Program-made: the position numbers and the translations under genes
Part shown: positions 1 to 38,804 of the stretch, one piece after another
Numbering within the stretch: position 1 is the first letter of the stretch
Layout: each line of letters starts with the position of its first letter
Notes under the pieces: generated by a model
What the model was told of the DNA's origin: nothing
The model's database searches: none
Seen by the model: only the letters and a program-made list of their open reading frames with translations
NCBI GenBank assembly: GCA_023150875.1
Contig: JAKLKC010000059.1
Location: forward strand, 1-38,804
Direction of reading: 5' to 3'
From: Myxococcota bacterium
Lineage (GTDB): Bacteria > Myxococcota_A > UBA796 > UBA9615 > JAKLKC01
Length of the DNA stretch: 38,804 nucleotides

Positions 1-1
1 C

Positions 2-145
2 GGGGACGACGACACGACCGGCGACGACGACACGGCCGGGGACGACGACACCACCGGCGACGACGACACGACCGGGGACGACGACACGACCGGCGACGAC
101 GACACCACCGGCGACGACGACACCACCGGCGACGACGACACCACA
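2..145 (+). repeat. 18-bp coding minisatellite, 8 units (Gly-Asp3-Thr-Thr)
   Basis: Eight consecutive 18-nt units encode G-D-D-D-T-T (one unit has T-A). Units differ only at third positions (GGG/GGC, ACG/ACC) and at one first position. The array encodes the acidic linker ahead of the first MopE motif and continues to the window edge, so the full array may be longer. Confidence 0.85.
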
Positions 146-2872
146 CCGCCCACCGACACCGACGGCGACGGAGTCCCCGACGGCGAGGACTGCGCCCCCG
201 CCGACCCCGGCGTCTTCCCGGGCAACCCGGAGCTCCGGGACGGGGCCGACCAGGACTGCGACGGCCTCGCCGACGAGGGGCTGATCCTCCCCGGGGACCT
301 CGTGATCACCGAGGTGTTCAACGATCCCGACGGCGACGAGGAGGGGCGGGAGTGGTTCGAGGTCTGGAACGCCAGCGGCCTCCCCCTCCTGCTCGACGGC
401 TGGATCTTCAGCGACTTCCACGGCGACGACTTCCAGGTGCCCATCGGATCGGCCGCCCGGGTCGACTCCGGGGAGTTCCTGGTGCTCGGGGAGTCCGTCT
501 CCCTGGCCGAGAACGGCGGCGTCCCCGTCGACGTGGCCTACGAGGGCGCCTTCGTCCTGAGCAACGCCGACGACGAGGTGGTGGCGAGCCTCGACGGGCT
601 GGCCATCGACGTGTTGGCCTACGACGACGGGGTGGCGTTCCCGGACGTCGAGGGCGCTTCGATGTCCCTCGATCCCGATGCCCTGGACGCCGGCTCCAAC
701 GACGACGGCGCGAACTGGTGCCCCGGGACCACGGCCTTCGACACGGGCCTCGGGACCCCGGGGGCGGCGAACGACCCCTGCCCCGAGCCGCCCGCCGATG
801 CCGACGGCGACGGCTGGACCGACGACCTGGACTGCGACGACGCCGATCCCACGGTGAACCCCGGCCAGGCCGAGGTGGAGGGCAACGGCATCGACGACGA
901 CTGCGACGGGCTCGTGGACGAGGTCCCCTCCCCCATCGCCCCCGGGGACCTGGTGGTCACCGAGTTCATGCAGAACCCCTCGGTGGTCGCGGACTCCGAC
1001 GGGGAGTGGTTCGAGGTCTGGAACGCCAGCGACCACGACATCGACCTCGCGGGGGTCCAGGTGTTCGACGACGGCGGCGAGGGGTTCGTGTTCACCGACT
1101 CCCTCGTGGTCCCCTCGGGCGGCTTCCTGGTCCTGGGCCGGAGCGCGGATCCCGGCGTCAACGGGGGCGTCGCCGTGGACTTCGCCTACGGGACCGCCTT
1201 CAACCTGGGGAACGGTGACGACGAGATCAACATCGGTCTGGGCTTCGAGCTCATCGACCGCGTCGCCTACACCGGGGCCTCCCCCTGGCCCGATCCCACC
1301 GGCGCCTCCACCAGCCTCTCGCCCGCCTCGTTCACCGCCACCCTGAACGACGACGGCGCCGCGTGGTGCGAGGCGATCACCGCATACAGCGCCGACAACC
1401 TCGGCACCCCCGGGGCCCCGAACGACGAGTGCGCCGCGCCGGACGCCGACGGCGACGGCTGGCCCGCCGACACCGACTGCGACGACGGGGATCCCACCGT
1501 GAACCCCGGCGCGGCCGAGGACTGCGCGGACGGCGTCGACACCGACTGCGACGGCGCCGTGGACGAGGACTGCCCCGGCATCGACGACGACGGCGACGGT
1601 TTCGGCGAGGATGCCGGCGATTGCGACGACACGGATCCCGCGGTCTACCCCGGCGCCACCGAGGTGGTGGACTGGGTCGACAACGACTGCGACGGGCTGG
1701 TGGACGAGGTGCTGCCCGTGGAGATCGCGGCCGGCGACCTGCGGATCACCGAGGTCTTCAAGAACGCGGTCGAGGCCGATGCCGGCAAGGAGTGGTTCGA
1801 GGTGTGGAACGCTACCGCCTCGGACGTGGACCTGGACGGCCTCGTGGTGCGGGACGCCGACTTCGACGAGTTCGTGGTGGTCGGGCCCCTGACCGTGCTC
1901 GCGGGAGACTACGTGGTCCTGGGCGCCAGCGCCGATCCCGGGGTGAACGGCGGCGTCCCCGTGGACTACGCCTGGGACTCCTTCACGCTGGGCAACGACG
2001 AAGACGAGGTGGTGCTGGTGTGGGGAGGGCTGGAGATCGACCGGGTCGAGTACGACGACGGCGTCCTCTTCCCGGACCCGGAGGGGGCGTCCCTCACCCT
2101 CGATCCCGACGTCTACGAAGGGGGGCTGGCCGCCGTCCCCTCCGACTGGTGCGCTTCGGCCACCGAGTACAACGCCTCCGTCAACGGGACCCCGGGGAGC
2201 CGCAACGAGGACTGCCCCGCCGCTCCGCTCGACGCCGACGGCGACGGGTACACCGTGGACGTGGACTGCGACGACGCCGACGCGACCATCCACCCGGACG
2301 CGCCCGAGGTCTGCGACAACGGCGTCGACGACGACTGCGACGACGAGGTGGACGAGGACTGCCCCGCGGGCGCCTCGCCGGTCCGGGGCGACCTGGTGAT
2401 CACCGAGATCATGCAGAACCCGTCCGCCGTCGACGACTCCTACGGCGAGTGGTTCGAGGTCTTCAACGCTTCGGACGCCGAGCTGGACCTGGCGGGGGTG
2501 GAGATCGCGGACCCGAGCGGGTCCTTCACCCTCGGCAGCCTCCTCGTCCCCCCGGGCGGATACCTGGTGTTCGCGAGGGACGGCGACGAGGCGGCCAACG
2601 GGGGTGTGGTGGCCGACTACGCCTACGGAAGCGTGATCCAGCTCTCGAACGGCTCGGACTCGTTGCAGGTCAGCCTGGACGGGGTGGTGTTGGACGAGGT
2701 CGCCTGGGACGGGGGGCCGGTCTTCCCCGATCCCACCGGAGCGTCCATGAGCCTGGACCCCGGCCTGTACGACGTGGACCTCAACGACGAAGGCGAGGCG
2801 TGGTGCGTCGCCACGACCCCCTTCGGTGCCGGCGACCAAGGCACCCCCGGCGCCCTGAACGACGGCTGCTGA
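2..2872 (+). CDS. Lamin-tail / MopE-motif surface protein, 5' end missing
   Basis: The reading frame is open from the first bases of the window, so the N-terminus (probably a lipoprotein signal, judging from its paralogue at 2946) lies upstream. What is visible is an Asp-Asp-Asp-Thr-Thr-Gly linker (8 units), then alternating modules. MopE-like metal-binding motifs (DGDG...DCDD.DP...PGA...DDDCDG..DE) lie near nt 158-290, 795-925, 1440-1575, 1580-1710 and 2225-2365. Four lamin-tail domains begin at GDLVITE-type strands near nt 295, 945, 1735 and 2390. Each lamin-tail domain has an EWFEVWNAS core and ends in WC...GTPG..ND.C, so a disulfide is likely. The role is probably structural or adhesive at the cell surface with bound Ca2+; no catalytic motif is seen. 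Domain naming rests on recognised consensus; function is inference. Confidence 0.85.
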   Translation, partial: GDDDTTGDDDTAGDDDTTGDDDTTGDDDTTGDDDTTGDDDTTGDDDTTPPTDTDGDGVPDGEDCAPADPGVFPGNPELRDGADQDCDGLADEGLILPGDLVITEVFNDPDGDEEGREWFEVWNASGLPLLLDGWIFSDFHGDDFQVPIGSAARVDSGEFLVLGESVSLAENGGVPVDVAYEGAFVLSNADDEVVASLDGLAIDVLAYDDGVAFPDVEGASMSLDPDALDAGSNDDGANWCPGTTAFDTGLGTPGAANDPCPEPPADADGDGWTDDLDCDDADPTVNPGQAEVEGNGIDDDCDGLVDEVPSPIAPGDLVVTEFMQNPSVVADSDGEWFEVWNASDHDIDLAGVQVFDDGGEGFVFTDSLVVPSGGFLVLGRSADPGVNGGVAVDFAYGTAFNLGNGDDEINIGLGFELIDRVAYTGASPWPDPTGASTSLSPASFTATLNDDGAAWCEAITAYSADNLGTPGAPNDECAAPDADGDGWPADTDCDDGDPTVNPGAAEDCADGVDTDCDGAVDEDCPGIDDDGDGFGEDAGDCDDTDPAVYPGATEVVDWVDNDCDGLVDEVLPVEIAAGDLRITEVFKNAVEADAGKEWFEVWNATASDVDLDGLVVRDADFDEFVVVGPLTVLAGDYVVLGASADPGVNGGVPVDYAWDSFTLGNDEDEVVLVWGGLEIDRVEYDDGVLFPDPEGASLTLDPDVYEGGLAAVPSDWCASATEYNASVNGTPGSRNEDCPAAPLDADGDGYTVDVDCDDADATIHPDAPEVCDNGVDDDCDDEVDEDCPAGASPVRGDLVITEIMQNPSAVDDSYGEWFEVFNASDAELDLAGVEIADPSGSFTLGSLLVPPGGYLVFARDGDEAANGGVVADYAYGSVIQLSNGSDSLQVSLDGVVLDEVAWDGGPVFPDPTGASMSLDPGLYDVDLNDEGEAWCVATTPFGAGDQGTPGALNDGC

Positions 2873-2880
2873 AGAACCCT

Positions 2881-2906
2881 CTCGGGCCCGGGATGCCGGG
2901 CCCGAG
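2881..2906 (+). terminator. Perfect 11-bp GC hairpin after the first gene
   Basis: CTCGGGCCCGG and CCGGGCCCGAG form a perfect 11-bp stem around a GATG loop, 8 nt after the stop codon at 2872. No T-run follows, so intrinsic termination is uncertain. It could also be a 3'-end stabiliser between the two paralogous genes. Confidence 0.5.
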
Positions 2907-2945
2907 ACGACCCATTCCCCTCCGGGGGACACAAGAGGAATGCCC

Positions 2946-5111
2946 GTGAACCGCCACCTGCCCTTCCCTCTCCTGCTGTCCCTCGCCGTCGGGCTGGCCG
3001 CCTGCAACCCGGCGCCGACGGACGATGACGACGACACCGTGGACGACGACACGGCGGACGACGACACGGCGGACGACGACACCGCCGACGACGATACCGC
3101 GGACGACGACACCGCGGACGACGACACGGCGGACGACGACACGGCGGACGACGACAGCACCCCCACGGACTCGGACGGGGACGGCAGCCCCGACGGCGAG
3201 GACTGCGCCCCGGACGACGCCACCGTCTACCCCGGCGCCGCCGAGGTCCGGGACGGCGCCGATCAGGACTGCGACGGCCTGGCCGACGAGGGGCTGATCG
3301 CCGCGGGCGACCTGCTGGTCACCGAGGTCATGCAGAACCCCGGCGGGATCTCCGGCGTCTCCGACGATGACGGCGAGTGGTTCGAGGTGTGGAACGCCAC
3401 CGCCACCCCCATCCTCCTGGACGGCTGGACCTTCCAGAACGGCGACGGCGGCGACTCGTTCGACGTCGCCCTCGGGACCGGCCTGGTCCTGCCCGCCGCC
3501 GGCTACGTGGTGTTCGGCAAGGAGGTCGACACCGGGCTCAACGGCGGTGCGCCGGTCGACTACGACATGGGCGGGTTCAACCTGGGCAACTCCGAGGACG
3601 AGGTCGTGGCGGTCTTCGACGGCGTGGAGGTCGCCGGGGTGGCCTGGGACAACGGCGTCGCCTTCCCCGATCCCAACGGCGCCTCGATGCAGCTCTCGCT
3701 GGACGCCTACGACGGCGCCCTGGCCGCCGACGGGGCGAACTGGTGCGAGGCCACGCTGCCCTACGGCCTCGGCGATCTCGGCACCCCGGGGGGCGACAAC
3801 GAGGCGTGCCTGGTGCCGGTGGACGGCGACGGCGACGGCTTCCTGAGCGACGTGGACTGCGACGACACCGATCCCGCGGTCTTCCCCGGCGCGACCGAGG
3901 TGGACGGCAACGGGATCGACGACGACTGCGACGGCGCCGTGGACGAGGGGGACGGCCCGGCGGTGGCCGTGGGGGACCTGGTCATCACGGAGATCATGAA
4001 GGACCCCGACGCCGTGTCGGACACCTACGGGGAGTGGATCGAGGTGTACAACGCCTCGGCCTCGACGGTGGACCTGCTGGGGCTGGTCATCGCCGACGCG
4101 GCGACCTCCTACACCGTCCCCACCTCGATCCCTCTGGCCCCCATGGGCTACGTGGCCATCGCCCGGGACACCGACTCCGCCGTCAACGGCGGCCTCACGG
4201 GGGCCTACGGGGGCTGGGGCGGGGCCTACTCGCTCAACAACGACGGGGACTCGGTGGTGCTGCTCGCGGGTGGCGCCGAGATCGACCGGGTGGACTACGG
4301 CGCCGGCTCCCCCTGGCCCGATCCCACCGGCGCCTCCCTTCAGCTCGACCCCGGGCTCCTGGACGCCCTGTCCAACGACGACGGTTCGAGCTGGTGCGAG
4401 CCCGTGTCGGCTTACGGACTCGGGGACCTCGGCACCCCCGGCGCCCCCAACGATCTCTGCCCGGTGCCCGTCGACGGCGACGGCGACGGCTGGTTCGACG
4501 GCGAGGACTGCGACGACTCCGACCCCTCCGTCCACCCCGGCGCGGTGGAAGTCGACGGCAACGGGATCGACGACGACTGCGACGGGGTGGTGGACCTGGG
4601 CGGGGGCGGAACCGCGGGGGAGGGTGACCTGGTGATCACCGAGATCATGAAGGATCCCGCGGTCATCGGCGACAACGAGGGGGAGTGGTTCGAGCTGTAC
4701 AACACCACCGGTGCCGCCATCGACATCGCCGGCGCCGTGTTCTCGGACGCCGGCACCGACTCCTTCACCGTCTCCACGTCGGTGGTCGTGCCCGCCGGCG
4801 GCTACGCCGTCATCGTCCGCAACACCGACACCGGCGTCAACGGGGGGGTGTCGGGCCACGTCGGTTGGGGAGGCGTCACCTCCCTCGGGAACAGCGACGA
4901 CGAGGTCATCTTGACCCTGGGCGGGGTGATGATCGACCAGGTCTGGTACGACACCACCGCCTTCCCCGATCCCGTGGGCGCCTCGCTGAGCCTCTCGCCG
5001 GACGCGGTGGACCACCTGCTCAACGACGACGGCGCCCACTGGTGCGCGGCGACCTCCCCCTACGGAGCCGGCGACGCCGGCACGCCGGGCTCCGCCAACG
5101 ACCCCTGCTGA
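2946..5111 (+). CDS. Lamin-tail / MopE-motif lipoprotein
   Basis: A 721-residue lipoprotein, paralogous to the preceding gene. I prefer the GTG at 2946 to the ATG at 2940: the AAGAGGA element at 2933-2939 abuts the ATG but lies 6 nt from the GTG. Residues 1-20 are a signal peptide ending in a lipobox (G-L-A-A-C20). Eight VDDDT/ADDDT units follow at once, then three MopE motif plus lamin-tail pairs; the lamin-tail domains start near nt 3304, 3970 and 4624. Each domain keeps the E-W-(F/I)-E core and the terminal WC...ND.C pair. It is probably exposed at the outer membrane and binds divalent cations; no enzyme motif is visible. It may be co-transcribed with the upstream paralogue, or separated from it by the hairpin at 2881. 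Confidence 0.88.
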   Translation: MNRHLPFPLLLSLAVGLAACNPAPTDDDDDTVDDDTADDDTADDDTADDDTADDDTADDDTADDDTADDDSTPTDSDGDGSPDGEDCAPDDATVYPGAAEVRDGADQDCDGLADEGLIAAGDLLVTEVMQNPGGISGVSDDDGEWFEVWNATATPILLDGWTFQNGDGGDSFDVALGTGLVLPAAGYVVFGKEVDTGLNGGAPVDYDMGGFNLGNSEDEVVAVFDGVEVAGVAWDNGVAFPDPNGASMQLSLDAYDGALAADGANWCEATLPYGLGDLGTPGGDNEACLVPVDGDGDGFLSDVDCDDTDPAVFPGATEVDGNGIDDDCDGAVDEGDGPAVAVGDLVITEIMKDPDAVSDTYGEWIEVYNASASTVDLLGLVIADAATSYTVPTSIPLAPMGYVAIARDTDSAVNGGLTGAYGGWGGAYSLNNDGDSVVLLAGGAEIDRVDYGAGSPWPDPTGASLQLDPGLLDALSNDDGSSWCEPVSAYGLGDLGTPGAPNDLCPVPVDGDGDGWFDGEDCDDSDPSVHPGAVEVDGNGIDDDCDGVVDLGGGGTAGEGDLVITEIMKDPAVIGDNEGEWFELYNTTGAAIDIAGAVFSDAGTDSFTVSTSVVVPAGGYAVIVRNTDTGVNGGVSGHVGWGGVTSLGNSDDEVILTLGGVMIDQVWYDTTAFPDPVGASLSLSPDAVDHLLNDDGAHWCAATSPYGAGDAGTPGSANDPC
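3039..3158 (+). repeat. 15-bp coding minisatellite, 8 units (Val/Ala-Asp3-Thr)
   Basis: Eight 15-nt units encode V-D-D-D-T once, A-D-D-D-T six times and a final A-D-D-D-S. They begin 11 codons after the lipidated cysteine. Units differ mostly by synonymous changes, so they probably arose by local slippage or homogenisation independent of the 18-bp array in the neighbouring paralogue. Confidence 0.85.
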
Positions 5112-5189
5112 TCGGAGCCCGCGCTCCCCGTCCCCGCCTTTCCCGCCCCGTCTTCCCTTCCCGGCGCCACCCCTCCTGGGGCCGGTCGC

Positions 5190-5218
5190 CTGACACCCGG
5201 CCCCGCCCGCGATAGACT
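5190..5218 (+). promoter_or_regulatory. Sigma70-like promoter for the transglutaminase/ABC operon
   Basis: CTGACA at 5190-5195 and TAGACT at 5213-5218 are separated by exactly 17 bp. The -10 box ends only 9 nt before the ATG at 5228, and there is no Shine-Dalgarno sequence in between, so the transcript would be leaderless or nearly so. Confidence 0.6.
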
Positions 5219-5227
5219 GGCCCACCG

Positions 5228-6712
5228 ATGTCGTCGCGCCCCCGCCTGCCCGCCCTCGAGGCGGTCATCGTCTTCGCGTGGGCGGCGGTCATGGCGGCCC
5301 TGTTCCTGGACGGGCGCCCCGTGGCCGGCCCCACCTCCCCCCGGTTCGACCTGGGCTCCCTCCCCGTGGGCGCCGAGGAGCGCTGGATGGGGATCTATGC
5401 CCAGGGGGCGAAGGTCGGCACGTCGGTGGCGGCCACCTGGGAGCTGCCCGACGGCGGCCTCGCCCTGCGGGAGCACACCGCTCTGCGCCTGGTGGCCTTC
5501 GAGCAGGTGCGCTCCCTCTCCACGACCGCCTCCGCCGAGCTGGACCCCGACCTGCGGGCCCGGACCTTCGCCTTCCTGATGGACGGCGGCGAGACCTCCT
5601 TCCGGGCCGAGGGGCGCCGGGAGGGGGACGGCTTCGTGGTCGCCTTCGCCTCCGCCGGGGCCGCGCCGTCCGAGCTGCGCCTGGAGGCGCCGCCCATCCT
5701 CGCGGGGGTGGTGCTGCGGGCGATGGCCCGGGAGGGAAGGCTCCGGGGCGGTCTCGCCGTGGGCCAGCGGTTCACGGTGCCGTTCTTCGATCCCGCCACC
5801 CGCGGCCAGCGCGACGCCGCGGGCGAGGTCGTGGCCACCACCCCCGAGGGGCTGTTCGAGGTCCGCTACTCCATCGCCGGGGCGGAGTCGGTGGCCCTGG
5901 TGGACGCCGAGGGGGAGATCTACCGGGACTCCGGCCTCCTGGGGATGGAGATCCGCCGGGAGGAGCGGGAGGTCGCCCTCGGGGAGGGGTGGGCCAGCGG
6001 CCGTCCCCCCGACCTCATCGCCCTCTCGGCGATCCCCATCGACCGGGAGATCCCCGATGCCCGCCGGGCGCGCCGGCTGGTGCTGGCGGTGGTGGCCCCC
6101 GCGGCGGTGGGCGATCTCCTGGCGGCCGCCCACGGCGAGGCGTGGAAGGGGGGGCGCCTCGAGGTCGCCGTGCCCCGGGTGCTGGGCACCTACCCGATCC
6201 CCCTGGTGGACCCCCGCCATGCGCCGTGGCTCGCCGCCGAGCCCGGCGTCGAGGTGGACGATCCCGCGATCCGCGCCCAGGCGGGTCGGGTGCTGGGCGA
6301 GGTGCTGGACGCTCGGGAGGCGGTGCGGCTCATCAACCGCTACGTATACAGCGCCGTGGCGAAGTCGCCCTCCCTCACCGTCCCCTCCGCCAAGGAGACC
6401 CTGAGGACCCTGGAGGGGGACTGCAACGAGCACACGGCGCTGTTCACCGCCCTGGCCCGCGCCAGCGGGATCCCCACGCGGATCGCGGCGGGCTTCGTGT
6501 ACTCCGACCGGATCGCGGTGGGGGGCGCGTTCTACTACCACGCCTGGCCCGAGGTGTGGCTCGGGGACGGCTGGCTCCCGGTGGACCCCACCTTCGGGCA
6601 GGTCCCCGCCGACGCCACCCACGTCAAGCTCGTCGAGGGGGGCCTGGACCGGCAGGTGGACCTGGTGGCGGCCATCGGCCGGGTGTCCCTGCGGGTGGAG
6701 GAGGTGGAGTGA
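5228..6712 (+). CDS. Membrane-anchored transglutaminase-like protein
   Basis: A 494-residue protein with one N-terminal membrane helix or signal anchor (about residues 10-28). A long beta-rich region follows, then a C-terminal transglutaminase-like (papain-fold) domain at about 330-480. The expected catalytic triad is present: Cys399 in GDCNEH, His438 in YYHAWPEVW and Asp453 in VDPTFGQ. In bacteria such domains usually act as cysteine peptidases or amidases, or as crosslinkers, in the periplasm; the substrate here is unknown. The gene opens a tight operon and overlaps the following ABC ATPase by 4 nt (GTGA). The start follows a good promoter so closely that translation may be leaderless. Domain assignment is secure; substrate and partner are inference. 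Confidence 0.88.
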   Translation: MSSRPRLPALEAVIVFAWAAVMAALFLDGRPVAGPTSPRFDLGSLPVGAEERWMGIYAQGAKVGTSVAATWELPDGGLALREHTALRLVAFEQVRSLSTTASAELDPDLRARTFAFLMDGGETSFRAEGRREGDGFVVAFASAGAAPSELRLEAPPILAGVVLRAMAREGRLRGGLAVGQRFTVPFFDPATRGQRDAAGEVVATTPEGLFEVRYSIAGAESVALVDAEGEIYRDSGLLGMEIRREEREVALGEGWASGRPPDLIALSAIPIDREIPDARRARRLVLAVVAPAAVGDLLAAAHGEAWKGGRLEVAVPRVLGTYPIPLVDPRHAPWLAAEPGVEVDDPAIRAQAGRVLGEVLDAREAVRLINRYVYSAVAKSPSLTVPSAKETLRTLEGDCNEHTALFTALARASGIPTRIAAGFVYSDRIAVGGAFYYHAWPEVWLGDGWLPVDPTFGQVPADATHVKLVEGGLDRQVDLVAAIGRVSLRVEEVE

Positions 6713-7467
6713 TCCGCCTGGAGGCCCTCGCCAAGCGCTACGGTCGCTTCGACGCCGTGCAGGGCATCGACCTGCACGTCCGGGAGGGGGAGGTCTTCGG
6801 CCTCCTCGGCCCCAACGGCGCGGGCAAGACCACGACGCTGAAGATGCTGGCCGGCCTGCTCCGGCCCAGCTCGGGCTCGATCCGGATCGCCGGGATCGAC
6901 GCCGTGGCCCACCCGGTGGAGGTCAAGCGGCTGACAGGCTACGTCCCCGACCGGCCCTACCTCTACGAGAAGCTGGCCGCCGACGAGTTCCTGGAGTTCA
7001 TCGCCGGGATCTACGAGGTGCCGGAGGCGGAGGCGAGGCGTAGGGCCGACGAGCTGCTGGAGTTCTTCTCGCTCACCGCGTTCCGGGGGGAGCTGGTGGA
7101 GGGCTTCAGCCACGGCATGAAGCAGCGGCTGGTGCTGGCGGCGGCCCTGTTGCACCGGCCGCGGCTGCTGATCGTGGACGAGCCCATGGTGGGGTTGGAC
7201 CCCAAGGGGGTGCGCCTCATCAAGCAGGTGTTCCGGCACAAGGCGGAGCAGGGGGACACCGTGCTCCTCTCCACCCACGCCCTGGAGGTCGCCGAGGAGG
7301 TCTGCGACCGCGTGGCCATCGTCGTCGGTGGCCGGATCGCGGCCCTGGGCACGGTGGAGGAGCTCCGGTCCCGGTCCATCGGTGGGCGGGGCCGGCTCGA
7401 GGACCTGTTCATGCAACTCGTCGGCGGCGACGAGTGGAGCGAGGTCATCCGCGTGCTGCGGGGGTGA
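6709..7467 (+). CDS. ABC transporter ATP-binding protein (ABC-2 / drug-export type)
   Basis: A 252-residue nucleotide-binding domain starting at a GTG that overlaps the upstream stop codon. The motifs are complete: Walker A GPNGAGKTT near residue 38, signature FSHGMKQR, Walker B LLIVDEP with the catalytic Glu, a D-loop and the H-loop His in LLSTHALEVAE. The order and the C-terminal extension resemble ATPases of ABC-2 type exporters. No ABC-2 permease is encoded next to it. Its partner may lie elsewhere, or the preceding transglutaminase-like membrane protein may be functionally linked through coupled translation. The frame is open well upstream inside the previous gene, but the GTG is the natural start because the conserved domain begins there. 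Confidence 0.88.
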   Translation: MIRLEALAKRYGRFDAVQGIDLHVREGEVFGLLGPNGAGKTTTLKMLAGLLRPSSGSIRIAGIDAVAHPVEVKRLTGYVPDRPYLYEKLAADEFLEFIAGIYEVPEAEARRRADELLEFFSLTAFRGELVEGFSHGMKQRLVLAAALLHRPRLLIVDEPMVGLDPKGVRLIKQVFRHKAEQGDTVLLSTHALEVAEEVCDRVAIVVGGRIAALGTVEELRSRSIGGRGRLEDLFMQLVGGDEWSEVIRVLRG

Positions 7468-7473
7468 CCGGAC

Positions 7474-8007
7474 ATGGAGCGGATGACTCTTCGGACCCAT
7501 GAACGCGCGTGCGTCCGGTGCGTCGCGGTGCTCGCCGCGACCGTGACGCTTTTCGCCGCCGCCGGATGCTCGGGACGCTACCGCTCCGGCGTGTACGAGA
7601 GCCGATACACGCGATACGCGATCGACGAGCCGGCGGGCTCCTGGAGCCGGATCCGCAGGACCGGGGTGAACGTCGCCTTCGGGCACCCCTCCGGGGCCGG
7701 GATCTACGTCGACGACTCGTGCCGGAGGTACGACGACGCGCCGCTGCACGTGCTCGCCAACCACCTCTTCTTCGGCTTCACCCAGGTCGAGGTGGAGTCG
7801 ACCGAGGACATGGAGATCGACGGGCGGGCCGCCTATCGGCGGGTCGTCCGAGGTCGGATGGACGGCGTCCCGGTGAGGGTGGCGGCGACGGTGATGAAGA
7901 AGGACGACTGCGTGTACGACTTCGTGTACGTGGCGGCGCCGGGCGCGTTCGAGAGCGGTCTGGCGGAGTACGAGCGGGTGGTGCGCTCCTTCCGGGTGGA
8001 TCGCTGA
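7474..8007 (+). CDS. Small lipoprotein of unknown function
   Basis: A 177-residue protein with a basic N-terminus, a hydrophobic stretch and a lipobox ending in A-A-A-G-C32. A second ATG at 7483 would give a shorter, more typical signal peptide. The mature part looks like a compact alpha/beta domain with two more cysteines (in DSCRRY and KKDDCVYDF) and a terminal amphipathic helix ending E-R-V-V-R-S-F. That overall pattern recalls PsbP/DcrB-like periplasmic lipoproteins, but I do not recognise a specific family. It sits 6 nt after the ABC ATPase and 1 nt before the MlaE-type permease, so it probably belongs to the same envelope operon. Confidence 0.75.
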   Translation: MERMTLRTHERACVRCVAVLAATVTLFAAAGCSGRYRSGVYESRYTRYAIDEPAGSWSRIRRTGVNVAFGHPSGAGIYVDDSCRRYDDAPLHVLANHLFFGFTQVEVESTEDMEIDGRAAYRRVVRGRMDGVPVRVAATVMKKDDCVYDFVYVAAPGAFESGLAEYERVVRSFRVDR

Positions 8008-8008
8008 G

Positions 8009-8836
8009 ATGCCCACCTCCACGCTCGGCACCGCCGACGGGCAGCACCCGGAGCGTCCCCTCTCGGCGATCTCCCGGGTCATCGGCACGCGGCTCATCCG
8101 CTTCCTCGCCTGGCTGGGGATGATCGCCTCGCTCACCGGGCGCTGCGTCAGCTCGGCCCGTCACAAGTTCGAGCTGGGCCTCAGCCTCACCCAGGTCTAC
8201 TACATCGGGATCCAGTCCCTCTCCATCACCTTCCTGACGGCGGCCTTCGTCGGGATGATCATGACCCTCCAGTTCCAGTGGGGGCTGGAGCGGTTCGGCG
8301 CCGCCCTGTACGCGGGGAAGTTGGTCTCGCTGTCCTTCGTGATGGAGCTGGGGCCGACCCTGACGGCGGTGCTGGTGGGGGGCAGGGTGGGCGCGGGCAT
8401 GACGGCGGAGCTGGGCTCCATGTCGGTGACCGAGCAGATCGACGCGATCCGTGCCCTGGGCGCCGATCCCGTGGGGAAGCTGGTGGTGCCGAGGGTGCTG
8501 GCCTCGGTGATCTCGCTGCCCGTGCTGGTGATGATCGCCAACGTCGTGGGGATCTTCGGCTCGATGGTCATCAACACCACCTCGGTGGGGATCACGCCCC
8601 GCTTCTTCTGGGACCAGGTGGTGACCACCGTGGACGTCTCCGAGCTGATGCACGGCATCATCAAGAGCGTGTTCTTCGGGTACTTCATCGGGATCATCGG
8701 GTGCGCCGGGGGCCTGGGGATCCGGGGCGGCACCGTCGGCGTGGGCCTCGGCACCACCCGCACGGTCGTCGTCACCTCGGTCACCATCCTGGTGGGCGAC
8801 TTCTTCCTGACCAAGCTGCTCCTTCCCCTGACCTGA
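8009..8836 (+). CDS. mlaE: MlaE-family lipid ABC transporter permease
   Basis: A 275-residue integral membrane protein of the MlaE/YrbE permease family, the membrane subunit of MCE-type phospholipid or lipid transporters. Family features include the amphipathic N-terminal helix, the loop ELGPTLTAVLVGGRVGAGM followed by AELGSM.V.EQIDA (the coupling helix contacting the ATPase), the A-L-G-(A/V)-(D/N)-P segment and a C-terminal hydrophobic hairpin. It starts 1 nt after the preceding lipoprotein stop and is followed by its ATPase (8872). The MlaD/MCE substrate-binding protein that normally completes the operon is absent here. Confidence 0.93.
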   Translation: MPTSTLGTADGQHPERPLSAISRVIGTRLIRFLAWLGMIASLTGRCVSSARHKFELGLSLTQVYYIGIQSLSITFLTAAFVGMIMTLQFQWGLERFGAALYAGKLVSLSFVMELGPTLTAVLVGGRVGAGMTAELGSMSVTEQIDAIRALGADPVGKLVVPRVLASVISLPVLVMIANVVGIFGSMVINTTSVGITPRFFWDQVVTTVDVSELMHGIIKSVFFGYFIGIIGCAGGLGIRGGTVGVGLGTTRTVVVTSVTILVGDFFLTKLLLPLT

Positions 8837-8843
8837 GCGAACC

Positions 8844-8861
8844 CGGGGGCGGCGGCCCCCG
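8844..8861 (+). other. Intercistronic hairpin between mlaE and mlaF
   Basis: CGGGGGC and GCCCCCG form a 7-bp all-GC stem with a 4-nt loop, 11 nt before the mlaF ATG. No clear Shine-Dalgarno element follows it. The hairpin may limit mlaF translation, or it may protect the upstream or downstream mRNA. Confidence 0.4.
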
Positions 8862-8871
8862 TCCGTGGGTG

Positions 8872-9633
8872 ATGCGCGAATACCAGTCGGGCGACCGGAT
8901 CATCGACTTCAACGACGTCTGCAAGGCGTTCGGTCCCAAGGTGATCTACCGCGGGCTGAGCCTCGACGTCTACGCCGGCGAGACGCTCACCGTGATCGGG
9001 GGCTCGGGCGAGGGGAAGTCGGTCATGCTCAAGTGCTTGATCGGTCTGCTGAAACCCGACTCGGGCAGCATCTCGGCCTTCGGGAGCGACGTCACGCGGA
9101 TGACCGAGCGCCAGCTCCAGGCGGTGCGGCGGCGGATCGGCATGCTGTTCCAGGGCGCCGCCCTCTTCGACTCCCTGACCGTGCACGGCAACATCGCGTA
9201 CCCCCTCGTGGAGCAGGGTTGGAAGGACGGCAAGCTCATCGACGAGCGGGTGGCGGAAGTGCTGGAGCTTGTGGGGATGCCGGGCACGGAGCGGATGATG
9301 CCGGCGGACCTCTCCGGGGGCATGAAGAAGAGGGTGGGACTCGCCCGGGCCATCGCCGTCCACCCCGAGGTGATCCTCTACGACGAACCCACCACCGGCC
9401 TCGACCCGTCCAACGTCCGGCGCATCGGCAAGCTGATCCGGGACATGCAGGAGAAGCTCCAGGTGACGTCCATCGTGGTCACCCACGACATGGACTCGGC
9501 CTTCGACGTGTCCGACCGCTTCGCCATGCTCTACGACAAGAGGATCGTGTGGGCGGGCCGGCCGGAGGACGTCCACGCCTCCCACGAGCAGGTGGTCAAG
9601 GACTTCATCGCCGGGAACATCGGCAGCGCCTGA
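8872..9633 (+). CDS. mlaF: MlaF-type lipid ABC transporter ATPase
   Basis: A 253-residue ATPase with Walker [11 protein letters not shown]-loop [13 protein letters not shown], signature LSGGMKKR and Walker [14 protein letters not shown] followed by the H-loop VVTHDM. The GGSG(E/S)GKSV Walker A and the ALFDS(L/M)TV Q-loop region are typical of MlaF rather than of generic ABC exporters. It pairs with the MlaE permease just upstream to drive lipid movement between inner and outer membranes. The ATG at 8872 is preceded directly by an in-frame GTG; the ATG is preferred because conserved sequence begins shortly after it. Its stop overlaps the next start (TGATG). Confidence 0.92.
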
Positions 9634-11150
9634 TGCCCGGCTCCGAGCCCTCCGCCCGGGGGTCCCGGTGGCCGGCGGCCGGCCCCCTGGCGCCGGCGCT
9701 GGCTTCGTTCGCGCTGGCGATGGGGGTCCGGGCCGCCTTCATCGTCCGCTACCCCGTGCTGTACTGGAGCGACGGATACCAGCGCCTCGCCCACGTCGAG
9801 GACCTCGTCCAGGTCACCTGGCTGCCCGTGTACCAGGCCACCCTGGCGGCGCTGGCGCCCTTCACCCGGGACCCGACGGCCTTCCGACTCTGGACGTCCT
9901 TCCAAGGCGCGCTGGGCGCCGCCGCGGCCGCGTGGCTCTGGACGCGGTCCCGGGGGCCCATCCCGGGGGCGCTCGCGGGGGCCTTCGTGGCCCTGTGCCC
10001 CCTCTACGTCGTCGAGTCGGTGGGTCTCTACCCCGAGCCCCTCTTCACGGCCTTGTGTCTCGGGGCCCTGGCCCTCCTGGCGGGTGCGACGCGGCGGGCG
10101 GCGGCGGGGGGAGTCGCCCTGCTGGCCGCGGCGGAGCTGACCCGCTACGAGGGGTGGCTGCTGGCGCTGCTGGCCGCGGCCTGGATCGGCGCCGGAGGAC
10201 CCCTGCCGGGCCGGGGGGCGCCCTCCCCCTTCCGGCCCGTCGCCGCCCGCGTCGCCGCCGTCGCCGGCCTGGCGGCGGTTCCGGGGGCGTGGATCGCGGT
10301 CCACCGGGGACTCACGCCCATGGGGAGCGCCTCCCTGAGCCCCGGGTTCGGTTGGGAGCGGACGTTGGAACAGGCGGGGATCATGTCTCGCCTGGCCCCC
10401 CACTGGGGGGGATGGCCGTGGCTCGTCCTGGCGGCCCTCGGGCTGCCCGGCTTCCTCCGGCGCCCCCTGCGGGACCGGGGCGTGACCCTGGCCCTCGCGG
10501 CCTGGAGCGCCCTCTTCTTCGTCTCCCTCGTCGCCACCCAGCCGTTCTGGCCCAGGGACTCGATGCGGGTCATCCACATCCCGCTCCTGCTGGTGCTGGC
10601 CCTCGCCCTGGGGGGAATCGAGGCGGCGTGGCGTCGGCTCGCCGCGCCGACCTTCCGGGGGCCGGCCGCGCTCCTCGGGTGGGCCGGGGGTGCCGTCCTG
10701 CTCGTGGCCCTGGCGGCGCCGCTGGGGCGCGCCGAGGGGTTCCTCGCCGAGGCGGCGCGGGGCCGGGAGTCGCGGGTCCCCGCGGCGGTGGGGGCCCGGC
10801 TCCGGGGGGCGGTGGACGGGGCGCGCCGCGTCCTGGTGGTGTCCGAGGGCTTCCGGGAGTGGCCCGGGGAGGAGCCGCCGGCGTGCAAGGCGGTGGTGGT
10901 GGCGGTCGAGCGCCCCCACCGGGACGTGGTCTGCGATACCGAGGCGCCCGCGGGCGCTGCCCGGGACGCCCGGTCGCTCCGGTCGTGGCTGGCGCGCGAG
11001 GGGGTCGCCCACGTCGTGGTCTTCGACGGCTTCGAGCCTTGGCGCCCCCTGCAGCGCACGATCGTGGCCGAGGCGGCGCGCGAGGGCGGCGCGCTGGAGC
11101 CCGCGGGCGCGGTGGAGGGAGCCAGGATCTACGCGGTGAACCCGCCTTGA
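9633..11150 (+). CDS. Multi-pass membrane protein, GT-C glycosyltransferase-like
   Basis: A 505-residue protein with about eight to ten hydrophobic helices over residues 15-380 and a soluble, Ala/Arg-rich C-terminal domain of about 120 residues. After the first helix comes an acidic loop, [15 protein letters not shown]. An acidic residue in the first extracytoplasmic loop is a hallmark of GT-C enzymes that use polyprenyl-phosphate sugars (PMT/ArnT group). A further conserved-looking stretch is LTRYEGWLL. The fold suggests glycosylation of lipids or proteins at the periplasmic face; donor and acceptor are unknown. Start and preceding stop overlap by one base, so it is coupled to the mla genes. 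Confidence 0.72.
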
Positions 11151-11190
11151 GGGCCGGCGCGGGACGGGATCGCGGAGAGGGTCGGGCCGG

Positions 11191-11199
11191 TGCTAGAGT
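11191..11199 (+). promoter_or_regulatory. Extended -10 element upstream of the VWA lipoprotein gene
   Basis: TGC-TAGAGT forms an extended -10 box 37 nt upstream of the ATG at 11237. No convincing -35 box is present at 16-18 bp, which is common for extended -10 promoters. Confidence 0.4.
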
Positions 11200-11236
11200 G
11201 TCGCCTCGCCGGCACACACCCCCAGGAGAGCCGCAC

Positions 11237-13075
11237 ATGCGCGGGATGAAGTTCGCCCTGCCCTCCCTGATCGCCGCCCTGGCCTTGGGGCTCGCCGCCT
11301 GCACGCCTTCCCCCCGCGGGAACGGGCGCGACGACGACGACGACGGCGGGTCGGACGATGACTCCTGGATCGGCGACGACGACACCGGCGACGACGACAC
11401 CGGCGACGACGACACCGGCGACGACGACACGGGGGACGACGACACGGGGGACGACGACACCGGCGACGACGACACGGGGGACGACGACACGGGGGACGAC
11501 GACACCGGCGACGACGACACCGGTCCCCCGGTCCCCGACGCCGACGGAGACGGGATCAGCGACGAGGACGAGGGGGACGGGGATCCCGATCTCGACACCG
11601 TGCCCAACGACCACGACACCGACAGCGACGGTGACGGGATCGGGGACTCCATCGAGGCGGGGGACTCGGACCTCCTCACGGCGCCGGTGGACACCGACGG
11701 CGACGGCGACCCGGACTTCCTGGACCTGGACAGCGACGCGGACGGGCATCTGGACGCGGTGGAGGGGAGCGACGACGTGGACGGAGACGGGGTGCGGGAC
11801 TTCCGCGACCTGGACTCCGACGACGACTCCCTCCCCGACGCCACGGATCCCGGTCCCTGGATCCGGGACGCCGACGGAGACGGGTACACGGACCTGGCGG
11901 AGGTCGCGTGGGGGACGAGCCCGACCTCGTCGGGGAGCAAGCCCCCCAGCGACGTGATTTACCGCGATCTGGCGCCGGGCGCCTCGAGCACGGTGAACGT
12001 GGAGGCCGCGGTCCCGGGTGGGGGGCTCCTGGACGTGGCCATGCTGGTGGACACGACGTGCTCCGGAGCCAGCTACATCTCGGGCCTCAAGTCGGCCCTC
12101 AGCTCCATCGTGGGGTCCATGGCGGCGGAGTACCCGGCCGCCGCCTTCGCGGTGGCCTCCCACGCGGACTACTACTACGGGAGCTTCGGCAACAGCGGAG
12201 ACCTGCCGTTCTTCCTCAAGCAGCAGATGACCACCGACGCTTCGGCGGTGACCTCCAAGATCTCGGCCCTGGCGTCCGTCGGCGGCGGGGACACCGATGA
12301 CGCCGGGGTGGAGGCGATGTACCAGCTCCTGACGGGTCGCGGCTTCGATCAGGACTGCGACGATGCGCTGGACACCAGCTCCGACGTCAAGCCCTTCGTC
12401 GCCCACGGGGGCGACGCCTTCGGCGGGGCGGTGGCGGGCGCCTACGTCTCGACGGTGGTGGGCACCGGCCCGGGGGGTGGCGCCGGGTTCCGGGACGGGG
12501 CGACTCCGGTGGTGATCTGGGCCAGCGACGGCAGCGTGCGGGACCCCGACTCCGGGGACGCCGTGCCGCCTCCCTGCGACGACTCCGAGGCGGCCGGCAG
12601 CTCGGACGTGATCGCCGCCGCCCTCGCCGCGGGGGCGACGGTGATCGGGATCGAGACCGACACCCTCAGTCTCGACTTCAGCCCCACCGCACGCCTCGTG
12701 GCGGAGGGCGCGGGCTCCGTCGGCGACCTGGACGGGGACGGCGCGGCCGACGATCCGTACGTGTTCACGGGGACGGGCTCCACCACCATCTCCGGAGTCC
12801 TCGCCATCCTCGACGCGCTGGCGGGGGAAGCGGGTCCCGTCGACGTGACCCTGGAGGTGGACGGCGCCGCGAGCGGGCTGGTCTCGGGCGTGTCGCCGGG
12901 CCTGTGGCCTTCGGTGGACCCCGGCGACACCGTGGACTTCGACGTGACCCTCACCTCGCCGGGCGCCCTCGCCTCCCCGGTGGACCAGGTCTTCGTCTTC
13001 AGTCTGCGGGTCTACGCGGACGGTACGCGGCTGGTGACGGAGCGCGCGGTGCTGCTGGTGCTGAGGGGGACCTGA
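11237..13075 (+). CDS. Lipoprotein with Asp-rich stalk, TSP3-like repeats and a VWA domain
   Basis: A 612-residue protein. The start is well supported by AGGAGAG at 11224-11230, 6 nt before the ATG. It has a signal peptide with lipobox A-A-C22, then an Asp-rich stalk that includes ten GDDDT units (residues 46-95). Thrombospondin-type-3-like calcium repeats ([28 protein letters not shown] and others) run to about residue 230. A von Willebrand factor A domain starts near residue 265, with a MIDAS-type motif D272-T-T-C-S. Two further acidic/Cys segments ([19 protein letters not shown]) lie inside the VWA region. It probably mediates adhesion or complex assembly at the outer surface in a Ca/Mg-dependent way. 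It stands alone between an extended -10 promoter and a hairpin at 13127. Confidence 0.87.
11372..11521 (+). repeat. 15-bp coding minisatellite, 10 units (Gly-Asp3-Thr)
   Basis: Ten exact-length 15-nt units encode G-D-D-D-T with two alternating synonymous versions (GGC...ACC and GGG...ACG). The block pattern of the two versions suggests slippage duplications larger than one unit. Confidence 0.9.
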
Positions 13076-13126
13076 GGAGTCCTCCTTTGGGGAACGCGCG
13101 CGCGTTTCAATGACCCTCCTCCACCC

Positions 13127-13151
13127 CCCCGCCCCTCACAGAGGGGTGGGG
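13127..13151 (+). terminator. 11-bp GC hairpin downstream of the VWA lipoprotein gene
   Basis: CCCCGCCCCTC and GAGGGGTGGGG pair over 11 bp (one G-U) around an ACA loop, about 50 nt after the stop. It is followed by a short CAATTT rather than a full T-run. Termination is plausible but unproven. Confidence 0.5.
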
Positions 13152-13337
13152 CCCGCAATTTCGTCCGGCGCAAGGGGCGGCGCCACTCCCTAGCATTACG
13201 CGCCATTACACGTCCCAAGCGCGGGCCCCCTCGGGCGCCCCCGGCATCGCCCGGGCGCTTCTGGTCGAGCGCCCCCCGGCATCAGCCCTGCGCGCCCCTC
13301 GTCGGGCTCCCAGGGAACGGCGGGAGGGGCCGGGCTC

Positions 13338-13346
13338 TGGTATACA
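13338..13346 (+). promoter_or_regulatory. Extended -10 box for the dehydrogenase gene
   Basis: TGG-TATACA lies about 50 nt upstream of the GTG start at 13397. No recognisable -35 box is found at the normal distance. The same GGTATACAGC string occurs on the opposite strand in front of the gene starting at 31615. Confidence 0.45.
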
Positions 13347-13396
13347 GCGGGGGCGGCGCCGCCCTCCCGGGTGGGTGCGCCCCAAGGGAGGCGAGC

Positions 13397-14197
13397 GTGG
13401 CGCGGTCCTACGGCGAGCGGTTCGGGGGCGCGGCCCTCATCACCGGGGCCTCGGCGGGCCTGGGGGCGACCTTCGCCCGGGCGCTGGCGGCGAGGGGCAT
13501 GGACCTCTGCCTGGTGGCCCGCCGGGAGGAGCGTCTGCGGGCGTCGGCCGCGGAGCTGAGCCGGGAGTTCGGGGTCCGGGCCGTTCCCGTCGCCGTGGAC
13601 CTCGCCGCCCCCGGAGGCACCGAGGCGCTGGTCCGGGCGGTGGGGGAGGCCGGCGTGGACGTGGGGCTCCTGGTGGCCAACGCCGGCTTCGGGACCTACG
13701 GGCCCTTCGCCGAGCAGGATCCCCCCACCGAGTCCCGCATGGTGGACCTGAACTGCCGGGCGGTGGTGGAGCAGTGCCACGCGTTCGTCCCGGGGATGCG
13801 GGCGCGCGGGCGGGGGGGCGTCATCGTGGTCGCCTCCACGGCGGCGTTCCAGCCGACCCCCTACTTCGCGGTCTACGGCGCCACCAAGGCGTTCGACCTC
13901 GCCTTCGCGGAGGCCCTGGGGGCCGAGCTGGCCCCGTCGGGGATCGACGTGCTCGCCCTGTGCCCCGGCTTCGTGGCCACCGAGTTCCAGCAGGTCGCGG
14001 GCGCGCCCATCGCGGGCCCCACCCTGACGCCGGAGCGGGTGGTGGACACCGCCCTGCGGAGTCTGGGGCGGCGCTCGTCGGTGGTGCCCGGCGCCTACAA
14101 CGCCCTCACCGTCTTCGGGAACCGGCTCGTGCCCCGGAGCTGGGCGGCGCGGGTGGTGGGGTGGATGATGGACCCACGGCGGCTCGCCGGCCGGTGA
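13397..14197 (+). CDS. Short-chain dehydrogenase/reductase
   Basis: A 266-residue classical SDR. The GTG start has GGGAGG 5 nt upstream. The NAD(P)-binding glycine motif is T-G-A-S-A-G-L-G (residues 16-23), followed by the NAG motif at 95-97, catalytic Ser148 and the Tyr160-x3-Lys164 pair. Arg residues after the second beta strand (VARREERL) suggest NADPH preference. The substrate cannot be told from sequence; family members reduce or oxidise ketones and alcohols of lipids and small molecules. The C-terminus has a hydrophobic, Trp-rich helix that may touch the membrane. It appears monocistronic, with its own promoter upstream and convergent genes downstream. Confidence 0.9.
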   Translation: MARSYGERFGGAALITGASAGLGATFARALAARGMDLCLVARREERLRASAAELSREFGVRAVPVAVDLAAPGGTEALVRAVGEAGVDVGLLVANAGFGTYGPFAEQDPPTESRMVDLNCRAVVEQCHAFVPGMRARGRGGVIVVASTAAFQPTPYFAVYGATKAFDLAFAEALGAELAPSGIDVLALCPGFVATEFQQVAGAPIAGPTLTPERVVDTALRSLGRRSSVVPGAYNALTVFGNRLVPRSWAARVVGWMMDPRRLAGR

Positions 14198-14200
14198 GCC
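14181..14200 (+). terminator. Near-palindrome over the dehydrogenase stop codon
   Basis: GGCTCGCCGG and CCGGTGAGCC form a 20-nt inverted repeat with one wobble position. It contains the TGA stop at 14195-14197. It may act as a hairpin end signal between convergent genes. Confidence 0.35.
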
Positions 14201-14223
14201 TCGGGCCGACCTCCCCCGCCCGG

Positions 14224-14245
14224 CGGCGGACCGGTGGATCCGCCG
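14224..14245 (-). terminator. Hairpin directly after the small minus-strand gene
   Basis: CGGCGGA and TCCGCCG form a 7-bp stem with an 8-nt loop, immediately after the stop codon (14246-14248) of the minus-strand gene. There is no T-run. Confidence 0.4.
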
Positions 14246-14587
14246 TTACCGCCACCGCTCCTCGACCATGCGGTTGAATGCCTGGACCAGTCGGCCGGTG
14301 TCGGGATCGACCCTCCGGGCGTCCATGGCGCCGACGTCGCCCAGCCCGACGTCCCGCAGCGCGGCGGCCAGGAACTCCGACTCGCGGCAAGCCTTCTGGA
14401 GCTGGCGGAACTGCTCGACCTCGTCGGACACGTTGGCGCCCAGGTCCGAGGCCCTGACCTTCAGCCTCTTGACCGCGGGGTCGTCAGCGAGCCCGCGGAG
14501 GACTCGGAAGAGGATGGCCGCGGTGCGGTCCTCACGCTCGGTCGGCAAGGGAGCCTCCGGGCCCCCGTCCCCGCAGCCTGCCCACAT
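14246..14587 (-). CDS. Small protein of unknown function
   Basis: A 113-residue protein that I cannot place in a family. From the ATG at 14587 it begins M-W-A-G-C-G-D-G, then a mostly helical, charged sequence (RTAAILFRVLRGLADD, a segment with DEVEQFRQLQKACRES) typical of soluble alpha-helical proteins. The WAGC resembles the end of a lipobox, but there is no signal peptide ahead of it within this start. An earlier non-ATG start inside the upstream gene would add a basic stretch and a weak hydrophobic one. It lies 20 nt after the upstream lipoprotein gene and is probably co-transcribed with it. The real start is uncertain. Confidence 0.55.
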   Translation of the reverse strand: MWAGCGDGGPEAPLPTEREDRTAAILFRVLRGLADDPAVKRLKVRASDLGANVSDEVEQFRQLQKACRESEFLAAALRDVGLGDVGAMDARRVDPDTGRLVQAFNRMVEERWR

Positions 14588-14607
14588 GATACCGCCGAGC
14601 GGGGCCC

Positions 14608-15642
14608 TCAGCGATAGAGAAGTCCGAGCGGGGTGACGGCGGGATCGCCGATGTCCATGTACATCTCGTACTCCGGCACGTTGCCGTAGTAGCCGAGGTA
14701 GTCCACGAAGTCGGCGACGGTGTAGCTGCCGATGGTGTGCCCCTCGTCGATGACGTCGCTGTAGTACAGGTCCGTGAAGAAGCTCCCGAGGTCGGCGCCC
14801 GTGAGGATGGGGTAGCCCGTGAAGCCGCAGTCCGTGGACGTCGGCCCGGAGTACGACACGCTGGCGAGCACCCCCAGGCAGTCGGGACACCCGTCGCTCC
14901 CCATGTCCAGCCCGTCCATCTCCCACAGATCGGAGCACAGCGCGTTCTGCCCCGCGTCGAAGTAGGTGAGCTGCAGGGTGCCCGAGAAGGTCGAGGCGTC
15001 CACCGAGAGGTCAAAGACCGGCCCGATGTAGGCCACCGATCCCGCGTCGAGCCCGAAGATCCACCACACGTACCCGGTCCACGCGCCCTCCAGGGGTCCG
15101 ACGCAGTCGGCCGCGGGGCACGAGAGCCCGTCGTCCGTGGCGCCGTTGCAGTCCTGGTCCCGGCAGTCGCACACCTCCGGGGCCCCCGGGTACGCCCCCG
15201 CGTCCCCGTCGTCGCAGTCCCCCGCGCACGGCGAGATCCCGTCCAGGTCCCCGTCCCAGTCCTCGTCGATGGCTCCGTCGCAGTCGTCGTCCTCGGCGTT
15301 GCACAGCTCGGGCGCGCCGGAGTAGGTGGTGGCGATGGCGTCGTCGCAGTCCCCGGCGCACTGGGTGTGCCCGTCCGCGTCCCGGTCGAAGCCCTCGTCG
15401 ACGGTCCCGGAGCAGTTGTCGTCGGCGCCGTTGCAGACCTCCGGGGCGCTGGGGTTCACCGCGGCGTCGGCGTCGTTGCAGTCCGTCGCCACGTTGAACC
15501 CGTCGCCGTCGCCGTCGTTCCCCTCGGGCAGGACTCCGGAGTCGTCGTCCGCCTCCTCCTGGGGCGCGGTACCGCACCCCGTGGCCCAGACCAGCGCCAC
15601 CAGCCCGAGGACCGCCCCGATCCGAAGAGTCCCACGCGCCAT
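14608..15642 (-). CDS. Lipoprotein with three MopE motifs
   Basis: A 344-residue lipoprotein with a signal peptide ending in A-T-G-C23, a short acidic linker (EEADDDSG) and three MopE-type metal-binding repeats: DGDGDGFNVATDCND..., DRDADGHTQCAGDCDD... and DGDLDGISPCAGDCDD... Each is followed by PSAPEVCN/PGAPEVCD-type segments. The C-terminal half (from about residue 180) is Tyr/Gly/Asp-rich beta sequence with a few cysteines (WWIFGLDAGSVAYIGP, LQLTYFDAGQNALC) and matches nothing I recognise. The ATG at 15642 is chosen because the signal peptide starts there; the longer frame would begin inside a dispersed repeat. Surface location and cation binding are likely; function is unknown. Confidence 0.83.
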   Translation of the reverse strand: MARGTLRIGAVLGLVALVWATGCGTAPQEEADDDSGVLPEGNDGDGDGFNVATDCNDADAAVNPSAPEVCNGADDNCSGTVDEGFDRDADGHTQCAGDCDDAIATTYSGAPELCNAEDDDCDGAIDEDWDGDLDGISPCAGDCDDGDAGAYPGAPEVCDCRDQDCNGATDDGLSCPAADCVGPLEGAWTGYVWWIFGLDAGSVAYIGPVFDLSVDASTFSGTLQLTYFDAGQNALCSDLWEMDGLDMGSDGCPDCLGVLASVSYSGPTSTDCGFTGYPILTGADLGSFFTDLYYSDVIDEGHTIGSYTVADFVDYLGYYGNVPEYEMYMDIGDPAVTPLGLLYR

Positions 15643-15695
15643 CTCTGCCCCCATGCGGCCCCCGAGGAGGCCCCGAGCACCACGTCCGGCCTCGG

Positions 15696-15722
15696 ATGGT
15701 ATCACGCCCCGGCGGGTGTCAG
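15696..15722 (-). promoter_or_regulatory. Extended -10 with a repeat-borne -35-like box
   Basis: On the minus strand TGA-TACCAT (15696-15704) forms an extended -10 element 53 nt upstream of the ATG at 15642. CTGACA (15717-15722) lies 15 bp further upstream, inside dispersed repeat copy 1. The 15-bp spacing is short, so the -35 assignment is tentative. Confidence 0.4.
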
Positions 15723-15742
15723 GCACCAACACTTTTACATTT
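15713..15742 (+). repeat. Dispersed REP-like repeat, copy 1
   Basis: Thirty bases, identical to three other copies in the window. The left part, GGTGT-CAG-GCACC, can fold into a small hairpin (one G-U or G-T pair). It continues AACACTTTTACATTT, which is strikingly AT-rich for this genome. It sits between two minus-strand genes. Confidence 0.85.
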
Positions 15743-15775
15743 GTTCGACCCGGGTGCGGCGGGTGTCAGGTGCGG

Positions 15776-15805
15776 CGGGTGTCAGGCACCAACACTTTTA
15801 CATTT
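15776..15805 (+). repeat. Dispersed REP-like repeat, copy 2
   Basis: Identical 30-bp element 63 bp from copy 1, preceded by a truncated copy (GGGTGTCAGG at 15761-15770). It overlaps the 3' end of the minus-strand gene 15782-17272 and supplies its stop codon and last eight or so residues. Confidence 0.85.
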
Positions 15806-17272
15806 GTGCAGCTCCCTCCGGATCCGGCGCCGGGCCCATGCCGCCCCCAGGAGCCCTGCGGCGACCGGAGGTGCCGACCCGGGGGGAGGCCCCGCCGCGC
15901 AGGCGCAACCTCCTGGGGCCCACTCGTCTCCCTCCTGCCGTCCGTCGTCATCGTCCGCCGCATCGTCGTCCGTCACGTCGTCGTCCCCGCCCGTCGCGTC
16001 GTCGTCGGGGGAGGAGTCGTCGTCACCCCCCGTGTCGTCGTCCCCAGCCGCGTCCGACTGCACGAACTGGCCGGCGACCCGGGCGTAGTCCACCACCGTC
16101 ACCACCAGCCACCGGGGAGAGTCCGGATCGGCGACGGCCCGGGGCTGGTACACCCCCAGCGGGGCCAGGGTGCGGGTGACCATGAAGACGTCGCCGGGGA
16201 CGCCGTCCGAACCCACCTCCACGCCGTAGACCTCGTGGGTGCCGTCGGACTCGTCGGGCCCCTGGAACACCGCGAGCCAGGAGTCCGCCACGGCGCTGAA
16301 GCCGAGCCCGATCCCGTCGCCCCCCTCGAAGATGGGCGTGGCGGCGGCGGGGATCACGTCGCCGATCCGCTGGCCCTCCCCGTCGACCCGGGCGCCGTAG
16401 ACGTCCCCGCCCCCCTCGCCTCCCCACCAGGTGACCGCGAGGTACTGGTTGGAGTTGGAATCGTAGGCGACCTCGGGGTAGTGGTTCAGCCCGTCGTTGG
16501 AGTAGAGGTCCAGGCGATCCGAGACGGGCTCTCCCGTCGCCGCCGACACCCGCCTCCCGGCGACGACCTGGGTGCCCTCCTGGGGCTCGGTGACGTAGAC
16601 CACGAAGTACTCGTCCTGGAGGGAGTTCCAGGTGACGGCGGGGAAGGAGTCGAAGGTAGGCCCCGAGCCGATGTCCAGCTCCGGGCCGAACGGCCGGGCC
16701 GAGGCGTCGACGAGGCGGGCTTGGACGTCCACGAACCCCGTCCACTCGCCCCAGGTGACCAGGCACTCCCCGGTGACGGCCGAGCAGGCGGAGCTCGGCG
16801 CCGCCTCCAGGTACTTGGGGCTCTCGCCGTCGTCCACCTCGATGGGATCGCCGACGAGCTCGGGGCCCGTTCCCGTGTACCGCACCAGGCGGGCGCCGAT
16901 GTCCTGGTCGCTCGGAGACACCTCGTCGATCCACGTCACCAGGAAGGCGCCGGCCCCGGGGTGGTACGCCACCCGGGGCGAGAGGGCGGTGGGACTCGGG
17001 GCGATGGTGAAGGGGCCCGAGAGCAGGGCGCCGTCCCGGGCGACGAAGGCACCGGTGATGGTGAGCTGGCCCGAGACCACCAGGAAGACCCCGTTCTCGG
17101 GATCGAAGGCGGCGTCGGGGAAGCGGGTGGTGCCGTCCCGGGGGAAGACGGTGAAGGTATCCCCCGCGGGCTCCGCGGCTCCCGCGAGCCGAAAGGCCGC
17201 CGCGGCGACGACCAGGGCAACCCACCGCAACACGCGGGCCCCGCCGGCCGCCCCCCGCCCTCGCCGGTCCAT
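15782..17272 (-). CDS. MYXO-CTERM surface protein with propeller-like repeats
   Basis: A 496-residue secreted protein; GGAGG lies 7 nt before the ATG at 17272. A basic N-terminus and hydrophobic helix ending L-A-G-A-A form the signal peptide. The body has about seven repeats, each with a hydrophobic strand of the type (F/Y)-L-V-x-W/V (FLVVSGQ, FLVTWID, CLVTWGEW, YFVVYVTE, YLAVTWWG, WLAVFQG, WLVVTVVDY), suggesting a beta-propeller. Near the C-terminus comes an Asp-rich linker (GDDDTGGDDDSSPDDD...), then DEWAPGGCACA, a hydrophobic stretch and ARRRIRR: a MYXO-CTERM-like sorting signal. The final residues E-L-H-K-C-K-S-V-G-A come largely from dispersed repeat copy 2. Its relative at 23963 carries the same repeats but a lipoprotein anchor. 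Confidence 0.85.
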   Translation of the reverse strand: MDRRGRGAAGGARVLRWVALVVAAAAFRLAGAAEPAGDTFTVFPRDGTTRFPDAAFDPENGVFLVVSGQLTITGAFVARDGALLSGPFTIAPSPTALSPRVAYHPGAGAFLVTWIDEVSPSDQDIGARLVRYTGTGPELVGDPIEVDDGESPKYLEAAPSSACSAVTGECLVTWGEWTGFVDVQARLVDASARPFGPELDIGSGPTFDSFPAVTWNSLQDEYFVVYVTEPQEGTQVVAGRRVSAATGEPVSDRLDLYSNDGLNHYPEVAYDSNSNQYLAVTWWGGEGGGDVYGARVDGEGQRIGDVIPAAATPIFEGGDGIGLGFSAVADSWLAVFQGPDESDGTHEVYGVEVGSDGVPGDVFMVTRTLAPLGVYQPRAVADPDSPRWLVVTVVDYARVAGQFVQSDAAGDDDTGGDDDSSPDDDATGGDDDVTDDDAADDDDGRQEGDEWAPGGCACAAGPPPGSAPPVAAGLLGAAWARRRIRRELHKCKSVGA

Positions 17273-17357
17273 GACGTCGCCTCCCCGCGACCGCGGGCAC
17301 GGCGGTCGCCGGCCCATCGTCGCCCCCGGGAAGCGGGATGTCGAGGGGGAGGCCTGC

Positions 17358-17846
17358 TCAGGCCGTGCGGGGGACGCGGGGCTCGACGGGCGGGAGGGGA
17401 GGGGGCGAGACCTCGGAGGTGCACTGGGAGCAGCGGGTCGCCTTCACGGGGATCGCGGAGAGGCAGTAGGGGCACTCCCTCAGCGCCGGGGCCTCGGCGG
17501 GGACGCCCTGGGGGCCCCGGAGCCGGTCCACGGCGCGGAGCAGCAGGTAGACCGCCCCGGCGACGATGACGAAGGCGATCACGGTGTTCACGAAGCGGCC
17601 GTAGTTCAGGGTCACCGCCCCCACCTGCTGCGCCTGTTCCGGCGTCACCGCGGGCTCGGTACCCTGCCGGAGCACGACGAACAGGTTCGAGAAGTCCACC
17701 CCGCCGAGGAGCAGCCCGATGGGCGGCATGAGCACGTCGGCGACGAAGGAGGCGACCACCGTCCCGAAGGCCGCCCCGATCACGATGCCCACCGCGAGGT
17801 CGATCACGTTGCCGCGCTTGAGGAAGAGGGCGAAGTCCTTGAGCAC
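17358..17846 (-). CDS. mscL: Large-conductance mechanosensitive channel MscL
   Basis: A 162-residue inner-membrane channel that opens under membrane tension and releases solutes during hypo-osmotic shock. Diagnostic features are the N-terminal F-A-L-F-L-K-R-G-N-V-I-D-L-A-V-G-I-V-I-G-A-A pore helix region, the VLMPPIGLLLGGVDF loop and a second transmembrane helix (NTVIAFVIVAGAVYLLLRAVDRL). The C-terminal tail carries a zinc-ribbon-like C-P-Y-C...C-S-Q-C, seen in some MscL homologues, and a proline-rich end. The start is a GTG with GGAGG 5 nt upstream. It lies 85 nt before the propeller protein gene on the same strand. Confidence 0.96.
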   Translation of the reverse strand: MLKDFALFLKRGNVIDLAVGIVIGAAFGTVVASFVADVLMPPIGLLLGGVDFSNLFVVLRQGTEPAVTPEQAQQVGAVTLNYGRFVNTVIAFVIVAGAVYLLLRAVDRLRGPQGVPAEAPALRECPYCLSAIPVKATRCSQCTSEVSPPPLPPVEPRVPRTA

Positions 17847-17979
17847 GCCGCCTCCACACCCCCCGGGGGGAGCGCCCGGACGCCCTCAGGATCTCGTTGC
17901 AATGCTTGCACCGCGCGTGGGCGACCCCCGGCATCGCCGGTGGGTCGCGGGCGGCGGGGACGCCTCGCTCGAGCCAGCT

Positions 17980-18882
17980 TCAACGAGGGCGAGGGGGGTG
18001 GACGGCGAGCGTCACCTGGAACTCCGCGCCCTCGTGGGCCAGGGCGTCGACCTGCACCCGGGCCCCCGTCCACGGGCCCCCCGTCGCCTCCAGGTCACAG
18101 CCGTCGAACTGCGACGCGCCGTCCGGCGTCCGCCAGGGTCCACCCCAGCGACCCAGCTCCGCCGCGAGGGCCGCGCACCACATCGCCGCCCTGATGGTGG
18201 CGCCCACGACGCTCGCGTCCCGGTCGACGAGCCCGTACCAGCTCCTGCTCCACACCGTGGCGCCGGGATCGAGGCCCTGCCCCACCCGTGCCTTCCAGCG
18301 CTCCGCGGCGACGGGATCGCCCCTCAGGTGCTGGAACCCCGATGGGGCCGCGTCGAGTACCGCGGGGAGGTGCGCCCGGAGAGCGGCCGCCGCGCTGCCC
18401 GCCAGCGCGACCTTGGACGGGTCCTTGGGGATGTGCTTGGGGAGTCCCCCCTCGAAGGTCCCCGCGCCCACGACCTGGTCCGGGGACTTCTCGGAGTACA
18501 TCACGCCGTAGCCGTCGGGGAGCCCGCCCGAGAAGTGCCCCTCGTAGCGCATGCCTCCGGACACCACCAGCACGCCGAAGCCCTGGGAGCAGTCCCCGCT
18601 CAGGCAGGTCCCTGGGGGCCCCCCCGAGCGGGGGGCCACGGCCGGGGCGGCGGCCGCCGGGGGGGACTCCGCCGGAGGCGGGTCCTCGTCGGGCTCCGCC
18701 CCCTGGGCGAGGACGGCCGCGGGCAGGAGGCCTATCAGGAGCGACGCGACCGCCGCGAGCAGCCCGAAGCGCCCCGCCGCGGAGCGGATGGCTCCCCACC
18801 GGCTCCCGCGGGGGCGGCCACGGACCCCCCCGGTCGAGGGATCTCCGGGGCGGACCCGGTCAGGCGCCGGCGTCGGTCTCAT
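17980..18882 (-). CDS. MORN-repeat-like membrane or secreted protein
   Basis: A 300-residue protein from the ATG at 18882, which has GAGGAGAGGAG 6 nt upstream and is therefore preferred over the ATG at 18912. The first 36 residues are Arg/Pro-rich, followed by a hydrophobic helix (about 38-59) ending A-V-L-A-Q, a signal peptide or anchor. A Pro/Ala-rich spacer follows, then about one and a half MORN-type repeats (GGMRYEGHFSGGLPDGYGVMYS). In the family these repeats bind lipids or serve as scaffolds. The rest is an alpha/beta region with two cysteines (WCAAL, DGCDL) that I do not recognise. It lies 36 nt downstream of the small secreted protein gene and is probably in an operon with it. Confidence 0.75.
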   Translation of the reverse strand: MRPTPAPDRVRPGDPSTGGVRGRPRGSRWGAIRSAAGRFGLLAAVASLLIGLLPAAVLAQGAEPDEDPPPAESPPAAAAPAVAPRSGGPPGTCLSGDCSQGFGVLVVSGGMRYEGHFSGGLPDGYGVMYSEKSPDQVVGAGTFEGGLPKHIPKDPSKVALAGSAAAALRAHLPAVLDAAPSGFQHLRGDPVAAERWKARVGQGLDPGATVWSRSWYGLVDRDASVVGATIRAAMWCAALAAELGRWGGPWRTPDGASQFDGCDLEATGGPWTGARVQVDALAHEGAEFQVTLAVHPPRPR

Positions 18883-18918
18883 CGGTGCTCCTCTCCTCGG
18901 ACTCTCCGTCATCCAGGG

Positions 18919-19380
18919 TCACCCGGCCTCGACCACCCCGGTGACGTGCATGAAGCACTCGTCGTGGAACAGCCCCCACAGGTCCTTGTGGCGCGTCAGG
19001 TTGAACCGCCCGCTGGGGGCGGGCCAGTCGCCGTCCAGGGTCCAGGCGTCGGTCCCGCTGGTGCAGTCGTAGCACCCGTCCGGGGGGACGTAGACCTCCC
19101 GGTATCGGACCTCGAAGGTGCCGTCGGGCTCCAGCACCCCCCTGAAGGGCATGCCCTCCAGGCGGACGACGACGCGGCCGGGACGTTCCCACACCCGAGC
19201 CACCAGCACCTCCCCCGCGGCCACCTCGCCGCAGGTGTCCTCCAGGACGTCCACCACCGTCAGACGCCAGTCGGTGTACGCCACGGCCGCCTCGGCGGGC
19301 TCGGTGGCGGCCAGCGCCAAGAGGGCGAACCCCGGCGCCGCCGCCCTCATCCCTCGCCACCGCGAAACCCCTCGGACCAT
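18919..19380 (-). CDS. Small secreted protein, cysteine-containing, unknown
   Basis: A 153-residue protein whose ATG at 19380 has GGGAGG 5 nt upstream. A signal peptide covers about residues 1-31 (LLALAATEPAEAA, cleavage after AEA or similar). The mature chain of about 120 residues looks all-beta, with four cysteines (EDTCGE, DGCYDCTSG, HDECFMH). The C-Y-D-C motif may be a disulfide or metal site. No family recognised. It is preceded by a plausible promoter (19455-19483) and followed by the MORN-type protein gene. Confidence 0.7.
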   Translation of the reverse strand: MVRGVSRWRGMRAAAPGFALLALAATEPAEAAVAYTDWRLTVVDVLEDTCGEVAAGEVLVARVWERPGRVVVRLEGMPFRGVLEPDGTFEVRYREVYVPPDGCYDCTSGTDAWTLDGDWPAPSGRFNLTRHKDLWGLFHDECFMHVTGVVEAG

Positions 19381-19454
19381 CGGGACCTCCCTGCCGGGCG
19401 ACTCCCCGCCCCGCCCGCCGCGGGGCGCGCCCATCCCCGCCCGCGACGCGGAAG

Positions 19455-19483
19455 AGAATGGCCGGTCGGCCGCGGAGATGCAA
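19455..19483 (-). promoter_or_regulatory. Putative promoter of the small secreted protein/MORN operon
   Basis: On the minus strand TTGCAT (19478-19483) and CATTCT (19455-19460) are 17 bp apart, about 75 nt upstream of the ATG at 19380. The TTGC start recalls the -35-like boxes at 31706 and 37474. Confidence 0.4.
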
Positions 19484-19511
19484 CCGAGAAGATCGCGGGC
19501 GCCGCCACCCC

Positions 19512-21257
19512 CTACTCCAGGAACCGCCCCCGCAGCACCAGGGCTTCCGCCCCCGCCAGCTCGAAGCGTTCGCCCGCCGCGCGGGTGGTGGTGCCCTGGG
19601 AGGAGCCGGTCAGGGGGTCCACCACCTCCACCTCCATGGCGCGCCGGGGCTCCAGGAAGACGCGGCCCAGGATCCCGATGGGGAAGACGAAGAAGGAGTC
19701 CCCAGACACGCCGCCGTAGGCGCGGACGGCGCCGCCGGCGGGGTCGGCCAGGTCCACCCACATGGTGTCGGGCCAGAGGGTCCCCGAGGCGTCCTCGGCG
19801 TAGACCACGAAGGGGGAGTCGTCCCAGTGGGCGTTCTTCCGGTCCCAGGAGGCCAGGTCCGGCGGGACGATCCCCGCGACGTGGACGAAGGAGCCCGCGC
19901 CGGACATGTCGGCGATGGCGGTGTCGCCCCGGACCCCCGCGGACGAGTGGAAGACGTAGAGGGGCAGGTTGGACACGTAGGTGGCGATGGCCGCCGCCAC
20001 CAGCCGGGTCGGGTCCTCCTCGGTGTCCACCGAGGAGCCCGGGCCGATGGGCTCGTTGTTGCTGCCCACGGGGACGTCCTCGCAGTACTCCCACTCCCAT
20101 GGCTGGCGGACCGGGCGCCAGCCCCCCTCGACGTAGCTGGTGTCCCGGTCGAAGTGGACCGTGGCCAGGTCGGCGACCCCGCCCCCGTAGACCGCCTGCC
20201 CGTCCTCGCACTCGTGCCCCGCCGGGGCCGAGGCGGCCACCAACACGTCGGTGCGGTCCCGCAGGTACACCGTCAGCTCCCGCAGCTCTTCCAGCCCGTC
20301 CGTCCCCTCGAAGCCGTTCTGCCAGTACTCGTTGGCGACCTCGAAGTGGACGATCTTGTGCTCTCGGCCCTGGGACATGGCCAGGAAGCGGTCCGCCAGC
20401 GCGTACTTCTCGCCGGAGGTGGGCACGGTGACCTGGCCGTCGCCGATGAGGGTCCACTCCACCCGCAGCCCGTAGCCGTCGTAGGCCAGGTCGGTGAGCC
20501 CGGCGATGACCGCGTCGTAGTCGGGCCACGCCTCGTCGATCTCGCGGCCGTCCCAGTAGTCCTCGCCGTCGGGGTCCCCCACCACGCCCAGGGCGCGGAC
20601 GTAGTGGAAGCCGTGCTGGGACAGGAACAGGAGGTCCCGCTCCAGCTTCTCCCGGTCGTTGCGGTAGGCCCAGGCCGCCCACATCATCGTGGCGCCCAGG
20701 GCGTTGAACGGCCCCTGGTCGTCCACCAGGGAGTGACCCTCCAGGCGCACGAGGCCGGTCCGGGCGGCGGTGGGTTCGCACGTCACCTCCACGTCCTGCG
20801 CCGCCGTGGCGCCGAACCAGTGCGCCCCCTCCTTCACCATCCGCCAGTCGGTGGTGTAGGTGCCCGGGGCGGAGGCCGTCAGGGTGAACACGAACTCCCA
20901 GGTCTCGCCGGGGGCCACCGTCACCCCCTCGGGCAGCCACACCCGGGTGTCGGTGGTGTAGAAGGGATCGGAGTCGTCCACCGCGCCCAGCTTGTAGCCG
21001 TCCTCCCGCGTCCACGGATGCTCGCCGGCGTTGCGGAGGGCGATCCTCGCTTCGTGGGACGCCCCGCACGAGAGGGCCGCCGGGAGGGCGGTGGACACCA
21101 CTTCGGCGTCGTCCCCGTCCACGGCGACGTCGTCGTCCGCGGGGGAGGAGTCGTCGTCCCCGGCGGAGTCGTCGTCGGCGACGGCGTCGCCCCCGGGGTC
21201 GCCGGAGCACCCCATCACCAGCCCCACCGCCAGCACCCGCCAGACCGTCGCGCCCAT
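19512..21257 (-). CDS. Lipoprotein with NBR1-like Ig domain and glycosidase-like barrel
   Basis: A 581-residue lipoprotein with lipobox V-M-G-C17 and an Asp-rich linker (residues about 25-53: ADDDSAGDDDSSPADDD). Next comes an NBR1-type Ig-like domain (about 60-160) with the typical N-x-G-x-x-x-W-T, L-G-A, V-A-P-G-E-T-W-E-F-x-F and PGTYTTDWRMVKEG..WFG pattern. From about residue 165 the sequence resembles a clan GH-A TIM barrel: GATMMWAAWAY, FLSQHGFHYVRALGV, DGYGLRVEWTLIGDG and FEVANEYW. Asn309-Glu310 match the conserved Asn-Glu acid/base site. A second Glu in GSNNEPIGPGSS is a candidate nucleophile. It may hydrolyse or bind a polysaccharide outside the cell. A -10-like TACCAT lies at 21296-21301. 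Confidence 0.82.
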   Translation of the reverse strand: MGATVWRVLAVGLVMGCSGDPGGDAVADDDSAGDDDSSPADDDVAVDGDDAEVVSTALPAALSCGASHEARIALRNAGEHPWTREDGYKLGAVDDSDPFYTTDTRVWLPEGVTVAPGETWEFVFTLTASAPGTYTTDWRMVKEGAHWFGATAAQDVEVTCEPTAARTGLVRLEGHSLVDDQGPFNALGATMMWAAWAYRNDREKLERDLLFLSQHGFHYVRALGVVGDPDGEDYWDGREIDEAWPDYDAVIAGLTDLAYDGYGLRVEWTLIGDGQVTVPTSGEKYALADRFLAMSQGREHKIVHFEVANEYWQNGFEGTDGLEELRELTVYLRDRTDVLVAASAPAGHECEDGQAVYGGGVADLATVHFDRDTSYVEGGWRPVRQPWEWEYCEDVPVGSNNEPIGPGSSVDTEEDPTRLVAAAIATYVSNLPLYVFHSSAGVRGDTAIADMSGAGSFVHVAGIVPPDLASWDRKNAHWDDSPFVVYAEDASGTLWPDTMWVDLADPAGGAVRAYGGVSGDSFFVFPIGILGRVFLEPRRAMEVEVVDPLTGSSQGTTTRAAGERFELAGAEALVLRGRFLE

Positions 21258-21399
21258 GACCGCCCTCCAGGCCGGCCCCGGGGCCGCCTGCGGGGATGGT
21301 ATCGCGGAGCGCCGGGGCGGCGCGAGGGCGGCCTTCCCGCTCCCCGCGCCCTCCGGATCGCGCTAAGCTGACGGGCACGTTCATGGGGAGGCCACGGCC

Positions 21400-22473
21400 A
21401 TGCGCGGACTTCGGATCCTGATCGCCGGCTGCTCGCTCCTGGCTTCGTGCAGCGACTTCGGCCTCGGGCCCTCCGGCGGGGCCGGGGACCCGGGTGGCGG
21501 GGCCTCGGACGGCCCCACCGACGGGGCGGCGATGATCCAGGTGCTCCCGGATCCCTTCGACTTCGGCACCACGGCGACCGCCTGCCGGACGGGGGAGGTC
21601 GCCTTCACCATCCGGAACGTCGGCGACGCCCCGCTGGAGATCTCCGGCGTCTCCCTCTCGGGGGCCTCCGCCGACGTCACCTCGGTCCTGCCCACCGTCC
21701 CCGCCACCCTGGACCCCGACGAGCTCCTGGAGGGGACGCTGTGGTGGGCGCCCCAGGCGGACGGTGCCCCGTCGGGGGTGCTGACGGTGCGCTCGGACGA
21801 CCCCCTCGCCCCCGAGATCGCCCGGCCCCTGGCGGGGGCGAGCTGCCGGGACTCCGACGGCGACGGGGACTGCGACGACGTGGACGCGGACCGCGACGGC
21901 GACGGGATCGCCAACGACGCCGACGCCTTCCCCGACCACATCGTGCTGGACGACGCCCACGTCGGCTTCGACGAGTTCGTGCCGGGCACGAGGATCCTGG
22001 ACCAGTACGCCGGCCTGGGGATCCACTTCACCGGCGCGGGATCGGCGGGGCAGGGCTACGACACCAACGTGGTGCAGCTCGGGCCGACCTGCACCCAGGC
22101 GGTGCTGGACAGCCCCGACAACGTGCTCTGCACCTACGTCAACGACGGCTTCAACTTCGACGGCGAGCCCGGCCTCGCCGGCTGGCTCGACCAGGAAGCG
22201 GACGCCGTCACCGTCCGCATGTACACCGCGGGCATGGCCTACGCCGAGACCAACGGGCACGACCAGGACCAGGCCACCCTCGTGACCTACGACGCCTCGG
22301 GAGCAGAGATCGGGCGCCACACCGCGCGGGCGGACACGTCGACGGGGCTCGACTACGTGGACCTGCTGGTCCTCGGCCCCGGGGCCTCCTCCTTCGCCCT
22401 CTACACCGGGGACTTCGACGCCGCCGACGACCTCCACGTCCTGCGCCTCGCCGCCCCGGAGTGCGAGGAGTGA
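21400..22473 (+). CDS. Lipoprotein with choice-of-anchor-D-like and Ca-binding segments
   Basis: A 357-residue lipoprotein; GGGGAGG lies 8 nt before the ATG. Lipobox L-A-S-C17 is followed by a Gly/Pro-rich spacer rather than a DDDT array. Residues about 45-140 form an Ig-like HYDIN/ASPM-type (choice-of-anchor-D) domain (PDPFDFGTTATACRTGEVAFTI is its start, with F.IRNVGDAPLEI and SDDPLAPEI). A DSDGDGDCDDVDADRDGDGIAN stretch resembles thrombospondin-type-3 calcium sites. The C-terminal domain (about 185-357) starts HVGFDEF.PGT and looks like a beta-sandwich of the choice-of-anchor or lectin kind. It is the first gene of a three-gene run (21400-25330) of surface proteins. Confidence 0.8.
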   Translation: MRGLRILIAGCSLLASCSDFGLGPSGGAGDPGGGASDGPTDGAAMIQVLPDPFDFGTTATACRTGEVAFTIRNVGDAPLEISGVSLSGASADVTSVLPTVPATLDPDELLEGTLWWAPQADGAPSGVLTVRSDDPLAPEIARPLAGASCRDSDGDGDCDDVDADRDGDGIANDADAFPDHIVLDDAHVGFDEFVPGTRILDQYAGLGIHFTGAGSAGQGYDTNVVQLGPTCTQAVLDSPDNVLCTYVNDGFNFDGEPGLAGWLDQEADAVTVRMYTAGMAYAETNGHDQDQATLVTYDASGAEIGRHTARADTSTGLDYVDLLVLGPGASSFALYTGDFDAADDLHVLRLAAPECEE

Positions 22474-22493
22474 CCCCAAGGAGCATGGACCCG

Positions 22494-23966
22494 ATGCCCC
22501 GGCCCTGGCTGCTGCTCTCGCTCCTGCTGGCGCCGCTCCCCTGGGGAGGGGTGGCCAGGGCCGCCGTCGACTGCGGCTCCCTGCCGGCGGCGGACGTGAC
22601 GATCTGCGAGGATCTGGCCTCGGGCTCCTCCGCCGAGGTCCACGGGGGGACGTTCACGGGATCGGGGTTCGGGGTGTCGGACTGGGGCTCCTGGCTGCAC
22701 TGGGACCTGCCGGTGGCGGTGGACTCGGGGTACGCCGAGTGGACGGTGGAGGGGATCGGCTACGACACCTGGGCCGGTGACAACGTCATCATGCTCCAGC
22801 TCTACGACACCGGCGGGCACTGGGGCTCGACGTACGGGCTGGAGTTCCGGGGCTACGGCCCCGAGGGGGACGTGACCTACGTCGGCAAGCTCAAGCTCAA
22901 GGCGTGGTCCCCGGGCGGCCACGACGAGGTGCTGATCTCCGATCCGGGCTGGGACGGGTCCCCCCACCGCTTCCGCGTCGAGTTCGGCGACGTCGGGCGC
23001 CTCTTCCGCGACGGCGCGCTCCTGGCGGAGTTCGGCATGGCGGGGTGGGGCTGGTCGGCGTGGAACCTGGACCTGCCCTCCCAGGAGTGGACCGGGCTCG
23101 GCGCCGGCGGCTACTCGGGCCCCATGGGGGTGGAGGTCCGCGACCTGGTCTTCGTCGGGTGGGACGGCGAGGGAGGGGGAGGGGACGACGACGTGGCGGA
23201 CGACGACGCGACCGGGGACGGCTGGGTGGAGCTCGGCGTCGTCGACGACGTCACCACGGCGGTGTTCTCCCCCGGCACCGTGTCACCCGAAGTGGAAGAC
23301 CTCGCCGCCTCCACCGACGGGGTGGGGTCGCTCGAGGAGGTCGCCTACCTGAAGTTCGACGCCACCTCCGTCCCCGGCACCGTCACCCGCGCGACCCTCC
23401 GCATCCACGCCCGCTCCATCGGCTCCGCCGAGGGGGACGGCGCGACGGTGTACGCGGTGGCGGACGACTCCTGGAGCGAGGAGACCCTGGTGTGGAACCA
23501 GAGGCCGCCGACCTCGGGGGGGGCGCTGGGTTCGACGGGGCACACCGAACCCTCCGTGGACTACGAGGTGGACGTCACCGCGGCGGTGCAGGCCGGGCAG
23601 CTCGTCTCCCTCGCGCTGACGGGGGGCGCGAACGGGTCCCACTTCTCCTCCAAGGAGGACGCGGGCGGCGCCTTCGCGCCCCGGCTGCGGGTGGAGTACG
23701 ACGAGACGGCCCCCGGCGACGACGACACGGCGCCCGGCGACGACGACACGTCGGGGGGGGACGACGACGACGTCCCCGGGGACGACGACGCCGCGGGGGG
23801 AGACGACGACGCCGCGGGGGAAGGCGTGGGCCCGGAGAGCGAGGAGTGGGACTCCATGGGCTGCGGCTGCGGGGCGGTCGGGGGGAATGGCGCGCCGGAA
23901 GCGGCGATCCTGGCCCTGGCGCCCCTGGCGGTCCGGCGGGCGCGCCGCGGGCGGGCCGGGCGGTGA
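22494..23966 (+). CDS. MYXO-CTERM protein with lectin-like and CBM96/DNRLRE domains
   Basis: A 490-residue secreted protein. AAGGAG at 22478-22483 is 10 nt from the ATG at 22494 but only 1 nt from the ATG at 22485, so the former is preferred. A signal peptide (PRPWLLLSLLLAPLPW...ARA) leads into a beta-sandwich, lectin-like domain to about residue 215. A short GGDDDVADDDATGDG linker follows, then a CBM96/DNRLRE-type domain (about 235-405) with AYLKFDATSVPGTVTRATL, SWSEETLVWNQRP and DVTAAVQAG. An Asp-rich linker (APGDDDTAPGDDDTSGG...) precedes EEWDSMGCGCG, a hydrophobic helix and RRARRGR, a MYXO-CTERM sorting tail. It is likely tethered to the surface and carbohydrate-binding. It overlaps the next gene by 4 nt. 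Confidence 0.87.
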   Translation: MPRPWLLLSLLLAPLPWGGVARAAVDCGSLPAADVTICEDLASGSSAEVHGGTFTGSGFGVSDWGSWLHWDLPVAVDSGYAEWTVEGIGYDTWAGDNVIMLQLYDTGGHWGSTYGLEFRGYGPEGDVTYVGKLKLKAWSPGGHDEVLISDPGWDGSPHRFRVEFGDVGRLFRDGALLAEFGMAGWGWSAWNLDLPSQEWTGLGAGGYSGPMGVEVRDLVFVGWDGEGGGGDDDVADDDATGDGWVELGVVDDVTTAVFSPGTVSPEVEDLAASTDGVGSLEEVAYLKFDATSVPGTVTRATLRIHARSIGSAEGDGATVYAVADDSWSEETLVWNQRPPTSGGALGSTGHTEPSVDYEVDVTAAVQAGQLVSLALTGGANGSHFSSKEDAGGAFAPRLRVEYDETAPGDDDTAPGDDDTSGGDDDDVPGDDDAAGGDDDAAGEGVGPESEEWDSMGCGCGAVGGNGAPEAAILALAPLAVRRARRGRAGR

Positions 23967-25330
23967 GGGGGAACGCCGCGTTCCTCGCCTTCCTGGTGGC
24001 GGGATGCGGCCCGTCGTGGGACGGGGCCGGGCCCCCGGGCGGGGACGACGACGGGGCGGACGACGACGGGGCGGACGACGACGGGGCGGACGACGACGGG
24101 GCGGACGACGACGGGGCGGACGACGATGCCACGGAACCCGAGAGCCTCGCCGGGACGTACCACCCGGCGCTGCTCTCCTACGAGGTGACGACCCCGTCGG
24201 ACGTCGCCTCGGTACGCTCGTCACCGGTGGCCTGGGACCCGGTCACCGGGGCGTTCGTGGTGGTCTACGGCTGGGTGGAGGACGGACGCTTCCGCACCCG
24301 GGCGGTGGCCCTGGACTGGGACGGCGCGGGGCTCAGGACCAGCGAGCACATCCAGGTGGAGGTGGTGGTCGCCACCCAGGACTCCCTGGAGCGGGAGGTG
24401 GCGGCGGCCACGGGGGACGAGTCGCGCCTGCTGGCGGTGTGGGAGGACACCCGCCTCGGCAACGGCTGGGGCTACCGTGAGGTCTACGGGCGCTTCCTGA
24501 CGGTGGGGGAGGGTCCCACCCTCGCCCCGGTGGGGGAGGACTTCCCCATCTCGGGGCTGCCGGACCTGGAGGAGTATCTGCCGGCGGTGGCGTGGGACGA
24601 GGGGGCGGGCCTGTTCTACGTGGCGTGGTCCGACGACCGGGACGGCGATCCCGACGGGCGCCGCCTGTTCGGGCGGACGGTGGGGAGGGACGGGAGCCTC
24701 GGGCCCGAGGCGCGCCTGGGGCCGGAGACGAGCTACTGGCAGGTGGGGGCGTCGGTGGCGGGATCGGGAGGGCGGGGGCGCTTCCTGGTGGTGTGGGGGG
24801 ACTTCGACCTGCCGGGAGGGTCCATCGACGCGGGCTACCGCGCCCGGGTGGTGGACGGCGCCATGGGGCAGCCGGTCTCCGAGGTCATCACCCTGACGCG
24901 CTACGGGGACCTGCTGTATGACCGCCCGGCGGTGGCCTGGCAGCCGTGGGCGGGGGGCTGGCTGGTGGCCTGGACGCTGCCCTACACGGTGCGGAGCTCG
25001 TGGATCTCCTTCGACGGGGAGCTGCTCTCCACCGGCGACGTGCTGGTGGACGACGAGCTGGGGGCGGGGATGCCCTTCCTCGCCTACGCCCCCGCGACCC
25101 ACAGCTTCGCGCTCACGTATCACTCGTGGTGGTCGTACGACGCCTGGCTGCAGGAGTTGGACCCCCAGGGCCGCCCCGTGGGGGAGGCCACGTCGGTGAA
25201 CGCCGCCACCCCGTGGCTCGGCACCTTCTGGCAGCCGGTGGCGGCGTCGGGCACCGAGGCGGAGGTGCTGGCGGTGCCGAGCATCGACTACCAGAGGATC
25301 ACGGCGAGCGTGTTCCTGGGCGGGGACTGA
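23963..25330 (+). CDS. Lipoprotein with propeller-like repeats
   Basis: A 455-residue lipoprotein starting at a GTG that overlaps the upstream stop (GTGA), so translation is probably coupled. A short signal peptide ends L-V-A-G-C15. A linker follows with five G-A-D-D-D units. The rest consists of repeats with strands of the type F-V-V-V-Y-G-W, L-L-A-V-W-E-D, F-Y-V-A-W-S-D-D, F-L-V-V-W-G-D and W-L-V-A-W-T, spaced about 50-60 residues apart, suggesting a beta-propeller. The same repeat kind occurs in the MYXO-CTERM protein at 15782-17272. No catalytic motif is seen; it may be a binding or scaffold protein on the outer membrane. Confidence 0.83.
   Translation: MRGNAAFLAFLVAGCGPSWDGAGPPGGDDDGADDDGADDDGADDDGADDDGADDDATEPESLAGTYHPALLSYEVTTPSDVASVRSSPVAWDPVTGAFVVVYGWVEDGRFRTRAVALDWDGAGLRTSEHIQVEVVVATQDSLEREVAAATGDESRLLAVWEDTRLGNGWGYREVYGRFLTVGEGPTLAPVGEDFPISGLPDLEEYLPAVAWDEGAGLFYVAWSDDRDGDPDGRRLFGRTVGRDGSLGPEARLGPETSYWQVGASVAGSGGRGRFLVVWGDFDLPGGSIDAGYRARVVDGAMGQPVSEVITLTRYGDLLYDRPAVAWQPWAGGWLVAWTLPYTVRSSWISFDGELLSTGDVLVDDELGAGMPFLAYAPATHSFALTYHSWWSYDAWLQELDPQGRPVGEATSVNAATPWLGTFWQPVAASGTEAEVLAVPSIDYQRITASVFLGGD
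24053..24127 (+). repeat. 15-bp coding minisatellite, 5 units (Gly-Ala-Asp3)
   Basis: Five 15-nt units encode G-A-D-D-D and are identical at nucleotide level (GGGGCGGACGACGAC). They lie in the linker immediately after the lipidated cysteine of this lipoprotein. The lack of synonymous divergence suggests recent expansion. Confidence 0.9.
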
Positions 25331-25350
25331 CGGCAAAGCTGGGAGCGGTG

Positions 25351-25374
25351 GAGGGGGGACGGTCCTGCCCCCTC
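25351..25374. terminator. Hairpin between convergent genes
   Basis: GAGGGGG and CCCCCTC form a 7-bp stem with a 10-nt loop in the 42-nt gap between two convergent genes. It extends 2 nt into the stop codon of the minus-strand gene. No T-run is present on either strand. Confidence 0.4.
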
Positions 25375-26833
25375 AGCGGATGGGCGTCGCCAGGTGGGTG
25401 GTCGTGGCCTCGCCCACTGCCAGCACCAGCTCGGGCGCGCCGAAGGCCGCGGTCCCGTCTCCCCGGAAGAGGTCCACCCGGGGATCGACCCAGGAGCCGG
25501 TGGCCCACCCCGCCAGGGCATCGGGCCAACCGTCGCCGTCCCAGTCGTGGAGCCGGGCGCCGCCGGTGCAGCACTGGTCCGCCCCCGACTCGACGGTGGG
25601 GTCGACGTCGAAGGAGGGCTGGGCGGCGGCGAGGGCCGGCCCGGTACCCAGGAGCACCCACGACTGCCCCGGATCGCCGTCGTCGTCCAGGCCGATCCAC
25701 AGGTCCAGCAACCCGTCGCCGTCCACGTCCCCCAGGTCGGCGCCGTTGGCGGGCTGGGAGAGCTGGCCGACCCGGACCGGGGCGGCGAAGGTCCCGTCCC
25801 CGTTGCCCCGGTGGACGTGGATCCCCGTGGACGCCGTCCCACCGCTGGAGTACTCGTAGGTCACGATGTCCGGGATCCCGTCGCCGTCCACGTCCCCGGC
25901 GCGGTAGGCCCCGCCCTGGTTGTAGCCGGTGTAGGCGGCGGCGGGGTCGAAGGTCCCGGACGCGGTGACGAAGCCCCCGTCTCCGAGGCCGTAGGCGGTG
26001 TGGCCGACCCGAGAGGCGTCCCAGCCGAAGAGGTCCACGTCCCCGTCGCCGTCCAGGTCCCCCCCGCCCACCACCGAGAAGGCCAGGGGGTCGACCTCGC
26101 GCTGCTCCCAGGATCCGCCGCACCCGTAGTCCAGGACGAAGCGCCGCCCCGAGGCGGTCCCGGCGGAGATCTCCAGGTGGGCGTCCCCGTCCAGGTCGGC
26201 GACGACGATCCCCCCGTAGGACTCCCCCAGGTCGTCCCCCACGACCATCGGGGGATCGAAGGTGCCGTCACCCCGGCTCGCGTGGACCTCCAGCGCGAGC
26301 CCACCCGAGGCGGGCTGCACGAAGAAGTCACCGTCCCAACCGGTGATCGCGCACTCCGCGACGGCGACGTTCAGCAGGGCGACGGGGTGGACGGGATCGT
26401 CGCTGTGGAAGGCCAGGACGGCGGCGTCGGGCTCGACGTCTCCGGGGGCGTAGTGGATGGCCAGGGCGCCCCGCTCCCCCGGCGCCAGGACGAGGGGGAG
26501 GACGAAGTCCAGGTCCAGGTACATCTCGGCGCTGCTCCCCGCCTCCCACTCCACCGCCGTCACCGTGAGGGGGGCCTGCCCGGTGCTGACCACCTCGGCG
26601 CCCAGGGACGCGCTGTGCCCCGGGGCGAGGTAGTCGAACTGGAGGAAGTCCGGGGAGAGCGCGATCGCCGGCTCCTCGGGATCCTCCACGACGGTGTCGT
26701 CGTCGGGGGGAGGCGTGGTGTCGTCGTCCGGGATCGGCACCGAGTCGTCGTCGGACAGGAGGTCGTAGTCGCTGCACCCGCCGACGAGGGCGGCGGGAAG
26801 CAGGGCGACGAGGGCGAGCGCGGGGGATCGCAT
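25373..26833 (-). CDS. FG-GAP/VCBS-repeat lipoprotein
   Basis: A 486-residue lipoprotein from the ATG at 26833 (GAGG 8 nt upstream) with lipobox V-G-G-C20. A short Asp/Pro linker follows (SDDDSVPIPDDDTTPPPDDDT), then an Ig-like choice-of-anchor-D domain (about 50-150; HSDDPVHPVALLNVAV marks its end). The remainder carries FG-GAP/VCBS calcium-loop repeats: VADLDGDAHLEI, GGDLDGDGDVDLFG, AGDVDGDGIPDIV, LGDVDGDGLLDLWIG and HDWDGDGWPDALAG. These form a seven-bladed integrin-alpha-like propeller. C-C-T-G-G near the end is an unusual vicinal cysteine pair. It is likely exposed at the surface and Ca-dependent. A -10-like TACTTT lies at 26858-26863 on this strand. Confidence 0.88.
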   Translation of the reverse strand: MRSPALALVALLPAALVGGCSDYDLLSDDDSVPIPDDDTTPPPDDDTVVEDPEEPAIALSPDFLQFDYLAPGHSASLGAEVVSTGQAPLTVTAVEWEAGSSAEMYLDLDFVLPLVLAPGERGALAIHYAPGDVEPDAAVLAFHSDDPVHPVALLNVAVAECAITGWDGDFFVQPASGGLALEVHASRGDGTFDPPMVVGDDLGESYGGIVVADLDGDAHLEISAGTASGRRFVLDYGCGGSWEQREVDPLAFSVVGGGDLDGDGDVDLFGWDASRVGHTAYGLGDGGFVTASGTFDPAAAYTGYNQGGAYRAGDVDGDGIPDIVTYEYSSGGTASTGIHVHRGNGDGTFAAPVRVGQLSQPANGADLGDVDGDGLLDLWIGLDDDGDPGQSWVLLGTGPALAAAQPSFDVDPTVESGADQCCTGGARLHDWDGDGWPDALAGWATGSWVDPRVDLFRGDGTAAFGAPELVLAVGEATTTHLATPIR

Positions 26834-26904
26834 GGGAGCGCCTCCTCGGTCCTGCCCAAAGTAGCAGGTTCCGGGGTGCGGCGGCTCGTGATCCCTGGAT
26901 TCCG

Positions 26905-28437
26905 CTACAGCGCCGAGGAGATCCGCTGGACCTCGCCGAGGCCCAGGGCGGAGAGGGCGGCGGCGACGTCGATCTCCTTGGGCTGGCCGTCCTCGCCCGG
27001 GGCGGTGACCTTCCCGGGCCCCGCGACCACGATCACGAGGTTGTCGGGGGAGAGCTGGGACGCCGCCGCCGCCTGCACCTGCTCGGGGGTCAGGGCGCGG
27101 ACCTGCTGGAGGTAGGTTCGCCAGGCGTCGTCGGGGAGGCGGAAGGTGGGGAGGGTGGCGAAGAAGCCCGCGGCGCCGGAGTTGGTCTCGAACACGCCGG
27201 CGATGTCTCCCCGGAGGGAGTCCTTGGCGAGCTGGAGCTCCGCGGTCGAGGGGGTGGCCTGCCGCATCTCGCGGATCTCCTTCAGGATCTCCGCGACCGC
27301 CGGCGCCGTGGCGTCGGCCTGGACCGAGGTGCTGCCCCGGAACATCCCCAGGGCCGTGCCGTCGGCCAGCCCGGCGTAGGCGCCGTAGGACCAGCCGTGC
27401 TCCTCCCGGAGGTTCATGTTGATCCGCGAGGAGAACATGCCCCCCAGCAGCGCCAGCATCGCCTTGGTGGCGGCGTAGTCGGGGGAGCTCCGGGGGATGG
27501 AGAGGTGCCCGAAGGCGATCACCGACTGCACCGAGCCCGGCTGCTCCACGAAGAGCAGCTTCACCTTCGGAGGGTTCGAGACCGCCGGGAGCACCGGCCT
27601 CTTGTCCTTCCTGGCCTTCCACTTCCCGAAGCGGGCCTCCAGCAGGGCCTGGGCGCGGGCCTGGTCGACGTTCCCGGCGACCACCAGGGCGGCGTTGCCG
27701 GCGTGCCACCAGCTCTTGTAGAAGTCCTGCACGTCCTTCCGCGTGATGGAACGGACGGACTCCCGAGTGCCGATATCGAGGTATCCGTAAGGGTGGGCGT
27801 CACCGAAGGCGGCGCGGGCGAAGGCGGCGCGGGCGACCTGGGGCGGGTCGGAGGCGCGGCGGGCCAGCTCGGTCAGGACGTCGTTCTTGACCCGGTCGAG
27901 GTCCGCCTGCTGGAAGGCCGGGTTGGAGGCGACGTCGGCCAGCAGGTCCAGGGACGGCTCCAGGGCGTCGGTGAGGGCGTCCAGGGTGACGTAGGAGGCC
28001 TCGTCGGTGGTGCCCACCGACAGGTTCGCACCCAGGGACTCGGCGTCCTCGGCGATCTGGAGGGCCGGGCGGGTGCGGGTGCCCTCGTCCAGCATCGCCG
28101 CCACCAGGTGGGCCAGCCCCGCCTTCCCCGCGGGGTTCACGTCCCGGGAGGCCGCGATGCGGAGCTGCACCGAGACCAGGGGCAGGTCGGGGCGCTGCAC
28201 CAGGTAGACGGGGATCCCGTTGCTCAGGGTGAAGCGGACGGGGGTGGGGACCTCCCAGCCCGTGTCGGCGCCCGGGCCGGGGGGAGTGGACCGCCAGGCC
28301 AGGAGATCGGCGTCGCCCGCGGGAGCGGCGACCGCGGCGGGGTTCGCGGCGGCCGCGGGGGGAGTGTCGGCGGAGGCGGCGGGGGCCACCAGCGCGGCGA
28401 TCAGCGCCAGGGGGGCGGTGCGGAGGAGGGCGTTCAC
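26905..28437 (-). CDS. M16 peptidase family protein, subunit lacking the zinc site
   Basis: A 510-residue periplasmic M16 protein. The start is a GTG (AGGAG 5 nt upstream) overlapping the preceding stop by 4 nt. The first 23 residues form a signal peptide, followed by an Ala/Pro-rich spacer. The position of the zinc motif H-x-x-E-H reads H110-L-V-A-A, so the Glu and second His are replaced and zinc cannot bind in the usual way. The second-half motif L-R-E-E-H-G-W-S-Y, corresponding to the substrate-gripping Arg/Tyr pair, is present. It should pair with the active subunit encoded just upstream in a heterodimeric protease, as known for mitochondrial processing peptidase and some bacterial M16 pairs. 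Targets are unknown. Confidence 0.9.
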   Translation of the reverse strand: MNALLRTAPLALIAALVAPAASADTPPAAAANPAAVAAPAGDADLLAWRSTPPGPGADTGWEVPTPVRFTLSNGIPVYLVQRPDLPLVSVQLRIAASRDVNPAGKAGLAHLVAAMLDEGTRTRPALQIAEDAESLGANLSVGTTDEASYVTLDALTDALEPSLDLLADVASNPAFQQADLDRVKNDVLTELARRASDPPQVARAAFARAAFGDAHPYGYLDIGTRESVRSITRKDVQDFYKSWWHAGNAALVVAGNVDQARAQALLEARFGKWKARKDKRPVLPAVSNPPKVKLLFVEQPGSVQSVIAFGHLSIPRSSPDYAATKAMLALLGGMFSSRINMNLREEHGWSYGAYAGLADGTALGMFRGSTSVQADATAPAVAEILKEIREMRQATPSTAELQLAKDSLRGDIAGVFETNSGAAGFFATLPTFRLPDDAWRTYLQQVRALTPEQVQAAAASQLSPDNLVIVVAGPGKVTAPGEDGQPKEIDVAAALSALGLGEVQRISSAL

Positions 28438-29825
28438 TGGGGCTCCTGGCCGGCGGCGGCGGGCGCGGCGGCTTCGGTCTTCGCGGCGGGGACGCAGTGG
28501 ACGACGACCCGGGAGTCGCGGCCGAGCTGGGCGGCCATGACCTCCTTGATCATCTGGGGCGTGGCCGCGCGGAACCGCTCCAGGTCCTTCTGGAGGTAGT
28601 CCGGATCGTCCAGGTAGTGGTTGTACTCGTTGAGGATGTCGGCCTTGCCGCCGAAGCCCCCGAGGCGCTCCAGGCCCCGGAGCAGATCGGCCTTGATGGC
28701 GAGCAGGGCGCGGTCGACCTCGGCCTGGGTGGGGCCGGTGGTCTGGAGCTCCTCCAGGACCCGGATCGCCTCCTTCTCCAGGACCGCGGGGTCCTGGCCG
28801 GGCTTGCCCAGCACCTCCACGTAGAAGACGGACCCCTTGATCAGGGGGTACTGGGCGGCGGAGACCGACTGGGCGATCTTCTTGTCGTAGACCAGCGACT
28901 TGTATAGGCGGCTGGTCTTTCCCTGCCCGAGCACCCGGGCGCCCAGGGACAGATCGGCGTCTCCCGGGCGGTAGGCCGGGGAGGTGATCCACGCCAGGGT
29001 GACCTTGGGCAGCTCCACCTCGTCCTCGACGACGGCCCGCCGCTCCGACCGGATCGGTTCCGTGGCCACCTTCGCGCGCTGGATCTCCTCGCCCCGGGGG
29101 ATGTCGCCGAAGTACTTCTGGACCTGGGCCTTGACCGCCCCGGGGTCGAAGTCCCCGACGATGGCCAGGGAGGCGTTGTTGGGCGCGTAGAACTGGCGGA
29201 AGAAGCCCTTCACGTCGTCCAGGGTGGCGGCCTCGAGGTCCTGGTGGGTGCCGATGACGTACCCGTAGTAGGGGTGCGGAGCGGGGAAGAGGAGCTGGAA
29301 GAGCTTCTCGTCGGCGGGGCCGTAGGGGACGTTCTCGACCGACTGCTGGCGCTCCTTGCGGACGACGGCCTTCTGGTTGTCGAGCCGCTCCTGGCCGAGG
29401 GTGTCCAGCAGCCAGCCCATCCGGTCGCTCTCGAGCCACAGGGCGAGGTCGAGCTGGTTCGAGGGGACGGTCTCGAAGTAGTTGGTGCGGTCGAAGTCGG
29501 TGGTGCCGTTGACCAGGGTGGCGCCGGCACCCTCGAGGTGGCGGAAGAAGGTGTCCTCCTCCACGTTCCGCGAGCCCTGGAACATGATGTGCTCGAAGAG
29601 GTGCGCGAACCCGCTGCGGCCCGGCGACTCGTCGACGGCGCCGACGTGGTACCAGAGGTTGACGGCGACCAGCGGCAGGCGCTTGTCGACGGAGAGGAAG
29701 ACCTCGAGGCCGTTGTCGAGGGTGAAGGTCTCGAAGGGGAGGGTCGGGTCGTCGGCGGCGCGCGCGGGGGAGGCGGCGGCGCCGAGGAGGGCCCCGGCGA
29801 GGAGGACGGAGAGGAGCTTCTTCAT
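28434..29825 (-). CDS. M16 zinc metallopeptidase, catalytic subunit
   Basis: A 463-residue exported protease. The signal peptide (KKLLSVLLAGALLGAAASPARA) is clear. The inverted zinc motif is intact: H75-L-F-E78-H79, with the third zinc ligand most likely Glu158 in AVVRKERQQ. Conserved neighbours such as LWYHVGAVDESPGRSGFAH and GTTDFDRTNYFETVP are typical of M16B peptidases. The second domain lacks a clear Arg/Tyr pair motif, which the partner gene supplies. It precedes that partner with a 4-nt stop/start overlap, so the two are made together. There is no Shine-Dalgarno sequence; the promoter at 29834-29862 ends 8 nt before the ATG, suggesting a leaderless message. Confidence 0.93.
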   Translation of the reverse strand: MKKLLSVLLAGALLGAAASPARAADDPTLPFETFTLDNGLEVFLSVDKRLPLVAVNLWYHVGAVDESPGRSGFAHLFEHIMFQGSRNVEEDTFFRHLEGAGATLVNGTTDFDRTNYFETVPSNQLDLALWLESDRMGWLLDTLGQERLDNQKAVVRKERQQSVENVPYGPADEKLFQLLFPAPHPYYGYVIGTHQDLEAATLDDVKGFFRQFYAPNNASLAIVGDFDPGAVKAQVQKYFGDIPRGEEIQRAKVATEPIRSERRAVVEDEVELPKVTLAWITSPAYRPGDADLSLGARVLGQGKTSRLYKSLVYDKKIAQSVSAAQYPLIKGSVFYVEVLGKPGQDPAVLEKEAIRVLEELQTTGPTQAEVDRALLAIKADLLRGLERLGGFGGKADILNEYNHYLDDPDYLQKDLERFRAATPQMIKEVMAAQLGRDSRVVVHCVPAAKTEAAAPAAAGQEPQ

Positions 29826-29833
29826 GGCGGCGT

Positions 29834-29862
29834 AGAGTACCCACGTCCCGCGCGTGTGGGAA
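29834..29862 (-). promoter_or_regulatory. Putative promoter of the M16 protease operon
   Basis: On the minus strand TTCCCA (29857-29862) and TACTCT (29834-29839) are 17 bp apart. The -10 box ends 8 nt before the ATG at 29825, so the mRNA would start at or just before the start codon. Confidence 0.45.
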
Positions 29863-29933
29863 GCCCACCCGGGCCCCGTCGCGCGGGAACGGCATGCAAC
29901 CCCCAGCCGGCGGAGCGTGTTCCCTCCCCGCCC

Positions 29934-29963
29934 CGGGTGTCAGGCACCAACACTTTTACATTT
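29934..29963 (+). repeat. Dispersed REP-like repeat, copy 3
   Basis: Identical in all 30 positions to copies 1, 2 and 4. It lies in the distal unit of the 109-bp tandem duplication. Confidence 0.85.
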
Positions 29964-30042
29964 CCGCGGCAGACGGCTTCGGCGGGCCTGGTGGGCCGGT
30001 GGGGGCACTCGAGGGGCGCCTACCGGAGCCCGCCGATACCCC

Positions 30043-30072
30043 CGGGTGTCAGGCACCAACACTTTTACATTT
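30043..30072 (+). repeat. Dispersed REP-like repeat, copy 4
   Basis: Identical to the other copies. It lies 58 nt downstream of the stop codon of the minus-strand gene 30130-30483, in the same orientation relative to that gene as copy 2 is to its host gene. Confidence 0.85.
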
Positions 30073-30129
30073 CCGCGGCAGACGGCTTCGGCGGGCCTGG
30101 TGGGGCGGGTGGGGGCACTCGAGGGGCGC

Positions 30130-30483
30130 CTACCGGAGCCCGCCGATGGCGCAGCCGCGGAAGATGCGCCCGCACTTCAGGGCGCAGAGCCCCGGATCCC
30201 CCGCCGGCTGGCCAGAGAGGCCGGCGACGCCCGCGGCGCAGCGGGCCATGCACTCCTGCCGCAGGTACTGGCACTGGCGCTCGCGGACCTGGAAGCCCTC
30301 GGGGCCGAGTCGTTGCCGGTAGCCGGGACCATAGAAGTAGTTGCCCGGCGTCAGGGTTCCCGGGTCCACGATGCCGTACGGGTCCGGTGTCTGGGCCGAC
30401 GCCCCACCGGGCGCCCAGGCCACGGCCAGGGCGAGGACCGCCGCGACGGAGCCCACCCTTCCCAACCAACGCACACCCCTCAT
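30130..30483 (-). CDS. Small secreted protein with mirror-image cysteine pattern
   Basis: A 117-residue protein with GGAGG 8 nt before the ATG. A signal peptide covers about residues 1-31 (VAAVLALAVAWAPGGASAQ). The mature part has six cysteines in two groups. The first, QCQYLRQECMARC, is C-x6-C-x3-C; the second, LCALKCGRIFRGC, is C-x3-C-x6-C. They are joined by a Gly-rich loop. Two helices stapled by three disulfides would fit. I do not recognise the family. The last codons and stop fall inside the duplicated 109-bp unit. Role unknown; possibly a stable periplasmic or extracellular factor. Confidence 0.75.
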   Translation of the reverse strand: MRGVRWLGRVGSVAAVLALAVAWAPGGASAQTPDPYGIVDPGTLTPGNYFYGPGYRQRLGPEGFQVRERQCQYLRQECMARCAAGVAGLSGQPAGDPGLCALKCGRIFRGCAIGGLR

Positions 30484-30579
30484 GTCCGGATCCTCCCGGA
30501 GCCCTTCGTGGACTCCCGGGGCGTGGGGGAGCAGGAGGCGTGCCGGCGGGTTCCCCCGGGCGGGGGCCCTCCGGGGAGC

Positions 30580-30594
30580 GACCCCTGCGGGGTC
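30580..30594 (-). terminator. GC hairpin over the stop codon of the lamin-tail gene
   Basis: GACCCC and GGGGTC pair perfectly around a TGC loop, and the stem includes part of the TGA stop (30593-30595) of the minus-strand gene. There is no T-run. Confidence 0.4.
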
Positions 30595-31615
30595 AGGGGC
30601 AGTCGTCGTTGGGCTCGCCGGGGCTTCCCATGTCGCCGCAGCCCATGTCCGCCGACGAGAGGCACCACGAGGCGCCGGAGTCGTTGCTGCCGGCGTCCAG
30701 CAGGCCGGGGTCCAGGCTCGCCGACCGCCCCGAGGAGATGGGGAAGGTGGCGGCGTCGTACTCCACGGCGTCGATGACCACGCCGTCGGCCCGGATCAGG
30801 CCGATCTCGTCGCCCGGGTTGGCGAGGGGGAGCTGGCCCCCATAGACGAAGTCCAGGGCCACGCACCCGTTGACCTCCTCGTCCCCGTTGCGGCCGAGGA
30901 CCACGTACTCCCCCGGGAACACGACGACGTTGGCGTCCACGAAGAAGCTGTCCACGTCCAGGTCCGCGACCTCGAAACCGAAGAGGTCGTAGGGCTCGGA
31001 GCCGGCGTTGTAGACCTCGAACCACTCCCCGTCGATGTCGGCGGCGTTGCCCGGGTTCACCATCATCTCGCTGATCACCAGGTCGCCGACGCTGGGAGTG
31101 CCGAGGCAGGCGGGATCCGCCCCGTCGCAGTCCTGGTCGACCCCGTCCTCGCAGGTCTCGGGCGCCCCCGGGTACGCCCCCGGATCCGCGTCGTCGCAGT
31201 CGCCCTCCCCCACCGACGCGCCGTCGTCGTCGAGGTCCGGGTCCACCCGCAGGCGCCTCGTGGCCGAGAACGTGGTGGTGCCGGCCTCGTCGCGCCCCTG
31301 CACCTTCCAGAAGACGCCGGAGGCCCAGTCCGTGGCGACGTGGTTGTCCCAGTTCTCCTCCTGCATGGAGTACTGGGGGGACGCCCGCCACGAGCTCAGG
31401 GTGCGATCGGTGGCGAAGTCCGGCGCGGGGGACAGCCACACCCGGTAGCTGGAGCAGCCCACCCCGCCCCAGGTGAAGGTCGGCGCGTCCACCTGGACGG
31501 CACCCGCGGCCGGCGTGACGAGGTTGATGGTGCAGGCCGCCCGGGCGTCGGGCGCGGCGGCGGCGAGGGCGGCGACCCCCAGCCAGGTGGAAGCGAGCAG
31601 GACGCGGGCGGCCAT
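30593..31615 (-). CDS. Secreted lamin-tail-domain protein with one MopE motif
   Basis: A 340-residue protein; GGAGG lies 4 nt before the ATG at 31615. It has a cleavable signal peptide (ALAAAAPDARA) with no lipobox; the first mature Cys follows two residues later (A-A-C). A fibronectin/Ig-like region (about 30-125; PAAGAVQVDAPTFTWGGVGCSSYRVW is its first strands) leads to a MopE motif (GEGDCDDADPGAYPGAPETCEDGVDQDCDG) and one lamin-tail domain (from SVGDLVISEMMVNPG). That domain keeps EWFEVYNAG and the end motif WC...GSPGEPNDDC. It is related to the tandem pair at 2-5111 but has neither an Asp stalk nor a visible anchor, so it may be released or bound to another surface protein. Confidence 0.85.
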   Translation of the reverse strand: MAARVLLASTWLGVAALAAAAPDARAACTINLVTPAAGAVQVDAPTFTWGGVGCSSYRVWLSPAPDFATDRTLSSWRASPQYSMQEENWDNHVATDWASGVFWKVQGRDEAGTTTFSATRRLRVDPDLDDDGASVGEGDCDDADPGAYPGAPETCEDGVDQDCDGADPACLGTPSVGDLVISEMMVNPGNAADIDGEWFEVYNAGSEPYDLFGFEVADLDVDSFFVDANVVVFPGEYVVLGRNGDEEVNGCVALDFVYGGQLPLANPGDEIGLIRADGVVIDAVEYDAATFPISSGRSASLDPGLLDAGSNDSGASWCLSSADMGCGDMGSPGEPNDDCP

Positions 31616-31682
31616 GGATCCTCCGGTCCCCTCCCCGGGCCGGCTCCTCCGGGATGCGGCGGGACCAGGGGGCGGGCGGGGC

Positions 31683-31711
31683 TGTATACCGCCGGGGGAA
31701 GGGCGGGGCAA
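31683..31711 (-). promoter_or_regulatory. Promoter of the lamin-tail gene
   Basis: On the minus strand TTGCCC (31706-31711), 17 bp, then TATACA (31683-31688). The -10 box lies about 67 nt upstream of the ATG at 31615. Confidence 0.55.
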
Positions 31712-31937
31712 GCGCGTTCCGCGGCGGGCGGCGGTCCCGCCCCGCGGTCCTCGCCGCTCAACTCCTCCCGCGCCGACGCCGATGAGGGGGCGCGGCGCTG
31801 GGGGCGTCCGCCGGCCCCTCGCCGCGGGAGGGACGGGCTGGCGCGGTCCCCCTCGGCGGTGTGCCGCGGTTCTACGGTCACGGGGCCTTCGCCGCCGTGG
31901 GGCGCCGGGGGCGCCGGGGCGGTCCGGGAGCGGGTGC

Positions 31938-31967
31938 TTGACAGTCTTCCTCCGCGGTCGATACCCT
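31938..31967 (+). promoter_or_regulatory. Promoter of the polysaccharide operon
   Basis: A perfect TTGACA (31938-31943), 18 bp, then TACCCT (31962-31967); GATACC with a 16-bp spacer is the alternative -10. The 5' leader to the ATG at 32090 would be about 115 nt, long enough to hold regulation, but I see no riboswitch. Confidence 0.6.
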
Positions 31968-32089
31968 CCGGGCCTCGGGTGCGCCGCCGGTCCCTCGGGC
32001 TCCCCGCCCGGCCGGCCCGCCCGGGGAAGGGCGAGGGTGCGCGCGACGTCCCCCGGGGCGTGGAGTGGCCGCTCCCCGAAAGGGGATCG

Positions 32090-33229
32090 ATGAGGATCCT
32101 GCTGGTCTTCGGCACGCGGCCGGAGGCGATCAAGATGGCCCCGGTGGTGCTGGCGCTGCGGGACCGGCCGGACCGCTTCGAGACCCGGATCTGCGTCACC
32201 GCCCAGCACCGGGGGATGCTGGACGAGGTCCTGTCCCTGTTCCGGATCGTGCCGGATCGGGACCTGGACATCATGCGCCCCGGCCAGGACCTCTTCGAGG
32301 TCACCACCCGGGCGATGCTGGGCCTGCGGGACGTCCTGGGCGACCTCGCCCCGGACCTCGTCCTCGTCCACGGCGACACCTCCACCTCCCTCGCCGCCGC
32401 TCTCTCGGCGTTCTACCTGCGGATCCCCGTCGGCCACGTCGAGGCGGGCCTCCGCACCTGGGACGTGTCGTCGCCCTTCCCCGAGGAGGCGAACCGGCAG
32501 ATCACCGGGCGGCTGGCCCGCTGGCACTTCGTCCCCACCGAAGGCAACCGCGCGAACCTGCTCCGGGAGGGGGTCCCGGAGGACCGCGTCCTCGTCACCG
32601 GCAACACCGTCATCGACGCGCTGCACCGGGTGGTCCACCGCCTCCGCACCGATCCGCCGCTCCGAGAGGCCGTCGCCCGCGACCTCACCGCCGCCGGCTA
32701 CGCGCCGTCGGGCCGGCGCTGCGTCCTCGTCACCGCCCACCGACGCGAGAACTTCGGCGACGGGATGCTGGGGATCTGCCGCTCCCTCCGCGCCCTCGCC
32801 GAGGTCCACCCCGAGGTGGACCTGGTCTACCCCGTCCACCCGAACCCCAACGTGGAGGGCCCGGTGCGGCGGGAGCTGGCGGGGATCCCCAACGTCTTCC
32901 TGCTGCCCCCCGTCCGGTACGACGCCATGGCCTTCCTGATGGACGCCGCCCACCTGATCCTCAGCGACAGCGGCGGCCTGCAGGAGGAGGGGCCGGCCCT
33001 GGGCAAGCCGGTGCTGGTGCTGAGGCGGAACACCGAGAGACCCGAGGCGGTGGAGGCGGGCACGGTGAGGCTGGTGGGCACGGAACCGGACGTCGTCGTC
33101 CCCGCGGCCCGCTCCCTGCTCACGGACCCCGAGGCGCACGCGCGCATGGCGCGGGCGTCGAACCCCTACGGTGACGGCCGCGCCGCGGACCGCATCGCCG
33201 AATTCCTGATGGAGCGCCGAGAGACATGA
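32090..33229 (+). CDS. wecB: UDP-N-acetylglucosamine 2-epimerase (non-hydrolysing)
   Basis: A 379-residue enzyme that interconverts UDP-GlcNAc and UDP-ManNAc for surface polysaccharide synthesis. The N-terminal FGTRPEAIKM motif is diagnostic. Residues matching the E. coli active site are Asp96 (HGDTSTS), Glu118 (HVEAGLRT), Glu132 (FPEEANR) and His217 (TAHRRENFG); SDSGGLQEEGP and the R-x-x-T-E-R-P-E motif complete the family pattern. The length is normal. AGGGGA lies 4 nt before the ATG. The stop overlaps the next gene by 4 nt (ATGA). No UDP-ManNAc dehydrogenase (wecC) follows, so ManNAc itself or a further epimerised sugar may be used. Confidence 0.96.
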   Translation: MRILLVFGTRPEAIKMAPVVLALRDRPDRFETRICVTAQHRGMLDEVLSLFRIVPDRDLDIMRPGQDLFEVTTRAMLGLRDVLGDLAPDLVLVHGDTSTSLAAALSAFYLRIPVGHVEAGLRTWDVSSPFPEEANRQITGRLARWHFVPTEGNRANLLREGVPEDRVLVTGNTVIDALHRVVHRLRTDPPLREAVARDLTAAGYAPSGRRCVLVTAHRRENFGDGMLGICRSLRALAEVHPEVDLVYPVHPNPNVEGPVRRELAGIPNVFLLPPVRYDAMAFLMDAAHLILSDSGGLQEEGPALGKPVLVLRRNTERPEAVEAGTVRLVGTEPDVVVPAARSLLTDPEAHARMARASNPYGDGRAADRIAEFLMERRET

Positions 33230-34362
33230 ACCACGACGAGAGGCGCGTCGCGCACGTGGACGACTACCTCACCCGCTGCGGGCTCGGGGAGGAGCACCGG
33301 CGCGGGTACGAGGGGCGCTCGATCCTGGTCACCGGCGGCGCCGGGGCCATCGGCAGCAACCTCTCGGTGGCCCTGTCGCGCCTGGTGGGCCCGTCGGGGC
33401 GGGTGACGATCCTCGACAACCTCAGCGCCGTGAAGGACCGCGAGCCGTGGAACGTGGTCCCCCTGCCCAACGTGATGTTCGTGCGGGGCGACGTGCGGAG
33501 CGACGCCGACCTCAAGAGGGTCTTCCGGGAGGACCCGTCCATCGTCTTCCACCTGGCGGCCTTCTTCGCGAACCAGAACTCCGTGGACTACCCCGAGACC
33601 TCGGCGGACGTGGACGTGATCGGCATCGTGAAGATGCTGGAGTACGCCCGCCTCTCCCGGGTCGAGCGATTCGTGTACGCCTCCAGCGGGTGCGCGATCT
33701 ACGGCTCGTACCCGGAGCTCCCCCTCAAGGAGGACTTCGTCTCCATCCGCCTGACGACGCCCTACCAGATCAACAAGATGACCGGGGAGATGTACTGCAA
33801 CTTCTATCACCACCACTACGGCATGAAGACCGTCAACTGCCGTTTCTTCAACAGCTACGGCCCCGGCGAGGCCCCCGGCCAGTACCGCAACGTCATCCCC
33901 AACTTCATCTACTGGGCGATGCAGGGCCGCTCCCTGCCCATCACCGGCACCGGCGAGGAGACCCGGGACTTCACCTACGTGCTGGACCTGGTGCAGGGGC
34001 TGGTGAAGGCGGGGCACGCCGAGGCGGCGGTCGGCACCGAGTTCAACCTCGCCGCGGGGCGGGAGATCAGCATCCGCGACCTGGCCTCCATGGTGAACGA
34101 GGCCACGGGCAACGACGCCCCCATCCGCTTCACGCCCCGCCGCAAGTGGGACACCAAGCCCCGTCTGCTGGCGTCCATCGACCGGGCTCGGGAGCTCATC
34201 GGTTACGAGCCGGTGGTGGACTTCCCCGAGGGGTTCCAGGAGAACATCCGCTGGTTTCGGGACGCCTGGCCCACCATCCAGAGGGCGGCCGACTTCCCCC
34301 CGGGCATGAGCAGCGCCGTGCGGGGGGCGGGGACGGTGGGCGTCCACAAGGGCGAGCGCTGA
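33226..34362 (+). CDS. NAD-dependent sugar-nucleotide epimerase/dehydratase
   Basis: A 378-residue extended SDR. After about 30 extra N-terminal residues, the NAD-binding motif T-G-G-A-G-A-I-G-S lies at 36-44. The catalytic Ser-Ser is at 153-154 (YASSGCAIYG) and the Tyr180-x3-Lys184 pair is in PYQINK. The motif FFNSYGPGEAPGQYRNVIPNF and the R-D-F-T-Y-V-x-D segment are typical of UDP-glucose/GlcNAc 4-epimerases and dehydratases; the exact sugar cannot be told. It is translationally coupled to wecB, so it probably acts on the same nucleotide-sugar pool for a polysaccharide or glycan. The C-terminal 25 residues are poorly conserved-looking. Confidence 0.9.
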   Translation: MNHDERRVAHVDDYLTRCGLGEEHRRGYEGRSILVTGGAGAIGSNLSVALSRLVGPSGRVTILDNLSAVKDREPWNVVPLPNVMFVRGDVRSDADLKRVFREDPSIVFHLAAFFANQNSVDYPETSADVDVIGIVKMLEYARLSRVERFVYASSGCAIYGSYPELPLKEDFVSIRLTTPYQINKMTGEMYCNFYHHHYGMKTVNCRFFNSYGPGEAPGQYRNVIPNFIYWAMQGRSLPITGTGEETRDFTYVLDLVQGLVKAGHAEAAVGTEFNLAAGREISIRDLASMVNEATGNDAPIRFTPRRKWDTKPRLLASIDRARELIGYEPVVDFPEGFQENIRWFRDAWPTIQRAADFPPGMSSAVRGAGTVGVHKGER

Positions 34363-34384
34363 GCCCGGCAGGAGGGTCCATCGC

Positions 34385-35494
34385 GTGCTGGAGACATCCA
34401 CGGTGGGGGCGGACGGGGCGGGCGGCGGCCGGCGGACGAACCTGCTGGTCCTCTCGCGCAACTACGAGGACTACCGCAGCGGGTACTACCACCAGGACCT
34501 GGTGGACGCCCTCTCCCGGGTGGGGCGGGCGTTCGTGTACGGGCCGGGCTACCCCGGCTGGGACCCGCGGCACACCCTGGACGACGTCCTGGCCCGCGCC
34601 CCCTTCGGGGCGTCGGACGTGGACCTGGTGGTGTGCACCACCTCGTGGGACGTGGACGACTCCGACCGGGTCGTGGACCCCCATCCGCGCATCGACCTCT
34701 CGTCGTTCCGGCGCTGCCCCAAGGTCTACTTCCTGAACAAGGAGTACAAGAAGCTGGACCTGCGCCTGGACTACGTGCGGCGCCAGGGGTTCGACCTCGT
34801 GTGTACCGTGCTCCCCGACACCGGCCCCTTCGAGGCGGCCGCCGGGGGCGCCCGGGTGCTCCACCTGCCCTTCGGGATCTCACTCCAGCGGTTCCGGGAC
34901 CTGGGCCTTCCCCGGATCTGGGACTTCGCCTTCACCGGCAGCCTGCATCGCAGCCACACCGACGCCCGCCGCCGGGTGAAGGAGGCCCTGTTCGAGCCGG
35001 CCTTCCAGGACCGCAAGGCCAACCACGGCCCCGGGGCGCTGCTCCGGGGGAACCCGCTGCGGGAGCCCTACCGGCACCATCGGATCTTCTGGGCGGAGTT
35101 CGGCGCCCGGGACTTCCTGGGCCGCTCCCTGCTCCCTCGGGGGGAACGCTACGCTCGCTTCCTCGCCCGGACCCGCGCCTTCCTCAACACGCCTTCGGCG
35201 GCGGGGATCATGGGCACCCGCTTCTTCGAGTTGATGGCGACGGGATCGCTGATCCTGTGCCCCCGGTCGGACCGCTACCTGGGGATCCTCCGGGACGGGC
35301 ACAACTGCCTGATGTTCGACCCTTCCATGACGGACTTCCACGAGCGGTTCTCCGCCGCGGTGGGGGACGAAGGCCTGAGGCGCCGCGTCACCGCCCAGGC
35401 GGCCTTGGACGTGGCGGGCCACAGCTACGACGCCCGGGTCGCCACCCTGATGGGCGCGCTGGGGCTGCCCACCCACGCCGCCGCGGCGGTCTGA
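34385..35494 (+). CDS. CgeB-like glycosyltransferase
   Basis: A 369-residue protein starting at a GTG with GGAGGG 8 nt upstream. It resembles the CgeB/DUF3880 type of GT-B glycosyltransferase: an N-terminal domain with VLSRNYEDYRSGYYHQDLVDAL and YFLNKEYKKLD, then a C-terminal domain with DFAFTGSLH and ARTRAFLNTPSAAG. The C-terminal part of the donor site reads MGTRFFELMATGSLILC...LGILRDGHNCLMFD, where Glu of FFELMA is the expected catalytic-site or ribose-contacting residue. It probably adds a sugar to a surface glycan. It lies 22 nt after the epimerase gene and 37 nt before the methyltransferase gene. Confidence 0.82.
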   Translation: MLETSTVGADGAGGGRRTNLLVLSRNYEDYRSGYYHQDLVDALSRVGRAFVYGPGYPGWDPRHTLDDVLARAPFGASDVDLVVCTTSWDVDDSDRVVDPHPRIDLSSFRRCPKVYFLNKEYKKLDLRLDYVRRQGFDLVCTVLPDTGPFEAAAGGARVLHLPFGISLQRFRDLGLPRIWDFAFTGSLHRSHTDARRRVKEALFEPAFQDRKANHGPGALLRGNPLREPYRHHRIFWAEFGARDFLGRSLLPRGERYARFLARTRAFLNTPSAAGIMGTRFFELMATGSLILCPRSDRYLGILRDGHNCLMFDPSMTDFHERFSAAVGDEGLRRRVTAQAALDVAGHSYDARVATLMGALGLPTHAAAAV

Positions 35495-35531
35495 TCCGCG
35501 CCACCCCTTCCAGCCGAGGGGCCGGAGGCCC

Positions 35532-36473
35532 ATGAACCTCGCCGCCGCGCTGAAGTCCCGGATCGTCGGCGCCGCCACCGCGGCGGCGGACCGCCTGGGC
35601 TACTCCCTGGTGAAGAACGACTACTACAGCCCCGTGCCGGACCGCGCCCGCCTGGCCGCCGAGGTGGGAAGGTGGTGGCGGGCCGACGAGCTCCGGGGGA
35701 TCGCCCTCGACGCCGGTCGCATGGAGGCCCTGCTCCGGGCGGTGGCCGCCGAGCACGGCCCCTGGTTGGAGGCGCTCCCCTCCCACGCCGACCTGCTGGC
35801 CCGGGGGTACGGCCCCGGCTTCGGCCCCGTGGACGGCGCGGTGCTCGCCGGGCTGGTGCGACACTTCCGCCCCGGACGGATCGTCGAGATCGGGAGTGGC
35901 CTCTCGACCTTCTACGGGACCCTGGCGCTGGAGGCCAACGGCGCGGGGCGCTACGTCTGCATCGAGCCCTTCCCCTACCCGCGCCTCGGCACCCTGCCCC
36001 GCATCGAGAGGATCGACGCCCGCCGGGTGGAGACCTTGGACCCCGCGGAGTTCGAAGTGCTGGGGGACGGGGACGTGCTCTTCATCGACTCCTCCCACTC
36101 GGTCCGCCTGGGGGGCGACGTGGTGTTCCTGTACCTCCAGGTGCTGCCGCGGCTGCGCCCGGGCGTCATCGTCCACGTCCACGACATCGCCTTCCCCTAC
36201 CCGATCTGGCACCCCGACCAGGTGCTGAAGGGGAGGAGGACGTGGACCGAGTACGCGCTGGTCCAAGCGTTCCTGGCCTTCAACTCGGACTTCGAGGTGT
36301 TGCTTTCCAACGCCTGGCTCCACTTCGAGAGGCCCGACGTCCTGGAGGGGACCATCCCCGGCTACCGCCGGGCCGTCCGCCCGCCGGTGTCCCTGTGGAT
36401 CCGCAGGAGGCCCGCCAACCCCGGGACGATCGAGGACCCCCGCCTGGCCACCTCGGCCAGGAAGTCCGCGTAA
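35532..36473 (+). CDS. Class I SAM-dependent methyltransferase
   Basis: A 313-residue protein with GGAGG 3 nt before the ATG. The SAM-binding motif I reads I-V-E-I-G-S-G-L-S-T-F (residues 117-127), followed by an acidic motif II (CIEPFP) and motif IV VLFIDSSHS, which suggests the Methyltransf_24 group. VIVHVHDIAFPYPI is a further family segment. In this cluster it likely methylates a sugar or lipid-linked saccharide. The last 37 codons overlap, head-on, the 3' end of the glycosyltransferase on the other strand by 112 bp. The tail after SLWIRRR looks low in conservation, consistent with an extension into the neighbour. Confidence 0.88.
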   Translation: MNLAAALKSRIVGAATAAADRLGYSLVKNDYYSPVPDRARLAAEVGRWWRADELRGIALDAGRMEALLRAVAAEHGPWLEALPSHADLLARGYGPGFGPVDGAVLAGLVRHFRPGRIVEIGSGLSTFYGTLALEANGAGRYVCIEPFPYPRLGTLPRIERIDARRVETLDPAEFEVLGDGDVLFIDSSHSVRLGGDVVFLYLQVLPRLRPGVIVHVHDIAFPYPIWHPDQVLKGRRTWTEYALVQAFLAFNSDFEVLLSNAWLHFERPDVLEGTIPGYRRAVRPPVSLWIRRRPANPGTIEDPRLATSARKSA

Positions 36474-37411
36474 CGACGGCACATCTCGTCAAGGGAGAAC
36501 AGTCGCTCCGCCCGCGCCCGGGCGGCGTCGCGGGCCTCGTCGCCCCGGCCGAGGGTCCGGAGGGCGAGCTCGGCCAGAGCATCGGGATCTCCGGACACGA
36601 AGCGGGTCAGGCCGTCGTCGGGGTGGGGCGCCAGGGGTCCGTCCTCCCCCACCAGCTCCTCCATCGCCCCCGTACGGTAGCCCACCACCGGGCACCCGCA
36701 CGCCAGGGCCTCGATCACCGCGTTGGGGCAGGGTGGGTTCAGCCCGGCGAACAGGAAGGCGCCCGCCGCCCTCTCCCAGGCGGGAAGGTCGTCGTTGCGC
36801 ACCGGCCCCACGTACCGCACCCCCGGCGCGTCCAGGAGGGGGCGCAGGGGCTCGGCGACCTTGCCCGCCACCGCCAGGGTCGCGGCCGGCCGAGCGGCGC
36901 GGATCCGTCCCATGGCCTGGACCAGCGGCCGGAGCTGGTGCTCGTGGCGGAACACCGCGGCGGCGAAGAGATCGCCCCGGGTCAGGGCGTCGCTCCGGGG
37001 GCCGTCGGGGTGGAAACGGTCCAGGTCCACGCCGTTGAGGATGGTGGCGTGGGGGCGATCCCCCAGGTGCCCGAGGAACCGCTCCACCATGAACCGGCTG
37101 TAGCGGCTCTGGAAGACGACGGCGTCCGCGAGGTGGTAGGCGACGAAGGCGCGCAGGTTGTAGCGGCGCCACCTCGGGGTCGTGGCCGGGGTGGCGGTGC
37201 CGTCCAGGCGCACGGCGGTGGGGATCCGCCGGGCCTTGAGCTCCAGCAGCACCTGGGGATCCGCGCCGATCACCAGGAGGGCGACGTCCGCGCCGCGGGC
37301 CCTCTCGAAGTCGACGGCGACCCCGAGGCGCCCGAGGCCCTCGGCCAGCTTGCGGACGAAGACCGAGGGGCCGCCCATGTCGACGGCGCGGAAGGGGACG
37401 TAGACCCGCAT
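36362..37411 (-). CDS. GT4-family glycosyltransferase
   Basis: A 349-residue GT-B enzyme. N-terminal M-R-V-Y-V-P-F-R-A-V-D-M-G-G-P-S-V-F is the acceptor-domain start. FQSRYSRFMVERF, ILNGVDLDRFHPDG and PNAVIEALACGCPVVG are classical GT4 (family 1 domain) signatures. The first Glu of the usual E-x7-E is not visible (Pro/Asn region), while the second, in VIEALA, is kept. It probably transfers a sugar during polysaccharide assembly, in line with the convergent operon. The final 30 or so residues (from AEVARRGSS on) are encoded opposite the end of the methyltransferase gene. A promoter (37451-37479) lies 40 nt upstream; no clear Shine-Dalgarno sequence is seen. Confidence 0.88.
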   Translation of the reverse strand: MRVYVPFRAVDMGGPSVFVRKLAEGLGRLGVAVDFERARGADVALLVIGADPQVLLELKARRIPTAVRLDGTATPATTPRWRRYNLRAFVAYHLADAVVFQSRYSRFMVERFLGHLGDRPHATILNGVDLDRFHPDGPRSDALTRGDLFAAAVFRHEHQLRPLVQAMGRIRAARPAATLAVAGKVAEPLRPLLDAPGVRYVGPVRNDDLPAWERAAGAFLFAGLNPPCPNAVIEALACGCPVVGYRTGAMEELVGEDGPLAPHPDDGLTRFVSGDPDALAELALRTLGRGDEARDAARARAERLFSLDEMCRRYADFLAEVARRGSSIVPGLAGLLRIHRDTGGRTARR

Positions 37412-37710
37412 CGGCCTCCCGGCGACGCCCCGTCCGGCTCGCCGCGGCCATGATAGGGGCCGGCGCCGGGGGCGGCAAACTCACCGCCGGACAACCCAGC
37501 GCGGGGCAGGACACCCGTAGGCGCCCCGCCCTCCCGCGAGCGGGGCCGGAGGCTCCGGCACTTCCCGTGGGCACCGTGGGGAGGGGGGGTGATGGTCCGG
37601 GACCGCGCCGAGCTCCGGCCGGGCGATGCGCGGTCAGGGTAACGGAGGCGCGGGTTGACAGAGCGGCCGTGGTTCGGCCTGATGGGTGGGCCGGTTGCAT
37701 GGAGGCGCCG
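37412..37710. other. Divergent intergenic region
   Basis: This 299-nt gap carries the promoter of the glycosyltransferase on the minus strand. On the plus strand it has a perfect TTGACA at 37655-37660 without a convincing -10 box (CCTGAT at 17 bp). I see nothing in 37480-37654. Confidence 0.5.
37451..37479 (-). promoter_or_regulatory. Promoter of the GT4 glycosyltransferase gene
   Basis: On the minus strand TTGCCG (37474-37479), 17 bp, then TATCAT (37451-37456). The arrangement is the same as in front of the gene starting at 31615 (TTGCCC-17-TATACA). Confidence 0.55.
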
Positions 37711-38804
37711 ATGACGGTCCGAGGCTTTGCGGTCCTGCTCGGAGGGGTGCTCGCGCTGGGGGCGCTGGGGTGCTCGGACACGGGCGTGGGCCCGGCGGAC
37801 GATACGGCCGACGACGACGGGGGGCAGGACGACGACGCGTCGCCGCCGGACGACGACACGACGCCTCCCGACGACGATACGGCGCCTCCCGACGACGACA
37901 CGACGCCTCCCGACGACGATACGGCGCCTCCCGACGGCGACACGACGCCGCCGGACGACGACACGGCCGACGACGACACCGCTCCGCCGCTGCCGTGCGA
38001 GGAGGTGCCGGGGCCGCCGACGTGTGGCGACCCCGACGACTCGGACTGCGACGGGGAGCCCGACGTCACCGACTGCGACCCCGCGGACCCGCTCATCCAT
38101 CCCGGGGTGCTGGAGGTGTGTGGGAATGGGGTGGACGAGGACTGCGACGGGGCGGCGCCGCCGTGCCGGTACGAGGGGGAGGTGCTGCTGGACGTGAACG
38201 ACCCGACCAGCGCGGACGCGATCATCACGACTTCGACCCGCAAGGCGGGGCTGGGGGCGGTGGCGGTCCTGACGGGGGACCTGAACGGCGACGGGTGGGG
38301 GGACGTGCTGGTGGGGGGCACGATCTTCAACACGATGCTGTGCGTTATCGAGGGTCCGGTGGTGGGCTTCATCGACGTGGACGTGGCGCCGGAGGTGTGC
38401 GCGGCCCGGCTGGACGGGGTGTGCGACTCGCTGTCGTGCGTTCTGGAGGTGGAGCGGGCGGGGGACGTGAACGACGACGGGTACGACGACCTGCTGGTGT
38501 CCACGAACCGGACGCCGGGGATCACCCACACCGACGGTGCGGTGATGCTGTTCCTGGGCCCGCTGGTGGGGGAGGTGGGCCCCGATGACGCGGCGTTCAG
38601 CCTGAGGCCGGAGGAGGGGACGGAGGAGTTCCCGACGCAACTGGGTGCGGACGCCTCGCTGGGGGACGTGGATGGGGATGGGGAGGTGGACTTGCTGGCG
38701 ACGGACATCACCTACGACTCGCCGACGGGGATCGAGGCGGCGGCGGCGGTTTTCCTGGGGCCACTTGAAGGGACCCGCACGTGGGCAGATGCTGATGCGT
38801 ACTA
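37711..38804 (+). CDS. FG-GAP-repeat lipoprotein, 3' end missing
   Basis: The frame is open to the window edge (364 codons visible). GGAGG at 37701-37705 lies 5 nt before the ATG at 37711, so this start is chosen over the ATG at 37699. The signal peptide ends A-L-G-C21. Six seven-residue units of P-P-D-D-D-T-(T/A) form the stalk. One MopE-like motif follows (DDSDCDGEPDVTDCDPADP...GVDEDCDG), then FG-GAP/VCBS calcium-loop repeats (LTGDLNGDGWGDVLVGG, AGDVNDDGYDDLLVS, LGDVDGDGEVDLLATD), as in integrin-alpha-like propellers. Several extra cysteines (NTMLCVIEG, EVCAARLDGVCDSLSC) lie between blades. Probably a surface Ca-binding protein. Confidence 0.87.
   Translation, partial: MTVRGFAVLLGGVLALGALGCSDTGVGPADDTADDDGGQDDDASPPDDDTTPPDDDTAPPDDDTTPPDDDTAPPDGDTTPPDDDTADDDTAPPLPCEEVPGPPTCGDPDDSDCDGEPDVTDCDPADPLIHPGVLEVCGNGVDEDCDGAAPPCRYEGEVLLDVNDPTSADAIITTSTRKAGLGAVAVLTGDLNGDGWGDVLVGGTIFNTMLCVIEGPVVGFIDVDVAPEVCAARLDGVCDSLSCVLEVERAGDVNDDGYDDLLVSTNRTPGITHTDGAVMLFLGPLVGEVGPDDAAFSLRPEEGTEEFPTQLGADASLGDVDGDGEVDLLATDITYDSPTGIEAAAAVFLGPLEGTRTWADADAY
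37843..37968 (+). repeat. 21-bp coding minisatellite, 6 units (Pro-Pro-Asp3-Thr-Thr/Ala)
   Basis: Six 21-nt units encode P-P-D-D-D-T plus T or A, alternating; the fifth has D-G-D. CCTCCC and CCGCCG versions alternate with GAT/GAC, hinting at a 42-nt higher-order unit. It directly follows the lipoprotein signal region. Confidence 0.85.

Follow-up and report, generated by a model that had tools for sequence, protein, structure and literature searches.

The closest described counterparts of the repeat considered here belong to the inverted-end arrangement named TIRtron, or TIRYT for its TIR-associated tyrosine transposase (Di Nocera et al. 2013, PMC3733652). This arrangement probably corresponds to subclass 2.1 of the TnpAREP enzymes as outlined in PMC6006769, and enzymes of the TnpAREP type are reported in PMC8266576 to cut both 5′ and 3′ of REP hairpins. 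Termini of GTAG REPs have been described as providing stop codons to flanking ORFs (PMC3733652). For MYXO-CTERM proteins, PMC11980579 reports that a C-terminal FLAG tag placed after the sorting signal is removed from TraA and MXAN_4924 of M. xanthus in a myxosortase-dependent manner, the removal of such tags being carried out by MrtX, that the conserved cysteines of the signal are required for cleavage, and that the proposed cut lies on the distal side of the conserved cysteine.

The window analysed here (38,804 nt; contig C135, one of 180 in a 6.92-Mb Myxococcota genome) contains a gene for a MYXO-CTERM surface protein, P0001, whose 3′ end coincides with one copy of a 28-nt repeat. The favored reading, given a probability of about 0.74, is that this copy (copy 2) is the solo end of a TIRYT/RAYT element, lodged at the 3′ end of the gene, to which it lent a stop codon together with a tail that would be discarded, leaving the change near neutral. 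Resemblance to TIRtrons extends to a Y1 transposase whose C-terminal region may be HTH-like, to ends near the motif GGGGWSAS, and to moderately abundant, clustered solo ends, some of which overlap the transposase gene. The copies in this genome differ in reading GGTGTCAG, one mismatch from that motif, in having a hairpin at the outer end only, and in flanking the transposase as direct repeats. As with GTAG REPs, a short dispersed palindromic repeat lies at gene 3′ ends and donates a stop, and the end of P0001 is a new case of this published phenomenon in another repeat class; here, however, the stop is TGA or TAA, T variants offering TAG as well, and the consensus GGTGTCAGGCACCWACACWTTTACATTT has no GTAG tag beside its palindrome. 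P0001 shares with the MYXO-CTERM/myxosortase system (TIGR03901; PMC11980579) the Cys motif, TM helix, Arg cluster, and N-terminal signal-like segment, and differs by its repeat-encoded tail beyond the Arg cluster.

The repeat family and the end of P0001

P0001 has a signal-peptide-like N-terminus, an Asp-rich linker, and a C-terminal region reading ...GGCACAAGPPPGSAPPVAAGLLGAAWARRRIRRELHKCKSVGA up to the stop; no Pfam family was matched in a Pfam profile search. The NCBIfam model TIGR03901 aligns with residues 453-485 at 21.6 bits (cut-off 20). Translation terminates with ...GLLGAAWARRRIRRELHKCKSVGA, and the final eight codons, AAA TGT AAA AGT GTT GGT GCC TGA, are the reverse complement of 15782-15805, the repeat beginning at residue 490 (Table 1). 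The first-pass annotation had proposed that the gene reads past its Arg cluster into copy 2 and takes its C-terminus and stop from it, and this was borne out: KCKSVGA and the TGA all lie within 15778-15805, the exception being the residues RELH, which link the Arg cluster to the repeat-encoded tail and come from outside the repeat. As read from the sequence, the host gene borrows the TGA of the repeat and acquires the tail KCKSVGA. A concrete route is thereby shown by which the end of a mobile element is turned into coding sequence. Gene limits were taken from a home-made coding scan with seeded training, which was used in place of self-trained calling from the longest ORFs, since the latter settled on antisense frames.

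Table 1. Features of the window around P0001 and the four repeat copies
Feature	Positions	Strand	Basis or remark
Downstream lipoprotein-like gene (MARGTLRIGAVLGLVALVWATGCG...)	14608..15642	-	coding scan prefers start at 15600
Repeat copy 1, orientation as copy 2	15715..15742	+	sequence match
Truncated copy GGTGTCAGG, same local flank as copy 2, boundary stutter	15762..15770	+	9 nt flank + 9 nt repeat shared
Repeat copy 2, 28-nt solo element end, TIR-like	15778..15805	+	GGTGTCAGGCACCAACACTTTTACATTT
P0001 repeat-encoded codons K C K S V G A + TGA stop	15782..15805	-	translation vs repeat
P0001 gene, secreted MYXO-CTERM surface protein, 496 aa	15782..17272	-	translation, coding scan, profile match
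MYXO-CTERM sorting signal (Cys motif, TM helix, Arg cluster), complete, upstream of repeat	15818..15916	-	TIGR03901
Repeat copy 3, intergenic	29936..29963	+	sequence match, coding scan
Repeat copy 4, intergenic	30045..30072	+	unique sequence after copy 4 same as after copy 3

Within the window, the 30-nt form of the repeat is matched exactly at 15715 and 15778 and with two mismatches each at 29936 and 30045, and 100 dinucleotide shuffles of the window yielded no match. Across the 6.92 Mb of the genome the 13-mer core GGTGTCAGGCACC, which forms a short hairpin, was found 54 times, against no occurrence of its reversed control, so chance does not account for it. These occurrences comprise 50 full copies, three truncated copies inside clusters, and one unrelated coding match (L012); that the repeat is mobile-type DNA is supported. 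The copies fall into 34 clusters, 16 of them multi-copy and none of mixed orientation. Window copies 3 and 4 are a tandem duplication of repeat plus flank. Paired copies 61-109 nt apart share their downstream unique sequence in the window (29936-30072) and at L013, L022, L024, and L035, and the repeat and its flank were therefore tandemly duplicated after insertion.

A 17-nt pattern (core plus tail start) was absent from the 70 other genomes of the class, and the 28-nt pattern (21 fixed positions) retrieved only two stretches among contigs of 84,980 species, a collection from which this genome's own records may be absent. One is a Calidifontibacillus site; the other lies on a contig titled Planctomycetota bacterium (L122, JAKLKS010000292.1) that is 100% identical over 904 bp to locus L009 of this genome and is therefore possibly wrongly binned. 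The 13-mer is also plentiful in three of 377 genomes (G005, 18 occurrences; G190, 26; G221, 4), which were dropped as members of the family because their sequence contexts differ, that of G005 being the inside of a longer palindrome. A literature search with the exact 13-mer returned no relevant paper.

A transposase bounded by the repeat and a built-in stop

Two Y1_Tnp matches are present in the genome, on contigs C114 and C139. The repeat bounds the C114 gene on both sides: two copies in direct orientation shortly precede the start codon, and a third follows the stop codon at a distance of 5 nt. Its product matches the Y1 (IS200-like) model PF01797 at 24.2 bits (cut-off 23) and the REP-associated tyrosine transposase model NF047646 with an E-value of 1.4e-17, at 63.9 bits and hence below the cut-off of 80; residues 246-289 match MarR_2, HTH_24, and HTH_23, each below its cut-off. 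The protein would group by sequence with TIRYT/TnpAREP subclass 2.1, yet no terminal inverted repeats flank it, and because the flanking copies are direct it is not a textbook TIR element. No donor element for the repeat copies was seen. The C139 gene (L041) has its own, longer palindromic repeat family downstream and was rejected as the source of the 28-nt repeat, to which those repeats are unrelated.

Relatives of the C114 transposase (E ≤ 1e-30) occur in 33 of the 282 genomes of a phylum sample, this genome counted, and 54 of their loci, all from other genomes, were examined. Many carry inverted ends starting GG(G/T)GTC(A/G)G, and in most of the 19 other-genome loci tested these ends scored well above shuffles, the exceptions being L212, L217, L218, and L225. 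The 28-nt repeat looks like the solo end of such a TIRYT element. At 15 of the 54 loci the final 28 nt of the right end include the stop codon of the transposase; the L208 transposase, for example, finishes ...ENGSA and its stop on GCC TGA CACC, the same context as GGT GCC TGA CACC in the window.

Read in its stop direction, the repeat presents TGA in one frame and TAA in another; copies in which position 14 is T add a TAG in the remaining frame. All three frames of the opposite strand are open. Genes ending inside copies according to the coding scan are P0001 (KCKSVGA), L013 (NVNV), L026 (NVKV), and L039 (EM), with L023 (EM), a low-complexity gene that also ends in a copy, as a doubtful addition; the four well-supported cases and the doubtful one together use three frames. 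At L022 and L036, genes read through copies via the open strand. Element ends readily terminate host genes because a stop is built into the end, and the double use of that end as the stop of the transposase itself in 15 of the 54 relatives is the suggested reason. For L026, nine of ten homologues examined stop 1-19 residues from query positions 549-559 (about 550-575 of 575), while the alignment of the tenth, L193, reaches only 529. As these homologues without the repeat stop near there, the copy at L026 sits immediately beyond the point where the protein would naturally end.

A one-sided stutter at the outer boundary

Next to copy 2, a truncated copy repeats both the local flank and the first nucleotides of the repeat. 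Such a stutter was scored wherever 4 nt of local flank followed by GGTG recurred within 120 nt upstream as a truncated copy. It was present at the outer side of 21 of the 50 full copies, the truncated copies holding 4-15 nt of repeat, and in the mirror test on the inner side at none of the 50. Permuting the flanks among sites gave on average 1.44 stutters, and never more than 6, in 1000 trials, and background 8-mer recurrence amounted to 2.4% in these loci and 4.5% in neighborhoods just downstream. Plain tandem-duplication overlap was evident in 13 of the 19 nearest partial copies tallied. Of 62 ends belonging to related elements from other genomes, 10 carried the stutter (permuted mean 0.88, maximum 5) and none did so on the inner side; the ends concerned belong to L207, L209, L210, L213, L216, L223, L262, L265, L266, and L276.

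The outer boundary is tentatively read, at somewhat under even odds, as a site of polarized microduplication in which about 4-14 nt of flank and the first 4-15 nt of the element are repeated in tandem, always on the outer (hairpin) side, as a footprint of TIRYT nicking and of the way ends spread or multiply in situ. Slippage at the hairpin could produce duplications as well, but gives no evident reason for consistently sparing one side. The preferred reading, a working hypothesis, is transposase cleavage just outside the element followed by repair copying. A narrow literature search returned no earlier report of the stutter, and in the literature examined the reaction of this transposase group has apparently not been worked out, for which the stutter offers a testable sequence footprint. 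Further work is best directed at this polarity and at the second role of the element end as stop codon of the transposase itself.

Origin of the present C-terminus and fate of the tail

No orthologue of P0001 was found in 57 other genomes. Matches at E ≤ 0.001 occur in 16 of 58 genomes, full-length ones being confined to its own genome and those beyond it covering only the Asp-rich/CTERM region. Because the searched set thus holds no repeat-free orthologue, we infer the insertion into P0001. The sole paralogue, on contig C170 (L059), is 71% identical, lacks the 28-nt repeat, and has a different tail after the Arg cluster, PTPAGSGPRPAGLLARPAPPE and then the stop. This agrees with the P0001 tail being acquired, although the C170 gene has an insertion of its own: roughly 155 bp bounded by inverted ends (CAGGGTCGCCAGGAATGGAGTTCC...) separate, in frame, the MYXO-CTERM Cys motif from the TM helix.

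The first-pass annotation further proposed that the insertion probably removed or replaced an original stop. When the outer flanks of copies 1 and 2 are joined, the reading frame stays open over some 26 codons and continues into the next gene, which would fit a lost original stop but commonly arises by chance. The same continuity, an uninterrupted frame from P0001 into the lipoprotein once 15715-15805 is omitted, raises the alternative that the two were formerly one frame, cut in two by the TGA of the repeat. Precedents exist, in that 12 of the 65 MYXO-CTERM matches of this genome, judged by eye, and 5 of 26 relatives' loci run in frame into a second signal sequence. Such a split is nevertheless unlikely: the continuity has a chance of about 0.2 (one frame in three, multiplied by an approximate probability that 26 codons lack a stop), the linker of about 40 residues would exceed those of the fused genes, and the neighbor of the C170 paralogue is an unrelated gene. 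That the natural stop of P0001 always stood here, the repeat having derived from or converged on this sequence, is scarcely credible: nothing was found in its favor, and 50 near-identical copies at unrelated loci and the differing paralogue speak against it.

In the favored sequence of events, the solo end of a TIRYT/RAYT element would have settled at the 3′ end of P0001, presumably through single-strand cleavage by the genome's Y1 transposase, as its family suggests. In the outward direction, starting at its AT-rich side, the repeat contains a TGA that can serve related autonomous elements as the transposase stop; P0001 now uses this codon, together with the tail KCKSVGA. The tail lies beyond the Arg cluster, on the cytoplasmic side. 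Myxosortase would cut near the conserved cysteine, and the tail would be lost with the rest of the CTERM peptide, so that the change would be close to neutral.

The first-pass annotation also held that MYXO-CTERM tails end soon after the Arg cluster. For the 55 of the 65 matches in this genome whose stop lies inside the fetched DNA, this mostly holds, the domain being followed by a median of 2 residues; it fails for the 10 that run at least 11. P0001, with 11 residues after the domain, is long and inside the observed range. The KCKSVGA tail is probably discarded, because a C-terminal FLAG after the signal is removed in the tagged proteins of PMC11980579; with a short cytoplasmic extension tolerated in TraA and MXAN_4924, loss of the tail is the simplest inference. 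It is quite improbable that the tail instead alters processing, its extra Cys or Lys residues changing lipidation, cleavage, or retention, and that the insertion was selected. Its length against the median and the cysteine requirement of cleavage (PMC11980579) would speak for this, yet the extra Cys faces the cytoplasmic side, the FLAG tag leaves cleavage unblocked (PMC11980579), unrelated gene types end in copies in other frames, and the tails of L088 and L141 contain Cys where the repeat is absent. A functional effect of KCKSVGA is thus unlikely, and the donation of the stop was probably harmless to the protein.

Internal MYXO-CTERM signals, called rare in PMC11980579, are present in this genome at L065, L069, L076, L089, L127, L128, L137, L145, L146, L147, L152, and L154 and in relatives at L228, L235, L237, L238, and L251. 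No stop interrupts the frame after the Arg cluster, which is followed by a further signal sequence, in many cases with a lipobox-like LxGC, and then by another ectodomain. A strict lipobox scan, which under-calls fusions evident by eye, flags 4 of the 61 matches with enough DNA. These genes may encode polyproteins that yield two surface proteins.
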